Under the pieces are notes generated by a model. It was not told the origin of the DNA. It saw only the letters and a program-made list of their open reading frames with translations, and did not search any database. The translations under genes were made by a program, and so were the position numbers. Shown here piece by piece: positions 1 to 64,000 of a DNA stretch of 64,000 nt (within the stretch, counting starts at the first letter, position 1; every line of letters starts with the position of its first letter). Origin of the DNA: Opitutia bacterium (lineage in GTDB: Bacteria; Verrucomicrobiota; Verrucomicrobiia; Opitutales; T3Sed10-336); assembly GCA_003558065.1 (NCBI GenBank), contig PWMU01000007.1, positions 1 to 64,000 on the forward strand, written 5' to 3'.

Positions 1-1112
1 ACCGAAGCGAAATATTCCGGCCGCTGATGACTGAGGTGTTCGGAACTCCAGAAAAACTTGTTGAACGGGAACGCGGGCTGCTTGTCGCCCCTGCGCACCG
101 CAACCAGCTCCTCCAGTTCCTCTTTTCTGTACCCGGAGACGGCTGCCAGTGTCTCGGGAACCGTCGCGCGGGTCGGCCGGTGGGGATTGCCGCGCGTGAT
201 GCCGCGATTCAACTGCGAAGGCTCGCGGTACCTGCCGTGCGCCATCGACTTGTGAATGCCGTCCAGGTAGAAATCGATCAGCAGTTCCAGTGCCTCCTCC
301 GGGAATGCGAAGCGGGTGCCTTTCAGCTTCGCGGCGTACCCGGCAAACGACGACGCGTAGCCATAGCCATAGGTGAGGGTGGAGGTGACGCGGTCGGTTC
401 GATGGTGCAGGCTCAAATCCGGCTGCAGGCCTCGTCCCGTGCCGATTCTCACCTCGTCCGCCATCGTTGACACCGCCTTTCTGAATAATTCGACGTCGTT
501 TTCCAGAAGCGCCCGCTTGCCGATGGTACCGGCAATCTTGATCAAATCGCCCCCCGGCCTTGCGCCGAATCCGTCCAGGCTGGCCCGGCTTACGATGCGA
601 CTGCCTTCGCTCCTTTGCGTTTCCGTCAGCTCCGCTTCCATCAGCAACAGGCTGTCGACGAGAAAATCCGGGGTGCCCATTTCGTTCCACCACCAGTTTT
701 CGGCGATAAAGTCGTGGCGGATCCAGAAATCCAGCGCGGAAAGGACCGCGTCCCTCGCTTCGGGATCCTGGTAAAACGCGGAATCCGGGTGATTGAAGGC
801 GCGGCTCAGATCCCGCATGTTTCGGAGATGGCCCCCGTGCGCGAATCCGGTGCGCGAGACATCGTCGTAATCAATTCCCGGCCAGCCGCCTTTCTCTTGA
901 AGCGAGTTGATCAGCGTTTCAATGCGCTCGTCCGAGGGAATGCTCGCCGTCATGTTCTCGATAAATCGTTCTTTGATGATCTCGAGGTCGGTGAGCTCAC
1001 CGGCGGTGGCAGTGTTGTCGGCCGCAGTGCTCACTGTTGAAAATGCGGTTCCCGCCAGAAAAGTCAGGATAGGGAACCAGGTTGAAAATTTCGGGAGAGA
1101 ACACGTAAGCAT
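1..1112 (-). CDS. polysaccharide lyase family 8 (hyaluronate/chondroitin/xanthan lyase-like), 3' part cut by window edge
   Basis: This reading frame runs from an ATG at 1112 to the first base of the window with no stop, so only the N-terminal 370 residues are present. Residues 1-30 form a signal peptide with a hydrophobic core, so the enzyme is exported. The rest resembles the alpha/alpha-toroid domain of PL8 lyases, which cleave uronic-acid-containing polysaccharides by beta-elimination. Visible hallmarks are NWWWNEMGTP (139-148), which holds the conserved Trp/Asn residues, a His-rich SLHHRTD segment (234-240) followed by a YGYGYASSFAGY stretch (248-259) that would supply the catalytic His and Tyr, and an Arg-rich GRYREPSQLNRGITR segment (293-307). 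The substrate cannot be told. No good ribosome binding site precedes the ATG. The family call is from motif recall, not a search. Confidence 0.8.
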   Translation of the reverse strand, partial: MLTCSLPKFSTWFPILTFLAGTAFSTVSTAADNTATAGELTDLEIIKERFIENMTASIPSDERIETLINSLQEKGGWPGIDYDDVSRTGFAHGGHLRNMRDLSRAFNHPDSAFYQDPEARDAVLSALDFWIRHDFIAENWWWNEMGTPDFLVDSLLLMEAELTETQRSEGSRIVSRASLDGFGARPGGDLIKIAGTIGKRALLENDVELFRKAVSTMADEVRIGTGRGLQPDLSLHHRTDRVTSTLTYGYGYASSFAGYAAKLKGTRFAFPEEALELLIDFYLDGIHKSMAHGRYREPSQLNRGITRGNPHRPTRATVPETLAAVSGYRKEELEELVAVRRGDKQPAFPFNKFFWSSEHLSHQRPEYFAS

Positions 1113-1354
1113 GGTGAGTGCGGGGAGTCGATGGCGGGTGGCTGTGATCCCTGCCAGCATGCGGCCGTCGGTTCGCGAGTGTCAACATCGCGGGACCTCG
1201 GCAGGTATCCCGGCGCGGGGCCGGGGCCTCCGGCCGACTGCGGGCCGATGCAGGCATCGGACCCTCGATCGCCGAGCGGGCTGCGGGCCTGGCGTCGATT
1301 TCCACCTCTGGGGAAGCCGGTGGCTCGGCGACGGCTCCAGCCCTTTTTATGCGG
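1113..1354. other. non-coding gap between PL8 gene and tRNA-Pro
   Basis: I see no convincing gene here. The stretch is very GC-rich. It lies downstream of the tRNA and upstream of the PL8 gene on the minus strand, so a promoter for the lyase should be in it, but no clear -35/-10 pair was recognised. Confidence 0.5.
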
Positions 1355-1428
1355 TCGGGGTGAGAGGATTCGAACCTCCGACCTCTTCGTCCCGAACGAA
1401 GCGCGCTGCCAGACTGCGCTACACCCCG
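1355..1428 (-). tRNA. tRNA-Pro (anticodon CGG)
   Basis: Read on the minus strand, the sequence folds as a full cloverleaf of 74 nt. The acceptor stem CGGGGTG pairs with CACCCCG, the anticodon loop TTCGGGA sits on a CTTCG/CGAAG stem and gives anticodon CGG, and the T loop is TTCGAAT. The discriminator base is A. The next bases are CCG, so the CCA end is not encoded and must be added by the CCA-adding enzyme. It decodes the proline codon CCG, which suits a GC-rich genome. Confidence 0.95.
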
Positions 1429-1643
1429 AATTTGCCGGTTCGGCAAAGGTACAGGATGCGGACTGAAACAGGCGGGTGCAAGAGTAAAAGTAAGTTTATC
1501 CGGCATCTCTTTGCTCACGGCAGCGTCAGGGTGTCCTTCCCGTCAGGCACCGGCGTCCGACTCGCCCGCCCCCGGGTTGGCAAACAAGAACCAGGACCTC
1601 CTGAACCGGTAACGGATAAGCAGCCGATCAACCGCAACAAACC

Positions 1644-1704
1644 CTCGACACTCTCACCTCCACACTCTCAAACTTCCGAGTCCAGAACCCAGAAGCGTGA
1701 AACT
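1644..1704. repeat. degenerate heptanucleotide tandem repeat, CTCNACA/CTCTCAN type
   Basis: Directly upstream of the Gfo/Idh start, the sequence can be written as consecutive 7-mers: CTCGACA, CTCTCAC, CTCCACA, CTCTCAA, then increasingly degenerate units. The same 7-bp rhythm with other unit sequences recurs in other gaps of the window (13924, 16200, 32291, 45424, 45615, 46735-46886, 54763). The first units resemble the reverse complement of the 16200 array. Confidence 0.55.
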
Positions 1705-2730
1705 ATGAACCAACAACCTTTGCGAATCGGAATCATTGGCGCCGGGAACAATACCCGGAAACGACACATCCCGGGTTTTCAGGAAATCGACGGGGTGGAG
1801 ATCACGACCGTGGCCAACCGCAGCCGCGAGTCCTCGGAGAAGGTGGCTGCGCAATTCGGCATCCCGGCCGTTGCCGGGCACTGGCGCGAGGTGATTGAGT
1901 CGCCCGATGTCGACGCTGTCATGATCGGGACCTGGCCGTACCTGCACCGCGAGGCGAGCGTGGCCGCACTCGAGGCGGGCAAACATGTTCTGACGGAGGC
2001 GCGTATGGCGATGAATGTCGAGGAGGCCGAAGCCATGCTGGCGGCGTCCCGAAAGCATCCGGAATTGGTCGCGCAGATCGTTCCGGCCCCGATGTCGCTC
2101 GATGTCGACGCCACCGTCCGCGAGCTGGTGGATGCGGGCGAACTGGGTGAGCTCCGCGAGGTTGGGGTGACTCACACCGCGGGCCAGCACGCGGACCCGT
2201 CCGCTCCGTTGACCTGGCGGCAGAACCGGAAACTCAGCGGAGTGAACATGCTGAGCCTGGGAATTTACCATGAGATGGTCCTGCGCTGGGTGGAGGGCGA
2301 TCCGGAGGATATTCAGGCGGACGGACAGGTGTTTACTCCGCGGAGGAGGGATCCCGAAACCGGCGAGGAGGTCGAGGTGGAGATTCCCGAGAGCGTTTCA
2401 GTCCTGGGACGTTTTCCGGGCGGCCTCCGGTTGGTTTACCATTTCAGCGGAGTCGAGCCCGTGCAGCCGCGCAATGAAATGCGCCTGAACGGTTCGAAGG
2501 CCGGCCTGCGTTTTGACGTTGCCGGCCAGAAACTGTTTCTCGCCCGGATCGGCGGGAGGGAAGACGCGGTGGACGTGCCGCCGGAAAGGCGGCGCGGCTG
2601 GCAGGTGGAAGCGGATTTCGTCGCCTCGATCCGGGAGGGGAAACCGGTCGAACTGACCCGCTTCGAAACGGGTCTGCGCTACATGAAATTCACCGAGGCG
2701 GTCTGGAACGCGGTCAAGGGGCGCCCGTAG
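1705..2730 (+). CDS. Gfo/Idh/MocA family oxidoreductase with altered EKP motif
   Basis: This 341-residue protein should be a soluble NAD(P)-dependent dehydrogenase acting on a sugar or cyclitol. The N-terminal Rossmann fold is marked by GIIGAGNNTRKRHIPGF (9-25) and an acidic-rich second strand; the C-terminal half is the substrate-binding beta-sheet domain. The frame is open far upstream, but ATG 1705 starts exactly at the family's N-terminus. In most relatives residues around 98-100 read EKP and the lysine is catalytic; here they read E98-A99-R100. I recall such a TEARMA variant in some planctomycete and verrucomicrobial relatives, so the protein may be functional with a different reaction. 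The substrate is unknown, and the neighbours (tRNA upstream, tail-anchored protein downstream) give no pathway. Confidence 0.85.
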   Translation: MNQQPLRIGIIGAGNNTRKRHIPGFQEIDGVEITTVANRSRESSEKVAAQFGIPAVAGHWREVIESPDVDAVMIGTWPYLHREASVAALEAGKHVLTEARMAMNVEEAEAMLAASRKHPELVAQIVPAPMSLDVDATVRELVDAGELGELREVGVTHTAGQHADPSAPLTWRQNRKLSGVNMLSLGIYHEMVLRWVEGDPEDIQADGQVFTPRRRDPETGEEVEVEIPESVSVLGRFPGGLRLVYHFSGVEPVQPRNEMRLNGSKAGLRFDVAGQKLFLARIGGREDAVDVPPERRRGWQVEADFVASIREGKPVELTRFETGLRYMKFTEAVWNAVKGRP

Positions 2731-2825
2731 CGGAATTTTTCGGAAAGGTCTCGGGCTGTTGGACTGATCGCGGATTCACCCCGCGATCGGCCTTTGAATC
2801 CTCGAACGGGGCAACGCGAGTCCCT

Positions 2826-3233
2826 TTACCGGTACATGAAATACGCCACCAGCGCGACAATCAGGGTGAGCGTACCGAAAATCGCGAGGTAGATCAGGCA
2901 GCCGCGCCGGACCTCGCTTTTGAGGGCTCCGTGGTCCACCTCGAGCTGGTCCGGATCAATCGGTAAAGCGGTCGGGGCGGTAGCGGCTTCGGTGCCGGGT
3001 TTCGACTCGGACGGCTGCCGTTGCTCCGGCGGGGAGTCGGAAGACGCGACGGTGTCGCCTGCCGCGGGTGCGGCTTCCGCCGGAGCTTCGCCGGGTTTGT
3101 TGTCCGGAGAGGCCCCCGGGGCGGGGGTTCGATCAGAGCTGGACCGCTCCGCAGAAATCTCCTTCTCCAGCCATTGAAGGTGACTTTCGAGGAGGCGTTT
3201 TTGCTCAAGGAGTTCTTCCAGGCGGTTTTTCAT
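2826..3233 (-). CDS. small tail-anchored membrane protein, function unknown
   Basis: The protein has about 135 residues. An N-terminal charged helix rich in Leu/Glu/Lys (coiled-coil-like, [18 protein letters not shown]) is followed by a Pro/Ala/Glu/Ser-rich linker and one hydrophobic segment at the very C-terminus ([20 protein letters not shown]) ending in YFMYR. This is a tail-anchor topology with the bulk in the cytoplasm. The frame can be extended to a TTG at 3272, but ATG 3233 has a G-rich GGGCGGG stretch upstream and begins the helical part. I do not recognise a family. It follows rplU-rpmA on the same strand with a 158-bp gap. A second protein of similar design lies at 14312-15055. Confidence 0.65.
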
Positions 3234-3319
3234 GATCCCGCCCAAGTCTCTGCCGGCCTGCGTCTTTGCCAAGCAAAAAGTCGACCGGCCCGCCCGGAAG
3301 AAGCAAGGGCGCCGGTTAC

Positions 3320-3346
3320 AAAAAGGGCAACCCCGGGTCGCTGCCG
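3320..3346 (-). terminator. possible Rho-independent terminator after rpmA
   Basis: Downstream of rpmA, minus-strand GGCA-GCG-ACC can pair with GGTTGCC with a 3-nt bulge, followed by CTTTTTG. The stem is imperfect and the T run short, so this is only a candidate. Confidence 0.3.
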
Positions 3347-3391
3347 ACCGGAAATCAACTCAAAGAGAACCGCGACCGCCGTCCGGCTCTG

Positions 3392-3664
3392 TCAGGAAGC
3401 GGTCGAAACGGCGGATTCTTCTTTCGGTTCGACATGCACCCGGCGGTGGGGCTTGTCAAACTTGACCTGGCCGTCACTGAGCGCGAACAGGGTGAAATCC
3501 TTACCCATGCCGACATTGCGGCCGGGGTGGGTCTTGGTGCCGCGCTGTCGAATGATAATATTTCCGGCGACGACCTTTTCGCCGCCGAATTTTTTGACGC
3601 CCAGGCGCTTGCTGATGCTGTCCCGGCCGTTCTTGGAAGTTCCTTGTCCTTTTTTATGTGCCAT
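3392..3664 (-). CDS. rpmA: 50S ribosomal protein L27
   Basis: L27 is a large-subunit ribosomal protein near the peptidyl transferase centre. The 90-residue product has the conserved start [16 protein letters not shown] and the following [19 protein letters not shown] region, then the [18 protein letters not shown] block typical of the family. The length fits L27 of most bacteria with a slightly acidic C-terminal tail ([12 protein letters not shown]). The ATG at 3664 is preceded by an AGGA sequence. It lies 12 bp after rplU on the same strand, the usual rplU-rpmA order; the GTPase gene obg often found next is absent. Confidence 0.97.
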
Positions 3665-3676
3665 GGCGCCTGTTTC

Positions 3677-3991
3677 CTATGCTTGGATAGAGTGGATTTT
3701 CAGTACCGAGATTTCCTGGCGATGCCCGCGGGTCCGTTCGTAGCCCTTGCGCTTTTTCTTCTTGAAAATGAGCACTTTTCTGCCGCGTTTGTTTTCGAGG
3801 ATGGTGCCCTTGACCGAAGCGCCGTCCACATAGGGCTGGCCGATCTTCGCGTTCTTGCCTTCGCCGAGGGAGAGAACTTCTTTGATTTCGACCTCGGAAC
3901 CGGCTTCGGTATCGGGATACCGGTTTACGAAGAGCACGTCGCCTTCTGATACGGCAAATTGCCTGCCTTGTGTTTTTATCGTCGCTTTCAT
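3677..3991 (-). CDS. rplU: 50S ribosomal protein L21
   Basis: L21 binds 23S rRNA early in large-subunit assembly. The 104-residue product starts [18 protein letters not shown], has the central [12 protein letters not shown] segment and the conserved C-terminal run of basic residues [24 protein letters not shown] 3991 is chosen because it begins at the family N-terminus; the frame remains open upstream to 4093 but that part has no L21 similarity. It is the first gene of an rplU-rpmA operon and is divergent from the methyltransferase gene at 4086, so the promoter must lie in the 94-bp gap. Confidence 0.97.
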
Positions 3992-4085
3992 GGGAAAAGG
4001 TTGAATAAAAAACACCGCCTTTGGGAAAGCAAGGAATTTTTTTGAAATTGCCGGAAGCCGGGGGTGAAGCCCGGGCGTGGACACG

Positions 4086-4823
4086 ATGGACACGGAGAAA
4101 GTAAGAGAGACATTCAGGCAGCCGGAAGCGGTTGAACATTATCGCCGCAGTGCGGTGGATATCGGGCTCTGGCGCTCCGAAGAGAAGCTGGTTCGGGAAC
4201 TGTTTCTCGAGCAGGAGACTCTCCTGGATCTCGGCTGCGGAGCCGGCCGGATCTGCCTGGGGTTGTGGGAGCTGGGTTACCAGCATCTTCTCGGGGTGGA
4301 CTACTCGCCGGAAATGATCGGCGAGGCCCGGCGTCTGGCCAACCGCCTGGAGTACGGCATCGCATTCCGGAAGGGGGACGCCACCGGCCTCGAGTTGGAC
4401 GACGGGGCTTTTGACGGGGTGATCTTCGGCTTCAACGGGCTGATGCAGATACCCGGCCGGGAGCGGCGGCGGGGCGCTTTGGCCGAGATCCACCGCGTGC
4501 TCCGGCCCGGTGGAGCCTTTCTCTTCACCACCCACGACCGCGAGCACCGGAGTTTTCGGGCTTTTCTGGAGACCCACCAGCTCCTCTGGTCGCGTGGGGA
4601 ACAGTCCCCGGAATTGGAGGAGTTCGGCGACAATTTCTTCAAGGCTCCGGAAGGACAGGTATTCATGCACCTTCCCAACCGGACCGAGGTGCTCGAGGAT
4701 CTGGCCGCGTGCGGCTGGACCCACGAATTTGACGCGATGCGTTCGGAAATCGCCAACGAACCGGCCGACGTGCGGGAATTTTCGGATGAATGCCGTTTCT
4801 GGGTGGCCCGGAAAGCTGACTGA
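4086..4823 (+). CDS. class I SAM-dependent methyltransferase
   Basis: A soluble methyltransferase of 245 residues from ATG 4086. A GTG at 4077 in the same frame is an alternative start and has a GGGG stretch upstream. The Rossmann-type SAM domain is clear: motif [16 protein letters not shown] (about 45-59), the acidic end of strand 2 in [11 protein letters not shown], motif [28 protein letters not shown] and a post-motif [13 protein letters not shown]. The fold is UbiE/YcgJ-like, but the substrate cannot be told from sequence. The gene is divergent from rplU and is followed by a second Gfo/Idh gene 169 bp downstream, with no sign of a shared pathway. Confidence 0.85.
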
Positions 4824-4965
4824 GGCGTGCGCGAATTCCTCAATTAGGCAGCCGGGCACGAAGTGATTGCCGGACGGGGCACCGGCAAAGAACGTCTCGA
4901 CATTTGAAAGATTCACTTTTCGAATCTTGCCACCGGGCCGAGTAATAGACGGAATCGGCCCCATG

Positions 4966-4971
4966 TATAAT
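4966..4971 (+). promoter_or_regulatory. perfect TATAAT -10-like hexamer upstream of the second Gfo/Idh gene
   Basis: A TATAAT hexamer lies 22 bp before the ATG at 4993 with no good -35 at 16-18 bp. It could give a short leader. It overlaps an in-frame ATG at 4963, so if this is the promoter that upstream ATG cannot be the start. Confidence 0.3.
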
Positions 4972-4992
4972 GATGCTTCGTTTTTAAAGGCT

Positions 4993-6180
4993 ATGAAAAA
5001 GAAGACATTGCGCGCGGGAATCGTCGGTTCGGGGTTTGCGGCGAACTTTCACTTTGACGCTCTTAACCGGGTGCATGGCACCGTGGTGGAGATCGCGGGA
5101 GTCTATTCGCCGACCGAGGAAAAGCGGAATGCGTTCGCCCGGAAGAGAGAGCTGCATTCGTGTGAAACGATGGAGGAGCTCATCGACGGGTCCGACGTGA
5201 TCCACGTCTGTTCGCCTCCGGTGACCCACGAAGCGGTCGCGATCAGCGCCCTGGAGCGGGACAAATGGGTGATCGTCGAAAAGCCGTTCACGGGTTATTT
5301 CGGCGACGGAAGCGACAGCTTTAACGGCGACATCTTCCCCCGGCAGGAGGCGCTCGACGGGGCAATCGAAAGCATCCGGCGGATACTGGCGGCCGAGAAG
5401 AAGAGTCGTGGAAAAATCCTCTATGCCGAAAACTGGGTTTATGCCCCGTCGATTCAAAAGGAACGCGAGATTCTGGAAAAAACCGGCGGGCAGATTTTGT
5501 GGATGCACGGAGAGGAATCGCATTCGGGTTCCCATTCCGCGGCTTACGGCAAGTGGCGGCTTTCGGGCGGTGGTTCATTGATGGGCAAAGGTTGCCATCC
5601 CTTGACGGGCGCTTTGTACCTGAAGCAGGTGGAAGGCAACGCGCGTGACGGGCGCCCGATTCGTCCGGTGTCGGTCAGCACCCGAACCCACGCCATTACG
5701 CGGACTCCCGGTTTCCGCGACGACGGTCACATACGGGCCAATTACACGGATATAGAAGACTTCGCGATGATTCACGTCGTGTTCGAAGACGGTACCTTGG
5801 CGGCTATTTTCGCCAGCGAGCTTGTGCTCGGAGGGGTGCACAATTGGCTGGAGGTCAACGCCAACAACCACCGGGCGATCTGCAATATCAATCCGAACAC
5901 GGCCATGCAGACCTACAACCCGGTCGAATCGCAGTTCCAGGACATTTACGTGGCCGAGAAAATCGGGACGAAACAGGGCTGGGCCCCGACATCGCCGGAC
6001 GAAGATTGGTTTACCGGCTACCAGCACGAGATGGAGGCCTTTTATCGAAATGTGGCTTACGAAACTCCTGTTCAGAGCGATTCCCGTCTCGCCGCGGATT
6101 CCATAGCCGCGATTTACGCCGGATACCTTTCGGCGGAGAAATGCGGGGCTGAGGTAAGGATTCCCTCCATTTCCCAGTAG
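4993..6180 (+). CDS. Gfo/Idh/MocA family oxidoreductase
   Basis: A 395-residue NAD(P)-dependent dehydrogenase. The N-terminal Rossmann fold reads RAGIVGSGFAANFHFDAL, then the dinucleotide-binding VCSPPVTH segment, and an intact catalytic EKP motif in WVIVEKPFTG. The C-terminal domain contains GGSLMGKGCHPLTGALYLKQ, whose His/Lys pattern matches the usual active-site helix of the family. ATG 4993 is preferred to upstream in-frame starts (4867, 4963) because it opens directly on the Rossmann strand and has AAAGG just upstream. The EKP region carries an insertion of about 30 residues rich in Gly/Asp (YFGDGSDSFNGD) compared with simple members. Substrate unknown. Confidence 0.88.
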   Translation: MKKKTLRAGIVGSGFAANFHFDALNRVHGTVVEIAGVYSPTEEKRNAFARKRELHSCETMEELIDGSDVIHVCSPPVTHEAVAISALERDKWVIVEKPFTGYFGDGSDSFNGDIFPRQEALDGAIESIRRILAAEKKSRGKILYAENWVYAPSIQKEREILEKTGGQILWMHGEESHSGSHSAAYGKWRLSGGGSLMGKGCHPLTGALYLKQVEGNARDGRPIRPVSVSTRTHAITRTPGFRDDGHIRANYTDIEDFAMIHVVFEDGTLAAIFASELVLGGVHNWLEVNANNHRAICNINPNTAMQTYNPVESQFQDIYVAEKIGTKQGWAPTSPDEDWFTGYQHEMEAFYRNVAYETPVQSDSRLAADSIAAIYAGYLSAEKCGAEVRIPSISQ

Positions 6181-6305
6181 ATCGATTTCCAGGCGGAACC
6201 GGCGACTCCTGCCGGGAGCAGGCGCCGTTCTCGAAAATAAGGGGCCGGCGCCTGGTGAGACCGAGGTTGCCTGATTTCCGCTCTTGATAATTACCTGCGT
6301 GACGC

Positions 6306-9300
6306 ATGGAAGGACACTGGCAGATTTCGGTCGATACCGGCGGAACTTTCACCGATTGCCTGGCGGAGGATCCCGCTGGGCGCACGCACCGGTGCAAGGT
6401 CCTGTCGAACAGTTCGCTGCGGGGGACGGTGGGGCGGGATGAGGGGAGCGGAAGGGTTGCGGTGACGCTGGATGAGGCGTTGCCGGACGGGTTTCTGGAC
6501 GGGTTCTCGTTCCGGGTCCTTAACCGGAAGGATGCGCCGGTGCGGCGAATTGAGCGCTTCGAAGCCGCCGTCGCGGCGGAGCCCCTTTCCGGCGATGCGG
6601 AGACACCGGCCCGTCTGGTTCTCGGCGAAGACTACGGGTTGCCCCTGAAGTCCGGGGATTCTTTTGAGGCGGTTTCTCCGGACGAAGCGCCGGTTCTGGC
6701 CGCGCGCCTGGTGACCCGGGCCGGGGGCGGAGACAAACTGCCCCCGATGGTCATGCGCCTCGCCACCACGCGGGGAACCAACGCGCTGCTCGAGGGCAAG
6801 GGAGCGGAAGTCGCTTTCTTTGTGACGCGCGGCTTTGCGGATCTGTTGCGGATCGGGACCCAGCAGCGCCCGGATCTGTTCAGCCTGCGGATCGAGCCGA
6901 GACGGTTTTTGCATGCGCATGTGGTGGAAGTGCCGGAAAGAACCGGCGCGGACGGAAGCCGGGTCGCGGCTCTTGACGAGGCGGCGCTGGTTTCGGAAAT
7001 CACCACGCTGCGAGAGCAGGGCATCGACACCGCCGCCGTCGCCCTGATGCACAGTTACCGGTATCCGGAGGCTGAACTGCGGGTGGAGGAGCTTCTGCGG
7101 GCACACGGATTCAGGTACGTTTCCCGGTCGGCCGCTCTTGCTCCGTTGATCAAGCTGCTTCCCCGGGCGGAAACGGCCGTTGTTGACGCGTATCTGTCGC
7201 CTGTGATGAACCGGTATCTCGATCGGGTGTATCAGAATATCCGTGACGGACGCCTCTACGTCATGACCAGCGCCGGGGGGCTGGTTTCCCGGGAGATGTT
7301 CCGGGCCAAAGACAGTCTGCTCAGCGGACCCGCCGGAGGGGTGGTCGGGGCGGGGGCGGCGGGCAGGCAGGCGGGTTTTCCCAAAGTGATCGCCTTCGAT
7401 ATGGGCGGAACGAGCACCGACGTCTCCCGCTTCGACGGGGAATTTGAATACGCGTTTGAGCATCGCGTACAGCGCGCCCGTCTCCTTGCACCGGCGTTGA
7501 AGATCGAAACGGTGGCCGCCGGAGGCGGGTCGATTTGCGGGTTTGACGGCGAGCGGCTTTTCGTCGGGCCCGGGAGCGCAGGGGCGCGTCCGGGGCCCGC
7601 CTGTTACGGGGCGGGAGGACCGCTGACCCTGACGGACGTCAACCTGCTCCTGGGCCGGATCGACCGTTCCCTGTTCGGGATTCCGGTTTTTCCCGAGGAA
7701 GCGGAGCGTTGCGTCGAGGCGCTTCAGGAGGAGCTCGATGCCGCCGGCCAGGCGATCGAAACGGCGGATTTGCTGCAGGGCTTTCTCGATATCGCCAATG
7801 AGATCATGGCCGATGCCGTCCGCCGGATCTCGGTTCGCGAAGGCTATGATCCTGCGGATTATGCGCTCGTGGCGTTCGGGGGAGCCGGCGGCCTGCATGC
7901 CTGTGCCCTGGCGGACCGGCTGGGGATCGGGACGATCCTGTTTCCCGGGGACGCCGGGTTGCTCAGTGCCCGAGGCCTTAGAGAAGCCGTTATCGAGCGA
8001 ATCGCGGACCGCCAGGTGCTCGAGGAGCTTGATTCGTTTGCGGATCAGATGGACTCCGCCTTCGCCGCCCTGGGCGACGAGGCGTGCCGTCACCTGCGGG
8101 AGGAGGGATTGACGGACCGCGAGATCGAGGTCCGCCGGCGGGTGGCCGAGATCCGCTTCAAGGGCCAGGAAATCACCGTTGAGGTGGATTACGGGAACGG
8201 GGTCTCCATCGGCGAAGCGTTTGAGAGGCGCTACGAGGAACTGTTCGGGTACCGTCCCCGGGGACGGACGCTTGAAGTCGCCTCCCTTCGAGTCGTGGCT
8301 TCGGGGCGCGTGCCGGAGCCCGCGGGGGAAGCGTTTTCAACCAATGAAGAACGGGGCGCCGGGAACCGCGTTATTCGTCGCGATACCCTGACCGGCGGCG
8401 AGGGCTTCGAGGGCCCGCGCATGATCCAGGACCGGTTTTCCACGCTCGTGGTGGACGAGGGATGGAAAGGCGAGGTGGGAAACCGCGGGACCGTCCGCCT
8501 GGTGCGGCTACATGTGCCGCGGGAGGAGACGGAGCGGCGTAATCCGGAAGTGGTGAACCTGGAGTTGTTCACCAACCGCTTCCGTTCTCTGACCGGCGAG
8601 ATGGGCCTGCAGTTGGAACGAACCGCGCTCTCAACCAATATCAAGGAGCGCCGCGATTTTTCGTGCGCGCTGCTGGATGAGAACGGGGAGCTTGTGGTCA
8701 ACGCGCCCCACGTGCCGGTGCATCTCGGCTCGCTCGGGATCTGTGTGCGGGCGGTGGCGAAGGCGTTGGAGCTGGAACCCGGGGACACGGTCGTGACCAA
8801 TCATCCCGGTTTCGGGGGGTCCCATCTTCCGGACCTTACCGTCATTACGCCGGTGTTCACAGGAGACGGACAGCTGCTCGGGTACGTGGCCAACCGCGCT
8901 CATCACGCGGAAATCGGCGGGGTGTGGCCGGGGTCCATGCCTCCTGACGCCCGTTGCCTGGCCGAAGAGGGCGTGGTGATTCCGCCGATGTACCTGTTTC
9001 GAAAAGGCCGCGAACGGTACGGGAACGTGACGCGGCTGTTGCGCGAAAGCGAGTACCCGACCCGACGACCGGAGGAGAACCTGGCTGACCTCAACGCCCA
9101 GGCGGCGGCGAATTTTCGGGGTGCGCGAGCCCTTGCAGCTCTCGCGGAAGCACACGGTGCGGAAACACTGCGCCATTACTGGCGCGCCCTTAAACGCCAG
9201 AGTGCGGAAGCGCTTCGCGGCCGCCTGGACCGGCTGCCTCCGGGCGAGTATCGGGGGCGGCAGGAGCTCGACGACCGGACTCCGTTGAACGTGACCCTGC

Positions 9301-10094
9301 GACTGTCCTCCGGCGGCGTGGAGGTCGATTTCACCGGGACGGGCGATGTCCATTCCGGCAATTTCAACGCGACTCCGGGAATCGTGCACAGCGCCGTGAT
9401 TTACGTATTGAGACTTTTGATACAGGATCCGATTCCCTTGAACGAAGGGTTGATGGAGAGCGTGACCGTCAGTCTTCCCCGGGGCCTGCTTAACCCGGAT
9501 TTCGGCAACGATCCGCGAAAGGCGCCTGCGGTGGTTGCCGGGAACGTTGAGACCAGTCAGCGCCTGGTGGATGCGCTGTTGCTGGCCCTGGATCTGGTTG
9601 CGTGCAGCCAGGGGACCATGAACAACCTGGTTTTCGGCAACGACCGGCTCAGCTTCTATGAAACCCTCGGCGGGGGAAGCGGCGCGGGGCCGGGGTTTGA
9701 CGGGACGGGCGGCGTGCACACGCACATGACCAATACGGCGGTGACGGATCCCGAGATCCTGGAATTCCGTTATCCGGTCCGTCTGGAACGTTTTGAGTTG
9801 AGGCGGGGTTCCGGGGGGCGCGGGCGGCGCCGGGGCGGGGACGGGTTGGTGCGCGAGTTGCTGTTTCTCGAACCGATGTCCCTTTCCCTGTTGACCCAGC
9901 ACCGTACCGCAGGTCCGTACGGGCTGGGAGGAGGAGAACCCGGGGCCCCGGGGAGACAGGTGCTGGTTCGGGCGGCGGGGGACGAGGAAATACTCCCCTT
10001 CGTGGCCAGGGCGGAGGTTGCGCAAGGGGATCGATTAATACTGGCGACTCCGGGCGGGGGCGGTTATGGTTCAGGAAGGGAGGCTGAGGAATGA
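6306..10094 (+). CDS. fused hydantoinase A/B, 5-oxoprolinase-like (ATP-dependent)
   Basis: A 1262-residue cytosolic enzyme with the domain order of 5-oxoprolinase: HyuA N-terminal ATPase lobe with DTGGTFTD (10-17) and ATTRGTNALLEGKGA (154-167), main HyuA domain with FDMGGTSTDVSRF (364-376) and the GGGSICGF and GPGSAGARPGPACYG loops, then the HyuB domain from about residue 745 (VNLELFTNRFRSLTGEMG) to the Gly-rich C-terminus TPGGGGYGSG. Fused HyuAB enzymes hydrolyse 5-oxo-L-proline (pyroglutamate) or related lactams/hydantoins with ATP. The length matches eukaryotic and bacterial fused oxoprolinases. It overlaps pcm by 4 bp (ATGA), so the two are probably translationally coupled. The exact lactam substrate is not provable from sequence; oxoproline is the most likely. 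Confidence 0.9.
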   Translation: MEGHWQISVDTGGTFTDCLAEDPAGRTHRCKVLSNSSLRGTVGRDEGSGRVAVTLDEALPDGFLDGFSFRVLNRKDAPVRRIERFEAAVAAEPLSGDAETPARLVLGEDYGLPLKSGDSFEAVSPDEAPVLAARLVTRAGGGDKLPPMVMRLATTRGTNALLEGKGAEVAFFVTRGFADLLRIGTQQRPDLFSLRIEPRRFLHAHVVEVPERTGADGSRVAALDEAALVSEITTLREQGIDTAAVALMHSYRYPEAELRVEELLRAHGFRYVSRSAALAPLIKLLPRAETAVVDAYLSPVMNRYLDRVYQNIRDGRLYVMTSAGGLVSREMFRAKDSLLSGPAGGVVGAGAAGRQAGFPKVIAFDMGGTSTDVSRFDGEFEYAFEHRVQRARLLAPALKIETVAAGGGSICGFDGERLFVGPGSAGARPGPACYGAGGPLTLTDVNLLLGRIDRSLFGIPVFPEEAERCVEALQEELDAAGQAIETADLLQGFLDIANEIMADAVRRISVREGYDPADYALVAFGGAGGLHACALADRLGIGTILFPGDAGLLSARGLREAVIERIADRQVLEELDSFADQMDSAFAALGDEACRHLREEGLTDREIEVRRRVAEIRFKGQEITVEVDYGNGVSIGEAFERRYEELFGYRPRGRTLEVASLRVVASGRVPEPAGEAFSTNEERGAGNRVIRRDTLTGGEGFEGPRMIQDRFSTLVVDEGWKGEVGNRGTVRLVRLHVPREETERRNPEVVNLELFTNRFRSLTGEMGLQLERTALSTNIKERRDFSCALLDENGELVVNAPHVPVHLGSLGICVRAVAKALELEPGDTVVTNHPGFGGSHLPDLTVITPVFTGDGQLLGYVANRAHHAEIGGVWPGSMPPDARCLAEEGVVIPPMYLFRKGRERYGNVTRLLRESEYPTRRPEENLADLNAQAAANFRGARALAALAEAHGAETLRHYWRALKRQSAEALRGRLDRLPPGEYRGRQELDDRTPLNVTLRLSSGGVEVDFTGTGDVHSGNFNATPGIVHSAVIYVLRLLIQDPIPLNEGLMESVTVSLPRGLLNPDFGNDPRKAPAVVAGNVETSQRLVDALLLALDLVACSQGTMNNLVFGNDRLSFYETLGGGSGAGPGFDGTGGVHTHMTNTAVTDPEILEFRYPVRLERFELRRGSGGRGRRRGGDGLVRELLFLEPMSLSLLTQHRTAGPYGLGGGEPGAPGRQVLVRAAGDEEILPFVARAEVAQGDRLILATPGGGGYGSGREAEE

Positions 10095-10738
10095 TGATGG
10101 AGAGGGACGAGGATTTTCGTGAGCGGCGACGCCGGATGGTGGAGGATCAGATCGTGCGCCGCGGCGTTCGGGATGAAAGGGTATTGGAAGCGATGCGCCG
10201 GGTTCCCCGGCATCCGTTCGTTCCTGAAGATCTGCGGGACCGGGCCTATGAGGACCATCCGTTGTCGATCGGCGAGGGACAAACCATTTCGCAGCCCTAT
10301 GTGGTGGCGTTTATGACCGAGCAACTGAGCCTGAAGGGACACGAGCGGGTGCTCGAGATCGGTTCCGGCTGCGGGTACCAGACGGCGGTGCTGGCCGCCA
10401 TGTGCGCCCGTGTCTATGCCATTGAATACTTCGCTTCGCTGGCTTCGCGCGCATCAGTCACTCTCGAATCCCTGGGGATCGACAATGTGACTTTGAGGAA
10501 GGGGGACGGGAACCACGGCTGGCCGGAGGAGGCGCCGTTCGATGCGGTGCTGGTCGCTGCCGCGGCCCCGGCGCTGCCGCCGGCTCTGGTGGATCAAATG
10601 GTGGAAGGAGGAAGAATGGTGCTGCCTCTGGGCGACTGCCGGCAATCGTTGACCCTGGTGGAGAAAACCACTTCCGGAATTCGCACGACGGACGTTCTCG
10701 GGGTTCGTTTTGTGCCGCTGCTGGGCGGGCGGGGATGA
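10091..10738 (+). CDS. pcm: protein-L-isoaspartate O-methyltransferase
   Basis: Pcm methylates L-isoaspartyl residues formed by spontaneous Asn deamidation or Asp isomerisation and so starts their repair. The 215-residue protein has the family signature GEGQTISQPYVVAFMTEQL (near residues 57-75), SAM motif I VLEIGSGCGYQTAVLA, and the C-terminal GGRMVLPLG segment; the active-site Ser/Thr loop TISQP is intact. The start ATG overlaps the stop of the oxoprolinase gene (ATGA), with two more ATG codons directly following. This coupling suggests co-expression of two enzymes acting on spontaneous protein or amino acid damage. Confidence 0.95.
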   Translation: MMMERDEDFRERRRRMVEDQIVRRGVRDERVLEAMRRVPRHPFVPEDLRDRAYEDHPLSIGEGQTISQPYVVAFMTEQLSLKGHERVLEIGSGCGYQTAVLAAMCARVYAIEYFASLASRASVTLESLGIDNVTLRKGDGNHGWPEEAPFDAVLVAAAAPALPPALVDQMVEGGRMVLPLGDCRQSLTLVEKTTSGIRTTDVLGVRFVPLLGGRG

Positions 10739-10873
10739 TCACGGGGGGCGATCGTTTTCCCGCGCCGCGAAGCGGCCTGGAGGGCGGTGCCGGACCGCCG
10801 CCGCGACAGGTGTTTCGTAGTGCGGCCGATCGTCCTCAGGCGACGGCTCGAGCGGAAGTTTCCACCAGGAACC

Positions 10874-10885
10874 GGGAACGTTCCC
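10874..10885. promoter_or_regulatory. 12-bp perfect palindrome GGGAACGTTCCC upstream of sufT
   Basis: A perfect inverted repeat without spacer lies 57 bp before the sufT start, flanked by CCAG and CTGG that extend it imperfectly. It may be an operator for a dimeric repressor; no regulator gene is nearby. Confidence 0.3.
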
Positions 10886-10942
10886 CTGGCCGACCTCACT
10901 CGGCGGTTGCGAATCGGCGGCAGGTGTTTATGGTCAGTCGGT

Positions 10943-11497
10943 ATGGTTAATCAGGAAGTCACATTGACCCGGGATTGCCCGGCGACACTCATTCCCGCCG
11001 GCGACTCGGTGACCCTTCCCGAAGGGGCGCGCGTCTTTGTCTCTCAGGCTCTCGGAGGCACCGTTACCGTCCGGGCCGATTCCGGCCTCTTTCGGATCGC
11101 CGGGAAGGATCTTGACGCGCTGGGTGAAGGAGCGGCTGAAGCTCTCAAGGAGGAAGAGAGGTCGGGCGAAGGGGAGCCCGGGGAGTTCAGCGAGGGGCAG
11201 CTTTGGGAGGCGCTCAAGACCTGTTTCGACCCGGAGATCCCCATCAATATCGTGGACCTGGGGTTGATTTACGATCTGCAGGCCCGGGAAACTTCGGGAG
11301 GCCGGCACGAGGTTTCCGTGAAAATGACCCTCACCGCGCAGGGCTGCGGGATGGGCCCGGTTATCGCCGATGACGCGCGCTCGAAACTCGAGGCTTTGCC
11401 CGAGGTGGAGTCCGCTCAAGTGGCTATCGTCTGGGATCCGGTCTGGACGCCGCAGATGATCTCGGAGGAAGGTCGCAGGAAGCTCGGGATCGAGTAG
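10943..11497 (+). CDS. sufT: SufT-like MIP18/DUF59 iron-sulfur assembly factor
   Basis: A 184-residue protein. The N-terminal 70 residues hold a SufT-type extension (TRDCPATLIPAGDSVTLPEG, then a stretch matching beta-sandwich strands), followed by a Glu-rich linker and a DUF59/MIP18 domain: LWEALKTCFDPEIPINIVDLG, VSVKMTLTAQGCGMGPVIADD and PEVESAQVAIVWDPVW. SufT-type proteins help deliver Fe-S clusters to target proteins. The conserved Cys in AQGCGMG is present. The reading frame is open upstream to 10787, but the family starts at ATG 10943. No other suf or isc gene is in the window, so the gene is detached from the SUF operon. Confidence 0.88.
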   Translation: MVNQEVTLTRDCPATLIPAGDSVTLPEGARVFVSQALGGTVTVRADSGLFRIAGKDLDALGEGAAEALKEEERSGEGEPGEFSEGQLWEALKTCFDPEIPINIVDLGLIYDLQARETSGGRHEVSVKMTLTAQGCGMGPVIADDARSKLEALPEVESAQVAIVWDPVWTPQMISEEGRRKLGIE

Positions 11498-11513
11498 AGC
11501 GGGGCCGGATTGA

Positions 11514-12827
11514 TCATTCGGGCACCGTGACTTTGAAGGTGATTTCTCCGCGGCTGTCCCTCGTGAGGGAGTGGCGTCCCGGGTCCTCCTGAGGGAAGTC
11601 TTCGTTCCGGATGGTTTCGCCGCCGCCGTCGATGCCGTCGGGCCCGAGGCTGTAGATGACGAAACCGTTGTTGAGTTTCCGATATCGCAATGGCTCGTCG
11701 CTGGAGAAGGGATCCAGGGGAACCCGCTTCAGGTTTTCCGGGGACAGGGCGTCTGAAGAATCCGGATACTCTTTGCGGGTGAGGCGGTATTTTTCGACAG
11801 CGAGCGCGGTCAGAAGCAGCCGATTGACGGCCCTGGAGTGGAGGAAGAGAAGCCAGATCTCGTCGGCGTCGGCGAAGTCCCGTGCCAATCGGTCGTTGGG
11901 GCCGTCGCCGGGTACGGGCCAGTGCCGGATGCCTTCGGCGAAGGGTAATTCCACGGCTTCCAGGGCGCGGTCCCGGGTCTTGCGGGTGTTGGCGACCAAG
12001 CGTCCCTGGTGAAGGCGAAACATCAACCAGTATTCGAGCAGAGGATCGAGGAGCGGCGTGTTCCGGGCGGTCCCGTCTTCTCTCCCCGGCAGGGCCGGAT
12101 TCGAATCAAGATGCCTCCGGACGAACCTCCTCCGCCAGTCTTCGGCCTCGAATTCCGAAAGCATTGTGTGAAGGCGAACCGTGGCATCCCATTCGAGAAT
12201 GCTGGAGAACGGTACCGAGCGATCGATGATGGACTCCCAGTGCCGTAGTTCTTCGCGGGTGGCCGCCTCGGCAAGAAGGGGAATTTCCGGACCGAAGGTA
12301 TTGGTGAGCGTCCCCTGGGCCGAAATTCCCGCGCGGGCCTCTTCCCGTGTGCCCGAATTGATGAAACGCTGACTGATCTCAAGCAGATCGAGAAACGCGT
12401 TCAGGGCGGCATTGAGGTTCTCTTCCTCAATCAGGAGCCGGATCTTCTCCCGGTAGAGCAGGGCGAGGTCACCCAGTTTCGGGGTGAGGGACGACTCGGG
12501 ATTCGCGGAAGGCCCTGCAGGGGGGCCGAACGGGCGTTGCAGGGATTGTTGAACCAGCTCGAAAACAGGGCGGTAATGAGTCTCCAATTCGCGCCGGTCT
12601 TTGGCGGTGTCGACAGGCGCGAGAATGGGATCCGGCCCCGCCGCTTCCAGCAACCTCAAGGCGTCCATGAGGAAGGCGCGGCCATCGGGTTCCCGTGTTT
12701 CGGGGACAACGACCGGGGGAATCCAGGGGGTCCGGTTGCCGTCGTGTATCCACCATGCGGCTGCCGATCCCGCCAGAGCGACGATCGCGGCGAAATAAAG
12801 AACGAGAAGTCTGAGTTCCTTCTGCAT
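11514..12827 (-). CDS. membrane-anchored protein of unknown function with pilin-like C-terminal motif
   Basis: The 437-residue product has one N-terminal membrane segment (residues about 5-24, LRLLVLYFAAIVALAGSAAA) and a long, mostly helical, charged exterior region with no motif I recognise. The last part carries NGFVIYSLGPDGIDGGGE, a motif common near the C-terminus of planctomycete and verrucomicrobial secretion-type or pilin-associated proteins. ATG 12827 is chosen because GGAG lies 9 bp upstream; the frame extends further to 12935 without similarity to a signal. It follows the EamA gene by 73 bp on the same strand. A periplasmic structural role is a guess. Confidence 0.7.
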   Translation of the reverse strand: MQKELRLLVLYFAAIVALAGSAAAWWIHDGNRTPWIPPVVVPETREPDGRAFLMDALRLLEAAGPDPILAPVDTAKDRRELETHYRPVFELVQQSLQRPFGPPAGPSANPESSLTPKLGDLALLYREKIRLLIEEENLNAALNAFLDLLEISQRFINSGTREEARAGISAQGTLTNTFGPEIPLLAEAATREELRHWESIIDRSVPFSSILEWDATVRLHTMLSEFEAEDWRRRFVRRHLDSNPALPGREDGTARNTPLLDPLLEYWLMFRLHQGRLVANTRKTRDRALEAVELPFAEGIRHWPVPGDGPNDRLARDFADADEIWLLFLHSRAVNRLLLTALAVEKYRLTRKEYPDSSDALSPENLKRVPLDPFSSDEPLRYRKLNNGFVIYSLGPDGIDGGGETIRNEDFPQEDPGRHSLTRDSRGEITFKVTVPE

Positions 12828-12900
12828 GCGCGTGCTCCATTCAACCTGACACCGGCAATTCAAGCGACCTGTAAACGGGTTTTCGGATTCAGTGACGCTA

Positions 12901-13803
12901 CTATTCCCGGCGCAGGACGATCCATGCGCCCGCACCCACCAGGACGGCGGCGGCGTAAAAGGCGGGTGCTGGGATTTCGGTGAAAATGAAGTAGGCCATG
13001 GCGCCGGCGAAGATGAACTGGCAGAGATTCACCACGCTGACAACCTGGCCTCGAAAGTGTTTCAGGGAATGGTTGAGAATCGAATGGCCCATGATCGTCG
13101 GAACAAGAGCCAGGGCGAGGAGGAGTCCGTATTCCTTCAGCGGATGCCCGACGAGCGGGAGCCCCATCGCGATCGCGACCGCGAGGCAAATGATCCCGGC
13201 CATCCAATAGAGCGGAATCAGGTAAAGCCAGATATTGTGAAAATCCCGGTTGCGGCGTCCCAGGGCGAGGTAGAAAGCGAACAGGAGCATCGACCCGAAA
13301 CAGACAAAATCCCCGAAAAGAAGGGCGGGATCGAGGGTGTAGTCCGATAGGCCGATCAGGACCACTCCGGCCAGGGCGAAAACCGTTCCGGCGATCTCAC
13401 GGCCGTGAATGCGTTCCCTCAGCATTGCGAGAAGGATGAAAGGCATGACCAGCGGCACCATGTTGACGATGAGGCTGGCATTGGCGGCAAAGGTCAGCCG
13501 TGCGCCGAGTGCCCAGGAAATAAAATGCAGAGCGAGAAGCAGGGCGGGGACAAAGGACCGCTTGAGGTGTTCGAAACGGTAAGTGGTTCTTTCCCGGCGA
13601 AGGTGGTAGAAAAAAACCGGCGTGAGGACCGCGGATGCAATAAGCAGGCGGTAGGCGGCGAGGAGGACGGGATGCGTCTCGCTCGCTTTGATCATGATCA
13701 CTGCGGTCGAGCACGCGAAGACCCCGAATAGCAGCCAGAGCGCCGGGAGAATGAGAGACCGTGCCTGTGCGGGAGCGGTGGCCTTTTCGGTTGAAACGGT
13801 CAT
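12901..13803 (-). CDS. EamA/DMT-family transporter
   Basis: A 300-residue inner-membrane protein of the drug/metabolite transporter superfamily. About ten hydrophobic segments can be counted in two halves of five, each half matching an EamA domain; typical features are AAYRLLIASAVLTP in the first half, the LTFAANASLIVNMVPLVMPF helix, and FRGQVVSVVNLCQFIFAGAMAYFIF in the second. Members export amino acids, metabolites or drugs; the substrate cannot be inferred here. ATG 13803 has no strong ribosome binding site. It is followed on the same strand by the membrane-anchored unknown. Confidence 0.88.
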   Translation of the reverse strand: MTVSTEKATAPAQARSLILPALWLLFGVFACSTAVIMIKASETHPVLLAAYRLLIASAVLTPVFFYHLRRERTTYRFEHLKRSFVPALLLALHFISWALGARLTFAANASLIVNMVPLVMPFILLAMLRERIHGREIAGTVFALAGVVLIGLSDYTLDPALLFGDFVCFGSMLLFAFYLALGRRNRDFHNIWLYLIPLYWMAGIICLAVAIAMGLPLVGHPLKEYGLLLALALVPTIMGHSILNHSLKHFRGQVVSVVNLCQFIFAGAMAYFIFTEIPAPAFYAAAVLVGAGAWIVLRRE

Positions 13804-13923
13804 GGATTCACGGACCGGGAAGCCCGCTCACCGTTATGGCCCGGGTTCCCGGGGAAAGGCAAGGTTTTGGGCGCTCCAGTGAAGCCCGTCGCGTTCGGAC
13901 ATGGGAAAACCCCTTGAGGCTCA

Positions 13924-13950
13924 GCCTTGAACCTCGAACCTTTGAACCGT
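13924..13950. repeat. short heptad repeat, NNTGAACC type
   Basis: CCTTGAA, CCTCGAA, CCTTTGAA, CCG: units of seven (one of eight) of the NNNGAAC family, in the gap between the EamA gene and trxA. The same unit family recurs at 45615 and 46840. Confidence 0.5.
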
Positions 13951-13975
13951 GCACCCGCCGCGGCGGCGCGGGGAT

Positions 13976-14302
13976 TCAGACGTGGGCGGCGATCTTGCTC
14001 TTCAGATCCTCTTTGTTGGTCATGCCGACGATCTGTTCCACGACAGAACCGTTCTTGAACAGGAGGAGGGTGGGGATGGCGCGGACATTATGGTCCGAAG
14101 CGATCTCGCCGTTGTCGTCGATATTCACCTTGCAAATCCGCACCTGACCGTCCATTTCCCGCGCCAATTCCTCAAGAACCGGAGCGATCGCTTTGCAGGG
14201 ACCGCACCAGGGCGCCCAGAAGTCGACCAGGACCGGTTTGTCGGCGGCGTCGACGGTTGTTTTGAAATTATCCGCGTTCAATTCCAGGATTTTGTCTGAC
14301 AT
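13976..14302 (-). CDS. trxA: thioredoxin
   Basis: A 108-residue cytosolic thioredoxin that reduces protein disulfides using thioredoxin reductase. The active site is WCGPC with Cys33 and Cys36, the cis-Pro loop is AIPTLLLFKNG, and buried acidic Asp27 in LVDFWAPWC is present. Length and composition match classical TrxA. ATG 14302 is preceded by AAGG at good spacing. It is 9 bp downstream of the tail-anchored low-complexity gene and probably cotranscribed with it. Confidence 0.95.
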   Translation of the reverse strand: MSDKILELNADNFKTTVDAADKPVLVDFWAPWCGPCKAIAPVLEELAREMDGQVRICKVNIDDNGEIASDHNVRAIPTLLLFKNGSVVEQIVGMTNKEDLKSKIAAHV

Positions 14303-14311
14303 AATAAAACC

Positions 14312-15055
14312 TTAATACTTGGTGTAAAGAAGGTAGGCGAAGACAATCGCGACCGCTGCCGCGATCACGTCAACAGCGAGACCGGCAACGCTTCCCTTCG
14401 ACTCGCTCGACTCGGCCGCTACAGGGGCGGCGCCCTCCTTCTGTGCGGCGGCGGCACCTGTTCTTTTCGGAGGGGGAGGCGGGCCGGGCGGCCGCGATTT
14501 TCCTCCCGGGGCGGAGGGCCGGGCCGGCTTCTGTTTCATGCGTGGCGGAGCGGAGGGGCTCTTGGGCGTCTCCGCGCTTTCCGGTTTCGCTCCAGGGGTG
14601 TCGTCTGCCTGGCCGGCCGCCGGAGGTTTTGGTTGGGCTCCCGCTCCGGCTGCCGCGGCGGCTTGAGAAGCCGCGGGGTCCGAACTCGCGGGCTGGGACT
14701 TCGGTTCCTCCCGGGCGGCGGATTCCTTCTTTTTCTGGTCGGAGTCGCCCGCGGGGGCGGGTTTCTCCTCGGAAGACGACTTCTCCTTGGATTCGGGCTG
14801 CCCGGAACGCTCCCCTTCCTGCCTGGAAAGTTTCAGGGGGCTCTTGCCGGAAGTGCTTTCACCGGAAGACGAACCGGCCGACTCGGAAGATGCCTTCGCT
14901 TCACCGCCCGAGGATTTCTCCTCACCCGACGAGGCCTGCGAATCGATTTTCTTATCCAGATCGTCCGGGAGTTCTCCCAGCTTGATGACCTTTTTCTTTT
15001 CCTCGTCCTCTTTCCGAGGTCCCTGGTTTTCTGGGGATTCGTCTTTGTTGCTCAT
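14312..15055 (-). CDS. low-complexity tail-anchored membrane protein, unknown
   Basis: The 247-residue product starts with a charged region (NKDESPENQGPRKEDEEKKK and KLGELPDDLDKKI), then about 170 residues rich in Ser, Glu, Lys, Pro and Ala with a proline cluster (PPGPPPPPKR), and ends in one hydrophobic segment VDVIAAAVAIVFAYLLY plus TKY. Topology is that of a tail-anchored protein with a disordered cytoplasmic part. No family is recognised. It lies 9 bp before trxA. Codon use fits its neighbours, so it is probably a native gene rather than a spurious reading frame. The protein at 2826-3233 has the same architecture. Confidence 0.7.
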   Translation of the reverse strand: MSNKDESPENQGPRKEDEEKKKVIKLGELPDDLDKKIDSQASSGEEKSSGGEAKASSESAGSSSGESTSGKSPLKLSRQEGERSGQPESKEKSSSEEKPAPAGDSDQKKKESAAREEPKSQPASSDPAASQAAAAAGAGAQPKPPAAGQADDTPGAKPESAETPKSPSAPPRMKQKPARPSAPGGKSRPPGPPPPPKRTGAAAAQKEGAAPVAAESSESKGSVAGLAVDVIAAAVAIVFAYLLYTKY

Positions 15056-15146
15056 GGTGCGTTAAGTAAACGTTGGATGATTGCCGATTGTCAAGCCAAC
15101 CGGGTTTGACCGCTCGCCGTCCGCGGAATCGGGAACCGGCGAGCCG

Positions 15147-15386
15147 TCAGGGAGTGTTTTCGCTGATGATATCGTTGAGTTCTCCGGGGTCGGTTTCAGC
15201 GAGGGTTTTGCCTCGGCATCCCAGGTGTTCCACAGTCTTGATCGCGGTTTCGGCCAATCGCTCGTGGGTTTCCTCGGAGCCGCCGGCAATGACGAAATCC
15301 TTCGCCTGGGTGATCCTCTTGTGCCCGTCTTCGTTATCGAGTCCAATACCCAGTAACAGCGCCTTCTTCGGTGGTTGATGGTTCAC
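15147..15386 (-). CDS. small conserved-looking protein translationally coupled to scpA
   Basis: A 79-residue acidic protein, no signal or membrane segment. Its ATG overlaps the scpA stop (4 bp, ATGA), so it is very likely translated together with ScpA. The sequence has an ordered core KALLLGIGLDNEDGHKRITQAKDFVIAGGSEETHERLAETAIKT and a charged tail. I do not recognise a family. The tight coupling could mean a chromosome-segregation role or a regulatory partner of ScpA, but this is inference from context only. The usual partner gene scpB is not adjacent. Confidence 0.7.
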   Translation of the reverse strand: MNHQPPKKALLLGIGLDNEDGHKRITQAKDFVIAGGSEETHERLAETAIKTVEHLGCRGKTLAETDPGELNDIISENTP

Positions 15387-16168
15387 GCTTCCAATGTCGC
15401 CGATGTTTCGGCATTTTCAAGCTCGTTTTCGGGGTCCGCCCGGCAGTGAATGTCGCTGAAGTTCTCCGTCTGTTCCACTTGCAGTTTTTTGAGGCGGACG
15501 AGTTCCAGGAGGGCGAGAAAGGTCGCGACAACCACCCGGATAGTGACGTGGTGATCCTCGTCGAACAGTGAGGAAAAAAGAAAGGCCCGCTGGCTCCTGC
15601 TCCGTTCGAGAAGCAATTCCATGCGGTCGGAGATCGTGACCTGCTCGGCGAGGATTTCGCCGGATACCAGTTTCTCGGAAAGGCGTTTGAGGACCTGGTT
15701 GAAAGCGTACCAGAGTTCGAGTTTGTCCGAAGGTTTGAGCGGGCGCTCGTCGGCGGCCATTCTGCGTCCCGAATCAACCTGTCGAGGCACCAGATTCGCC
15801 CGGAGCTCGGCGAGGTCGCGGATGTCGGACGCCGCTTTCTTGAACTTTTGATATTCAAGCAACTGGTGAACCAGTTCCCAGCGCGGATCGAACTCATCGT
15901 CGGCTTCGGGATCTTCGGTTTGCTGGTGCTTCGGGAGCAGCATCCGGCTCTTGATTTCCATGAGCGTGGCCGCCATCACGAAAAACTCGCCGGCGACGTC
16001 CGGCCGGATTTCCTCCATGGCAGCCAGGATTCCGAGGTACTGCTCCGTAATCTTCTTGATAGGGATGTCGTAGATATCGATTTCCTGTTTCCGTATAAGG
16101 AACAGCAGCAGATCGAGGGGGCCTTCGAAAACGTTGAGTTTGACCGGATAATCGGCGTTGGTGATCAT
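15383..16168 (-). CDS. scpA: segregation and condensation protein A
   Basis: ScpA is the kleisin that bridges the SMC heads in bacterial condensin. The 261-residue protein has the N-terminal kleisin block VFEGPLDLLLFLIRKQEIDIYDIPI (about 13-37), the helix EFFVMAATLMEIKSRMLLP, a central acidic region, and a C-terminal winged-helix part with VTIRVVVATFLALLELVRLKKLQVEQ. Length is typical. The start is ATG 16168. No strong ribosome binding site is visible. The gene sits between lptD upstream and a coupled 79-residue gene downstream; scpB and smc are not in the window. Confidence 0.95.
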   Translation of the reverse strand: MITNADYPVKLNVFEGPLDLLLFLIRKQEIDIYDIPIKKITEQYLGILAAMEEIRPDVAGEFFVMAATLMEIKSRMLLPKHQQTEDPEADDEFDPRWELVHQLLEYQKFKKAASDIRDLAELRANLVPRQVDSGRRMAADERPLKPSDKLELWYAFNQVLKRLSEKLVSGEILAEQVTISDRMELLLERSRSQRAFLFSSLFDEDHHVTIRVVVATFLALLELVRLKKLQVEQTENFSDIHCRADPENELENAETSATLEA

Positions 16169-16199
16169 ATTCGGGTTATCAGAAGTTCGGATTCCGGAA

Positions 16200-16255
16200 T
16201 GGTGAGGTGTCGGGGGGAGCGTGTCGAGGGGAGAGTGTCCGGTATCAGGTTTGAG
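16200..16255. repeat. heptanucleotide tandem repeat, GTGTCGN/GGGGAGN alternating
   Basis: Between lptD and scpA the sequence reads as eight 7-mers: TGGTGAG, GTGTCGG, GGGGAGC, GTGTCGA, GGGGAGA, GTGTCCG, GTATCAG, GTTTGAG. Two unit types alternate, giving a 14-bp higher-order period. The reverse complement resembles the array at 1644. Confidence 0.65.
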
Positions 16256-16314
16256 TGATGGGCCGGGGCTCTTTCTGAGTCCGGAAGGAAACGCCGGCTA
16301 CCGCGTCGGGGAAA

Positions 16315-18432
16315 TCAAAACCGGACCAGGGAGAGGGCCATGCCAAATTCGGCCGAGCTTTCGCGTTGGGCGCCGTTGCGGAGGGTAATCCGGTATTCGA
16401 CGTCCCAGGTGTTCTGCAGAGTCTGGGTAATGGCGTACCGTTGTTCGGTAAAGAGGCTGACACGGGTATCGTAGCGGGCGTAGGCGTTGAAGCCGTAAAC
16501 CTCATTGAAGCGGTACTGGTACCGTGCGGCGTACTGTTCGATGCGGTTTTCGAGGTAGTCGGTGCCGAGGGTGAGGGACCACACTTCGGTGTCGGTCAGG
16601 GTAAGGGCGGTGTTGGTTTCGCGGAGTTCCAGCCGTTCGGTGTCGAAGCGGTTGAACACATTGAAGCGCAACCAGTCAACCGGCGTGAGCACCACCTCGC
16701 TGTGGAGGTCCGAGAATTCATCGTCCAGGCGGGCGAGGGGTTCTTCGCCTTCTTCGGGGGCCGGGCCGGGTGTGAAGCGCCAATCGGCGGCCAGAAACAG
16801 GGCGAGGAGGTCGCGCGAGCCGTAGTCGGGGTCGCGGGTCTGAAAATACTGGTCCAGACCGAGCCGCAGGGCGTGAATCTCGTTGAGTTCGTCAATATTG
16901 CGGATCCGTCCGAGACGAAGGGGTTGAAGCTGGGTGGAGTCGGCGCGCCGATCGATCGCGGGGATAACCTCGTCGCCCCGGTCCGCCTTGGGAATGTAGC
17001 GATACTGGAGTTTCGGTTCCACCAGGTGACGGATTCCGTCGATTCGCCAGAACCTGTTCTGATAATCGTAAATGCCGTAGCCGTAAAAGTTGACATCCAT
17101 TCCAACCTCTCCGAGCCAGCGGGTGTAATCGTCCCGCTCGCCGTCGACCCGGTTGTAGTGGGTCATGCGCCCGCCGGCGGCGGGGGTGACGCTCATCCAG
17201 TCGGTGACTGCGACGGGCCGGTCGAGACCGTAAAAGACATCGAATCGGTCACTGCGCGTGGTCTCGAGCTGCAGCGGCCCCGGCGGGCGCTCCTGGAGGT
17301 GGGCGGCACTGGCCTGATAATTCTGGTAGATACCGCCGGCCAGGGGCCGGGTGAGACCGTCGACCCGGACTTCGGGCAGCCGTTCCTGGACGAGCTGAAA
17401 GTCGTTCGGGCGCGCCCGGGTGAAAAGGGAGAGGACCGTGTTGTCGCCGAGCATGGCTGCTTCGAGGAACGTGTCGGGTTCCTGTTCCCTCTCGAAGAGG
17501 GAGCGCCGGAAATCCCGTGTGACGGCGGAGTCGCTCCAGTCTTTGAACTGGGCGGTCACTTCGAGGTGCTCCTCGAAGAAGAACTTGTTCTGCCAGTCGA
17601 CAAAATACCTGTGCCTGGAAATGTCCCGGCCGAGCAGGTCGGTACCGAGTTCGCCCTGGTCCACGATGTAGCCGGAACTGAACTCGCCGAATACCTGGTA
17701 ACGGTCGCCGGTCCAGTCGTAATCCGCCCCGGGACCGAAGAGGCCGCCGCGCCGGGTGTACCCGTCGAGATCCACGCCGACCCTCACGTCCTCGGCCACG
17801 GGCGCCCGCACTCCCAGTCGCACCCACGTCCCGAGAAACTTCTCGTAGCCGGCTCCCATTGTGACATCCGCCGGAAACTCCCTGGGTTCGAGTTCGAGGG
17901 CGTGCCAGTAGAAGAAGGGGACGCGCCCGACGCGCAGCGTGAGGTTCTCGGCCCTCATGCGCCGGTCCTCGTCGACGGAAGCCCTGCGGGCCCGGACGTT
18001 GGGCGAGAACGCCCGCGGCTCGTAAGCGTAGAAAACCGCGTCGGTGAAGCGGAGTTCCTCCGGCGTTCCCGAAACCTCCCGGCTTTCCAGGAAAAGGGGG
18101 AAATAACCGAATCGAATGTTTTCTCCCCGCGCCTGGCGGGTGGCGAGTTCGTAGGAAAGAAAATCCCCGACCAGCCGTCCGCTCCGGTATTGCACCACGA
18201 CGTTGTCGCGGGCGGTGGCGATCATTTTCTCCTGGTTGTAGATGATCTCGTTGGCGGTGAGGAAGCTGTCCTCATAGGTCAGGCGCGCGCTGCCGCGGGC
18301 GATCAATTCCTGCCGGCGGTGGTCGTATTCAATGGGGTCGTCCGAGATCAGTTCCAGCGCCTGCAGCGGACGGTTCGCGCCAACGGCAAACAGGAGAAGC
18401 AGAACGATGATGGCGCGCACGGTTTCAGACAC
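16315..18432 (-). CDS. lptD: LptD-like LPS assembly outer membrane protein
   Basis: The 705-residue protein has an N-terminal hydrophobic export signal, then an OstA/LptA-like beta-jellyroll stretch (residues about 25-135, LELISDDPIEYDHRRQELIARGSARLTYEDSFLTANEIIYN with the repeating pattern of jellyroll strands), followed by a long region of alternating aromatic strands ending in a C-terminal Phe (ALSLVRF), typical of an outer membrane beta-barrel. LptD inserts lipopolysaccharide into the outer leaflet with LptE. The product is somewhat shorter than proteobacterial LptD. The start is probably GTG 18432. It is the strongest sign that the organism makes an LPS-type outer membrane. No lptE, surA or lptA is adjacent. 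Confidence 0.8.
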   Translation of the reverse strand: MSETVRAIIVLLLLFAVGANRPLQALELISDDPIEYDHRRQELIARGSARLTYEDSFLTANEIIYNQEKMIATARDNVVVQYRSGRLVGDFLSYELATRQARGENIRFGYFPLFLESREVSGTPEELRFTDAVFYAYEPRAFSPNVRARRASVDEDRRMRAENLTLRVGRVPFFYWHALELEPREFPADVTMGAGYEKFLGTWVRLGVRAPVAEDVRVGVDLDGYTRRGGLFGPGADYDWTGDRYQVFGEFSSGYIVDQGELGTDLLGRDISRHRYFVDWQNKFFFEEHLEVTAQFKDWSDSAVTRDFRRSLFEREQEPDTFLEAAMLGDNTVLSLFTRARPNDFQLVQERLPEVRVDGLTRPLAGGIYQNYQASAAHLQERPPGPLQLETTRSDRFDVFYGLDRPVAVTDWMSVTPAAGGRMTHYNRVDGERDDYTRWLGEVGMDVNFYGYGIYDYQNRFWRIDGIRHLVEPKLQYRYIPKADRGDEVIPAIDRRADSTQLQPLRLGRIRNIDELNEIHALRLGLDQYFQTRDPDYGSRDLLALFLAADWRFTPGPAPEEGEEPLARLDDEFSDLHSEVVLTPVDWLRFNVFNRFDTERLELRETNTALTLTDTEVWSLTLGTDYLENRIEQYAARYQYRFNEVYGFNAYARYDTRVSLFTEQRYAITQTLQNTWDVEYRITLRNGAQRESSAEFGMALSLVRF

Positions 18433-18473
18433 TGAGCAGAGGAACTAGGGGCAGGCAGGGGCTGATTCAAGCC

Positions 18474-18512
18474 AAATAAAAAGGGCGGCAGGGAAAATTC
18501 CCCTGCCGCCCC
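18474..18512 (-). terminator. Rho-independent terminator after the ferredoxin gene
   Basis: On the minus strand a perfect 11-bp stem, GGGCGGCAGGG pairing with CCCTGCCGCCC around a GAATTTT-type loop, is followed directly by TTTTTATTT. It lies 30-70 bp after the ferredoxin stop and before lptD, so it separates the two genes. Confidence 0.92.
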
Positions 18513-18543
18513 GGATGAAAGGCGATTCCGTCGCGTCCGGCTG

Positions 18544-18846
18544 TCAGGCCGCGTTCGGATCGACGCACTTTTCGCCTTTGAGCGGCTCTTTGGCGTCGAC
18601 GATGACGTCGTACTTTTCACACTCGTTCGCGTTTTCTTCGATCCAGCTCTGCCATTTTTCCGGAACGTCGTAATCGGGGAAAATGGCTTCGACCGGACAT
18701 TCCGGAACACAGGCGTTACAGTCGATGCAGGTCTCCGGGTTGATGTACAGACGGTCGGGCGCTTCGTGGAACGCTTCCACGGGGCAGACTGATGCACAAC
18801 TGGTGTATTTGCAATCGACGCAATATTCGGTGACTACGTAAGCCAT
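18544..18846 (-). CDS. fdxA: 7Fe-type ferredoxin (FdxA/Azotobacter FdI-like)
   Basis: A 100-residue electron carrier. The first cluster region reads CVDCKYTSCASVCPVEAF (C9, C12, C17, C21), the spacing of seven-iron ferredoxins, where part of these ligands bind a [3Fe-4S] cluster; the second is CIDCNACVPECPVEAI (C40, C43, C46, C50) for a [4Fe-4S] cluster. The C-terminal extension with WQSWIEENANECEKYDVIV is also typical of the FdI subfamily. The extra Cys24 of Azotobacter FdI is Ala here. ATG 18846 has AGGAG upstream; the frame is open to 18942, but the family begins at MAYVVTEYC. A strong terminator follows, so it is probably monocistronic. It has its own promoter in the gap to glgB. Confidence 0.93.
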   Translation of the reverse strand: MAYVVTEYCVDCKYTSCASVCPVEAFHEAPDRLYINPETCIDCNACVPECPVEAIFPDYDVPEKWQSWIEENANECEKYDVIVDAKEPLKGEKCVDPNAA

Positions 18847-19148
18847 AAGTGGTATTTCTCCTGTTCTGTTTATTAGGTGCCCGCTTGCCGGGAAATTGAA
18901 AAATGGTGCAATACCTTGAAAGCCGATTTCTTTCAATGTCAAGGATCCGTTTCTTCGTGAAACCGCAAAAATGAGGCGCTACGGGAACCGCGTTTCATTC
19001 AAGAAATGACTTGGCTTCCGGCAGGCGCCGCGCTTAGAAGGGAAACCTCATCACAACCGCGGTCAGACCGCGTCAGGGAGGACGGGCCTCACTCCGGTTG
19101 AACGCCGTCATTTCCCTGCGAACCCGAAAAACGACAAGGCAGCAACCC
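18847..19148. other. divergent intergenic region between ferredoxin and glgB
   Basis: About 300 bp carrying the promoters of both divergent genes. On the minus strand a TTGACA hexamer occurs near 18938-18945 without a well-spaced -10. A short inverted repeat CGCGGT-CAG-ACCGCG lies near 19060-19075, 75 bp before the preferred glgB start. No gene is seen. Confidence 0.4.
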
Positions 19149-21428
19149 GTGGTCATCAAAAAATCCGATTTGCAGCAATTTCTGCGTGGCGCGGAATATG
19201 ACCCTCACCGGTTGCTCGGAATGCACCGTATCCGCAGGAAGGAGAAGGGCAAATCCGGGGTGGTGGTTCGCGCCTACCTTCGCGATGTGGTCCGGTGTGA
19301 GGTGGTGGACCTTGAGAAAGGCGGGGAGACCGTCCACCCGATGGAATGTCTCGATGAGACCGGTTTTTTTGAGATCCTGATCCCCGGCGCCTCCCGGGAG
19401 CCCTTTCCCTACCAGTTGCGCGCCTACGACGCCAACGGAGAGTTCCGGCAGTTTTTCGATCCCTATTCCTTTCCGCCCTTTGTGGGCGAGCAGGACCTGT
19501 ACCTCTTTAACGAGGGGAACGAACACTGGATTTACACCAAGCTGGGGGCCCACCTGCGCGAGCACGCGGGAGTCCGCGGCGTTTCCTTCGCGGTCTGGGC
19601 GCCCAACGCGGGCCGTGTCTCGGTGGTGGGCAACTTCAACCACTGGGAGGGACGTTACCATCCGATGCGCCTTCTCGGGAGTTCGGGGGTCTGGGAGCTT
19701 TTCATTCCGGGGCTCCACGAGGGGGATATGTACAAGTTCGAGGTTACGGGGAAGGACGGGACCGTCCGCCTGAAAACGGACCCGTTCGGCACCTATTTCG
19801 AAAGCCCGCCGCACAACGCTTCGATCGTCTACGACACCCGTCGGTACGAGTGGGGGGATGAGGAATGGATGGAGCGCCGCGCGGCCGCCGCCGGCAAGGA
19901 TCGCCCGGTTTCCATCTACGAGGTCCACCTCAATTCCTGGCGCCGCGTGGTGGAGGACGGCGACCGTCCGCTCACCTATCGCGAGCTGGCACCGCTGTTG
20001 ACCGATTACGTGATCCGGATGGGCTTTACGCACGTGGAAGTGCTGCCGGTGGCCGAGCACCCGTATTCCGGGTCGTGGGGGTACCAGGTGACCGGTTTTT
20101 TCGCGCCGACCCATCGTTTCGGCGAGCCGGCGGATTTCATGTACCTGGTCGATTACCTGCACAGGCACGGGATCGGTATCATCGTGGACTGGGTGCCGGG
20201 ACATTTTCCCCGCGACGCCTTTGCGCTCCCGCAATTCGACGGAACCCATCTGTACGAACACTCCGATCCCCGGCAGGGCGAGCACCGGGAGTGGGGGACC
20301 CTGATATTTAACTACGGTCGCCACGAAGTCCGGTGTTTCCTGACCAGCAACGCCCTCGCCTGGATGGACCGCTACCACATCGACGGCCTGCGGGTGGACG
20401 CCGTCGCCTCGATGCTTTATCTCGATTATTCCCGGGAAGACGGGGGATGGCTTCCCAACAGGTACGGGGGCCGGGAGAATCTGGAGGCGATCGAGTTCCT
20501 GCGGCGGACCAACGACCTCGTCCACCATTACTATCCGGGAACGTTGATGATCGCCGAGGAGTCGACCTCATGGCCCGCCGTGACCCGTCCGACTTCCGAG
20601 GGCGGGCTCGGGTTTGACATGAAGTGGAACATGGGGTGGATGAACGATACCCTCGAGTATTTTTCAGCGGATCCCGTGTTCCGTAAATACTATCACAGTA
20701 AGCTGACCTTCGGCATGCTTTACCAGTATTCCGAGGATTTCGTCAGCGTCTTTTCCCACGACGAAGTGGTTCACGGGAAAGCTTCGATGCTGATGAAGAT
20801 GGGGGTGGACACGATAACCGAAAAGGCACGCAACCTTCGGGCGCTTTACGCCTACATGTGGGCCTATCCCGGGAAGAAGCTGCTGTTCATGGGGAACGAA
20901 TTCGGGCAGTCTTCGGAATGGCAGTATGACAGGAGTCTGGACTGGCACCTTTGCCAGTACATGGACCATGAGGGGGTGCGGCGTCTGGTTGAGGATCTGA
21001 ACCACTTTTACGTGAAGGAGCCGGGGCTTTCCACACGGGATTTCGATTCGGAAGGCTTTCGCTGGATCAACGCCAATGATGCCGACAGCGGCGTCATCAG
21101 TTTTTTGCGGTACGGAACGTCGGAGGCGGATCTCTTTGCGGCGGTCTGCCATTTCACTCCCGTGTTGCGCCGGCCCTACCGGGTCGGGGTGCCGTGCGAG
21201 GGTTACTGGCGGGAGGTGATCAACACCGATTCCCATTTCTACGGCGGCCGGGACTACGGAAACCACGGGGGGCTCAGGGCCGAAGCGGTCCCGAGCGACG
21301 GCTTCGATTTCAGCCTTCTCCTCACCTTGCCGCCGGTCTCGACTTTGATTTTTCAGTGGACCGGAGAGCAAGGCAAGGGGCGGTCGGCCCCGGAAAAAAG
21401 CACGCCTACGGCAGGTGCGGGCGGATGA
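19149..21428 (+). CDS. glgB: 1,4-alpha-glucan branching enzyme
   Basis: GlgB forms alpha-1,6 branches in glycogen. From GTG 19149 the protein has 759 residues: an N-terminal CBM48-like domain (DPHRLLGMH 18-26, duplicated downstream as FAVWAPNAGRVSVVGNFNHW 147-166), a GH13 TIM barrel from about 250 to 640 and a C-terminal all-beta domain. Catalytic residues are in place: nucleophile Asp417 in GLRVDAV, acid/base Glu470 in MIAEES, transition-state Asp538 in SHDEVVHG. A TTG at 19098 in frame is an alternative start without a good ribosome binding site; GTG 19149 has AGG at 9 bp. Two N-terminal domains (as in E. coli type I GlgB) are present. The 3' end overlaps the convergent SGNH gene by 23 bp. 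No other glg gene is adjacent. Confidence 0.95.
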   Translation: MVIKKSDLQQFLRGAEYDPHRLLGMHRIRRKEKGKSGVVVRAYLRDVVRCEVVDLEKGGETVHPMECLDETGFFEILIPGASREPFPYQLRAYDANGEFRQFFDPYSFPPFVGEQDLYLFNEGNEHWIYTKLGAHLREHAGVRGVSFAVWAPNAGRVSVVGNFNHWEGRYHPMRLLGSSGVWELFIPGLHEGDMYKFEVTGKDGTVRLKTDPFGTYFESPPHNASIVYDTRRYEWGDEEWMERRAAAAGKDRPVSIYEVHLNSWRRVVEDGDRPLTYRELAPLLTDYVIRMGFTHVEVLPVAEHPYSGSWGYQVTGFFAPTHRFGEPADFMYLVDYLHRHGIGIIVDWVPGHFPRDAFALPQFDGTHLYEHSDPRQGEHREWGTLIFNYGRHEVRCFLTSNALAWMDRYHIDGLRVDAVASMLYLDYSREDGGWLPNRYGGRENLEAIEFLRRTNDLVHHYYPGTLMIAEESTSWPAVTRPTSEGGLGFDMKWNMGWMNDTLEYFSADPVFRKYYHSKLTFGMLYQYSEDFVSVFSHDEVVHGKASMLMKMGVDTITEKARNLRALYAYMWAYPGKKLLFMGNEFGQSSEWQYDRSLDWHLCQYMDHEGVRRLVEDLNHFYVKEPGLSTRDFDSEGFRWINANDADSGVISFLRYGTSEADLFAAVCHFTPVLRRPYRVGVPCEGYWREVINTDSHFYGGRDYGNHGGLRAEAVPSDGFDFSLLLTLPPVSTLIFQWTGEQGKGRSAPEKSTPTAGAGG

Positions 21429-22107
21429 TTTCGGTCCAGAGGCGGTACCCCTGTTCATTCATGTGCAGGTCGTCGTCGCCAAAGAGTTCCGCCCGCGGTT
21501 CGCTTTTTCCGTCAAGCATGTCATCAAAAACATTGATGTAGGAAAGGGAGTCGCGTTCTTCAATGAACTCGCGAATCAATTGATTTCCCTCGCGTTTGGC
21601 GTCGAGCAGGTGTCGTCTCGAGGGGCTCGGTTTCATCGAAATGAACGCGATTCCGGTCCCGGGGAGTTCGGTCTGAACTCTGTCGACGAATTCCTGGAAA
21701 TCCGCGGCGACTTCCCCGGGACGTTTGCCGGCGTTCAGGTCGTTTTCACCCGCATAAAAGATCACCATTTCCGGCCGGTACCGGATGACGGTTCGGCTGG
21801 CGAAGGCGACGGAGTCGGCGATCTGGGAACCCCCGAAACCGCGATTGATCACCCTGTGGTCCGGGAAGTCTTCGGCGATGGTGTGCCAGCGGCGAATGCT
21901 GGAGCTTCCGGTGAACAGAATCGCACCCTCCTGTGGAGGGGCCTTCCGGTCTTCCTCTTCAAAGGCCTGAATCTCTTCCTCCCAGCGGACGGGCGAAAGC
22001 GAGTTTCCGGCAGGGACAGGCCCGGAGGGGGCGGCCGGCGCGGGGTTGGAAGATAGAGAGGAACCGGTCGTGGAGGAACGGGGGGTCATCTGTTGGATGC
22101 GTGTCAT
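21406..22107 (-). CDS. SGNH/GDSL-type esterase or lipase
   Basis: About 233 residues from ATG 22107. Four blocks of the SGNH fold are visible: catalytic Ser in ILFTGSSSIRRW, the oxyanion Gly in NRGFGGSQIADS, the Asn in FYAGENDLNAG and the catalytic Asp-x-x-His in FGDDDLHMNEQGY. The N-terminal 35-40 residues (Ser/Pro rich) look like a linker; a GTG at 22167 would add 20 residues but no signal peptide. The protein may therefore be cytosolic or exported by another route. The substrate, an ester or acetyl group, is unknown. It is divergent from the NagA-like gene, sharing a 95-bp promoter gap, so a role in amino-sugar or glycan deacetylation is conceivable. Its 3' end overlaps glgB. Confidence 0.85.
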   Translation of the reverse strand: MTRIQQMTPRSSTTGSSLSSNPAPAAPSGPVPAGNSLSPVRWEEEIQAFEEEDRKAPPQEGAILFTGSSSIRRWHTIAEDFPDHRVINRGFGGSQIADSVAFASRTVIRYRPEMVIFYAGENDLNAGKRPGEVAADFQEFVDRVQTELPGTGIAFISMKPSPSRRHLLDAKREGNQLIREFIEERDSLSYINVFDDMLDGKSEPRAELFGDDDLHMNEQGYRLWTEIIRPHLP

Positions 22108-22202
22108 TGCCGGCCAGTTTTGCGGGAATTCCCGGGGGATGGCAAGGGTGCGGGGACAGGTTTGCACTCGACAGTTACTTTTTGTTGTCGGATGATGCCG
22201 TT

Positions 22203-23177
22203 ATGACAGATGAAACGTCATTCGATCGACGTCCCGCCTTGTTCGACCACCAGGTCAACGGCTTTGCCGGGATCGATTTTCAGCGGAGCGACATGACCCG
22301 GGAGATGCTCAGGACCGCGGTTCAGGAACTGCGCAAACACGGGATTTACCGGATATTTCTGACCTTGATCACCGATGAGATCGAGGCGCTCTGCGGGAAG
22401 CTCGAAAGGGTCGAGACCTTTCGGGCGGAAGACCCGTTGATCCATGAAACCGTGGCCGGTTATCACATCGAAGGTCCCTACCTGAGCCCGAAACCGGGCT
22501 ACCGCGGCGCGCATCCGGCGGAGAAAATGAAAGCGCCCGACCTGAGGGAATTCGGGCGCCTGCAGGCCGCGGCGAATGGAGGGATCCGGATTCTGACTCT
22601 GGCGCCGGAATGGGAGGGAAGCGACGGGTTCATCCGCGAAGTGGTCTCCCGCGACGTTGCCGTCTCGCTCGGTCACACGGACGCCTCCCACGAGGCTATC
22701 GATCGCGCGATCCGGGCGGGAGCGACCTTGTGCACGCATCTGGGGAACGGGTGTCCTGGCGTGCTGGACCGTCATGCCAATGTGATTCAGCGCCTCCTCG
22801 CAAGGGACGAACTCACCGCCTGCTTTATCCCCTACGGCATTCACATTCCGCCGCACGCATTGAAAAACCTCTACCGGGCGAAACCGAAGGGGAAAACGAT
22901 TCTGACCTCCGATTGCATGGCTGCGGCGGGCGCTCCGAACGGGCGGTATACTTTGGGCGAATTGGAGATCGAAGTCGGTGACGATCGCGTGGTCCGCCAG
23001 CCGGGCGAGAGCAACCTGGCCGGTTCGGCGCTGACTCTGGAAGAAGGGGTGATGAATTTTTCGCTCTGGCTGGACGTTCCCATGGAAGAGGCCTGGGCAC
23101 TCGGTTCGACCGCAGTGGCGGATCGTTTCGGCATCGAGCTCCCGATGATCGCCGGCCCGGCTCAAGCGATCGGGTGA
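22203..23177 (+). CDS. N-acetylglucosamine-6-phosphate deacetylase-like amidohydrolase, short form
   Basis: NagA removes acetate from GlcNAc-6-phosphate in amino-sugar catabolism and peptidoglycan recycling. The 324-residue protein keeps the core: FDHQVNGFAGIDF (14-26), metal-binding HIEGPYLSP with Glu90, His158 in GHTDAS, His179 in CTHLGNG, and catalytic Asp237 in TSDCMAAAG. Classical NagA has about 380 residues with an N-terminal beta-sandwich segment; this one begins directly at the barrel. The frame is open upstream to 21933, but that part overlaps the divergent SGNH gene and has no NagA strand pattern. Activity on GlcNAc-6-P is likely but not certain. It has no nagB or transporter neighbour. 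Confidence 0.82.
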   Translation: MTDETSFDRRPALFDHQVNGFAGIDFQRSDMTREMLRTAVQELRKHGIYRIFLTLITDEIEALCGKLERVETFRAEDPLIHETVAGYHIEGPYLSPKPGYRGAHPAEKMKAPDLREFGRLQAAANGGIRILTLAPEWEGSDGFIREVVSRDVAVSLGHTDASHEAIDRAIRAGATLCTHLGNGCPGVLDRHANVIQRLLARDELTACFIPYGIHIPPHALKNLYRAKPKGKTILTSDCMAAAGAPNGRYTLGELEIEVGDDRVVRQPGESNLAGSALTLEEGVMNFSLWLDVPMEEAWALGSTAVADRFGIELPMIAGPAQAIG

Positions 23178-23348
23178 GGGAGCGGGAGGTTGAGCGGTTT
23201 CGCGTTTCAGCGCCCCCGCGGGCCGGCCGGGGTCCGGGGCATCGAATTGCGGCGGACCGAACGGGAGATCCGAACGCCGGCACCCGGAAGCTGACTTTGC
23301 CGAGACGCCGGTTTCCGCGGGGGTCGCCGACGGATTCGGCACACGGCT

Positions 23349-24497
23349 CTATTGCCCGAGTAGCTTCAGGAATTCCCGGTTGCTCTTGGTTTTGGAGAGG
23401 CGGGAAATCATGGTGTCGGCGGCGTCTTGGGTCTTCAGAGAAGCCAGCGCCCGGCGGAAGAAGTGAATCTTTTCCAGCTCCTCCTCCGGGATGAGGAGCT
23501 CCTCGCGCCGGGTGCCGGAAGCCGTCACATCGATGGCCGGCCACAGCCGGAGTTCCGCCACCTTTCGGTCCAGCACCAACTCCATGTTTCCGGTACCCTT
23601 GAACTCCTGGAATATCAATTCGTCCATGCGGCTGCCCGTTTCGATCAGGGCCGAGGCGATGATCGTGAGGCTGCCCGCTTCCTCGGTGTTACGGGCGGCT
23701 GAAAAAATCTGCCGCGGCTTTTCCATGGCGCGGACGTCGAGCCCGCCGCTCATCGTTCGGCCGCTGCCGCCGCGCGCGGAGTTGTGGGCGCGGGCGAGAC
23801 GGGTGAGCGAATCCATCAGGATCACCGCGTCGACGCCGGTTTCGGCCAGGCGTTTGGCCCGTTCGATGGCCAGGTCGGCGACCCGGAGGTGATTGGCGAG
23901 GGGCTCGTCATTCGAGGACGCGAAGATCTCCGCCGGGACGCTGCGTTTCAAGTCAGTCACTTCCTCGGGGCGTTCGTCCACCAGGACCAGCATCACGTGG
24001 CACTCCGGGTGGTTCTCAAGAACGCCGAGTGCAATGTCGCGAAGAAGCGTTGTTTTACCGGTGCGGGGCGGCGCGACAATCAGGCCGCGCTGACCCTTCC
24101 CTATGGGGCAAAACAAGTCGATGACCCGAACGGTCATGCGGCCGTCCTTCATCTCCACCCGGAGGGGCTCGTCCGGGGTGATCGTGGTGAGTTCGGTGAA
24201 GTCGGGATGCTTGCGGCGTTCCTCCACAGGCAGGTTGTCGACTGATTCAATAAAGCGCACCCGCGGCCGTGAATCTTTCGGGTCGGTCACAACGGTGGCC
24301 TTAAGGAAATTCCCGGTCTGAAGCTTGAAGCGGCGGATCAGTTCCTTGTCCACCGTCGGGTCGGTGCTTCGTGCCTTGCCGTTGTGTTCCGGGTTCAGCA
24401 GGATGCCGCGCCGTTTCCGGTCAATCTCCAGGATCCCCGCCGCGGACTGTTCCGAGCCGGCCCCGGCCGGCTGTTCCGTTGTAGTTTTTTTTGTCAT
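23349..24497 (-). CDS. rho: transcription termination factor Rho
   Basis: Rho is the hexameric RNA helicase that ends transcription at unstructured C-rich sites. The 382-residue protein from ATG 24497 has an N-terminal OB-fold (cold-shock-like) RNA-binding region, Walker A PPRTGKTT (143-150), the VDERPEEVTDL segment (173-183), Walker B VILMDS (225-230) and the GTGNMELVLDRKVAE region with the R loop. It lacks the long N-terminal insertion of many actinobacterial or Bacteroidetes Rho proteins. Upstream in-frame starts reach 24539 but add only 14 residues. It is divergent from acs with a 179-bp gap. Confidence 0.97.
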   Translation of the reverse strand: MTKKTTTEQPAGAGSEQSAAGILEIDRKRRGILLNPEHNGKARSTDPTVDKELIRRFKLQTGNFLKATVVTDPKDSRPRVRFIESVDNLPVEERRKHPDFTELTTITPDEPLRVEMKDGRMTVRVIDLFCPIGKGQRGLIVAPPRTGKTTLLRDIALGVLENHPECHVMLVLVDERPEEVTDLKRSVPAEIFASSNDEPLANHLRVADLAIERAKRLAETGVDAVILMDSLTRLARAHNSARGGSGRTMSGGLDVRAMEKPRQIFSAARNTEEAGSLTIIASALIETGSRMDELIFQEFKGTGNMELVLDRKVAELRLWPAIDVTASGTRREELLIPEEELEKIHFFRRALASLKTQDAADTMISRLSKTKSNREFLKLLGQ

Positions 24498-24676
24498 ACA
24501 GAAAGTCGTCGATAAGATTTTCGATGCCATTCGCGGCAATTCCGGTGTGTGGACAGGGAGCCGGCCGGCAAGGGAGTGGGGCCGGTGTTTGAAAAAATCC
24601 CGCGGTCGCGTTCCCGGAATGATTTACGGACTTGACCTCTCAGAAGGAAGTCTTTCAAGACTAGGGGAAGATAAGC

Positions 24677-26683
24677 ATGAGTAATGCCGGTGACTTTGCA
24701 CCTAATACAAAAACCCACGAAATGGCTATGGAAGACAAAATAACCTCTGTTTCAAAGGAAAAAAGGGTCATCAAGCCCGCTGCGGAATTCCAAAAACAAG
24801 CCAATATCGGCAGCATGACCGCCTACCGGAAAATGTACCGGGAATCGATCAATAGTCCGTCAAAGTTCTGGGCAAAGCAAGCAAAAGATTTCCTCGTCTG
24901 GCGCAAGCCCTGGAACAAGGTCGTGGAGTGGAAGGCGCCGCACGCGAAGTGGTTTACCGGGGGGATGATCAATGTTGCCGAGAACTGTCTCGACCGCCAC
25001 CTGGGGACGGCGCGTGAGAACAAGGCCGCCATCATTTTCGAGGGAGAGCCCGGGGATGTCCGGACGATCACCTACAAGCAGCTTCACGGAGAGGTGTGCC
25101 GGTTCGCCAATGTGCTGACCCGGCTTGGGGTCAAGAAAGGGGACCGTGTGGCGATCTATCTGCCGATGGTGCCCGAGGCCGCCGTAGCGATGCTGGCGAC
25201 CGCGCGCATCGGGGCGATTCATACCGTTATTTTCGGCGGCTTCAGTTCCTCGGCCATCACCGAGCGGGTGAACGACTGCGAAGCGAAGCTGGTGATTACG
25301 GCCGACGGCGGCTACCGGCGCGGCGGGGTGGTCGAGCTGAAGAAGAATGTGGATGAGGCGCTCAAAAAGACGCCTTCCGTCGAGAAGGTGGTCGTGGTCA
25401 GGCGTTGCGGTAATTCCGTGCAGATGAAGAAGGGGCGCGATGTCTGGTACCACGAGGAATTGGAGGAGGCCAGCCCCGTTCACAAAGCCAAGGGCTTCTC
25501 CAGCGAAAATCCCTTGTTCATTCTTTACACCAGCGGGAGCACGGGCAAGCCGAAGGGCGTGCTGCACACCTCCGCCGGTTATCTTCTCGGGACGGCCCTC
25601 ACGAGCTATTACGTGTTCGACCTGAAAGAGTACGACACCTACTGGTGTTCGGCGGACGTCGGCTGGATTACCGGCCACAGTTACGTGGTTTACGGGCCGC
25701 TTTGCAGCGGGGCGACCACCGTCATGTACGAGGGAGCGCCCAATTACCCGGATATCGACCGCTTCTGGTCCATTATAGAACGGCACCGGATTTCCATTTT
25801 CTATACCGCCCCGACCGCTATTCGCGCGTTCATGAGGGGCGGGGACGAGCCGGTGAAGAAACACGACATGAGCTCATTGCGTTTGCTGGGAACCGTCGGC
25901 GAGCCGATCAATCCGGAAGCGTGGATGTGGTACTATAAGACGATCGGCGGCGGACGTTGTCCGGTTGTCGATACGTGGTGGCAGACCGAGACCGGGGCGA
26001 TCATGATCACGCCGCTTCCCGGGGTCACTCCCATGAAACCCGGGTCGGCGACCCTGCCGTTCTTCGGCGTCGAGCCGGAGGTGGTCGACGACAGCGGCAG
26101 GAAAGTCCCGAAAAACAGCGGGGGCAAGCTGGTCATCAAGAGGCCCTGGCCCTCGATGCTCCGTACGCTCTGGGGCGACGATAAACGTTTTAAAGAGCAG
26201 TATTGGAGCCAGTTTCCGGGAATCTATTTCTGCGGCGATGGTTGCCGGCAGGACAAGGACGGCTACTACTGGATTGTCGGGCGGATCGACGACGTGCTGA
26301 ATGTATCCGGGCACCGCCTGGGAACCGCCGAGCTCGAGAGCGCTTTGGTCAGTCATGCCGACGTCGCCGAGGCTGCCATTGTCAGCAAACCCGACGAAAT
26401 CAAGGGCAGCGGCGTCGTGGCGTTTGTCACCCTCAAGGCCGGCAGGAACGGAAGTGATAATCTCAAAAAGACACTCCGCGAGCACGTCGGCAAGGAGATC
26501 GGGCCGATCGCCCGGCCCGACGAGATCCGTTTCACCGAGGGCCTCCCCAAAACCCGCAGCGGCAAGATCATGCGCCGGATCCTCAAGGAGGTGGCCAGCG
26601 GCGGGGACCGTTACGGGGACGTGACGACGCTCGAGGATTTCAACGTCGTGGCCAGGCTCGCCAAGACCGGGGAAGACGAGTGA
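24677..26683 (+). CDS. acs: acetyl-CoA synthetase (AMP-forming)
   Basis: Acs activates acetate to acetyl-CoA through acetyl-adenylate. The 668-residue protein has the Acs N-terminal ACAS_N region ([15 protein letters not shown] and [19 protein letters not shown]), the AMP-binding P loop [11 protein letters not shown] (284-294), the WWQTETG motif, and the C-terminal domain with [11 protein letters not shown], whose Lys630 is the residue acetylated in bacterial Acs regulation. GGGGAAG upstream of ATG 24677 is a good ribosome binding site, and a small palindrome AGTCTT-TC-AAGACT sits just before it. With pckG in the same window it supports growth on acetate and gluconeogenesis. Confidence 0.97.
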
Positions 26684-26770
26684 GTGAGATCGAGGGGGAT
26701 GCGAGTATCGAGGGGAAGAGGTTTCCGATCATTGTACGCGGAGCCCCACCCTTGACCTTTGTCACTCACT
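26680..26770. repeat. 10-bp perfect inverted repeat after acs
   Basis: GAGTGAGTGA at 26680-26689, overlapping the acs stop codon, is mirrored by TCACTCACTC at 26761-26770 with about 70 bp between them. The inner part contains two ATCGAGGGG copies. It may fold as an mRNA 3' end structure; no T run follows. Confidence 0.45.
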
Positions 26771-26901
26771 CAATCGGTGTGGATTAGGGCTAGACTTTCA
26801 CGGTTTTCTTTGCTGAGCTTGACTTCGCGTGCGGTCGGGGCTGCCCGGAACCGAAGGGCGCAACCGCTTGACTTCAAGTGATAACAGTAGAGGAAGCCGA
26901 T

Positions 26902-27576
26902 TTGACAGTATCAAACAACCGCAGCAACTTGATGTTTAAGCCTCAGAGATACCCGACGACACGCAACGCCTTCACCATAATCGAATTGCTGGTGGTTCTC
27001 GGGATCATTGTGGTCCTGGCCGGCATCACCTTCGGTTTGATGTCGGGAGCCCAGGAACGGGGCAGAACTTCCCGTGCCCAGGCGGAGTTGCGGGCCCTGG
27101 CACAGGCATTGGAGCAATACCAGGGGCAGTACGGCGATTATCCGTGGGTGGAAATGCCGGGTGTCGCGACCAATGAGGAAGTGTTGTTCAACGCCCTGGC
27201 GGGTATTGTCGGCCCTACGGGAGACCCGATCCGGGATGATTCCGGCGCGACCCGTGTCGGCCGGGTCTATGTTGATTTTTCGCGGTTCAGCATTGGAGAC
27301 CGGGATAACGAAGCTTTGAGCGAAGCCGAACGGGACGAGCTGCCGCGCGCCGGGGAGACTTCGCCGGGAGTGCTCGAACGGCGGTTTCTGGACCCCTGGG
27401 GAAATCCTTATCGTTATTATTATAAGAGCCGTACGGAACAACCCGATTTTTCCTGGGAGCGAAGGGGGTTCGTCCTTTATTCGGCCGGCCCCAGCGGCGA
27501 ACACCGGGAACCGGGGAATGACGGGGTCATGCCGGACCGCATGGAGAACGACGACAATATTTATTTCGATGATTGA
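26902..27576 (+). CDS. type II secretion GspG-like pseudopilin
   Basis: A 224-residue pilin-like protein. After a short basic leader, RNAFTIIELLVVLGIIVVLAG is a class III prepilin signal: cleavage before Phe, Glu at +5 and a hydrophobic assembly helix. The C-terminal domain has DPWGNPYRYYYKSR as in GspG. The start is best taken as TTG 26902, which has a strong AGAGGAAG ribosome binding site 5 bp upstream; an upstream in-frame GTG (26878) and the downstream ATG (26932) have none. It precedes a second pseudopilin by 60 bp. Such proteins form the pseudopilus of a type II secretion or type IV pilus-like machine; the secretion ATPase and prepilin peptidase are not in the window. Confidence 0.88.
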   Translation: MTVSNNRSNLMFKPQRYPTTRNAFTIIELLVVLGIIVVLAGITFGLMSGAQERGRTSRAQAELRALAQALEQYQGQYGDYPWVEMPGVATNEEVLFNALAGIVGPTGDPIRDDSGATRVGRVYVDFSRFSIGDRDNEALSEAERDELPRAGETSPGVLERRFLDPWGNPYRYYYKSRTEQPDFSWERRGFVLYSAGPSGEHREPGNDGVMPDRMENDDNIYFDD

Positions 27577-27636
27577 TTGCCCCGGCCCCGGCTCGGGGCT
27601 GGAGTGATTCCTTAACTTTAATGGAGGGAGCAACAG

Positions 27637-28371
27637 ATGAATGACATTTATATGAAAACAACGCTGAATCGAACCCGTGGCCCATCGCGAGGTCCGTCGG
27701 GAAGAAAGACAGGGTTCACCCTGATCGAGCTGCTGACGGTCATTGCGGTGATCGGTGTTCTGGCGGCAATCCTGATTCCGACCATGAGCAAGGTCCGCCA
27801 GAGCGCGAACAACAGCCGGACCCAGGCCCAGTTCAGCCAGTGGATCACCGCGATCGAGAGTTTTAAACAGGAGTACGGGTACTACCCCGATTTCGATTCC
27901 GACGGGGATGGGGGTTGGAACCCGAGCGGCGAGGCGGCGGTCAGTCTTCAAAGCGAACGGCCGCGCAGAAACTTCATCGAGATCCTTTCAGGGCGGATGC
28001 CCGACGGGGCCCGGTTTCAGGATAATCCCCGATACCGTGAGCATCCGAACCGCCGGCGTATTTCCTTTTATTCCTTTTCGGAAGACGACTTCGACCATTC
28101 CGGTTCCCAAACGATCCCCTATATCGTCGACGCTTTTAACAACAATGACATTGTCGTCGTTGTGGACCGAACCGGGAATGGGATCATCGACCGGGAGGAT
28201 CTTGACGGCGCCGATCTTCCCAGGGTATCGCCCAGAGAGAATGTCAATGTCAGCGCCCGTCCCGATCTTCCCGACCGCGGGATCCGCGCCGGGGTGATCA
28301 TTTATTCGGCCGGGGCGCGGGCCAATTCCGATGCCGGGGTAGCGGAAAATCTCGTCAAGTCCTGGCAATAG
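27637..28371 (+). CDS. pseudopilin / prepilin-type protein
   Basis: A 244-residue protein with a prepilin leader ending RKTGFTLIELLTVIAVIGVLAA: cleavage after Gly, +1 Phe and Glu +5 are all present. The soluble domain is larger than in simple GspG and has an Asp-rich loop (PDFDSDGDGGWNPSG) that may bind calcium, and a IIYSAGARANSDAG C-terminal segment. ATG 27637 has GGAGGG upstream. It is probably cotranscribed with the upstream pseudopilin and stands directly before the delta-60 exoprotein gene, so a role in that protein's surface delivery is a reasonable guess. Confidence 0.87.
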   Translation: MNDIYMKTTLNRTRGPSRGPSGRKTGFTLIELLTVIAVIGVLAAILIPTMSKVRQSANNSRTQAQFSQWITAIESFKQEYGYYPDFDSDGDGGWNPSGEAAVSLQSERPRRNFIEILSGRMPDGARFQDNPRYREHPNRRRISFYSFSEDDFDHSGSQTIPYIVDAFNNNDIVVVVDRTGNGIIDREDLDGADLPRVSPRENVNVSARPDLPDRGIRAGVIIYSAGARANSDAGVAENLVKSWQ

Positions 28372-28466
28372 GGGCGGCTGCGTGCCGGTGGGTTTCGAAG
28401 TTCGTGAAGTCACCGATTGCCCCTTTCCTCAAAATCAAGCAACACACAGATCCCTCCGATAGAAAA

Positions 28467-30551
28467 ATGGATACTCCGAGAATCACTGTTTCCTCATGCC
28501 TAGCAAAGCGGTCGTTTTTTGCCCTTCAACAAAAGAGAGTCGCCTCCTGTGGAGTCGTCGCCGCCATTTGCCTGGGGGGATTCCTGGCGCCGGCGCACGC
28601 CGATCCCGCGTCCGTGGACCCCGAGTTTCAGGCGGGGGCCGCCGCCAACGACGACATCCTGAGCTTTCGCTATTATCCGGGTGAAGGCGAGGTGGAAGAC
28701 CGGATTTTGATCGGCGGTTTTTTGACCCAGTACGATGGAACGGAACGGCAGCGGGTTGCGCTCCTCGATCGGGATGGAGCGCTTGTGGAGGCCTTCGATC
28801 CCGGTTCCGGGCCCAATGGGCGAGTGGATTCGGCGGTGTTGCTGGACGATGGCAAGGTCCTGATCGGAGGGGCGTTCACCCGGGTCGACGGTGTCGACCG
28901 GAATCGAATCGCCCGCCTGAATGCGGACGGGTCGCTCGATGAAACGTTTGATCCGGGCAATGGCGCGGATTGGCTCGTCACCGATATTGCGGTGGATTCC
29001 GACGGCTACGTGCTGGTCACCGGGGGCTTTCAACAGTTCGACGGCCAGCAGGCGAACAGGATCGCGCGTCTGCAGCCCGACGGCGCCCTGGACGAAACCT
29101 TTGATTCGGGCAACGGGTTTAACGACTGGACCGAGACGGTGGTTGTTGACTCGCAGGATCGCATTCTGGTTGGCGGAAGCTTCAGCCAGTACTCGGGAAG
29201 CACCGCGGGGCGTCTGGTCCGGCTGGAGAGCAACGGGGACCGTGATGAAACCTTTGATATCGGAACAGGATTCACGGGAACCGTGCGTGTGATCGCGTTC
29301 GATCCCGATGGCGCGATAGTGGTCGGAGGTGATTTTACGGACTATGATTACGAGGGCGACACGATGGTTCGTCTTGCGCGTTTGGATACGGATGGCCGGT
29401 TCGACGCAACGTTTGATACGGGAGAGGGATTCAACAACACCGTTTATTCGGTGGCTTTTCAACAGAACGGTCAGATCGTGGTTGGCGGGAACTTTACCGA
29501 GGTGGACGGCTTGTCGGTCCGCCGTGTGGCGCGGTTGAATGGCGCGGGCACCGTCGACACCGGGTTTGATCCGGGAAGCGGTCCCAACAGCAGAGTTCAT
29601 GGTGTGGCGGTGCAGGACGACGGGCGTATCCTGTTGGGCGGACGGTTTACGGAGTATGACGGGGCGATTCATCGTCGCATCGTCCGGCTTGAGGGAGGTG
29701 GCCCTGCCGGCGGATACGATTTGTGGGTGCAGGATCACTTCAATTCCGAGGAGCAGAACGATCCGGCCGTCAGCGGTCCGGAAGCCGATCCGGACGGTGA
29801 CGGGATCGTCAATGTGTTGGAGTACGCCTTCGGGGGAGATCCGAAGGTTCCCTACAGCGCGACTCAGCCTGTTGCCGAAGAGGTCTCGGAGGGAGCCGAC
29901 TCGTTTCTGGAAATCTCTTTTCTCCGCCTGAATGCCAATGATCTGGTGTACCGGGTTGAGGCTTCGGACGAACTGGAGGATTGGTCGGAAATCTGGGTGA
30001 GTACGGATCATGGTTTTCAGGGAAGTGGAGAAACCACCGTTGAAACGGTCCGGGATACCGAGGCGATTGCCGCCAACAGTTCCCGGTTCCTGCGGGTTCG
30101 CGTAAGCATGGAAGAGGTCGAACCCGCCGAACCCGTCGATCCCGAGTCCGGCTTTGATGCCTGGAGCGAGAGCTATTTCACATCGACCGAATTGGAGGAT
30201 CCCGAGATCAGCGGGCGTTCGGCGGATCCCGACGGTGACGGAATCATCAACTTGATGGAGTATGCCTTCGGCGGGGATCCCTGGCAGTCGAACAGCGCCA
30301 CCTTGCCCACCCAGGAACGGATTGCGGACGGGGATGAGGTGTTTCAGGAGATCACGTTTTACCGTCTCGATACCGGGGATCTGATCTACCGGGTCCAGGC
30401 TTCGGACGACCTGCAAAGCTGGTCGGAGATTTGGGTCAGTACGGATCATCCCTTTCAGGGATCGGGATCCAGCACGATGGAGACGGTCCGGGATCCCTCG
30501 CCTGTCAACGGCGGCCCGCGCTTCCTGCGCGTGCAGGTTTCCGAGAATTAA
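28467..30551 (+). CDS. delta-60 repeat exoprotein with duplicated calcium-type C-terminal module
   Basis: The 694-residue protein (ATG 28467; a GTG at 28404 would add 21 residues) has an N-terminal signal with hydrophobic core VASCGVVAAICLGGFLAPAHA. Residues about 60-420 form seven repeats of about 50 residues with the pattern DGKVLIGGAFT..DG..RNRIARLNADGSLDETFDPG, the delta-60 (beta-propeller blade-like) family. Two copies of a module of about 135 residues follow, each opening with DPDGDGI.N..EYAFGGDP, an EF-hand-like calcium site, and containing a W-S-E-I-W-V-S-T-D-H segment that is identical in both. This suggests a recent tandem duplication. The architecture suits a secreted or surface-bound adhesin or sugar-binding protein; no enzymatic motif is seen. 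It lies 95 bp after two pseudopilin genes. Confidence 0.85.
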   Translation: MDTPRITVSSCLAKRSFFALQQKRVASCGVVAAICLGGFLAPAHADPASVDPEFQAGAAANDDILSFRYYPGEGEVEDRILIGGFLTQYDGTERQRVALLDRDGALVEAFDPGSGPNGRVDSAVLLDDGKVLIGGAFTRVDGVDRNRIARLNADGSLDETFDPGNGADWLVTDIAVDSDGYVLVTGGFQQFDGQQANRIARLQPDGALDETFDSGNGFNDWTETVVVDSQDRILVGGSFSQYSGSTAGRLVRLESNGDRDETFDIGTGFTGTVRVIAFDPDGAIVVGGDFTDYDYEGDTMVRLARLDTDGRFDATFDTGEGFNNTVYSVAFQQNGQIVVGGNFTEVDGLSVRRVARLNGAGTVDTGFDPGSGPNSRVHGVAVQDDGRILLGGRFTEYDGAIHRRIVRLEGGGPAGGYDLWVQDHFNSEEQNDPAVSGPEADPDGDGIVNVLEYAFGGDPKVPYSATQPVAEEVSEGADSFLEISFLRLNANDLVYRVEASDELEDWSEIWVSTDHGFQGSGETTVETVRDTEAIAANSSRFLRVRVSMEEVEPAEPVDPESGFDAWSESYFTSTELEDPEISGRSADPDGDGIINLMEYAFGGDPWQSNSATLPTQERIADGDEVFQEITFYRLDTGDLIYRVQASDDLQSWSEIWVSTDHPFQGSGSSTMETVRDPSPVNGGPRFLRVQVSEN

Positions 30552-30594
30552 CGCTTTGCGCGGAAACCGCCCGTTGATTGCCGGTCCCCGGCAA

Positions 30595-31620
30595 TCAATG
30601 GAGCAGTCGAAAAAGAGTCCGGAACGGCAGGAGCCGAATCGAAGCGAGCGCCAGGGCGAGATCGCGGCGTTTTTTGTCGGTTAGAAAGCCGTGCACCTGA
30701 TTGGCGGTCCGCAGCCGGGAATGGAACCGGCGCCGCGCCGCATGGGATGAGTGACTGCAGGCTGTTGTCCAGTCCGTTTGGCCGCGCGTATAGGCGAGCA
30801 CGGGAGCCAGGGCGATTTCCGCGTTCTCGAGAGCGAGGGACATTCCGTTCCCGGTGAACGGAGGGATCATTCCCGCGGCGTCGCCGATGCAAAGACGAGA
30901 CGTATCGACGTGGTAGCCGCGGGGAAAATCGAATCCGGAGGAGGCGGCGAAGCTTTCGGGCAGCGTGACGGCGGCGCGGCCTCGTTCCGCCAGCAACGGC
31001 AGTCCGGATGCCTCGATGTAGCGGAACAGAAGTTCTTCCCTTGTGGCCCGCAGACCCGGGAGTCGGCGGAAGAGGCCGCAGAGATTGACAAGCCCCTCCT
31101 CGATTCGCGAAACCCCCACGTAGGCGCCGTCACCGAGGTGCATCTCCAGATCCTCCAGCAACCCCCGGAAATCCCTGAGATGGATCTTGAGCGCCATCCA
31201 GTCGGAACGTCCCTTTCCCCTGCCGGTGGCGGTCACGGTACCCTCTGAATAAAAGGTATCGCCGCCCGCCCGGTCCGCAGTCCGCAGGATTCCTCCGGTG
31301 GCTTCGAGCCGTTGGGCAAGCCGGTTGTCGAGACGGTACCGGGAGATGCCCCGGGCCGGGATCGGCAGGTCCGCCCGGAATATCCGTCGATTCCCCCGGT
31401 GCCAGCTCGTTGACCGGTTGAGCGCGCTTCCGCCAAGAAGCTCGGCGACACCGAGCCTTTCGAGGGTGGCTTCCGGAACCCCGCAGATGAATTCCCCGCA
31501 AACTCGGTGACGCGGGTAGCGGCCCGCCTCGCGAACCGTCACGGGCACCCCGTGACGCCGCAGAGCGATACCGAGGGAAAGGCCGGCCAGGCCGCCGCCG
31601 ATGATGGTAATGGATTTCAT
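30595..31620 (-). CDS. FAD-dependent oxidoreductase, geranylgeranyl-reductase-like
   Basis: A 341-residue flavoprotein from ATG 31620. The N-terminal Rossmann motif ITIIGGGLAGLSLGIALRRHG binds FAD; a short basic stretch RYPRHRVCGEFICG and the GD motif RLCIGDAAGMIPPFTGNGMSLALENAEIALAP complete the fingerprint of the UbiH/geranylgeranyl reductase class. The start overlaps the stop of the methyltransferase gene by 4 bp (ATGA). Flavoprotein and methyltransferase pairs of this kind usually accompany a type III polyketide synthase and modify alkylpyrones or resorcinols; no such synthase is in the window. The substrate is therefore unknown, and lipid or quinone reduction is the alternative. Confidence 0.82.
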   Translation of the reverse strand: MKSITIIGGGLAGLSLGIALRRHGVPVTVREAGRYPRHRVCGEFICGVPEATLERLGVAELLGGSALNRSTSWHRGNRRIFRADLPIPARGISRYRLDNRLAQRLEATGGILRTADRAGGDTFYSEGTVTATGRGKGRSDWMALKIHLRDFRGLLEDLEMHLGDGAYVGVSRIEEGLVNLCGLFRRLPGLRATREELLFRYIEASGLPLLAERGRAAVTLPESFAASSGFDFPRGYHVDTSRLCIGDAAGMIPPFTGNGMSLALENAEIALAPVLAYTRGQTDWTTACSHSSHAARRRFHSRLRTANQVHGFLTDKKRRDLALALASIRLLPFRTLFRLLH

Positions 31621-32297
31621 TGGTGGCTTCGGTTTCTGCGTACGGCGATCATGCGGTAGGCGCCCCTCGTGGTGGTGTGGCATTGAATCCGCCAGGATTC
31701 CGGGTGGAGGCCGAGAAGGTCGGGGAGTTCTTCGCCGAGGAAGCCGGCACGGATGCTGACGCGTGCGTCATGCCAGCTCACCCGGTTGATGCCGAGCGGT
31801 CTCAGGAGCCAGACCTGGCGAAGGTGAATCACCCTCCGGGCGGTTTCACAGGCGACGATGACCCGGGCGTTCCGTCGGAGCCGTGCGCCGAGTCCGGCGA
31901 GTTGTTCGTCGGTGAACTGGTGGAGGATGAAATTGGCCAGAAAGAACCGGTACCGGTCGTACCCGGAATACGCAAGCAGGTCCTCCCGGTGCCACCGCCA
32001 GGTCTTCGGCCAGGTGTCGGGACGGCTCCACAGGTCAAGACCGTCGATCCCGACCCCGGAAGGCAGGCGGTTGCTTCGGAAAAGACCGCTTCCCAGCGAG
32101 CCGTCTCCCGCTCCGAGCTCCAGACCCGTTTCGCCATCTCGCAGATGTCCGGGCAGGGTCCGCCGGAACCAGCGGAAGTTTCCCATGAAGAAATTGATGA
32201 GACGCAGGTCGCGACGATTGTGAAGCGCCTCCGGATGGCCTTCAGGCAGACTGTCGAGTATTTCCGGTTGCACTTCACGTTTCATTGGAGCGTTCAT
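31617..32297 (-). CDS. SAM-dependent methyltransferase paired with FAD oxidoreductase
   Basis: A 226-residue methyltransferase. Motif I is GLELGAGDGSLGSGLF, followed by a short D-rich strand region GIDGLDLW, and a NFILHQFTDEQLAGLGARL segment characteristic of the small methyltransferases next to type III polyketide synthases. The residue pattern of post-motif REDLLAY fits. The gene starts at ATG 32297 and overlaps the downstream flavoprotein by 4 bp, so both are translated together. It is divergent from the secreted unknown at 32411 and its promoter overlaps a heptad repeat (32291-32339). The substrate is probably a hydroxylated aromatic or lipid compound (inference). Confidence 0.78.
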   Translation of the reverse strand: MNAPMKREVQPEILDSLPEGHPEALHNRRDLRLINFFMGNFRWFRRTLPGHLRDGETGLELGAGDGSLGSGLFRSNRLPSGVGIDGLDLWSRPDTWPKTWRWHREDLLAYSGYDRYRFFLANFILHQFTDEQLAGLGARLRRNARVIVACETARRVIHLRQVWLLRPLGINRVSWHDARVSIRAGFLGEELPDLLGLHPESWRIQCHTTTRGAYRMIAVRRNRSHQ

Positions 32298-32339
32298 GTT
32301 CGAGGGTGGAGGGTCGTAAGTCGTGACATTCAGGCTCGT
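32291..32339. repeat. heptanucleotide tandem repeat, GGTCGTN/GTTCGAG type
   Basis: Around the methyltransferase start and upstream the sequence reads as 7-mers: CGTTCAT, GTTCGAG, GGTGGAG, GGTCGTA, AGTCGTG, ACATTCA, GGCTCGT. It sits in the divergent gap before the secreted unknown. Confidence 0.5.
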
Positions 32340-32410
32340 GCGGCGACGAAAAATACAGTTTACTCAAAGAATGGCGTCGCCAAAATCAGCCGAACATTCT
32401 AATTTACGGT

Positions 32411-34078
32411 ATGCAAAAGACTTTCCGAACCCTTTTTCTTGTCGTTGCCGTGTTGTTGAGTCCGGGGTCCGCGTTGTGGCTGGAATCGGCCGAAGCCCCG
32501 CTTCCGAAGGGAGTGATCCTCACGGTCAAAACGGGATCCCTGAAGGAACTGTCGGACAAAATTATGCAGATTGCCCGCCAAGTCGAGCCGGGACCCCAGG
32601 TGGAATCGATGCCCTTTTTGCTGGGCGCGATGCTGGGGGATCCGATGCTGCAGGGAGTCGAAGCCGGGCGGAACATCGGGGTTGCGATGGTGAAACAGGA
32701 GGAAGAGTATGTGCCGGTGCTGCTTGCGAGGTTGCCCGAGGAGAGTCCGTACCGTCAGTCCCTGCCGGGATACGGATTATCGCTTTCCGATTATGAGGGC
32801 TGGACCTTCGGGACATTGGCTCCGGTGGAACCGGATGCGCTGGGTGACTTGCGCGGGTCACTGGTCGAATGGGTTCAGGGGGCGCGTGAGCACGATATCG
32901 AGTTGCATTTGAACGGGCCGGAAGTTTCGAGGTATATCCTTCAGATGGAAAGCGAGGTCCGTACGGGGCTCGCCGGGCTGACAGAGGAGGGGCAGGATCC
33001 CGAGATGGAAGAGGCGATCTGGTCCCTGGTGAAAACGATTGCCGGGGAATTCAGGGTGGCCTCCTCGATCGGCTTCGGGCTCGGCCTCGACGCGGAGTCT
33101 ATCACTCAGCACGGGCACATCACGGCCGATGAGGACACCGCCCTGGGGCGCTTTTTTTCAGCTGATCACACGGTCTCCATCGCGGCTGCCGAGTGGATCG
33201 AGGCCGATCATCCTGTGGCTTACCTGGCGAGGGTGAATTCGGGAGCGATCCAGGATTACCTGAATTATTTTTCCGCCAAGGCCGAAGCCGCAGGAGGAGC
33301 GGTCGTGTCGGAGGTTTTCTCGACCCTGCGCCATGTGGTCGGGTCTTATGCGGAGTTCAGTGACGGCCATACGGCGGGCTACCTGCGGTTTGAGGCAATG
33401 GCGCCACGGATGGTGCAGCTTATGGACAGCCGGTATGACGACGACTCGTTGCGGGATTCCCTCAAAGCGGTGGTCGAAATGGTCAACCAGCCGGTTCTGA
33501 AAGGTTTTTCCCGCGATTCGTATGGCGAGGTAACGACGCGGGCCGAACTGCTGGAGGTGGAACAGAGGATTGGCGATCATGCAGTCCACGCGATGCGTAC
33601 TTTTGCTGATTTCGACGAGGACGACGATCTGTCCGAGGCTGATCGCGAGTTTTACGCGGGCCTGTACGAACAGATCGTTTATTATGTTCAGGTTGGGGAC
33701 TACCTCCTCATGGCTTACGATTACGACGATCTGCTGAAGACGGCGACGTCGATTGCCGAAGGAGAGAGGCCGGACCGGAGCGTCGCGGGGAAGTTCCGGG
33801 AGGAGAGGGGCCTTGCCGGCCAATGGATCATTAATCCCGCCCCCTTTCTGGCCACGGCACAGGCATTCGGTGGGGGCGAAAGCGAGGAGGCGGGTACGGA
33901 GCTCCCCCCGGCCCGTGGCGAGGTTTGGGCGGGGGAGAATGGGGTGCGGGGGAGGTTTGAGATCCCCGTCGAGCTGATCGCCGCTGCCTATCGCGAGGGA
34001 AGGGCTATGGTCGAGGGTATGGGAATCGAAGAGTTCGATTTTGAGGAAGATCTTAACGGCGAGGTGCCGAACCAATAG
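32411..34078 (+). CDS. large secreted protein, function unknown
   Basis: A 555-residue protein with a clear signal peptide (KTFRTLFLVVAVLLSPGSALWLESAEA). The mature part is mostly acidic with alternating hydrophobic helices and no motif I recognise. A central Asp/Glu-rich section (residues about 400-410, DFDEDDDLSEADREFY) may bind cations. ATG 32411 is a sensible start given the signal peptide. It is divergent from the methyltransferase-flavoprotein pair and stands 11 bp before the DUF309 gene, whose ribosome binding site AGGGGGA overlaps its stop, so the two are probably transcribed together. Confidence 0.8.
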   Translation: MQKTFRTLFLVVAVLLSPGSALWLESAEAPLPKGVILTVKTGSLKELSDKIMQIARQVEPGPQVESMPFLLGAMLGDPMLQGVEAGRNIGVAMVKQEEEYVPVLLARLPEESPYRQSLPGYGLSLSDYEGWTFGTLAPVEPDALGDLRGSLVEWVQGAREHDIELHLNGPEVSRYILQMESEVRTGLAGLTEEGQDPEMEEAIWSLVKTIAGEFRVASSIGFGLGLDAESITQHGHITADEDTALGRFFSADHTVSIAAAEWIEADHPVAYLARVNSGAIQDYLNYFSAKAEAAGGAVVSEVFSTLRHVVGSYAEFSDGHTAGYLRFEAMAPRMVQLMDSRYDDDSLRDSLKAVVEMVNQPVLKGFSRDSYGEVTTRAELLEVEQRIGDHAVHAMRTFADFDEDDDLSEADREFYAGLYEQIVYYVQVGDYLLMAYDYDDLLKTATSIAEGERPDRSVAGKFREERGLAGQWIINPAPFLATAQAFGGGESEEAGTELPPARGEVWAGENGVRGRFEIPVELIAAAYREGRAMVEGMGIEEFDFEEDLNGEVPNQ

Positions 34079-34089
34079 GGGGAACGGCT

Positions 34090-34521
34090 GTGTTCCGGTC
34101 GAATCCAGCGGATCGAATTGCCTCTCCGCCCGGACAACCGGCGATGGGCGAGGAGGATTGGGCGCGGTTTCGCGAAGGGATCGAGCTGTTCAACGCGGGT
34201 TCTTTCTGGCACGCCCACGAAGCCTGGGAGGCGGTGTGGCGCCGCAAAACGGGCGACTGTACGTTTTTCTTTAAAGGCCTGATCCAGGCGGCGGCCGCTT
34301 ATCACCAGCTTGAACAGGGGAAATTCCGGGGAATGATGACACACTTTGATAACGCCCGGGCGAAACTTGTCCCGTTTGCTCCCGAGTATCTGGGGGTGAG
34401 GGTTGATGCCCTGCTCGAATCGCTGGATCGTTCCCGGCACGAGGCGGAGCGTCTGGGAAAGACAGGGCTGCAGCCCTGTCCTCGGACGCCGGTTGCGCGT
34501 ATCGAATTCGCGCCATCGTGA
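34090..34521 (+). CDS. DUF309 domain protein
   Basis: A 143-residue protein. The core matches DUF309 (PF03745): GIELFNAGSFWHAHEAWEAVWR followed by FFKGLIQAAAAYHQL, with the conserved HEAWE and the helix after it. The function of the family is unknown. GTG 34090 is preferred because a strong AGGGGGA ribosome binding site overlaps the preceding stop codon; an internal ATG (34144) is the alternative. The C-terminal 25 residues contain a 20-bp DNA palindrome (34461-34480) that is probably a repeat inserted into or accreted by the coding end. Confidence 0.85.
   Translation: MFRSNPADRIASPPGQPAMGEEDWARFREGIELFNAGSFWHAHEAWEAVWRRKTGDCTFFFKGLIQAAAAYHQLEQGKFRGMMTHFDNARAKLVPFAPEYLGVRVDALLESLDRSRHEAERLGKTGLQPCPRTPVARIEFAPS
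34461..34480. repeat. 20-bp perfect palindrome inside the DUF309 gene end
   Basis: GACAGGGCTGCAGCCCTGTC is a perfect palindrome with no spacer. It encodes part of the C-terminal tail (GKTGLQPCP). Palindromes of this sort are typical of REP-like intergenic repeats, here reading through the coding end. Confidence 0.5.
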
Positions 34522-34530
34522 AAGGTGATC

Positions 34531-34611
34531 GGTTAAGGCGCTCGTTGGAAGTAGCTCAGGCTTCCAGCGGGAGACAACACGGTGGAAGCGTGTTCTGCTT
34601 TGAGCTTAACC
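34531..34611. ncRNA. candidate structured element, three-way junction between convergent genes
   Basis: GGTTAAG (34531-34537) with CTC (34541-34543) pairs with GAGCTTAACC (34602-34611), leaving a GCG bulge: a 10-bp outer stem. Inside, GTTGGAAG (34544-34551) pairs with CTTCCAGC (34561-34568), loop TAGCTCAGG, and AACACG (34576-34581) pairs perfectly with CGTGTT (34589-34594), loop GTGGAAG. The element fills the gap between the DUF309 stop and the convergent pal stop. It resembles no riboswitch I know and has no T run. It could be a small RNA, a bidirectional 3' end structure or a palindromic repeat. Confidence 0.5.
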
Positions 34612-34623
34612 GTGCCCTTCGTG

Positions 34624-35241
34624 CTACTGCAGAATGACGAACTCGGTGCGACGATCCTCGGCCATTTGGGATTCGCTGCCTCCCTCGGTGGCTTCGAGAT
34701 CGCCCATGGAGAGAACCTCAATACGATCGCGGGAGATTCCGAGATTGAGGAGATACTCCTTCACGGCGGTGGCGCGCCGGTCGCCAAGCCCGAGATTGTA
34801 CTCGGTCGTTCCGCGCCAGTCGCAGTGGCCTTCCAGGAGAATGTTGTGATCCGGGTTATCGTGAAGGTGGTTGGCAACCTCTTCGATCTTGGCCCGTTCA
34901 CCGGAGCGAATGTTCGACCGGTCGAACTCGAAGTAGACCGACTCGAACATGTCGCGAATCTGCTCGCCGTCCCCGAACTCCTGGCGTTCTTCAAGGCCCG
35001 GGCGCGGTTCCAGAACGAAATCCTCGTCCCAGCCGGTGTCGTCACGATCCTGGGCGTCGAGTTCGTCCGCTCTGGCTGCACGCTCGGCCCGTTCGGCGTC
35101 GCTCAGGTAACCGGACTGGTAATCCGGGTCGCCCATGACCGTCTGATCGGGACTCGGCCGGGGATGGTCACGGCAGGCGGAAAAAAGGAAGAGGACGGAC
35201 AGACCGCCTAGGAAAAGGGTGGTTTTGGTGGCGACGTTCAT
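34624..35241 (-). CDS. pal: Pal-like peptidoglycan-associated lipoprotein
   Basis: A 205-residue outer membrane lipoprotein. A signal peptide with lipobox LFSAC (Cys23) is followed by an acidic linker (residues 24-95) and an OmpA C-terminal domain with SVYFEFDRSNIRSGERAKIEEVANHL, the peptidoglycan-binding ILLEGHCDWRGTTEYNLGLGDRRATAVKEYL motif and ISRDRIEVLSMGDL. Pal links the outer membrane to peptidoglycan as part of the Tol-Pal system; no tol gene is adjacent. A promoter with TTGCAC and CATTAT at 17 bp lies just upstream. It is divergent from the CbiX-like gene. Confidence 0.92.
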   Translation of the reverse strand: MNVATKTTLFLGGLSVLFLFSACRDHPRPSPDQTVMGDPDYQSGYLSDAERAERAARADELDAQDRDDTGWDEDFVLEPRPGLEERQEFGDGEQIRDMFESVYFEFDRSNIRSGERAKIEEVANHLHDNPDHNILLEGHCDWRGTTEYNLGLGDRRATAVKEYLLNLGISRDRIEVLSMGDLEATEGGSESQMAEDRRTEFVILQ

Positions 35242-35274
35242 TGACTCGATAGTTCGGATTCAGAAGAGGATTGA

Positions 35275-35303
35275 ATAATGTAAAGATTCCCCGGGCGGTG
35301 CAA
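35275..35303 (-). promoter_or_regulatory. sigma70-type promoter of pal
   Basis: On the minus strand TTGCAC (35298-35303) and CATTAT (35275-35280) are separated by exactly 17 bp. Each hexamer matches the consensus in four positions. The -10 lies 34 bp before the pal start, giving a short leader. Confidence 0.55.
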
Positions 35304-35378
35304 GCGATTTTGAAATCGTCACCGGCGGGTTTTCATGCGATAATTCGGGGTTAGCTTGGACAGGTGCAAGCAAAATCC

Positions 35379-36245
35379 ATGACGACGGTATTTTTGATTG
35401 ATAACGGTTCCCTTCGGCCCGATTCGACCCGGAATCTCCGCAAGGTCGCTTCGGAGCTGGCCCGGAGGACGGGAATTTGGGTCGAACCCGTTTCGTTGCT
35501 TCATTCGGACCGGGTTCCCGCTGATGAATTGGATGGGCTTCCCGCCGAGGTGTTCGAGCCGGCTCTGGCGGCTCGTGCCGAAGGCGGGTCAACCGATTTT
35601 TTACTGCTTCCGTTTTTCTTCGGTCCCAGCCGTGCCCTCACCGAATACATCCCGGAGCGATTGGGGCGTTTGAGTAAACGGTATCCCGGATTGAATGTCC
35701 GGATCGGGCGGCCGCTGGTTGATCTCGACGGGGAGAACGACACGCGGGTTGCGGGTATTCTGAAGGACCGCGTCGAAGAGCGGCTCGAACCCGGGCACAC
35801 GCCCCCGGTCGTAGTCGTCGATCACGGAAGCCCGGTGCCGGAGGTGACGGCGGTCCGGAATTTTGTCGCCGGGCAATTGAGCGCCCTGTTGGGGGCTCGG
35901 GTCAGCCGGGTGGCTCCCGCTTCGATGGAGCGGCGGCCCGGCGCCTCGTACCGGTTCAACGAGCCGCTTTTGGAAAACCTGCTCGACCGCCCCGGTTTTA
36001 ATGCCGGCCGGGTCATCGTTGCCATGATGTTCCTGTCCCCCGGCCGCCACGCGGGCCCCCAGGGCGATGTCGCGGCGATTTGCCGCGAGGCCGAAAGGCG
36101 CAATCCGGATCTTCGGGCGGTGACGACGGACCTGGCCGGGGAACATGAGGCCGTCGTTGAGATTCTCTGCGACCGGGTACGCCGGGAGATTGGGGAGTGC
36201 CGCGGCACCGAACCAGGAACGGCCCGAGCCGCCGGTGGATCCTGA
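35379..36245 (+). CDS. two-domain CbiX/SirB-like chelatase, active site only in C-terminal half
   Basis: The 288-residue protein (ATG 35379; GTG 35364 possible) folds as two CbiX-type domains. CbiX-type chelatases insert Co, Fe or Ni into sirohydrochlorin and bind the metal with two His residues. The second half keeps both: VVVDHGSPVPE (His149) and LSPGRHAGPQGD (His224). The first half has FLIDNGSLRPDS and FFGPSRALTEYI, with Asn9 and a non-His residue at the two positions. In the long CbiX form I know, the active site is in the N-terminal half. The protein may be a chelatase or a metal carrier. It is divergent from pal; no cobalamin, siroheme or F430 gene is in the window. Confidence 0.75.
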   Translation: MTTVFLIDNGSLRPDSTRNLRKVASELARRTGIWVEPVSLLHSDRVPADELDGLPAEVFEPALAARAEGGSTDFLLLPFFFGPSRALTEYIPERLGRLSKRYPGLNVRIGRPLVDLDGENDTRVAGILKDRVEERLEPGHTPPVVVVDHGSPVPEVTAVRNFVAGQLSALLGARVSRVAPASMERRPGASYRFNEPLLENLLDRPGFNAGRVIVAMMFLSPGRHAGPQGDVAAICREAERRNPDLRAVTTDLAGEHEAVVEILCDRVRREIGECRGTEPGTARAAGGS

Positions 36246-36290
36246 CCGGCTTGAAAGGGGGGGGTGCCTGCCGAGTCAGCCGGATTCCTT

Positions 36291-36830
36291 CTACCTCCCG
36301 GCTGCGTTCCGCGGCCGTTCCCCGCCCGCGTCCTCCCCTTCGTCGGGACCGCTTTCCAGAACGTAGGCGTAGCGGATTTCCGATATAAAACGGAACTGCC
36401 CGGTTTGGAGATCGCCGTTGTCGTAGGTCTTATCGAAGCGGAGCAGGTGGTCTTCAGAGACATCGGGATCGAGCACGGCGATTGCGGCTTTCACCCCGTG
36501 ATGGTTGGTTACCCATTCCCACTCGCCTCCGAAAGGCGTGGGCGCAGTCCAGTCAAAACGATTGATATAGTCCTCCACGCCTTCCGGTGGCGTTCCGGGC
36601 CCGCGTGATTCGGGGTATTCCTCGTTCTCGGTCGCATAAACCGCGAACGCTTCGATCACTTTACTGATTTCGCCGTGAAACCGGGCGTTCTGGTGGTTCT
36701 CGCGCATTCGGTCGTAGACGGGAAAGGCCACTGCCGCCAGGAGACCGAAAATGACAACCAGAGTCACAATCTCCAAAGCGGAGGAACCCGTTCGGCTGCG
36801 TAAGGAATATTGGCGGTTCGATAGAGCCAT
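36291..36830 (-). CDS. atypical pilin-like protein
   Basis: The 179-residue protein has a basic leader RSRTG then SSALEIVTLVVIFGLLAAVAFPVYDRMREN, a class III prepilin signal in which the +1 residue is Ser instead of the usual Phe or Met, while Glu at +5 is kept. The exterior domain ends in an acidic tail. Start ATG 36830 has GAGG upstream with 7-bp spacing; the frame is open further upstream to 36902 (overlapping the end of htpG) but there is no leader. It lies 68 bp after htpG on the same strand. It probably enters a type IV pilus or secretion-type filament as a minor component (inference). Confidence 0.8.
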   Translation of the reverse strand: MALSNRQYSLRSRTGSSALEIVTLVVIFGLLAAVAFPVYDRMRENHQNARFHGEISKVIEAFAVYATENEEYPESRGPGTPPEGVEDYINRFDWTAPTPFGGEWEWVTNHHGVKAAIAVLDPDVSEDHLLRFDKTYDNGDLQTGQFRFISEIRYAYVLESGPDEGEDAGGERPRNAAGR

Positions 36831-36898
36831 AGATGGACCTCGAAAGTAGTCCCGTTGCCGCGGAGCGTCAACTGATAGTTTGGTACGCGAAGCCCGGC

Positions 36899-38830
36899 TC
36901 AATCGTCCGGACTCTCTTTTTTTCCGGCCGCCCCTTTTGACGGAGGCTCCGGTTCCGAATCGGGTGTTGGCCGTTGTTGCCCGGTCGCGGCTTCGAGAAG
37001 CTGGTAAACGCGGTCCACAATCCGTCGCGGGTCCTCCAGCAGGCCTGCGGATATGAGCGCGTTGTCAAAAATCTGTTCCGCGACCAGTTTCGCCAGGTTC
37101 TCGTCGGACCGACGAAGGGAGGCGACCTTTTTGATCAGACTGTGACGCGGGTTGATTTCGAGGTTCACCTTGGCGGCGTCGTCGAACTCCTCGTTCATGG
37201 CCTTCATCATCCGGCGCATCGTGGGCGTCATCATCTTGTCGGCTTTGAGCGCCAGGGCGGGGCTTTCGACGAGGCGTTTGCCGGGACTGATATCGGCGAC
37301 CCGTTCGCCGAGGACGTCCCGCATCCATCGGCAGAGTTCGGTAGTCTCAGCCTCGTCGAGCGCATCACCCGAAGCGGGGGAGGGAGCGTCGTCGAGCTTG
37401 AGGTCGGCCTGGTCGGCCGAGGCGAACTTCCCGCCTTCGAATTCATGAAGGTTGTTCATCACGAACTCGTCGACCGGTTCGTACAGGTAGAGCACTTCGA
37501 GATTGCGCGCCCGGAAAGCTTCCAGGTAGGGACCGCTTTCGATGGCTTCACGGCTCGGGCCGGAGAGGTAATAAATCTCCTCCTGGCCCTCTTTCATGCG
37601 CGAGACGTAATCGGTCAGGCTGGTGAGCTTGTCCTTTTCGGTGAGATTGGATTCGAAACGCAGGAGTTTCGTCAACTGCTCCCTGTGCGTGAAGTCCGTC
37701 GCGGCGCCCTCCTTCAGGAAAAACCCGAAGCGCCCGAAGAATTCCGCGTAACCGTCCGGACGCTTTTCGGCCTCCTCTTCGAGGAACTTGAGGAAGCGCT
37801 TGGTCAGAAGCCGGTTCAGTTTCTGGACCAGGGCGCTGTCCTGCATGGATTCGCGGGAAATATTCAGTGGCAGGGCCTCGCTGTCCACGACGCCCTTGAG
37901 GAATCGGAGCCACTCCGGGAGCAGCGCCTTGGGGTGGTGATCAATAAGGATTTTCCGGCAGTAGAGGGCGACTCCCGGATCGACGCGCCCGAATCCCATG
38001 CGTTCGGGATTGTCCCGGGGCGTAAAGAGCAGGGCGTTGATCGCGATCGGGGCGTCGGCGCTGAAATGGAGCCGGTAGCGCGGCTCGTCGAAGGCGTTGG
38101 CGGCGAACTTGTAGAACTCGGTGTACTCCTCGTCGCTGATCTCGCTCTTGCTTCGCAGCCAGAGCGCCTGCACGGTGTTGACCTTGTCGCCGTTCAGATT
38201 GATCGGGAACTGCACGAAGCTGGAGTACCGGCGAAGGATTTCGCGGACCCGGTCGGCGCCGGCGAACTCCTTGCACTCGTCTTTCAGCTCGACGACGATC
38301 TTGCAGCCACGCCGCTGGCCCTCGGCCGCTTCCAGTTCGTAGCTGCCCGCGCCTTCGCACGTCCAGCACCACCCGGTCTCGTCTTTCCTCCAGGACCGGG
38401 TGTACACTTTGACCCGTTTCGCCACCATGAACGCGCTGTAAAAACCGACCCCGAACTGGCCGATCAAGTTTTCGTTCTTGCCGCCGCTCTCGCGAATCGC
38501 CTGGAGGAAGGCTTTCGACCCGGAATGGGCGATAGTCCCCAGGTTCTCGAGCAGTTCGTCCCGGGTCATGCCGACACCGAAATCCTGGATGGTGAGGGTG
38601 TTGGCGGTGTCGTCGGTCGAAATGTTGATTTCCAGCGGGAGCCGGTCATCGAAAACCTCTTTCTCGGTGAGCTGGATGTGCCGGAGCTTTTCCAGGGCGT
38701 CGGAGGCGTTGGATACGAGCTCCCGGACGAAGATTTCCCGGTCCGTGTAGAGCGAATTGATGACGATGTCCAGCAACTGCTGAACTTCGGCTTGGAAGGT
38801 GTGTTTCTCCGGTTGTGTGGATGTGCTCAT
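36899..38830 (-). CDS. htpG: molecular chaperone HtpG (Hsp90)
   Basis: HtpG is the bacterial Hsp90, an ATP-dependent homodimeric chaperone. The 643-residue protein has the N-terminal ATPase with EVQQLLDIVINSLYTDREIFVRELVSNASDALEKLR, TIQDFGVGMTRDELLENLGTIAHSGSKAF and IGQFGVGFYSAFMVA, the middle domain with NISRESMQDSALVQKLNRLLTKRFLKFLEEEA and a dimerisation domain. The C-terminal tail (QRPTPDSEPEPPSKGAAGKKESPDD) is longer than in E. coli. The ATG at 38830 begins MSTSTQPEKHTFQAEV. It is followed by the atypical pilin gene on the same strand. Confidence 0.97.
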   Translation of the reverse strand: MSTSTQPEKHTFQAEVQQLLDIVINSLYTDREIFVRELVSNASDALEKLRHIQLTEKEVFDDRLPLEINISTDDTANTLTIQDFGVGMTRDELLENLGTIAHSGSKAFLQAIRESGGKNENLIGQFGVGFYSAFMVAKRVKVYTRSWRKDETGWCWTCEGAGSYELEAAEGQRRGCKIVVELKDECKEFAGADRVREILRRYSSFVQFPINLNGDKVNTVQALWLRSKSEISDEEYTEFYKFAANAFDEPRYRLHFSADAPIAINALLFTPRDNPERMGFGRVDPGVALYCRKILIDHHPKALLPEWLRFLKGVVDSEALPLNISRESMQDSALVQKLNRLLTKRFLKFLEEEAEKRPDGYAEFFGRFGFFLKEGAATDFTHREQLTKLLRFESNLTEKDKLTSLTDYVSRMKEGQEEIYYLSGPSREAIESGPYLEAFRARNLEVLYLYEPVDEFVMNNLHEFEGGKFASADQADLKLDDAPSPASGDALDEAETTELCRWMRDVLGERVADISPGKRLVESPALALKADKMMTPTMRRMMKAMNEEFDDAAKVNLEINPRHSLIKKVASLRRSDENLAKLVAEQIFDNALISAGLLEDPRRIVDRVYQLLEAATGQQRPTPDSEPEPPSKGAAGKKESPDD

Positions 38831-39025
38831 GATCGATACAAGACGTGTGTGTGATTGAGAATGTTTCGCGAGTTTTTGAAGTTTGCCCGGTTGATTGTGA
38901 GGGATCGCTTTCCGGGGCCGGGAGCCGGTTGGGGCCGATTAATATGGCGGACGGCCCCGTCCCTTTCCCGGGCGAGGTGTTCGACTCTTTGAACAAAGGC
39001 CCCGCAGCCGAGTTCCGCGCCGCGG

Positions 39026-40462
39026 TCAATCGCCGCCGAGAATCCCGACGATTTGATTGATCAGAATGATGAGGATCGCGACCGGCGCGACATAACGGAT
39101 CATGAAATGCCAGAGTTTTTCCAGTCGGAAATTCGGAGTGCCCTTCTGGATCTCTTCGGAGGCTTTCTTCAGGCTCCAGGCCCAGCCGACAAAAATGGCG
39201 AGGCCCAGTGCGCCAACCGGCAGGAAGAGTTGAAAGGTCAAGGTGTACAGGAGGTCGAACAGGGAAATGCCGAAACGGCCGCCTTCCGACAGCCACTCCA
39301 CCGCCCCGAAGCTCAGGGCGGAAGGAATGGCCAGAACAAAGATGATTCCGCCGAGTCCCCAGGCCGCTTTCCTGCGATCCAGCTTCCAGTCGTCCACCAA
39401 GTGGGCCGTGACGACTTCCATCAGGCTGATGGCCGAGGTGAGCGCGGCAATGGCCAGCAGGAGGAAGAACGCGGCGCCAAAAAGGATGGTCGCCGCCGTG
39501 CCTCCGGGCAGTTCACTGAGGATTTGCGGAAAGATGACAAAGACCAGGCCGGCTCCCTCCGCGACCAGATCGTCGAGGGGAACCGCCTGCGTGGCCGCCA
39601 TAAAGAAGATCACCGGAAACACGATCAGGCCGGCGAATACCGCGATCAGCGTGTCGGTGGCGACCACGTAGCCGGCGGAGGAGGGAAGGCATTCCTCTTT
39701 GCGCAGGTAGCTGCCGTACGTGATCATTACGCCCATGCCGAGACTCAACGAGAAAAACGCCTGCCCCAGGGCGAAGACAGCGGTTCTCCAGGTGATCTCC
39801 CCGAAGTCGGGAACGAGGTAAAAGCGAAAACCTTCGCCGGCTCCCTCAAGCGTGACCGCCCGCCCGATCAGCAAAACCAGGAGGATGAAAAGCACCGGCA
39901 TCATGACCTTGATCGAGCGCTCGATCCCCTTCTGGACACCGGCGGCGACAATGGCGGTTGTCGCGAGTGTGAAAACCGCGACAAAGAGGATCTCGTAACC
40001 GGGATTGGCCGTCATCTCACGGAACAGTCCTCCGAAGTACTCCGCGCTCTCCTGTCCCTCGGGCACGATCAAGCCCCCTCCGGCGGCCTGGATAAAATAA
40101 TAAACCGTCCAACCGGCGATTACCGTGTAAAAGGAGAGAATCACGAACCCGGTAAACACCCCGAGGACGCCTACCAGGAACCAGGGGGTCCCGGGCTTGA
40201 GGTGTTTCAGGGCGCCGACGGGGTTCTTTTCTCCGGCGCGACCGATCACCATTTCCGCCAACATAACGGGAAGCCCGACAAGCACGATACAGAGAATGTA
40301 GATCAGCACAAAGCCGCCGCCGCCGTTTTCGGCGGCGGCGGTCGGAAATCCCCAGATATTACCCAGACCGACCGCCGAGCCCGCCGCCGCCAGAATGAAG
40401 GCGAGGCGGGAGCCCCACAGGCCCCGTCCGTTGCTGTTGTTGTTGTCCGAACTTGTGCTCAT
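39026..40462 (-). CDS. sodium-dependent neurotransmitter-symporter family transporter
   Basis: A 478-residue inner-membrane transporter of the NSS/SNF family, related to LeuT and MhsT, which couple Na+ import to amino acid uptake. The N-terminal helix GLWGSRLAFILAAAGSAVGLGNIWGFPTAAAENGGGGFVLIY holds the unwound substrate and Na+ site and is a family hallmark. About eleven or twelve hydrophobic segments can be counted. A positively charged stretch of a GEKNPVGALKHLKPG loop follows helix 2. The substrate is probably an amino acid; it cannot be narrowed further. ATG 40462 has GAGAGA upstream. Confidence 0.92.
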   Translation of the reverse strand: MSTSSDNNNSNGRGLWGSRLAFILAAAGSAVGLGNIWGFPTAAAENGGGGFVLIYILCIVLVGLPVMLAEMVIGRAGEKNPVGALKHLKPGTPWFLVGVLGVFTGFVILSFYTVIAGWTVYYFIQAAGGGLIVPEGQESAEYFGGLFREMTANPGYEILFVAVFTLATTAIVAAGVQKGIERSIKVMMPVLFILLVLLIGRAVTLEGAGEGFRFYLVPDFGEITWRTAVFALGQAFFSLSLGMGVMITYGSYLRKEECLPSSAGYVVATDTLIAVFAGLIVFPVIFFMAATQAVPLDDLVAEGAGLVFVIFPQILSELPGGTAATILFGAAFFLLLAIAALTSAISLMEVVTAHLVDDWKLDRRKAAWGLGGIIFVLAIPSALSFGAVEWLSEGGRFGISLFDLLYTLTFQLFLPVGALGLAIFVGWAWSLKKASEEIQKGTPNFRLEKLWHFMIRYVAPVAILIILINQIVGILGGD

Positions 40463-40515
40463 CGATTCTCTCTTTCAGCCGGAGAGTGTCCGGGAAGTCA
40501 ATGCCGCAGTTACGG

Positions 40516-42279
40516 TTACAAATATTCTTCGTTGGATTCCGTGTCCACGATCTTGAAATTCTCGACGTGGAAACTCGGATCGGGACGAAAGGCCAGCTTG
40601 ACGCCGTGAAGCTGCTGGAGATCGGCGAGCAGCTTCTCGTCCTCCTGGCGGAGCCGTTCGAGGATGCTGGGATGAACGAGGATCCGCAGCCCCAGCTTCT
40701 TCTCGCCCTCGGCTGTCCTTCCGGCCTCGGAACCGAGCCGCCGGAGAACACTGGCCAGGCGGCGCTGAATCTCGACGCTCATCGTCCGGGAGGATTTGAC
40801 GATCCCGCGACCCCGGCAATACGGGCAGTCGGTGTAAATGCCGGAGGAATGGCTTTCCTGCTGCCGCTGGCGGGTCATCTGCATGATCCCGAGCTGCGAA
40901 ATCGGCAGGATGTGGGTTTTGGCGCGGTCGTTCGCCATCTCGCTGCGAATCCGGCTGTAAACCTGGTTGCGGTCCCGCCGGCTCTTCATGTCGATAAAAT
41001 CGATGATGATCAGGCCCCCGATGTTGCGCAGGCGGACCTGCCGGGCGATTTCCGTAGCCGCCTCCATATTGACCTGGAAGATCGTGTTCTTGTCTTCGCC
41101 GCTCTTCGCCTTGTGGGCCCCGGTGTTGACGTCGATCGCGATGAGGGCCTCGGTTTCGTCAATGACGATCTGTCCGCCCGACGGAAGGGTCGTCTGGCTC
41201 TGGAACGTCTGTTCGATCTGACGCTCGATGTTATAGCGTTCGAAAATGGGGATCGTGGCGTTGTAAAGCGTGACCTTCGACTTCGAGCGGGAAGAGATCT
41301 GGGAAACCAGTTGCTCGATCCGTTTGTGATCGTCGGTGCTGTCCACTATCACCCGGTCGATCTCCTCGGTCAGGAAATCCCGCACGGTGCGTTCGATCAG
41401 ATCGGGCTCCTGGTAGAGGCAGGTCGGCTGTTTGGAGCTTTCCATCTTCTCCCCTATCTCATCCCATTTCTTCAGGAGAATGTGCAGGTCGCGTACGAAG
41501 TAGCGGAGTTTCTTGCCTTCGCCCGCGGTGCGCAGGATGACGCCCATTCCTTCCGGGATGGTGAGCGAGCGCAGGATCTTCTTAAGCCGGCTCCGTTCCT
41601 TCGGATCCTCGATTTTGCGCGAGATGCCGCACTGGTCGCAGTAGGGCATCAGCACCAGGAATCGGCCGGGCAGGGTGATGTTGGTGGTCGTGCGCGGCCC
41701 CTTGGTTCCGATCGGCCCCTTGGTGATCTGCACGACGATTTCCGTACCGACCGGGTAGTGGGAGGGGACGTCCTTGATGTTGAGCTGCTTGGCTTTGCTC
41801 TTGGCTTCGTCCCGGCTCTTGTTGACCCGGACGACCTCCACGGATGAATCCGCCGCCGCGGGCAGGATGTCCCAGTAATGCAGGAAGGCGTTCTTCTGCA
41901 TGCCGATATCCACAAAAGCGGCTTTCAGACCGTTTTCCAGGTTCTGGATCCGGCCCTTGAAGATGCTGCCGACCATGCGGTCCTCGCCGACGCGCTCGAT
42001 TTCAAACTTCTCGAGAATACCGTCGACCAGCAGTGCGACGCGCTTCTCCAGCGGTTCGGCGTTGATGATCAACTCCCGAAAGCTGGTTTTCTCCCGTTTG
42101 ATGGTATCGATGATTTTGCTGAGAAAAGGCTTCTTTTTTGAGCGTGCCTGGGCCTCTCGTTTGAGCTTTTCCGGAGGGATTTCCTTGACCCGCTGCTCGC
42201 TCGGGGGCGATTGGAGCTCTTTAAGCTGTTTCTCGGAAATTTCGTTCTGATCGTTTTGATTGATGGATGATTCGTTCAT
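40516..42279 (-). CDS. rng: RNase E/G family endoribonuclease
   Basis: RNase G/E enzymes cleave single-stranded AU-rich RNA, process rRNA and start mRNA decay. The 587-residue protein has a basic N-terminal extension (residues 1-65), an S1 domain ([31 protein letters not shown]), the 5' sensor, and the DNase I-like catalytic part with Asp383 in [10 protein letters not shown] and Asp427 in LIIIDFIDM; the Zn-link CPYC (485-488) that holds the dimer is intact. The length lies between RNase G and RNase E, with no RNase E-type degradosome scaffold tail. It is 97 bp after rodA on the same strand. rny lies divergently 1.6 kb away, so the cell has both RNase types. Confidence 0.93.
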
Positions 42280-42376
42280 TGTTCTGGATGTGTCCCGTTT
42301 TCGTTGGGCTCTTCATCACAGCCGCCGCTGTCGCGGACACCAGTCGGGGCGTCGTGTGGATATCGCCTTCAGACAT

Positions 42377-43675
42377 CTAGTATTCCTTTCTGAATCGATA
42401 GACGCTTTGCACCAGCCCCTGCAGGATGCAGCAACTGATCATGAAAGAGCCGCCATAACTCAAGAAGGGAAGCGGGAGTCCGGTTATAGGCATCAGACCG
42501 ATCGTCATACCAATATTGATAAACACGTGAACGGAAAAGATGATGGTGACCCCGAGGGCCAGCAACATGCCAAAACGGTCCCTGGCGAGGCCCGCGATGC
42601 GGACTCCGTTGCCCAGCAGCAGGCCGTAAAGGCCAACCACCAAAGCACTTCCCAAAAAACCTTTCTCCTCCGCGAGGACGGAGAAAATAAAATCGTTGTG
42701 CGCCACACCGCGCGGGAGGTAGCCCAGTTGGGCCTGCGTGCCCTCTCCCCAGCCCTTGCCGAAAGCCCCTCCCGAGCCGACGGAGATGAGGGATTGGCGC
42801 ACGTTCCAGCCGATGCCCACCGGGTCGATCCTTTCGGGTGCGACGAAGGAAAGGATCCGGTTGCGCTGGTAGTCGCGCAGGGGCAGCAGCGAGTGCTCCT
42901 CGTACTGCCCCCGGTGGGCGGTGGGAGAGAGGTCGTTTTCCTTCAGGAACCGCTCGTAGCCGTAGACGTCGACCGAAACGAGCGACACCACCAGGAGAAA
43001 AAGACCGATAACCGCCGCGAAATAGGCTTTGGGGAAATTGGATACGTATAACAGCGATAAAACCATGGGCGGAATGACAAGGGCCGATCCTAGATCGGGT
43101 TGCATGAAAATCAACAACATAGGCAGTGAAATCACCAGCCCTATTTTAGTAACCGTCAGGAGCGACTCGCGAAAGGTTCCGACCTGGGAGCGCGCCAGGA
43201 TGCTGGCAACGATCACCAGGCACCCAAGCTTGGCCACTTCCGAGGGCTGCACCGCGAAAAAGCCGAAATCCAGCCACCGCACGGCCCCGTGCCGGGGCGG
43301 TCCGGCCAGGGGCGTCCATAGAAGCAGCAGAATGAGGATCGAGGCCAGGTAAATCCAGTGGGAGCCCTTGAGGAAAACCCGATAATCGATCAGGCTCACG
43401 AAAGCGTAGGCGCCGAGGCCGCCGAAAATCCAGACGGCCTGCATCCGGAATTGGGAGAGACCCGTGTAAACCTGTGCACTGTAGATAAAGAAGACACCGG
43501 TTACCATCAGGATCAGCATGCAGGCAGGGTTGACCAGGTCAAAACGATACCGGGCCGCTGTTTTGAAAAAACTAAGATAATAAGATTTTAAGTTGAAAGT
43601 TTCCAATTTGTAATCCCGAAAAACCTGTTCCGGTCGGGCGAGAAATGATTTGATTTTGTCAGATTCTACTGCCAA
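42377..43675 (-). CDS. rodA: rod-shape determining protein RodA (SEDS glycosyltransferase)
   Basis: RodA polymerises lipid II in the elongasome. The 432-residue protein has about ten membrane segments and SEDS motifs: RHGAVRWLDFGFFAVQPSEVAKLG, MLLIFMQPDLGSALVIPPMVL, GWGEGTQAQLGYLPRGVAHNDFIFSVLAEEKGF and GLMPITGLPLPFLSYGGSFMI. The conserved Asp in QPDLGSA and the LAEEKGF Glu are present. The start is uncertain: the only starts before the first membrane helix are TTG codons at 43675 and 43606. It precedes the RNase E/G gene on the same strand. Confidence 0.93.
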   Translation of the reverse strand: MAVESDKIKSFLARPEQVFRDYKLETFNLKSYYLSFFKTAARYRFDLVNPACMLILMVTGVFFIYSAQVYTGLSQFRMQAVWIFGGLGAYAFVSLIDYRVFLKGSHWIYLASILILLLLWTPLAGPPRHGAVRWLDFGFFAVQPSEVAKLGCLVIVASILARSQVGTFRESLLTVTKIGLVISLPMLLIFMQPDLGSALVIPPMVLSLLYVSNFPKAYFAAVIGLFLLVVSLVSVDVYGYERFLKENDLSPTAHRGQYEEHSLLPLRDYQRNRILSFVAPERIDPVGIGWNVRQSLISVGSGGAFGKGWGEGTQAQLGYLPRGVAHNDFIFSVLAEEKGFLGSALVVGLYGLLLGNGVRIAGLARDRFGMLLALGVTIIFSVHVFINIGMTIGLMPITGLPLPFLSYGGSFMISCCILQGLVQSVYRFRKEY

Positions 43676-43877
43676 TAATTACCGCAAGAATAACAAAATT
43701 GATTCCGGATACCAGAAATCAGGAGTCCAACGGTCAGGATCCGCGGCTTTCTCGATACGGGTGTCGGACAGGCGAGTCGCTTTGAGGCATTGAATCGTTT
43801 CGCAATACTTTTTCAAGCCGGATCTCGCAGGCGCGCTTCGATTTCAATCGATTCTACAGGGACAAAATGTTGATTTT

Positions 43878-45410
43878 ATGAGTACCGTTTGGCCTTCGCT
43901 TTTTCTGAGTCTTCTGGCGGCGGTGATTTCGGCATTGTTGGTCTGGTATCTGACCCACCGCTGGAGGGACAATACGCGTCAACAGTGCGAAAAGCTTCTC
44001 TTCTACACGAAAAAAGAGGCGGAGATTTCCTCCCGGGAAATCCTCAACGAAGCGCAGGTCAAGATCGACAAAAAGTGGGCCGAACTGGATCGTCGCCAGG
44101 ACCGGTTTGAGCTCGAGCGGGAGCGGGACCGCGAGGAAATCGACAAGGATCGCCGCCGGCTCAAGCAGTTTAGGGAGGAGTTGGAGGATCGCCGAAAGAA
44201 ACTGGAGAGCGTCGAGGAGAGCGTCTTTCAGCGGGAAGAGGCGTTGCGCAAGACAACCCAGAAGTACCGGCGGCGGATGGAAGAGATTGGCGGCGTATCC
44301 TCGGAAGAGGCGAAAAAAATCCTTCGCGACGAAGTCGTCGCCGAGTGCCAGGGGGAATTGCGGTACCTTCGGCGGTCGTTACTGGAGAAATCCGAAAAGG
44401 AGGTGCGCCAGGAGGGCAAACGTCTTCTGGTTTCGGCGATGCAGCGACTCTCCACCCAGCCGATGCACGACATCACGGCCACGTTGGTCCCGATTCCGGG
44501 AGATGAGATGAAAGGACGGATCATCGGCCGGGAGGGCCGCAATATCAAGTGCTTCGAAGCGGTTACCGGGGTGACTCTCATGATCGACGAATCGCCCGGA
44601 ACGGTTTTGATTTCCTCGTTCGATCCGGTTCGCCGGGAAGTCGCGCGGGTGGGACTGGAATACCTGATCGAGGACGGCAGGATACATCCGTCAAGTATCG
44701 AGGAGTACGTCGCGCGGGCTCAATCCGAGATCGAGACCGATATCGCCCGTTACGGTGACGACGCGGTGAACCAGTTGAAGCTCGGCGGGGTTCACCCCGA
44801 GGTTCGCCAGCTGTTGGGGAAGCTCAAGTATCGCTATGCGTTTACCCAGAACGTCCTCGATCATTCGGTCGAAGTGGGGTTCATCTGCTCGATGCTCGCC
44901 GCGGAGATCGGATTGGATCCGCTCCCGGCCAAGCGGGCGGGACTGTTTCACGATATCGGCAAGGCCATGGATCACGAGTACGAAGGCAGCCATGCCACCG
45001 TCGGCGCCGACTTCCTTCGCCGGTTCGGAGAAGATGCCACGGTCGTCAATGCGGTTGCCGCTCACCACGAGGAGGTTTCTCCGGAAACGGTTTACGCCGG
45101 GCTGGTCATGGTCGCGGATACCTTGTCGGCGGTCCGGCCCGGCGTGCGCAACGAGACGCAGAGCTCCTTTATCGATCGCCTGGCCCGGCTGGAAAAACTG
45201 GCCGCGGACGTGGACGGTGTGAAGGAGGCCTTTGCCCTGCAGGCCGGGCGCGAAATCCGCGTGTTGGTCGAGCCTTCGGAGGTAAACGACGAGCGAACCG
45301 CCGAGCTGGCCCGGGAACTCCGCCAGAAGATCGAGGATAATCTCCAGTACCCGAGCACGATCAAGGTCACCGTGATCCGCGAGCAGCGCTACAGCGAGAC
45401 GGCGAAGTAG
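43878..45410 (+). CDS. rny: ribonuclease Y
   Basis: RNase Y is a membrane-anchored endonuclease that initiates mRNA decay. The 510-residue protein has one N-terminal membrane segment (PSLFLSLLAAVISALLVWYL), a coiled coil of about 130 residues rich in Glu/Arg, a KH domain with GRIIGREGRNIKCFEAVTGVTLMIDE, and an HD domain with VLDHSVEVGFICSML and GLFHDIGKAMDHEYEGSHATVGADF. Length and domain order fit the family. The start is ATG 43878 in a divergent gap of about 200 bp with rodA. A heptad repeat follows the stop. Confidence 0.96.
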   Translation: MSTVWPSLFLSLLAAVISALLVWYLTHRWRDNTRQQCEKLLFYTKKEAEISSREILNEAQVKIDKKWAELDRRQDRFELERERDREEIDKDRRRLKQFREELEDRRKKLESVEESVFQREEALRKTTQKYRRRMEEIGGVSSEEAKKILRDEVVAECQGELRYLRRSLLEKSEKEVRQEGKRLLVSAMQRLSTQPMHDITATLVPIPGDEMKGRIIGREGRNIKCFEAVTGVTLMIDESPGTVLISSFDPVRREVARVGLEYLIEDGRIHPSSIEEYVARAQSEIETDIARYGDDAVNQLKLGGVHPEVRQLLGKLKYRYAFTQNVLDHSVEVGFICSMLAAEIGLDPLPAKRAGLFHDIGKAMDHEYEGSHATVGADFLRRFGEDATVVNAVAAHHEEVSPETVYAGLVMVADTLSAVRPGVRNETQSSFIDRLARLEKLAADVDGVKEAFALQAGREIRVLVEPSEVNDERTAELARELRQKIEDNLQYPSTIKVTVIREQRYSETAK

Positions 45411-45423
45411 TCGAGGGGGCGTT

Positions 45424-45472
45424 GTTCGTTATTCGTTATGGGTGATTCGTGATCGGTTACTGGTGGTTCCGG
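45424..45472. repeat. heptanucleotide tandem repeat, ATNNGTN type
   Basis: Directly after the rny stop the sequence reads GTTCGTT, ATTCGTT, ATGGGTG, ATTCGTG, ATCGGTT, ACTGGTG, GTTCCGG: seven degenerate 7-mers in phase. Confidence 0.6.
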
Positions 45473-45614
45473 AAGGGGTCGGCGACGAAAACAACCGGTC
45501 GGACCCGGATTGTTGGCTTTCGGCTCCGTGTGGAAGCGGGCCCGTCGCTCCCGGATCCGGACTGTCTGAACCTGAGACGTTGCCGCTATCCGGATCGCAT
45601 CCATCTGGAATTTA

Positions 45615-45649
45615 AGTTGAACTTCGAACCTTGAACGTTGAACGTGCTG
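45615..45649. repeat. heptanucleotide tandem repeat, NNNGAAC
   Basis: GTTGAAC, TTCGAAC, CTTGAAC, GTTGAAC: four units with GAAC invariant, 49 bp before the trpS start. Confidence 0.7.
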
Positions 45650-45698
45650 TTCCGAGACCGGAAAGCTGAACTGAATTCGGTACGCGAGGTCCGCCACC

Positions 45699-46706
45699 AT
45701 GAGCCAAGGAGAGAAACCGCTGATTTTAACCGGAGCCAAACCTTCCGGGGAGTTGACCCTCGGGAATTATCTGGGGGCCATCAAGAACTGGGCGGTGATG
45801 CTGGAGGAGTATGAGTGCTTTTTTCCGATCGTGGATCTGCACGCCATCACCGTGCATTACGTGCCCGCCGAACTCCGCCGCCGCACGTATCAATGCCTGG
45901 CTCAGTACCTGGCCTGCGGGCTCGATCCGGAGAGGTCGCATATTTTTCTGCAATCCCACGTCACCGGTCACACCGAGCTGAGCTGGGTGCTGAGCTGTTT
46001 GACGCCGGTGGGTGATTTGCACCGGATGACGCAGTTCAAGGAGAAGTCGAGCGTCCCGGGCGCGAGTGTCAACGCCGGCCTGCTGTATTACCCGGTGCTG
46101 ATGGCGGCGGACATTCTCCTGTACAACGCCGACCGGGTTCCGGTCGGGGAGGACCAGAAACAGCACCTGGAGCTGGCCCGGAATCTCGCCCAGCGTTTCA
46201 ATCACACCTATTCGGATACCTTCAAGATCCCCGAGCCCTTCATCGGCAAGACCGGCGCCCGGATTATGTCGCTGCAGGACCCGCTGAGGAAGATGTCCAA
46301 GTCGGAGGATAGTCCCGGCGACGCCATCCTGCTGCCGGATCCTCCGGAAGTGATCCGCAAGAAGATTCTCAGTGCCGTTACCGATTCGGGCCGGGAGGTT
46401 CGCCGCGGTGACGACAAACCGGGCATCAGCAATCTACTCAACATTTTCAGCGCGGTTACCGGCCGGGCGGTTGAGGAACTGGAAAAGGAGTTTGCCGGCA
46501 CCGGATACGGCGCCTTCAAGAACGCCTTGGCCGATTCGGTTATCGCGGAGCTGGAACCGGTCCAGGACAGGTACCGTCGGATTATCGAGGACAAGACCCT
46601 CATGCACCGCGTACTGAAGGAAGGAGCGGAAGCCGCCCAGGCACGGGCGTACAGGACCCTCGCCAAGGTCAGCCGCAAGGCCGGGTTTATCGAACGTCTC
46701 CGATAG
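45699..46706 (+). CDS. trpS: tryptophanyl-tRNA synthetase
   Basis: TrpS charges tRNA-Trp. The 335-residue class I synthetase has the N-terminal signature LILTGAKPSGELTLGNYLGAIKNW (the HIGH-like element appears here as TLGN), the VDLHAITV segment, LYYPVLMAADILLYNADRVPVGEDQKQHLELARNLAQRFN and the KMSKS loop in LRKMSKSEDSPGDAI. Length and order are typical. ATG 45699 starts MSQGEKP. Repeats flank it on both sides: NNNGAAC heptads upstream and an inverted-repeat element downstream. It is convergent with pckG. Confidence 0.96.
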   Translation: MSQGEKPLILTGAKPSGELTLGNYLGAIKNWAVMLEEYECFFPIVDLHAITVHYVPAELRRRTYQCLAQYLACGLDPERSHIFLQSHVTGHTELSWVLSCLTPVGDLHRMTQFKEKSSVPGASVNAGLLYYPVLMAADILLYNADRVPVGEDQKQHLELARNLAQRFNHTYSDTFKIPEPFIGKTGARIMSLQDPLRKMSKSEDSPGDAILLPDPPEVIRKKILSAVTDSGREVRRGDDKPGISNLLNIFSAVTGRAVEELEKEFAGTGYGAFKNALADSVIAELEPVQDRYRRIIEDKTLMHRVLKEGAEAAQARAYRTLAKVSRKAGFIERLR

Positions 46707-46734
46707 AACGGAGGGCGCGCAAGGGGCGGTTCCC

Positions 46735-46886
46735 GGTTCGAAGTTCAAGGTTCCGGATTCAGGCACGGTAGCTTGAGGAGGGCTTTGGAATAACGACCGC
46801 AGCCTTCGTGACCGTTTGTTTTACGTTGAAATAAAACGCTGCCTGAACCTCGTGAACCAGGAACTTCGAACCTTGAACCCGTTAAC
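46735..46886. repeat. intergenic element with long imperfect inverted repeats and heptad structure
   Basis: Between convergent trpS and pckG, the left arm (46735-46765, GGTTCGAAGTTCAAGG then TTCCGGATTCAGGCA) is the approximate reverse complement of the right arm (46840-46872, TGCCTGAACC ... AACTTCGAACC). Eight outer-inner bases TGCCTGAA and the GAACTTCGAACC end match fully. Both arms are built of 7-bp units (GTTCNNN left, ACNNNGA right). The 75-bp interior has a small GTTTTA/TAAAAC hairpin. Confidence 0.6.
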
Positions 46887-46896
46887 TCCGAGGGGC

Positions 46897-48744
46897 CTAC
46901 TCGTGCACCTCGCTTGCCAGGTGCCACACCCCGGGTGAACGCCAGAGGCGGGAGATCAGCAATTCGCGCTCGTTGGTGAACTCCTTGGGCAGGCGGTCGA
47001 AGAGTTTCAGGAAGAACGCTTCATGTTGGCGCGCCTCCTCGATCCACATTTCGCGATCCACCGACATGAGGGCCTCGAATTTCTCGAACGGGAAGTCGTC
47101 CCGTCCCGTCCAGTCGACGTCCTTGTACCGGGGAATCCAGCCCAACGGGCACTCCAATGCGTACGCCTTTCCGTGAACCCGTTGAACGATCCATTCGAGC
47201 ACCCGCATGTTTTCACCGAACCCGGGCCAGAGGAATTTCCCGTCCTCGTCTTTGCGGAACCAGTTGACCATGAATATCCGCGGTGGATTCGGGAGGTTCC
47301 GGCCGATATTCAGCCAATGGTTGAAGTAGTCTCCCATGTGGTAGCCGCAGAAGGGCAGCATGGCCATGGGATCGGTGCGGACCTCGCCCACTTTGCCGGC
47401 GGCGGCGGCGGTCTTCTCGGAGCCCATCGTGGCTGCGAGGTAGACCCCGTGGGACCAGTTGAAGGCCTGCGAAACCAGCGGAACGGTTGCGGACCGGCGG
47501 CCTCCGAAAATGAAGGCGCTGATCGGAACGCCCTCCGGGTTGTCCCAATCCGGATCGATGCTGGGACACTGGGCCGCTGGTGCCGTGAAGCGGGCGTTTG
47601 GATGAGCCGCCGGGCGGCCGCAATCGGGAGTCCAGTCCCGCCCCCGCCAATCCGTCAGTTTCGGCGGCGGCTCGTCGGTCATGTCTTCCCACCAGACGTC
47701 CCCGTCCGGGGTCAGGGCGACATTGGTGAAAATGGTGTTTTCCCCAAGTGAGGCCATGGCGTTGGGATTGGACTTATCCGAGGTTCCGGGCGCGACCCCG
47801 AAGAAGCCGGCTTCGGGATTGATCGCGTAGAGACGGCCGTTCTTGCCCGGTTTGATCCAGGCGATATCGTCTCCGATGGTCGTGATTTTCCACCCGTTGA
47901 GCGGTTCCGGCGGAATCAGCATGGCGAAGTTGGTCTTGCCGCAGGCGCTCGGAAAAGCCGCCGCGACATAGGTCTTTTCGCCTTCGGGAGACTCCACCCC
48001 GAGAATCAGCATATGCTCGGCCATCCAGCCCTCTTCACGCGCGATGACCGAAGCGATGCGCAGGGCCAGGCACTTCTTGCCCAGCAGGGCGTTACCGCCG
48101 TAGCCACTGCCGTAGGACCAGATGGAGCGTTCCTCGGGAAAGTGGACGATGTACTTGGTCTCCTTGTTGGAAGGCCACGGCACGTCTTTTTCGCCCGGCT
48201 GGAGCGGCGCCCCGACCGTGTGCAGGCAGGGGATGAAGGGGCCGTCCCCCAGCAGGTCCAGCACTTCCTGCCCGATCCGGGTCATGATGCGCATGTTCAC
48301 CACCACGTACGGAGAGTCGGTGATCTCGACGCCGATTTCCGAAATCGGCGAGCCGAGAGGGCCCATGCTGAAAGGAATGACGTACATCGTGCGTCCCTTC
48401 ATGCAGCCGCCGAACAGGCCGATCAGTTCCTCTCTCATCTCTTTCGGATCGCGCCAGTTGTTGGTGGGACCCGCATCTTCCTTCCGGAGACTGCAGATGA
48501 ACGTTTTGTCCTCCACGCGGGCCACATCGTCCGGATCGGATCGACAGTAGAAGCTGTTGGGCCGCTTCTCCGGGTCGAGCCGGATGAAGGTCCCGCTTTC
48601 TTCCATAAGCCGGCAGAGGCGGTCGTTCTCTTTCCGGGACCCGTCGCACCAGTGGATTTCATCCGGCTGGCAAAGGGCGGCGACTTCCTGCACCCACTCT
48701 TTGACGTTTTTCTGTCCCGGGACGGTTATTAGCGTATCGTTCAT
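46897..48744 (-). CDS. pckG: phosphoenolpyruvate carboxykinase (GTP)
   Basis: PckG converts oxaloacetate and GTP to phosphoenolpyruvate and CO2, the entry of gluconeogenesis. The 615-residue protein has the GTP-PEPCK hallmarks [16 protein letters not shown] (118-133), the P loop FPSACGKTN (264-272) with reactive Cys268, the metal-binding region [31 protein letters not shown], and [14 protein letters not shown]. It is the GTP type, not the ATP type of enterobacteria. ATG 48744 has AAAG upstream. Together with acs it supports growth on acetate. It is convergent with trpS. Confidence 0.97.
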
Positions 48745-48846
48745 CTTTGCTTTCGTTTCAGGTTGGAAGTTGCGAGGATAGCGTTTTTCTGCGCCTCCAG
48801 CCGCGCGCCGGTTGTTCTGCGATGGGCGCGGATTGCATTTTCGCGT

Positions 48847-50574
48847 TCACATCTTTCCGTGCCGGATAATCGAGACCAGCAGGCCGAAGCCCATCACGGT
48901 GGCCAGCAGGAAACCGATCAGCCCGATGACGGGAATGTCGTTCCAGGTCGGGGGAATCCCCGCGTGAACCATGAGCGACGAGCCGACGACCAGCGCCGCG
49001 AGGACAATGGCAAAGGCGATACGGTTGCTGACGCGTTCGAGCCCGAGAATGAGCGGCCCCAGCCCGTGATGCTCGAAGGCCACCCGCGCCCGTCCCTCCT
49101 CGATCGAACGCACGAATGCCCGCAGGTCTTCAGGCAGTTCCTTCAGGAACTCCAGGGCGCTGAGACCGGATTCGAAGAGATTCCGGGTGAGGCGTGAGGG
49201 GTGGATCCTGTCCATACGGACCCGTCGCACGTACGGAGCCGTCTCCTTGAGGATGTCGAAGTCCGGGTCAAGCTGGCGCACCACGCTTTCGAACGTGGAG
49301 ACCGCCTTGATCAACAGAAAAATCTCCATGGGGATCCGTAGCCCGTGGCGGGTCGTCTTGTTGAGCAGCTCCTGCAGCAGTCGTCCGAAACTCATCTGGC
49401 GGATCGGCTTGTAAAAGTGCAGGGTCATGAACTCCGCGACATCGGCTTCGAGAGCCCCGCGTTCCGGCGTCCGCTGAGAAGTGGTCAGTTTCAACAGGGC
49501 GTCCGTGGCGGCCGATTCGTCGTGCCGGGAGATGTGGAACAGGAGATCGGCGAAATGCTGGCGCAATCTCAGATTCATCGTGCCCATCATCCCAAAATCG
49601 ATAAACGAAATCTCCTGTTTCTCCAGGACGAACAGATTCCCCGCATGCGGATCCGCATGGAAGAACCCGTGCACGAAGATCTGCTTCATCATCAATTCCG
49701 CGGTCTGGCGGGCGATCTGTTTGAGGTCGTAGCCCTTGTCTTTCAAAAGGTCGAGATTCGTGGCCTTGATGCCGTCCAGGAACTCGAGGGTTAACACCTT
49801 CTCGCTCGAAACGTCGCTGTAAACCCTGGGGACGTGGAGGGTTCGCTCCTTTTGAAATTGGTGAGAGAACCGCTGGATGTGGGAAGCTTCGATCGTGAAA
49901 TCCAGCTCCTTGCGCAGCATGTGCGACATCTGACGGATGATTTTCGAGGGCTGGTGGATGCTCCAACCGTCGACATGCTTTTCCATCAGGGAAGCCAGCG
50001 TGTACATGATCTCAAGATCGGTATCGATCCGCTGGCGGAGTCCGGGCCGCTGCACCTTGACCACCACCTGCTCGCCCGTGGCGAGCCGCGCTCGGTGAAT
50101 CTGGGCGATCGACGCCGCCGCGAGAGGTTCCTTGTCAAAATCCGAAAAGAGCGTATCCATTTCGGCATGCAGCTCCGTCTCGATTTTCTCTTTGATCTCC
50201 GGATACGCCACTGATGGCACATCGTCCTCCAGCTTGCGCAGTTCCTGAATGTATTCGTCGGGCAGCAGGTCGGCGCGCGTCGAGAGGATCTGGCCCATCT
50301 TGACGAACGTCGGTCCGAGATCCTGCAGGGCCAGCCGGAGACGGACCGGGCGGGAACGCTCAACCGCGACCTTTTTTCGTTTCTTTCGCCGGCTGATCCG
50401 GAAAGCGGAGTTCAGGTAACGGTTGGCGTGGACCAGTTGCAGGAACTCATCGAACCCGTAGCGGAGGAAGACTGCGATGACTTCCCGGTAGCGCTGGACG
50501 TGATGATAGGTGCGGCTGATGACTCCGGGCGGATAAAACGACATGGCGGTGAAAGGAGAAAACCGCTTCACCAT
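48847..50574 (-). CDS. UbiB/ABC1 family atypical kinase
   Basis: UbiB-family proteins are atypical kinases/ATPases that support quinone biosynthesis and lipid-dependent processes. The 575-residue protein from ATG 50574 has the KxGQ helix in LGPTFVKMGQILSTRADLLPDEY, the Ala-rich loop EPLAAASIAQIHRARL in place of a P loop, VVVKVQRPG, and the catalytic HADPHAGNL and FIDFGMMG motifs. Two membrane segments end the protein (FAIVLAALVVGSSLMVHAG and IPVIGLIGFLLATVMGFGLLV). ATG 50574 has AAGG 5 bp upstream; TTG 50598 and ATG 50544 are alternatives. It lies 102 bp before pckG on the same strand and is divergent from hflK. Confidence 0.92.
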   Translation of the reverse strand: MVKRFSPFTAMSFYPPGVISRTYHHVQRYREVIAVFLRYGFDEFLQLVHANRYLNSAFRISRRKKRKKVAVERSRPVRLRLALQDLGPTFVKMGQILSTRADLLPDEYIQELRKLEDDVPSVAYPEIKEKIETELHAEMDTLFSDFDKEPLAAASIAQIHRARLATGEQVVVKVQRPGLRQRIDTDLEIMYTLASLMEKHVDGWSIHQPSKIIRQMSHMLRKELDFTIEASHIQRFSHQFQKERTLHVPRVYSDVSSEKVLTLEFLDGIKATNLDLLKDKGYDLKQIARQTAELMMKQIFVHGFFHADPHAGNLFVLEKQEISFIDFGMMGTMNLRLRQHFADLLFHISRHDESAATDALLKLTTSQRTPERGALEADVAEFMTLHFYKPIRQMSFGRLLQELLNKTTRHGLRIPMEIFLLIKAVSTFESVVRQLDPDFDILKETAPYVRRVRMDRIHPSRLTRNLFESGLSALEFLKELPEDLRAFVRSIEEGRARVAFEHHGLGPLILGLERVSNRIAFAIVLAALVVGSSLMVHAGIPPTWNDIPVIGLIGFLLATVMGFGLLVSIIRHGKM

Positions 50575-50672
50575 AGGGGCCTTGTGAATGGCGGGCAAAC
50601 GTGTTTTACTTTTATTTTGCCCTTGAACCCCGGCGACGTGATGGATTTGATTGGGTTTTTTAAGGGATTTAT

Positions 50673-51626
50673 ATGAAAATTGACTTACCCGACGGACGGC
50701 AGATTGATCTGCCTTTGGCGAAACTGGTGTGGATACCGGTCGCCGCGCTGGTTTTCGTGGCGCTCATCACCATGGTGTACCAGGTGGACACCGAGGAGGA
50801 CGGGGTCGTGCTGCGATTCGGCAGGCATGTCGAAACGGTCGGTCCGGGCCTTCACTTTAAGCTGCCTTATCCGATCGATCAGGTCGAAAAGGTCAAAACC
50901 CGGATCGTGGATGTCCAGGAATTCGGCTACCGGAGCCAGGGAGGCCGCGCGCATACCACAAGGGGATACGAGGAGGAGAGCTCCATGCTGACCGGGGACC
51001 TCAATATCGTCGAGGCGTCCTGGGCGGTCCAGTTCCGGCGCGAAGAGCCCGAGGACTACCTGTTTAACGTCAAGGACGTCGAAGACACCCTCAGGGACAT
51101 CTCGCAGTCGGTCATGCGTGAGGTGATGGGTGATCGCGCCAGCATTCCCATTCTCACTGTTGGGCGTGCGGAGATTCAGGATCGTGCCCGTGAGCTCATA
51201 CAAAATTATGTGGACCAGTTCGAAATGGGTCTCCGCGTCAATGAGGTCAACCTGGAATCGGTCGAGCCGCCGCAACCGGTGATCGACGCCTTCCATGACT
51301 TGAACCGGGCCGAACAGGATGCGCAGCGGTTCTTTGAGGAGGCTTCCAGGGAATTCGAGGAGCGGGTGCCCCGGGCGCGCGGTGAGGCCGAGCGTACCGT
51401 GTTGGAAGCCGAAGGGTATCAACAGCGCCGGACCAACGTCGCCCGCGGGGAGGCGCAGCGATTTATCGATACCCTTGAAGCGTACGAACAGGCGCCGAAT
51501 GTCACACGACGACGGATGTACCTGGAGACGATGGAAGACCAGTTGTCACACATGAAGGAGATCATCATTATCGACCAGGACATGAAATCGATCCTGCCTC
51601 ACTTTAACCTGCGGGAGGACCAGTAG
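50673..51626 (+). CDS. hflK: FtsH protease modulator HflK
   Basis: HflK and HflC form a membrane-associated SPFH cage around the FtsH protease. The 317-residue protein has an N-terminal membrane helix (LVWIPVAALVFVALITMVYQV) and a SPFH domain with EEDGVVLRFGRHVETVGPGLHFKLPYPIDQVEKVKTR, TGDLNIVEASWAVQFRREEPEDYLFNV and a coiled-coil C-terminus rich in Glu/Arg/Ala. HflK-specific features include QNYVDQFEMGLRVNEVNLESVEPPQPV. AAGGGATT precedes ATG 50673. Its stop is directly followed by the hflC start (TAGATG). Confidence 0.94.
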   Translation: MKIDLPDGRQIDLPLAKLVWIPVAALVFVALITMVYQVDTEEDGVVLRFGRHVETVGPGLHFKLPYPIDQVEKVKTRIVDVQEFGYRSQGGRAHTTRGYEEESSMLTGDLNIVEASWAVQFRREEPEDYLFNVKDVEDTLRDISQSVMREVMGDRASIPILTVGRAEIQDRARELIQNYVDQFEMGLRVNEVNLESVEPPQPVIDAFHDLNRAEQDAQRFFEEASREFEERVPRARGEAERTVLEAEGYQQRRTNVARGEAQRFIDTLEAYEQAPNVTRRRMYLETMEDQLSHMKEIIIIDQDMKSILPHFNLREDQ

Positions 51627-52727
51627 ATGCGAGCGATGTGCCAACAATCCGACGGAAAAAGCGGCAACGCTTCGGTGCCTATGGTCGCGGGACTTGTCCT
51701 GCTCGCAGTGGGGGCGCTCATTGCGGTGAACTCAATGTACATTGTCAACGAATGGCAGCAGGGAGTGGTGACCCGTTTCGGCGAGGTCGTCGGGGAGCCG
51801 GTGACCGAGGCCGGGCTCCAGTTCAAGATGCCTTATCACCGGGTGCAGATTTACGACAAGCGCTTGTTGCGCTGGGACGGGAGTCCGACCTCCACCATCA
51901 CCCGCGACCGCAAGCGCGTTCAGATCGACGTGACCGCCCGGTGGCGGATCGACGACGCGCGGCGTTTCCGTGAAGCGATCAATCTCGAGGGCGAAGCCGA
52001 CCGGCGCTTGAACAGCATCATCGATTCGGCCGTCCGCAACCGGATCGGGCAGTTCGATCTCTATCAGGTGATTCGCAGCAGCAACAGGATCCTCGAAGTT
52101 GACGAGGACTTTGAGATCGCGATGGATGAGGCGGAAATGGAGGAGATCGACCTCGACGAGATCGCCACGCTGGGCGCCGAAGTCGAGGAGTTGGAACGGG
52201 ACGACGAGGGCAATTACCTGGCCGGCCGGCCGGTGGTGATCGACCACATCCTCGAAGCCGCCCGGGAGACACTTGATGATATGGATCTCGGTATCCATCT
52301 GCAGGATATTCTTATCAAGCAGCTCAATTATACGAGCGAGATTGAGGAAACGGTTTTCGCGCAGATGAATGCGGAGCTTAATAAGATCTCCGCCGGTATC
52401 CGGTCCCACGGACAGCGACGCGCGGAAGAACGGCTCGGGGAGATGGAACGTGAGCTGGCGACCATCAACAGCCGGGCGCTCGAACGTGCGGCGAGGATCC
52501 GCGGGCAGGCCGACGCGGAAGCCACCACGACCTATGCGGATGCCTATAACCGGGATCCCCATTTTTACCAGTTCCTGCGGACGCTGGAGACTTACGAAGA
52601 TATTCTTGGCGACAACAGCAGGCTCGTGATCGGCACCGACAGTCCGCTTTTCGGTCTTTTTAAAGACCTGGCCACGATGGAGATTGATGTGGAGGAATTG
52701 CGGGATGGGAACCGGGACGACGATTGA
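51627..52727 (+). CDS. hflC: FtsH protease modulator HflC
   Basis: The partner of HflK. The 366-residue protein has an N-terminal membrane helix (VPMVAGLVLLAVGALIAVNSMYIV), an SPFH domain with VNEWQQGVVTRFGEVVGEPVTEAGLQFKMP and VDVTARWRIDDARRFREAI, an acidic insertion (DEDFEIAMDEAEMEEIDLDE) at the place where E. coli HflC also has one, and the C-terminal helix ERAARIRGQADAEATTTYADAYNRDPHFYQFLRTLETYED. It starts at the base after the hflK stop, so the two are co-translated. A 232-bp gap to the dGTPase follows. Confidence 0.94.
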   Translation: MRAMCQQSDGKSGNASVPMVAGLVLLAVGALIAVNSMYIVNEWQQGVVTRFGEVVGEPVTEAGLQFKMPYHRVQIYDKRLLRWDGSPTSTITRDRKRVQIDVTARWRIDDARRFREAINLEGEADRRLNSIIDSAVRNRIGQFDLYQVIRSSNRILEVDEDFEIAMDEAEMEEIDLDEIATLGAEVEELERDDEGNYLAGRPVVIDHILEAARETLDDMDLGIHLQDILIKQLNYTSEIEETVFAQMNAELNKISAGIRSHGQRRAEERLGEMERELATINSRALERAARIRGQADAEATTTYADAYNRDPHFYQFLRTLETYEDILGDNSRLVIGTDSPLFGLFKDLATMEIDVEELRDGNRDDD

Positions 52728-52959
52728 GTCCCGGTGGTGGAAAGCGGCCCGGGAGCGCGCAGGTCCCGCCCTCAGTGAGTGTGGCGGGGGAGCGCGCGAC
52801 CCCGGAAGGACGGTTCACTCAATTGCGTACCGGAGACTTTTTGTTTCGATCCCCCTTCTGAAAGAGCTCGCACACGCTTCAGGGTAGGACCGGCTTTATG
52901 CCGCGAACCAGCCGTTATTCGACGCGGCAAAGAGACCCGCAGCGATCGGGATCGCCCGC

Positions 52960-54225
52960 ATGACCAATCGATTTTATAACGCTTTCGATACAGAGGCGCT
53001 GGAAGCGAAGAATATTTCCGATTACAGGAGCCCCTTTCAGATCGATCGCGACCGGATCATTTATTCCAACTCCTTCCGGCGGCTTCAGTCGAAAACCCAG
53101 GTTTTTCTTTCGGGGGAGTATGATTTTTACCGGACCCGCCTCACCCACTCGATCGAAGTCGCCCAGATCGGGCGTTCCATCTGCCATTTCCTGAGGGCGA
53201 GCGGCGATCCGTTGGGGCCGGATTTTTTCGTGGATCCGGAGCTGGTGGAGGGCGTTTGTCTGGCGCACGATCTCGGGCATCCCCCGTTCGGTCATTCGGG
53301 AGAGCGGGCTCTGCACGACCTGATGCGGGAACGGGGCGGGTTTGAGGGGAATGCCCAGACCCTGCGCATCGCTACCGAGACTATTTATCAGAACGAGTCG
53401 GGAAGTCGCGGCATGAAACCGACCCGGGCTTTCCTGGACGGCATTCTGAAATACAAAAAACTTCACTCCGAGCTTTCCGATCCCGATAACCACTTCATTT
53501 ACGATGAGCAGGCCGGATATCGCGACTTCGTTTTCGCATCCCGAAAAATTCCGGAAGCCTGGGCCCGGGGGACCGACTTGAACCGGCTGAAGAGTATCGA
53601 ATGCCAGGTGATGGACTGGGCCGACGATACCGCCTATTCGCTCAACGACATTGTCGACGGGGTTCGCGCGGGGTTTCTGACCACGGAGAAAATCCGTCAG
53701 TGGAGCGAGACGGCTATGCTCGACGCTGCCGGGAAACAGCCGATTGAAGACCTGTTGAGGGCCGTTCGCGAGGACCGGCTGGAATCTGTATTCAGCCGGA
53801 AAATCGGAGAGTTTATCCAGGCGGTACGGCTCATACCGGCCGAGACCTTTTTGTCCGACCTCTCGAATCGCCACCGTTTCGTTCTCAAGGTGGATCCGGC
53901 GATCGCGGCGCAGGCGGAGGTATACAAGCGACTCGCCTTCGAAGTGATCTTTCGCTCCCCGCAGTTGCAGCAGATTGAGTACAAGGGGGCGTTTGTCCTG
54001 AAGCGGCTTTTTGAGGCCCTCACGGAAAATTACCTGGACACTCCCCGGCGGCCGATTGCCTTTCTGCCGGTGGCGGTGGCGGCGCTGGTTGAACGGGAGA
54101 ACGATCCCTCCCGCCGGATCCGGCGACTGGCCGACTACCTGGCGGCGATGACCGACAGCGCCGCAATCCGCACCTACAAACGGCTTTTCGATCCCGATTT
54201 TGGATCCATTACGGAAATAACCTGA
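52960..54225 (+). CDS. dgt: deoxyguanosinetriphosphate triphosphohydrolase-like protein
   Basis: dGTPase-family proteins hydrolyse dNTPs to nucleoside and triphosphate. The 421-residue protein has an HD domain: YRTRLTHSIEVAQIGRSI (His63), HDLGHPPFGHSGE (His103-Asp104, His107, His112) and a later VMDWADDTAYSLNDIVDG segment with the metal Asp. The N-terminal SDYRSPFQIDRDRIIYSNSFRRLQSKTQVF is typical. It is longer than the minimal Dgt family with a C-terminal helical extension (RRPIAFLPVAVAALVE). ATG 52960 is the family start. It is 232 bp after hflC with no shared operon evident. Confidence 0.92.
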   Translation: MTNRFYNAFDTEALEAKNISDYRSPFQIDRDRIIYSNSFRRLQSKTQVFLSGEYDFYRTRLTHSIEVAQIGRSICHFLRASGDPLGPDFFVDPELVEGVCLAHDLGHPPFGHSGERALHDLMRERGGFEGNAQTLRIATETIYQNESGSRGMKPTRAFLDGILKYKKLHSELSDPDNHFIYDEQAGYRDFVFASRKIPEAWARGTDLNRLKSIECQVMDWADDTAYSLNDIVDGVRAGFLTTEKIRQWSETAMLDAAGKQPIEDLLRAVREDRLESVFSRKIGEFIQAVRLIPAETFLSDLSNRHRFVLKVDPAIAAQAEVYKRLAFEVIFRSPQLQQIEYKGAFVLKRLFEALTENYLDTPRRPIAFLPVAVAALVERENDPSRRIRRLADYLAAMTDSAAIRTYKRLFDPDFGSITEIT

Positions 54226-54287
54226 TAGATTCAGCGGGCCCCGGATTTATAATTGAGGATTTCCGGGGAAAACCTCATAAGGAAACC

Positions 54288-54731
54288 ATGCCGAAAATCG
54301 ACACCGATCAAGTTGCGATGATTCTGAGCCAGAATGAGCTCCCCCAGCCCACGGTTGAGCGGATCATGAAGGACATCCAACGACAGCTCGAGGAAGAGCA
54401 GCAGCAGAAGGAGGCGGAGAAGGAGCCGAAGAAAAAACGCCAGTTTGTCATTCTGCTTTCCGATCCGGAGGGCGAGCTGCCGAAGAAGGACCTCGTCGGA
54501 TGGGTCGTTCAGATTCCCGAAGAGGAGAGTCCGCTGAGCACCCAGGAACGGATCCAGCGGGCCGCGTACGAGTTCAACGCCAGTCCGCGCGGCCGGAAGC
54601 TGCCGGCTCTGAGTGTCGGGGAAGCTATCGAGAGCGTGAGCGCGAAATTCTTCAAGGAACAGGAGATTGCCATCAAAACCAAGGTGCCGGTTCTGGCCTT
54701 GCGCACCGATAACAAGCTCCCGACCGAGTGA
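54288..54731 (+). CDS. hypothetical protein, charged coiled-coil type
   Basis: A 147-residue protein without signal peptide or membrane segment. Residues 1-50 are an acidic/basic helical region (VERIMKDIQRQLEEEQQQKEAEKEPKKKR), followed by a compact domain with FVILLSDPEGELPKKDLVGWVVQIPEEESP and a C-terminal segment KTKVPVLALRTDNKLP. I do not recognise a family. AGGAAA 5 bp before ATG 54288 supports the start. It lies 62 bp after the dGTPase on the same strand and may be cotranscribed. A perfect 7-bp repeat follows the gene. Confidence 0.75.
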   Translation: MPKIDTDQVAMILSQNELPQPTVERIMKDIQRQLEEEQQQKEAEKEPKKKRQFVILLSDPEGELPKKDLVGWVVQIPEEESPLSTQERIQRAAYEFNASPRGRKLPALSVGEAIESVSAKFFKEQEIAIKTKVPVLALRTDNKLPTE

Positions 54732-54762
54732 GGGGAGAGGAAGAAAAATCGGAAAGGGAAAA

Positions 54763-54790
54763 GCGGAAAGCGGAAAGCGGAAAGCGGAAA
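54763..54790. repeat. perfect heptanucleotide tandem repeat (GCGGAAA)4
   Basis: Four identical GCGGAAA units in tandem, preceded by degenerate copies (ATCGGAAAGGGAAAA), 32 bp after the 54288 gene. It is the only array of the window with identical units. Confidence 0.85.
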
Positions 54791-54934
54791 GGGCACACGG
54801 ATCCGGACCAAACGAATAACACCGCCACAGCGGCCCCGCCGCTCACTTCGCGTACTTTGCGGTTAAAAATAGCCGGCGCCGGGGGGCGGCGAACCAGCTA
54901 AAAAGGCGATAGGAGTTCATTTACAAGACTTAGA

Positions 54935-55900
54935 ATGCCGTCCGAACACACTTTTATTGTTCCGGAAGGAATTCACCGGGAACGGGCGGACAAGGTGCTT
55001 GCATCGGCTTTTCCCGAGTTCAGTCGAACGGCCCTTCAACGGGCGTTTGATGCCGGACTGGTCTTTCGCGATGATACCTGTATCGGCAAGCGGGAAGGCG
55101 TCTCCGCGGGAGAACCTCTCAATTTTTCCCTCCCTGAAGCAAGGCCTTCCGAGTTGAAGGCGGTGTCCATGTCGCTCGATATCCTGACCGAGGATGAGCA
55201 TTTCCTTGCGGTCAACAAACCGAGCGGCCTGGTGATACACCCGGGTGCCGGAACGGGCGAGGACACGCTGGTGCACGGACTTCTGGCACATTGCAGGGGC
55301 AGCCTCAGCGGCGTCGGCGGTGTCGAGCGTCCGGGCATCGTTCACCGCCTGGACAAGGAAACGTCGGGGATTGTCCTGGTCGCCAAGACCGATCGCGCGC
55401 ACCGGGAACTGGCACGCCAGTTCAGTGATCGGGAGGTGAAGAAGCACTACCTCGCGCTGGTGGCCGGCGTGCCGGAACTCCTGTCGGGGACCCTGCGCGA
55501 TGCGATCGGGCGCCATTCGGTTCACCGGCATAAAATGGCGGTCCAGCCCGAGGGAAAAGGCCGGGCCGCCCACACCGAGTGGGAACGGGTGGAGGTCTAC
55601 GGCGCGCAGGCTTCATTGCTGCGATGCCGTATCCTGACCGGGCGCACCCACCAGATTCGCGTGCACCTGAGTTCACGCCGACACCCGCTGCTGGGCGACG
55701 CCGTTTATGGCTACCGTACCCGTGACGAGACGTTCCCGGAGCCGCGGCGAATCATGCTCCACGCGGAAACCCTGGGCTTCCGGCATCCGGCGACCGGGGC
55801 AGCCATGACGCTGACGGCTCCGTTACCCGCGGATTTCAGGGAAATGATCGAAGCGTTGAAGCGGATCGCGGGGAGCGGGGCGAAAGAGGGACGAGGGTAA
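54935..55900 (+). CDS. RluA/RluD-family pseudouridine synthase
   Basis: Members convert uridine to pseudouridine in 23S rRNA or tRNA. The 321-residue protein has an N-terminal S4-like RNA-binding part (ERADKVLASAFPEFSRTALQRAFDAGLV), then the catalytic core with LAVNKPSGLVIHPGAGTGEDTLVHGLLAH and the active Asp in GIVHRLDKETSGIVLVAKTDRAH, and a RILTGRTHQIRVHL segment. The presence of the S4 domain and the length fit RluD, which modifies the helix 69 loop in 23S rRNA, but RluC is not excluded. It is convergent with the phasin-like gene. Confidence 0.9.
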   Translation: MPSEHTFIVPEGIHRERADKVLASAFPEFSRTALQRAFDAGLVFRDDTCIGKREGVSAGEPLNFSLPEARPSELKAVSMSLDILTEDEHFLAVNKPSGLVIHPGAGTGEDTLVHGLLAHCRGSLSGVGGVERPGIVHRLDKETSGIVLVAKTDRAHRELARQFSDREVKKHYLALVAGVPELLSGTLRDAIGRHSVHRHKMAVQPEGKGRAAHTEWERVEVYGAQASLLRCRILTGRTHQIRVHLSSRRHPLLGDAVYGYRTRDETFPEPRRIMLHAETLGFRHPATGAAMTLTAPLPADFREMIEALKRIAGSGAKEGRG

Positions 55901-55929
55901 ACGTTGTCGGCCCTCGATCCCCTCCGGCC

Positions 55930-56250
55930 TTACTCGCCTTTGACCTTTTTTGTCAGGTTCGCGAGTTTGACTTCGAGAGATTTCACCCGGCTCTCGAGTT
56001 TGTGGAAATCTTCTTCGCTGACCGGCTTTTCCTTCTGCCACCAATCGCGGAGGGTCTGGTTGATCTCCTGGGTTGTCGATTCGAATTCCTTGCGGCTTTC
56101 CTCGACAATCTTCTCGGCCATTTTCTCGGCCTCCTGCCTTGAGATTTTCCCTTGCTCCACCATTTCATGAAGCATGTTCTGGACGTGCTCCTTGGTGATG
56201 ACTGTGGCGCCGATTCCGGCGTAAACGGCTTTTTTCAATATATCCAACAT
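55930..56250 (-). CDS. phasin-like small helical protein
   Basis: A 106-residue, helix-rich, charged protein. The pattern MLDILKKAVYAGIGATVITKEHVQNMLHEMVEQGKISRQEAEKMAEKIVEESRKEFE resembles the phasin superfamily and related polyhydroxyalkanoate granule regulators, in which such proteins coat granules or bind PHA synthase. The C-terminal half KLESRVKSLEVKLANLTKKV is a coiled coil. A strong ribosome binding site AAGGAG precedes ATG 56250. There is no phaC or phaR in the window, so the granule role is unproven. It is convergent with the RluD gene. Confidence 0.75.
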   Translation of the reverse strand: MLDILKKAVYAGIGATVITKEHVQNMLHEMVEQGKISRQEAEKMAEKIVEESRKEFESTTQEINQTLRDWWQKEKPVSEEDFHKLESRVKSLEVKLANLTKKVKGE

Positions 56251-56358
56251 GTGCGGGCTCCTTTGGGAATGGTTTTATGCTACTCAAGAAGTGGCCTAAA
56301 AGGGCTTCATTTTCAAGCAATTACTTGCAATTCGCAGCGGCGGGAGGAGGCGTCCGGC

Positions 56359-57582
56359 CTATTGGGCTTCCTGGGGAAGGTAGACCGTAAAGGTGCAGCC
56401 GTTGCCGGGCTGTGTTCTCAGGCGGACCGCTCCGCGGTTCCGTTTGACCAGCCGGGAGACGATGGCAAGGCCGAGCCCGGTTCCCTTGTCGGCTTTTTTG
56501 GTCGTGAAATACGGTTCGAAGATATCCTCGATAATGTCCTCCGGAATGCCTTGTCCCTTGTCGCTGATTGAGATGGCGACATAAGCGTGCTTGGGATCGA
56601 GAATGTCTCCATTAATGATGCGCTCGTTGGGGCCGTCCCTGAATTTTTGGGCTTCCGGAAGCTTGTCGAGTTTCCGGGCATCCACGGTAACCTTCTGGGC
56701 ACCCGAGGAACTCTGCAGCGAATTGGTCACCAGGTTCAGGAGGATCTGCATCAGTTCCGAACCGTGGATGAAAACAGACGTATCCTCCTGCAAATGTTCG
56801 ATACTGACCATCGCCTCTTTGACGGCCGGGTGTACCTTGATCAGTTCCTTCAGGTCCTGCAGGATCAGGTTGACGGAGATGAGCTGTCCATCGGGGGCGT
56901 CGCGGCGAATCAGTTCCAGGTGGCGGTTCGATATGGAGCAACAGACCCGCACCTGCTGGGCTACCGTGGTCATGCTTTCCCGAACTTCCTCCAGCTCCTG
57001 GCCCGTCAGTTTCGACATCTCGCCCAGCCGGTGCATCAGCAGGTCGACGTACCCCCTGATGATGGTCAGCGGATTGTTAATGTCGTGAAGCACCCCGGCA
57101 TAAACCTGTGAGGAGGTGCGTGCCATCTCTTCCTGCATCATCAGGTTTTCGAGGTCCGCCTGGAGCGAGTCCAGCCGATGTACGGACTCGGCGACATCCT
57201 CGGAGAGACGGCGGCTCTTCATGGCGTTGTCCACCGCCGTCCGCATGGCTTTAACGTTGAAAGGTTTGCCGATGTAATCGTGGGCGCCGTGTCTGAGGGC
57301 CTGCCGTGCCGTCTCCAGCGTCTCGTAGGCGGTCAGCATGATGACTTCCGTGTTCTTATCGATTTCCTTAAGCGCTTTGAGGACTTCGATACCGGACATG
57401 CCGGCCATCCGGATATCTAGAATGACCGTGTGGGGAGGAGTTTCCCTGGCGAGGGCAACGGCTTCCTCCCCGGAGTTGGCGAGGAGAACCCGGTAACGCT
57501 CTTCAAAGACGATCTTCAAAGACTCCCGGGGACCCTCCTCGTCGTCGACAATCAGCAGCGTTTCTTTTTCTTGATCTGTCAT
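56359..57582 (-). CDS. receiver-histidine kinase (REC-HisKA-HATPase)
   Basis: A 407-residue cytosolic signalling protein. Residues 1-120 form a receiver with Asp56 in VILDIRMAGM, LTAYETLETARQAL and Lys106 in GKPFN; after a short linker comes a HisKA domain with His166 in GVLHDINNPLTIIRGY, then HATPase_c with NLVTNSLQSSSGAQK, DKGQGIPEDIIEDIFEPYFTTK and GTGLGLAI. No transmembrane segment is present. The arrangement lets phosphorylation of the receiver regulate the kinase. It is the last gene of a kinase-FadL-kinase operon, 5 bp after fadL. A companion response regulator with a DNA-binding output is not seen. Confidence 0.92.
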   Translation of the reverse strand: MTDQEKETLLIVDDEEGPRESLKIVFEERYRVLLANSGEEAVALARETPPHTVILDIRMAGMSGIEVLKALKEIDKNTEVIMLTAYETLETARQALRHGAHDYIGKPFNVKAMRTAVDNAMKSRRLSEDVAESVHRLDSLQADLENLMMQEEMARTSSQVYAGVLHDINNPLTIIRGYVDLLMHRLGEMSKLTGQELEEVRESMTTVAQQVRVCCSISNRHLELIRRDAPDGQLISVNLILQDLKELIKVHPAVKEAMVSIEHLQEDTSVFIHGSELMQILLNLVTNSLQSSSGAQKVTVDARKLDKLPEAQKFRDGPNERIINGDILDPKHAYVAISISDKGQGIPEDIIEDIFEPYFTTKKADKGTGLGLAIVSRLVKRNRGAVRLRTQPGNGCTFTVYLPQEAQ

Positions 57583-57587
57583 AGCGG

Positions 57588-58817
57588 CTAAAATGAAATT
57601 CCGACCGACCCGGTAAAGGCGTTTACGATCGCTTGATAATCCCCGTCCGCGGGACCTTCGTCCCCTCCGTCGCTGCCGCGCACCCGGCGTGTCGAGGAAT
57701 AGCCGAATTGGTAGCCGAGATTCCAGCTCACATCACCGTTGCTCCAACCCACCCCGGCCATGCCAAGGTGCCGGTCGTCTTCGGGAACCGCAGGGGTGTA
57801 GTGATCGTCGGGGACCGTATTCTCACTGAACATATAGCCCACGCTGATGTGAAAATCGTTTTCAAAATACCGGGTGACGCCGGCTTTGTAAACAATGCTT
57901 TCCTCCCATTGGAACACCAGTTCCTCGTCGCCGCTCTGGTCCCTACGCATCGTGACCGTGTCGAGGACGCTCCAATCCGTCCACTCGAGGTTCGCTTCGA
58001 GGTTCCAGTGTTCCCTGGGGCGGAAGGAGTATCCGATTACTGCGGATTTGGGGAACGGCAGATTGAGTGCGGCACGTTCTTCAGCATCGATCCCGGCGGC
58101 GGGAACGCGCGTGGTGGCGATGCCCTGAAGGGACGATCGCGTCGAACTGCGATAGGCGAGGCCGAAGGCGTGCCGCTCGGCCGGCGCCCAGCGCACTCCC
58201 AGAGTGTAACCGAAAAACTGATCCCTTCCGTCGAAGCGGAATTCGTCGCCGTTTGCGAGGGGATGGCCGGACTCGAAGATACCTTGCCGCAGATCGAGCT
58301 GGGCGTCGTTGATAGTGAGGCCGCCGCCAATCGAAAGGGTCGGATTGATTTCCCAGGCGAGCACCGGCGTAATCTGCCGGTATTCCAGCCTGGACCGGGT
58401 CGCGACGGTGCGGAAATCGGTATCATCGGGCCAGTCGTTCACCAACCCGAAGGGGGCATAGGCGCCGATCCCGAAGGTGAGCGGTGTGGTCTCGATCGGG
58501 ACCGTAATGTAGGCGTTGGGCACAGCCTTGAAGCCGGCTTCGTTGGTGAAGCTTTCCCCGGTTTGGCTGCTGCGGTAATCGGCGTCGAAATCGATCGCGT
58601 ACACACCCGCCTGCATCGAGACGGCGGAGACCTGGGTGATGCCGGCCGGGTTGTAATAGACGGCGGCGGGCGTATCCGCTGTGGCCGCGAACGCATTGCC
58701 CCGCGCGGAGGCATGAGCGTCCATGTCGACCAATCGGAAGCCGAGCCCCGAGCCGGTCGTGGCGGAGGTTAAGAGAAGCAGCGCGGCCGCGGAGAATTGA
58801 ATCGGCGTTTTTGTCAT
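57588..58817 (-). CDS. FadL/OmpP1-type outer membrane hydrophobic-compound channel
   Basis: A 409-residue outer membrane protein. The N-terminal signal peptide (FSAAALLLLTSATTGSGLG) is followed by a FadL-type beginning GFRLVDMDAHASARGNAFAATADTPAAVYYNPAGI, containing the NPAG motif of the FadL/TodX family, and alternating beta strands to a C-terminal Phe (GSVGISF). FadL-type barrels move long-chain fatty acids, alkanes or aromatic hydrocarbons laterally through the outer membrane. The start ATG 58817 overlaps the upstream kinase stop by 4 bp; the receiver-kinase follows 5 bp later, so the three are translationally linked. Substrate unknown. Confidence 0.9.
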   Translation of the reverse strand: MTKTPIQFSAAALLLLTSATTGSGLGFRLVDMDAHASARGNAFAATADTPAAVYYNPAGITQVSAVSMQAGVYAIDFDADYRSSQTGESFTNEAGFKAVPNAYITVPIETTPLTFGIGAYAPFGLVNDWPDDTDFRTVATRSRLEYRQITPVLAWEINPTLSIGGGLTINDAQLDLRQGIFESGHPLANGDEFRFDGRDQFFGYTLGVRWAPAERHAFGLAYRSSTRSSLQGIATTRVPAAGIDAEERAALNLPFPKSAVIGYSFRPREHWNLEANLEWTDWSVLDTVTMRRDQSGDEELVFQWEESIVYKAGVTRYFENDFHISVGYMFSENTVPDDHYTPAVPEDDRHLGMAGVGWSNGDVSWNLGYQFGYSSTRRVRGSDGGDEGPADGDYQAIVNAFTGSVGISF

Positions 58818-60844
58818 GATAGTGGGAGGGTAGCCCGAATCCTGTTGGCGTGTTGTTTGTCCTGGGTGATCTGGAGTGAGCCTCCGTGCGATCGCAGAAT
58901 TTTTTCCGCCACCGTGAGGCCGAGGCCGACTCCGACATTCCGGGTCGTGAAAAACGGTTTCAGGGCCTCTTCGGCGGCTTCCGGGCTGAAGCCGGCGCCC
59001 TGGTCCAGGAAGTCCACGGTGACCAGGCTGTTGCCCTCCGGGCCGCTCTTGATCTTGTTCCTGATGGCAATCTCGGGCGTTTCGCCTTCGGATTGCAGGG
59101 CATTGAGCAGGATCTCCATGCAGGCGTACCTCAAGGTCGAAAGATCGCCCCGGATCCGGCAGTCGGCGAAGGACGGATCCCACTGGAGGATGCCGCCTTT
59201 TCCGCAAAAGTGACGCGCTTCGGCGAACGCTTGCTTCACCAGTTCTTTCAGGGATCCGGTACGATCGGTGCCGTTGCGGCTTTGCGAGAGGAGCAGCATC
59301 TGGTCGGCGAACCGCGAAATCCGCCGGATCTGGCGGTCCATGGTTTTGTCGAGGGAGTTCCGGAAGCCTTCTTTGTCGAAGTCGCTTTCGAGCAGTTGGT
59401 GATGCGTGCTCAGAGGAACCAGGGCATTGCGGATCTCGTGGGCGAAGCGTTCCGCGATCAGGGCAATGGTCTGGGCGTTGTGGGATTCGATCTCGACTTT
59501 CTTTGCCTTCTCGATCTGGGTGAAGTCTTCCATGAGCAGCATGGTGGCCGTTCCGGACTCGAGGTTTCGAGTCTGCAGGGGGAAGATCGAGATGCGGAAG
59601 ATGCGATTGTCGCCGGGAAAGTCGGCGAACATGAAAGGGGCAATGTCGTGCCCTTTCTGGACGACTTCATACAACTGGCAGGCGATCGTCGGCGGCAGGT
59701 CGGAGAATGCGACGGGCTCGTCCGGCTTTTTCTGCATGAAATCGTGAAGCGCCGGGTTGGCGTGCAGGACCTGCAGTTCGGGCGACATCACCAGGCAACC
59801 GCTCTTGAACTGGGCGATAACATCCGAAATCAATTCATGATTGCTGGCGAGCTCTTCATGAAGCCAGTTGTTCCGTATGGCCAGCCCGAGTTCCTCCATC
59901 AGGTGAAAAAGCAGTTGCAGTTCTTCGTCGCTGAAGTGCGCACCGGTGAGGCGGCCTCCTATGAGGGCGAGGCCCAGGCACCGCTCGCGGTCGACGATGG
60001 GGATGGCGACTTCGCAACCGAGCAGTTCGAATTCCCGGTTGATCTCGTAATTCTCCTCGGAGAACAGATTGGTCTCGTAATCGGCTTTAAGAATCTGGCC
60101 GCTTCGTGCCACCGTCCCGCCGATGCCGCCGGCCAGGTTGAGTTGAAAATACTGGAAGAGGTCGACTTCGATTCCTATCGAACAGATGCATTCGAGATCG
60201 GTGTCTTCTTCGTGCGGAGGCGTGAGACCCGGAAACGGCAGGTCGGGTTTCCGCAGCAGGATCGCCACCCGGTTGACGCTGATGACCTCGCGCAGCTTCA
60301 AAATGAACTGGTGAACAAAGGATTTCAGGTCGAGGGAGTACGAGAGGATGCGCGAGAAATCGCGCATGATCTCCAGCGCTGAGGCGGGCAGGGCCGGGCC
60401 CGGGCCGCGGGACGGGGGTGCCGGGACGAATGAGGCTGTGGCGCCGGCTTCCGGCCTGGTGACCTGCTTCGGCCGCGTTCCTACGGCCGGGCGCAGGTGT
60501 TTTTCGAGGATCCGGTTCACAAGCGGGCCGCGCAAGGGCTTCCGGAAAATGAAATCGGCCCCCTTCAGGTAGGCTTCCTCCTCCCAGACCGGCTCCTTCT
60601 CATCGGTGCAGATGAATAGTCCGACCGCCGGGGAGTTGCGACGTATAGCTTCAACGGCGCTGACGACGGACAGGTTCTTCAGGCCGGTATCAACCAGGCA
60701 GGCTTCGGGGTGGGCGCTTTTCAGGAGGGGGAGGGCTTTGCTGAGGGAGGAGAGGGGGTGAAGGCGAAATTCGTTCTCGGGAAGAAGCACTTTGAGCGAT
60801 TCCTGGAAACCGCTGTCTTCAGTTATGACGAGGATATGAATCAT
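58814..60844 (-). CDS. histidine kinase with receiver, GAF and PAS domains
   Basis: The 676-residue protein has an N-terminal receiver (Asp52, Thr80, Lys102 in FIFRKPL), a Pro-rich linker, a GAF domain (about 165-325), a PAS domain (about 335-445) and a HisKA-HATPase core: His469 in ERFAHEIRNALVPLSTHHQ, EILLNALQSEG, FLDQGAGFSPEAAEEALKPFFTTR and GVGLGLTVAEK. No membrane segment. A signal ligand probably binds GAF or PAS; none can be named. It overlaps the fadL start by 4 bp. It starts the three-gene operon and stands 76 bp after the degenerate ketosynthase on the same strand. Confidence 0.93.
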   Translation of the reverse strand: MIHILVITEDSGFQESLKVLLPENEFRLHPLSSLSKALPLLKSAHPEACLVDTGLKNLSVVSAVEAIRRNSPAVGLFICTDEKEPVWEEEAYLKGADFIFRKPLRGPLVNRILEKHLRPAVGTRPKQVTRPEAGATASFVPAPPSRGPGPALPASALEIMRDFSRILSYSLDLKSFVHQFILKLREVISVNRVAILLRKPDLPFPGLTPPHEEDTDLECICSIGIEVDLFQYFQLNLAGGIGGTVARSGQILKADYETNLFSEENYEINREFELLGCEVAIPIVDRERCLGLALIGGRLTGAHFSDEELQLLFHLMEELGLAIRNNWLHEELASNHELISDVIAQFKSGCLVMSPELQVLHANPALHDFMQKKPDEPVAFSDLPPTIACQLYEVVQKGHDIAPFMFADFPGDNRIFRISIFPLQTRNLESGTATMLLMEDFTQIEKAKKVEIESHNAQTIALIAERFAHEIRNALVPLSTHHQLLESDFDKEGFRNSLDKTMDRQIRRISRFADQMLLLSQSRNGTDRTGSLKELVKQAFAEARHFCGKGGILQWDPSFADCRIRGDLSTLRYACMEILLNALQSEGETPEIAIRNKIKSGPEGNSLVTVDFLDQGAGFSPEAAEEALKPFFTTRNVGVGLGLTVAEKILRSHGGSLQITQDKQHANRIRATLPLS

Positions 60845-60920
60845 TTCGTGCGGTTGGAGAGAGCCGATTTTTTAATAAATGGTTTCTATCCATAGTGCAA
60901 CACTCGTTCTTGGCGGACAT

Positions 60921-62165
60921 TCACTTTGTGTTGACCCTGCGAAGAATCAGGCAGGCGTTGCTGCCGTCCAAGCCGGCGTTCAGGTTGACCGCGACCTCGA
61001 CCGGATAGCGGCGTTCCCTCAGCGGGACAAAATCGAGATTACATTCCAGGTCGGGCGTGTGGAGGTTGATCGTCGGGGGGATCGCCCGGTTCTTGATCGC
61101 CAAAGCACAGATCACCGTCTCGACCGGCCCGGCCGCCCCCGCCCAGTGACCGGTGACCGGCTTGGTTGAGCTGATCTGCAGGCGCTCGGCGTGGGAGCCG
61201 AATGCCTTCTTGATAGCGAGCGTCTCGGCGAGATCATTCTTCGCGGTCGCGGTCCCGTTTGCATTGAGGTAATCAACCTTTCCGGGATGGACCTTCGCGC
61301 GATGCAGCGCCTTTTCAAGCGAACCGAACTGCGGCAGGTCCTCCGGGGTGCCGTTGGCGCCGTCGAAGCTTCGACCGTGCGCCAGAATCTCCGCGTAAAT
61401 CGGCGCTCCCCGGTTCAGGGCGAACGACAGTTCTTCGATGACCAGGAAAGCCGCCCCTTCCCCCAGGATGAACCCGTCCCGATTTCCGGCGAACGGTTTC
61501 ATGGCACGGGCGGGTTCCTCGGTTTCGCGACTCAGGTGGTGCGAGGCGCAAAGGATCCCCCACAGTCCGGCGGTTATCGGCGCCCCGCCCGCGCCGGCCA
61601 CCGCGACATCGGCGTCGTCGTCCCGAATCAAACTGAATGCCTGTGCGATCGTCTCGGTGCCGGTGGAAGCGCCGGTGAGTAAGGTCTGGGTATGGGCGCT
61701 GATTCCCAATTCATGGGCGATCGCCGCAGCGGAGCCCCCGGCCTGGGCGTTGAGCAAGGCGCGGAGCGTCCCGTTGTTCCGCCCCTCGCGTCCCGAAAAT
61801 TCTTCCACCGACTGATCCTGTTGGCCCCGCCCCGGTGTCGAGCCGGCGACGATTCCGATCCGGTCGGGGGAGACGCGGCTCAGGTCGATGGCCGCGTCGC
61901 GTGTCGCCAGCCTCGCCGCGGCAATTCCGTACTGCGTGGCGGGGGGCGTGCTGTTGGCCAGCGCGGGGGCCAGATAGTCCGCCGGATTAAAGCCGCGCAG
62001 TTGGCAGGCCACTTTGGACGGAAGGCCGGAGGTGTCGATCCGGCTGACGAAGGACGCCGCGCTTTGGCCGGTGCGGAGATGGGCCCAGAAGGTGTCGAGG
62101 TTGAAACCGTTGGGGGCGATAACTCCGATTCCGGTAATGACGACTCTTCTGTTCCAGGATTCCAT
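60921..62165 (-). CDS. degenerate beta-ketoacyl-ACP synthase (KAS II/chain-length-factor-like)
   Basis: The 414-residue protein keeps the thiolase fold of FabF: RRVVITGIGVIAPNG (6-20), FAGNRDGFILGEGAAFLVIEE (225-245) and STKPVTGHWAGAAGPVE (333-349) with Lys335 and His340. Two catalytic residues are changed: at the nucleophile position the usual TACASG motif reads TGASTG (164-169), with Ala166 instead of Cys, and the first His of the YVNAHGT motif is Asn303. The enzyme therefore cannot condense by the normal route and resembles chain-length factors of type II polyketide synthases, which pair with an active synthase. No partner or carrier protein is adjacent. The gene precedes the kinase-FadL operon by 76 bp. 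Confidence 0.85.
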   Translation of the reverse strand: MESWNRRVVITGIGVIAPNGFNLDTFWAHLRTGQSAASFVSRIDTSGLPSKVACQLRGFNPADYLAPALANSTPPATQYGIAAARLATRDAAIDLSRVSPDRIGIVAGSTPGRGQQDQSVEEFSGREGRNNGTLRALLNAQAGGSAAAIAHELGISAHTQTLLTGASTGTETIAQAFSLIRDDDADVAVAGAGGAPITAGLWGILCASHHLSRETEEPARAMKPFAGNRDGFILGEGAAFLVIEELSFALNRGAPIYAEILAHGRSFDGANGTPEDLPQFGSLEKALHRAKVHPGKVDYLNANGTATAKNDLAETLAIKKAFGSHAERLQISSTKPVTGHWAGAAGPVETVICALAIKNRAIPPTINLHTPDLECNLDFVPLRERRYPVEVAVNLNAGLDGSNACLILRRVNTK

Positions 62166-62294
62166 GTGGGTTGAAGATTCGTGCCTGATTCGGGTGAAAG
62201 GTTCCTGAGCGGCTTGAAACGAGGCGACTTGGTCCAGATAAATTCATTTGGCTGAAGAATGCCCGAATTCGCGAGCCAATAAAAGGCGGAGTGC

Positions 62295-63080
62295 CTAATT
62301 TTTTTGAAGGGGTCGCAGCCCGAGGCTGCCGAAGGCCAGAACGCTTCGGCTGACCGCCCCTTTCTTCAGGCAGGCGATGTCTGACAAGCTCTCCTGCCCG
62401 TCTTCATCCGGAAGTTGGAACTGGAAGCGGAAAAGGCCTCCCGGGGTTTTCCGATAAAGGCTGCCCGGGTTGAGCCGTGCCGGGACGGTTTCTTCGAGGG
62501 GGGTGTCGGGACGGGTGGGAAACGGAAAGTTGAGGTTGTTCACTTCGGTCCGCGGGTTGCCGGTCGAAGCGAGTGTTCCGGCAAACCGGGCTGAAATCGC
62601 GGCGGCGGCCTCCAGCGACGTGCGGGTTTCGGGATCCAGTGCGTTCGGGTCGGCCTTGAGTCGCTGAAAGGCTTCCGCCGGAAGGTGCTGGGAAAGGGCG
62701 AGAGCGGGGATTCCCAACAGCGCCCCTTCGAGTGCGGCGGCCACGGTTCCGGAATTCAGGATGAGCGGCAGGCCCGCGTTGAGGCCGATGTTGATTCCTG
62801 AGACAACCAGGTCGGGGCGATTGGGCAGCAGATGGGCAATCCCCAGATTGACGCAGTCGGACGGAGTGCCGTCGACCGCCCACGCGGGACAGGGAAAGGT
62901 CTCGATTCTCCGGACGGCCACATCCCGGTACCGGCTCATGGCTTTCCCGATCCAGCTCTGTTCATCCGCCGGCGCGACTGCGCAGACATCGGCAACCTCG
63001 TTCAGCGCGAGCACCAGCTGCCGGAAAAACGCGGCGTCGACGCCGTCGTCGTTTGTGACCAGAATGGTGGGAGGCGGCAT
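62295..63080 (-). CDS. surE: 5'/3'-nucleotidase SurE
   Basis: SurE is a metal-dependent survival protein that dephosphorylates nucleotides. The 261-residue protein has the metal-binding N-terminus ILVTNDDGVDAAF (Asp11, Asp12), an altered AVAPADEQSWIGKAMS segment in place of the usual N-R-S-G loop, AWAVDGTPSDCVNLGI, and SGINIGLNAGLPLILNSGTVAAALEG with the conserved Asn residues. The C-terminal part is shorter in strands than some homologues. ATG 63080 starts MPPPTILVTNDDG. It stands 129 bp before the degenerate ketosynthase and 64 bp after the DUF6807 gene, all on the minus strand. Confidence 0.92.
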   Translation of the reverse strand: MPPPTILVTNDDGVDAAFFRQLVLALNEVADVCAVAPADEQSWIGKAMSRYRDVAVRRIETFPCPAWAVDGTPSDCVNLGIAHLLPNRPDLVVSGINIGLNAGLPLILNSGTVAAALEGALLGIPALALSQHLPAEAFQRLKADPNALDPETRTSLEAAAAISARFAGTLASTGNPRTEVNNLNFPFPTRPDTPLEETVPARLNPGSLYRKTPGGLFRFQFQLPDEDGQESLSDIACLKKGAVSRSVLAFGSLGLRPLQKN

Positions 63081-63144
63081 GTGCCGTGACGGGGTCGGCT
63101 GGCAGCCGGTCGGACTTCGGCGGTAGCCTAAGCCCGACAGACTC

Positions 63145-64000
63145 CTAGTTTTCGATTCGCACCTCCGGGGGGTTCGCGTAATCGTTCCAGAGGCGTTCCA
63201 ATTCCGTTGCGTCGGCTTCGCCGTCCATCACCGCGAAACGGTAGCGGGCGGTATAGGGGGAGTCCGGCGTGATCTCCCAGTCGCCCAATTGGGAGGGCGC
63301 ATAGCAGAAGAAGGGTTCGCGGGGATGCAGGCGAACCGGTTGCGGGAAACGGAAGTTGTCGGGATGGCAGAATATGGCGATGCCCGTTCGTTCGCCGTCG
63401 ACGTCGCCGCTGATGTGCGTCCAGCGGGTTCGTGTGCCGTTGCCTTCCCGCCGGTCGGTCTCGCCTTCGGATGTCAGGAAGTGGGTGTTCTCTTCGCCCA
63501 CCCAGTCCTCGTGACCCCGGAATCCGAGACCGCCGTAGTGATGCTCGACCAGAATGAGCGGGTCGGGGGTCGCGGTTTCCTGGTGTGATTTGAGATCGAA
63601 GAGCCGATACTCCCTCTCGGCGTCAGCGGTCTGGTAAAGGGCGACTTCCCAGGTCTCGTTCAGAGCGACCACCGGCTCGTCGCCCGACAGATCCAGAAAC
63701 CGGTGACGCGACCGGAAGCCGCCATGCACCGGACCGCTCCAGGTCTTATCGATCTCTTCGAACTCGACCTTTCCGGTTTCGGAGTGCATGTTCCAGAAGT
63801 CGGGAGAGCGTCCCTGAAATCGCGTGCGTGTCCACGGAGACCAGATGCCCTGGTGGTGGGTGTGACGCTCCGGATAGCTGGCGGTCACGGTTCGCCCGGA
63901 AGGACTCAACACCGGGTGCAGGAAGCCGCCGCGCTTGAGGACGGGGTTGATGTCGGGCCTGGGGAACGGCCGCTCTTCGGCCTGATAGTACAGAGCCGGC
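63145..64000 (-). CDS. DUF6807 (PmoA-like) family protein, 5' part outside window
   Basis: An open frame without start runs from the right window edge (reading PALYYQAEERPFPRPDIN) to the stop at 63145, so at least 284 residues are visible. The part RGGFLHPVLSPSGRTVTASYPERHTHHQGIWSPW contains the His-rich motif of the DUF6807 (PmoA-like) family, followed by VEHHYGGLGFRGHEDW and IAIFCHPDNFRFPQPVRLHPREPFFCYAPSQLG. The family is found in planctomycete and verrucomicrobial sugar-metabolism clusters; the function is not established. The GTG at 63912 is inside the domain and is not the true start. It precedes surE by 64 bp. Confidence 0.8.
   Translation of the reverse strand, partial: PALYYQAEERPFPRPDINPVLKRGGFLHPVLSPSGRTVTASYPERHTHHQGIWSPWTRTRFQGRSPDFWNMHSETGKVEFEEIDKTWSGPVHGGFRSRHRFLDLSGDEPVVALNETWEVALYQTADAEREYRLFDLKSHQETATPDPLILVEHHYGGLGFRGHEDWVGEENTHFLTSEGETDRREGNGTRTRWTHISGDVDGERTGIAIFCHPDNFRFPQPVRLHPREPFFCYAPSQLGDWEITPDSPYTARYRFAVMDGEADATELERLWNDYANPPEVRIEN

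Follow-up and report, generated by a model that had tools for sequence, protein, structure and literature searches.

A dispersed palindromic repeat between convergent DUF309 and pal-like genes of an Opitutia bacterium: very probably a REP-carrying MITE with IS4-type ends

A GTAG end is characteristic of REPs, which are plentiful in Opitutus terrae (PMC3733652). Section 7 of the same paper describes, for three organisms, REP dimers or elements that are nested in palindromes, and that section draws no link between such arrangements and insertion sequences (IS). Subgroup IS4 of the IS4 family is characterized in Table 1 of PMC2266710 by a length of 1400-1650 bp, ends of the form -AATR--------WTW----, the YREK motif and direct repeats of 10-13 bp. 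The element discussed here touches both descriptions. We are highly confident that it is a non-autonomous MITE of the IS4 family, subgroup IS4, that carries a GTAG-footed REP pair, because it exists in many copies, because its ends are common to a full-length IS and because 10-bp duplications are seen in its family. If this is correct, what appeared to be a new RNA can be traced to a family of mobile elements in uncultured Opitutales-like Verrucomicrobia, and a nested REP dimer is tied to identifiable IS4-type ends. There is also a caution in it: good folds between convergent genes can be copies of a MITE.

The window copy and its family

The window, meaning the whole stretch of 64,000 nucleotides that was analysed, comes from Opitutia bacterium GCA_003558065.1 (4.13 Mb, 197 contigs). 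We call this the source genome, and the copies found in it own copies. A first-pass annotation of the window had drawn an element with three stems at 34531-34611 and had offered two readings of it, a new small RNA or a mobile palindromic unit. The stems are indeed there. The extent had to be enlarged to 34520-34620, since the aligned copies put the ends of the element outside the coordinates first given. The parts of the locus are these.

34090..34521, + strand: DUF309 gene (ORF list, family match)
34520..34620, + strand: whole copy of the putative MITE, 101 bp, the family consensus being 103 bp (alignment of copies)
34521-34620: profile match on the window copy, 90.4 bits; the window copy is among the 16 used to build the profile
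34520..34537, + strand: left terminal inverted repeat, GAAAGGTGATCGGTTAAG, the end common to the full-length IS
34551..34573, + strand: inner hairpin 1, a REP unit with GTAG foot, GTAGCTCAGGCTTCCAGCGGGAG; GTAGN{3,8}GCTTCCAGC matches at 34551
34576..34598, - strand: inner hairpin 2, a REP unit in opposite orientation (alignments of copies)
34605..34620, - strand: right terminal inverted repeat; the consensus is 2 bases longer (alignments of copies)
34624..35241, - strand: pal-like gene of the OmpA family, convergent with DUF309 (TIGR02802 Pal_lipo, 95.1 bits, below the cut-off of 125.35)

The gap between the two genes had been described as barely longer than the element, and this holds for the enlarged element too: the ORFs end at 34521 and 34624, and the gap is almost filled. 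The stop codon of DUF309 is TGA at 34519-34521, and its last two bases are the first two of the MITE. The ends of the window copy have diverged from the family (34520-34538 has 3 mismatches to the 19-base end pattern), the stem of inner hairpin 1 is partly mutated, and the foot of inner hairpin 2 reads GCAG, against GTAG in the consensus.

The feature is one copy of a dispersed repeat of about 103 bp and not a unique RNA. With 34521-34621 as query there are 31 BLAST-level matches in the source genome. A sequence-only profile, built from 16 own copies, was run on 19 genomes; the search scored the best candidates, at most 150 per genome, and weak copies may be missed. It gave at least 41 rows in the source genome, which are 40 distinct places, fragments included (one row is the reverse strand of another). 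Relatives gave at least 24 rows (G001), at least 23 (G002) and at least 16 (G003), some of them reverse-strand rows or fragments. Two rows in G006 are both strands of one place, G005 and G007 have one weak partial row each, and in the remaining 12 of the 19 genomes no row was found among the best candidates scored. Second copies, on which the mobile reading depended, thus exist by the dozen in the source genome, at BLAST level as well as by profile. They are many and dispersed and, at about 103 bp, too short for a transposase gene, as MITEs are.

The site can be followed in other genomes through the Pal protein, by which 80 loci were fetched. The best Pal matches are titled Verrucomicrobia, Opitutales and Opitutia MAGs, from samples that their names suggest to be of sediment type. 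Seven loci were checked for a DUF309 neighbour; in L044 and L046, DUF309 is convergent with pal and the element is absent there. A 23-base REP-like stretch in L098 is the single match to the repeat at E 0.01 in the 80 loci. In the relatives without the element here, the DNA has diverged too far to provide a clean empty site.

Ends, target duplications and the parent insertion sequence

The ends of the family, GAATGGCACTCGGTTAAG, recur as the terminal inverted repeats of an IS of 1597 bp that is intact in a genome of the same genus (G002), so the repeat shares its terminal inverted repeats with an autonomous IS, which is expected of a MITE. With up to 3 mismatches, the end pattern GAATGGCRCTCGGTTAAGG has 65 matches in the source genome and its reversed control has 1. 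With up to 2 mismatches it is present in 20 of 132 genomes, the source included, and all 8 of the source's family are among these. Other length classes have the same ends, namely 136-137 bp (4 elements), 139, 145, 180 and 234 bp.

The complete IS lies at G002:C62:6598-8194. It has perfect 22-bp inverted repeats, GAATGGCACTCGGTTAAGCCGG, a perfect 10-bp target duplication, CCTCTAACGT, on both sides, and one ORF, which encodes a transposase of 491 aa. This protein matches NCBIfam NF033592 (IS4 family transposase) with 202.1 bits, the cut-off being 115, and Pfam PF01609 with 76.8 bits; its translation contains YREK with the spacing Y-2-R-3-E-6-K in YFHRWEIEVRFRDIK. In size, end pattern, YREK and repeat length this IS, represented by one complete copy, agrees with subgroup IS4 as tabulated in PMC2266710.

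In the source genome itself, one end match (C105:24381-24499) runs into unique DNA and then into the end of the contig. A search with those 119 bases gave matches in 2 of 132 genomes, the source and G002, and they are the left 119 bp of the same IS. The sole PF01609 match in the source genome (C134, 25.4 bits) also lies at a contig end, and this piece is 78% identical to residues 155-320 of the G002 transposase. From C105 and C134 it follows that the source genome holds parts of the parent IS; a search of it found these pieces and no complete copy.

A more distant relative of the transposase is encoded in another family of the same order (G075:C64, L179:1382-2575, - strand; 35% identity over 417 aligned positions), on a contig that carries related ends, e.g. 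GAATGGCACTAGTTTAAGG.

Target-site duplications were assessed in 30 distinct elements with a recognisable end pair, from the source genome and relatives; they are all those that the pairing script recovered from the loci supplied to it. The 10 bases flanking the left end agree with the 10 flanking the right end at a mean of 7.03 positions, compared with 4.24 when permuted, and none of 5000 permutations reached the observed value; comparison of inverted flanks gives 3.57. Nine or ten positions match in 10 of the 30 elements, five of them perfectly, and the lowest values are 3 and 4. Elements of 102-106 bp (n=10) have a mean of 6.3/10. Some long end pairs (e.g. 275 and 391 bp) may be chance pairings and were kept in the count of 30. 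One further copy, on C75, has AGGTTTGACC on both sides; it is additional to the 30 and was missed by the pairing script because of an insertion in its end. The target duplications expected of a MITE are therefore seen in the family and are not recognisable at the window copy, where 5 of 10 positions match.

These observations suggest how the family may have spread. The ends of about 18 bp are those of an autonomous IS encoding a DDE (YREK) transposase. Acting in trans, this enzyme presumably cuts them and moves the unit to new sites, frequently ones with a YTA centre, where 10 bp are duplicated. Two opposite GTAG-footed REP hairpins, a BIME-like pair, would have been captured by the MITE and multiplied with it; the alternative order of events is that IS4 ends were gained around a BIME. 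That the window copy arrived by the same route we infer from its family, as the duplication around this copy can no longer be recognised. Once inserted, the hairpins appear to drift with no detectable selection on pairing. Of the two readings first offered for the locus, the mobile palindromic unit is the one that dozens of copies, target duplications in the family and a parent transposon strongly support.

Folding, covariation and gene context

What would an RNA at this place look like? According to the first reading it would be a new small structured RNA, a three-way junction transcribed between the two genes. The three stems can be drawn at 34531-34611 as it had proposed: an outer stem of 7+3 bp interrupted by a GCG bulge, an 8-bp hairpin that includes one G.T pair and has a 9-nt loop, and a 6-bp hairpin with a 7-nt loop. 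Both strands fold better than shuffles, the + strand with z -4.0 (1 of 200 shuffles as good) and the - strand with z -2.65 (3 of 200). This speaks for an RNA. The three-way junction itself, at -23.1 kcal/mol, lies 12.7 kcal/mol above the optimum, a single long hairpin of the same 81 bases (-35.8), so that another fold is favoured. The 8-bp hairpin is specific to the window copy: 26 of 28 copies lack its C-G pair at alignment columns 30/55, 19 of 27 lack the C-G pair at columns 28/58, and the inner hairpin that is found family-wide is a different one.

Covariation was assessed in an alignment of 28 copies (17 own and 11 from relatives), from which fragments, copies with long insertions and copies cut by an intron or a contig end were excluded. 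For the three-stem structure, 79.5% of cells are paired, compared with 78.7% in shuffles (27 of 500 as high); the covariation score is 0.094 compared with 0.085 (49 of 500); and 11 cells are changed on both sides compared with 8.6 (65 of 500). These slight excesses, which count in favour of the RNA, are within the range described for related sequences without structure. Pairs changed on both sides number 4, against 4.2 in shuffles (361 of 500 as high). For the family's own hairpins no measure rises above the shuffles, and RNAalifold finds a compensatory change in none of 12 pairs. In slid controls a smaller share of cells is paired, which any palindromic family would be expected to show. At gathering level Rfam has no match at the locus, and over the whole window it has one tRNA only. 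The palindromes are explained by dispersed copies with target duplications, and L044 and L046 have the two genes without the element. Absence of covariation in homologues had been named in advance as the outcome that would count against an RNA; convincing covariation, and with it the compensatory base changes expected of a structured RNA, is lacking in the 28 copies, and we reject this reading as extremely improbable.

Another use of the structure can be imagined. An inserted copy might have been co-opted as a bidirectional 3'-end structure, a stabiliser or attenuator, for the convergent mRNAs. Effects of MITEs and REPs on the stability and termination of mRNA have been reported or hypothesised (PMC3733652). 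To see the context of the copies, a crude codon-score gene caller was applied to 27 of the 40 own places: 10 are convergent, 8 tandem and 3 divergent, 2 overlap a called ORF and 4 are at contig ends. Convergent settings thus hold 10 of the 21 own copies that have two called neighbours and no overlap, compared with 8 of the 48 neighbouring gene pairs of the window (Fisher p 0.015); the window copy, itself reported on account of its convergent neighbours, counts among these 21. Several own copies are within 5 bp of the 3' end of a called gene. The bias may reflect either that insertions at 3' ends are tolerated or mild co-option. However, the same bias is expected if selection removes insertions elsewhere, and the gene caller is crude. 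There is no compensatory conservation, and L044 and L046 do without the element at this site. An intrinsic terminator, a GC-rich hairpin followed by a T run, is not seen either: neither strand has a T run, as had been said of the locus from the beginning. We consider co-option unlikely, with some chance of being right; the MITE may mildly affect the two convergent mRNAs at their 3' ends.

The inner REP pair and comparison with known systems

In the consensus both inner hairpins have GTAG at the foot and GCTTCCAGC within the hairpin, and they are oriented head to head. The REP-core pattern GTAGN{3,8}GCTTCCAGC was searched in 19 genomes, each with a control. Matches (controls in brackets) number 18 (6) in the source, 5 (4) in G001, 24 (4) in G002, 12 (5) in G003, 3 (1) in G004, 25 (5) in G005, 4 (1) in G006, 44 (1) in G007 and 67 (1) in G010, which is of another family; the remaining genomes have 0-3. 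Judged by these controls the excess is clear in G002, G005, G007 and G010 and modest, threefold, in the source. Eight stretches rich in the REP core (27 matches in G005/G007 and 10 in G010) contain no MITE end, and GTAG-footed REPs thus stand free in sister genomes, outside MITE ends. In the sister genus, at G005:C98, such REPs flank on either side a RAYT-like ORF that is 248 aa long and matches NF047646 with 75.9 bits (below the cut-off of 80); REPs flanking a RAYT were seen only there.

Could the whole unit then be a plain REP doublet, a BIME or REPIN, moved by RAYT and not by an IS4 transposase? Its inner hairpins are GTAG-footed REPs in opposite orientation, and the RAYT model has matches in 9 of 9 genomes searched, above the cut-off in 5 of the 9. 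The unit ends, however, at IS4-type inverted repeats with 10-bp duplications. To our knowledge, RAYT transposition is not expected to make such duplications. The own REP-core matches listed, 8 of the 18, are all inside MITE profile matches, and the one own RAYT examined, on C155, is flanked by a different repeat. RAYT as sole mover is rejected on account of that neighbouring repeat and of the IS4-type ends with their duplications; we regard it as very improbable.

The RAYT on C155 (L040:1438-2043, - strand) scores 89.5 bits with NF047646. The palindromic repeat near it is GGGAGCGCGGGCATCCCTGCCCGC; a search of the window for the core of this repeat, with up to 2 mismatches allowed, gave no match.

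A variant of our preferred reading, the IS4-type MITE, would make the element doubly mobile. The IS4 ends would let the unit travel as a DNA transposon, the REP pair inside would stay a RAYT substrate for single-strand transposition, and MITEs could then be vehicles that spread and re-seed REP families. This is speculative, and we think it rather improbable.

Longer elements with the same IS4-type ends were also seen. The 136-137-bp class (L125, L126, L128 and L130; source C22, C104, C110 and C191) has another GTAG-footed hairpin pair, which would fit recurrent capture, and perfect 10-bp duplications in 2 of its 4 elements. Elements of about 180-240 bp (L140, L149, L152 and L183; source C100, C28, C48 and C58) have a nested palindrome around GTGGGGTGTGTCC.

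In four MITE copies (L035:1501-1618, L036:1-38, L037:9-167 and L039:1501-1576; source C66, C105, C188 and C103) DNA that starts GTGTGCCCGGCATGGG cuts in directly behind a REP hairpin plus CTA. A fifth copy of the cutting DNA is at L038:1501-1661 (source C189). The own pieces score 21 bits with Rfam group-II-D1D4-3 (RF02001), below the cut-off of 32. The cutting DNA probably represents a group II intron that targets hairpins and is broken off where contigs end, because homologues in G009 and G003 score above the cut-off (96.3 and 70.3 bits) and likewise come after GC-rich hairpin-like DNA. An Acido-Lenti-1 RNA (RF01687, 49 bits; L300:3433-3478, - strand) lies some 50 bases upstream of where the G003 intron starts.

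In the literature searched we found no report that combines a MITE, the IS4 family and REPs, and we claim absence within that literature only. The nearest described systems each resemble the present one in part. With the IS of subgroup IS4, as tabulated in PMC2266710, the parent IS agrees in its 1597 bp, in -AATR--------WTW----, in YREK (YFHRWEIEVRFRDIK), in the 10-bp duplication and in NF033592, while the MITE itself has no transposase gene and only the ends in common. The bacterial MITEs RUP, NEMIS and Nezha, named in PMC3733652 among others, are alike in being 70-300 bp long with terminal inverted repeats of 15-30 bp, no coding capacity and many copies, often beside genes; the present MITE differs in the GTAG-type REP pair inside its terminal inverted repeats. 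ISRm22 is an IS4-family element associated with REPs and is similar in that respect, yet in what PMC1525189 describes of it the ISRm22 type inserts into REPs, whereas here the REPs are within IS-derived ends. REP/BIME systems with RAYT (REPtrons) share the GTAG foot, and our REPs match those around the RAYT-like gene in G005:C98, but the present REPs sit inside IS ends. The GTAG-15 dimers of Anabaena variabilis, with nested GTAG or CGTC REPs (PMC3733652, section 7), are alike in that REP dimers lie inside a longer palindrome; what distinguishes the present family from that account is that its outer palindrome consists of the ends of an IS4-family IS, with target duplications.
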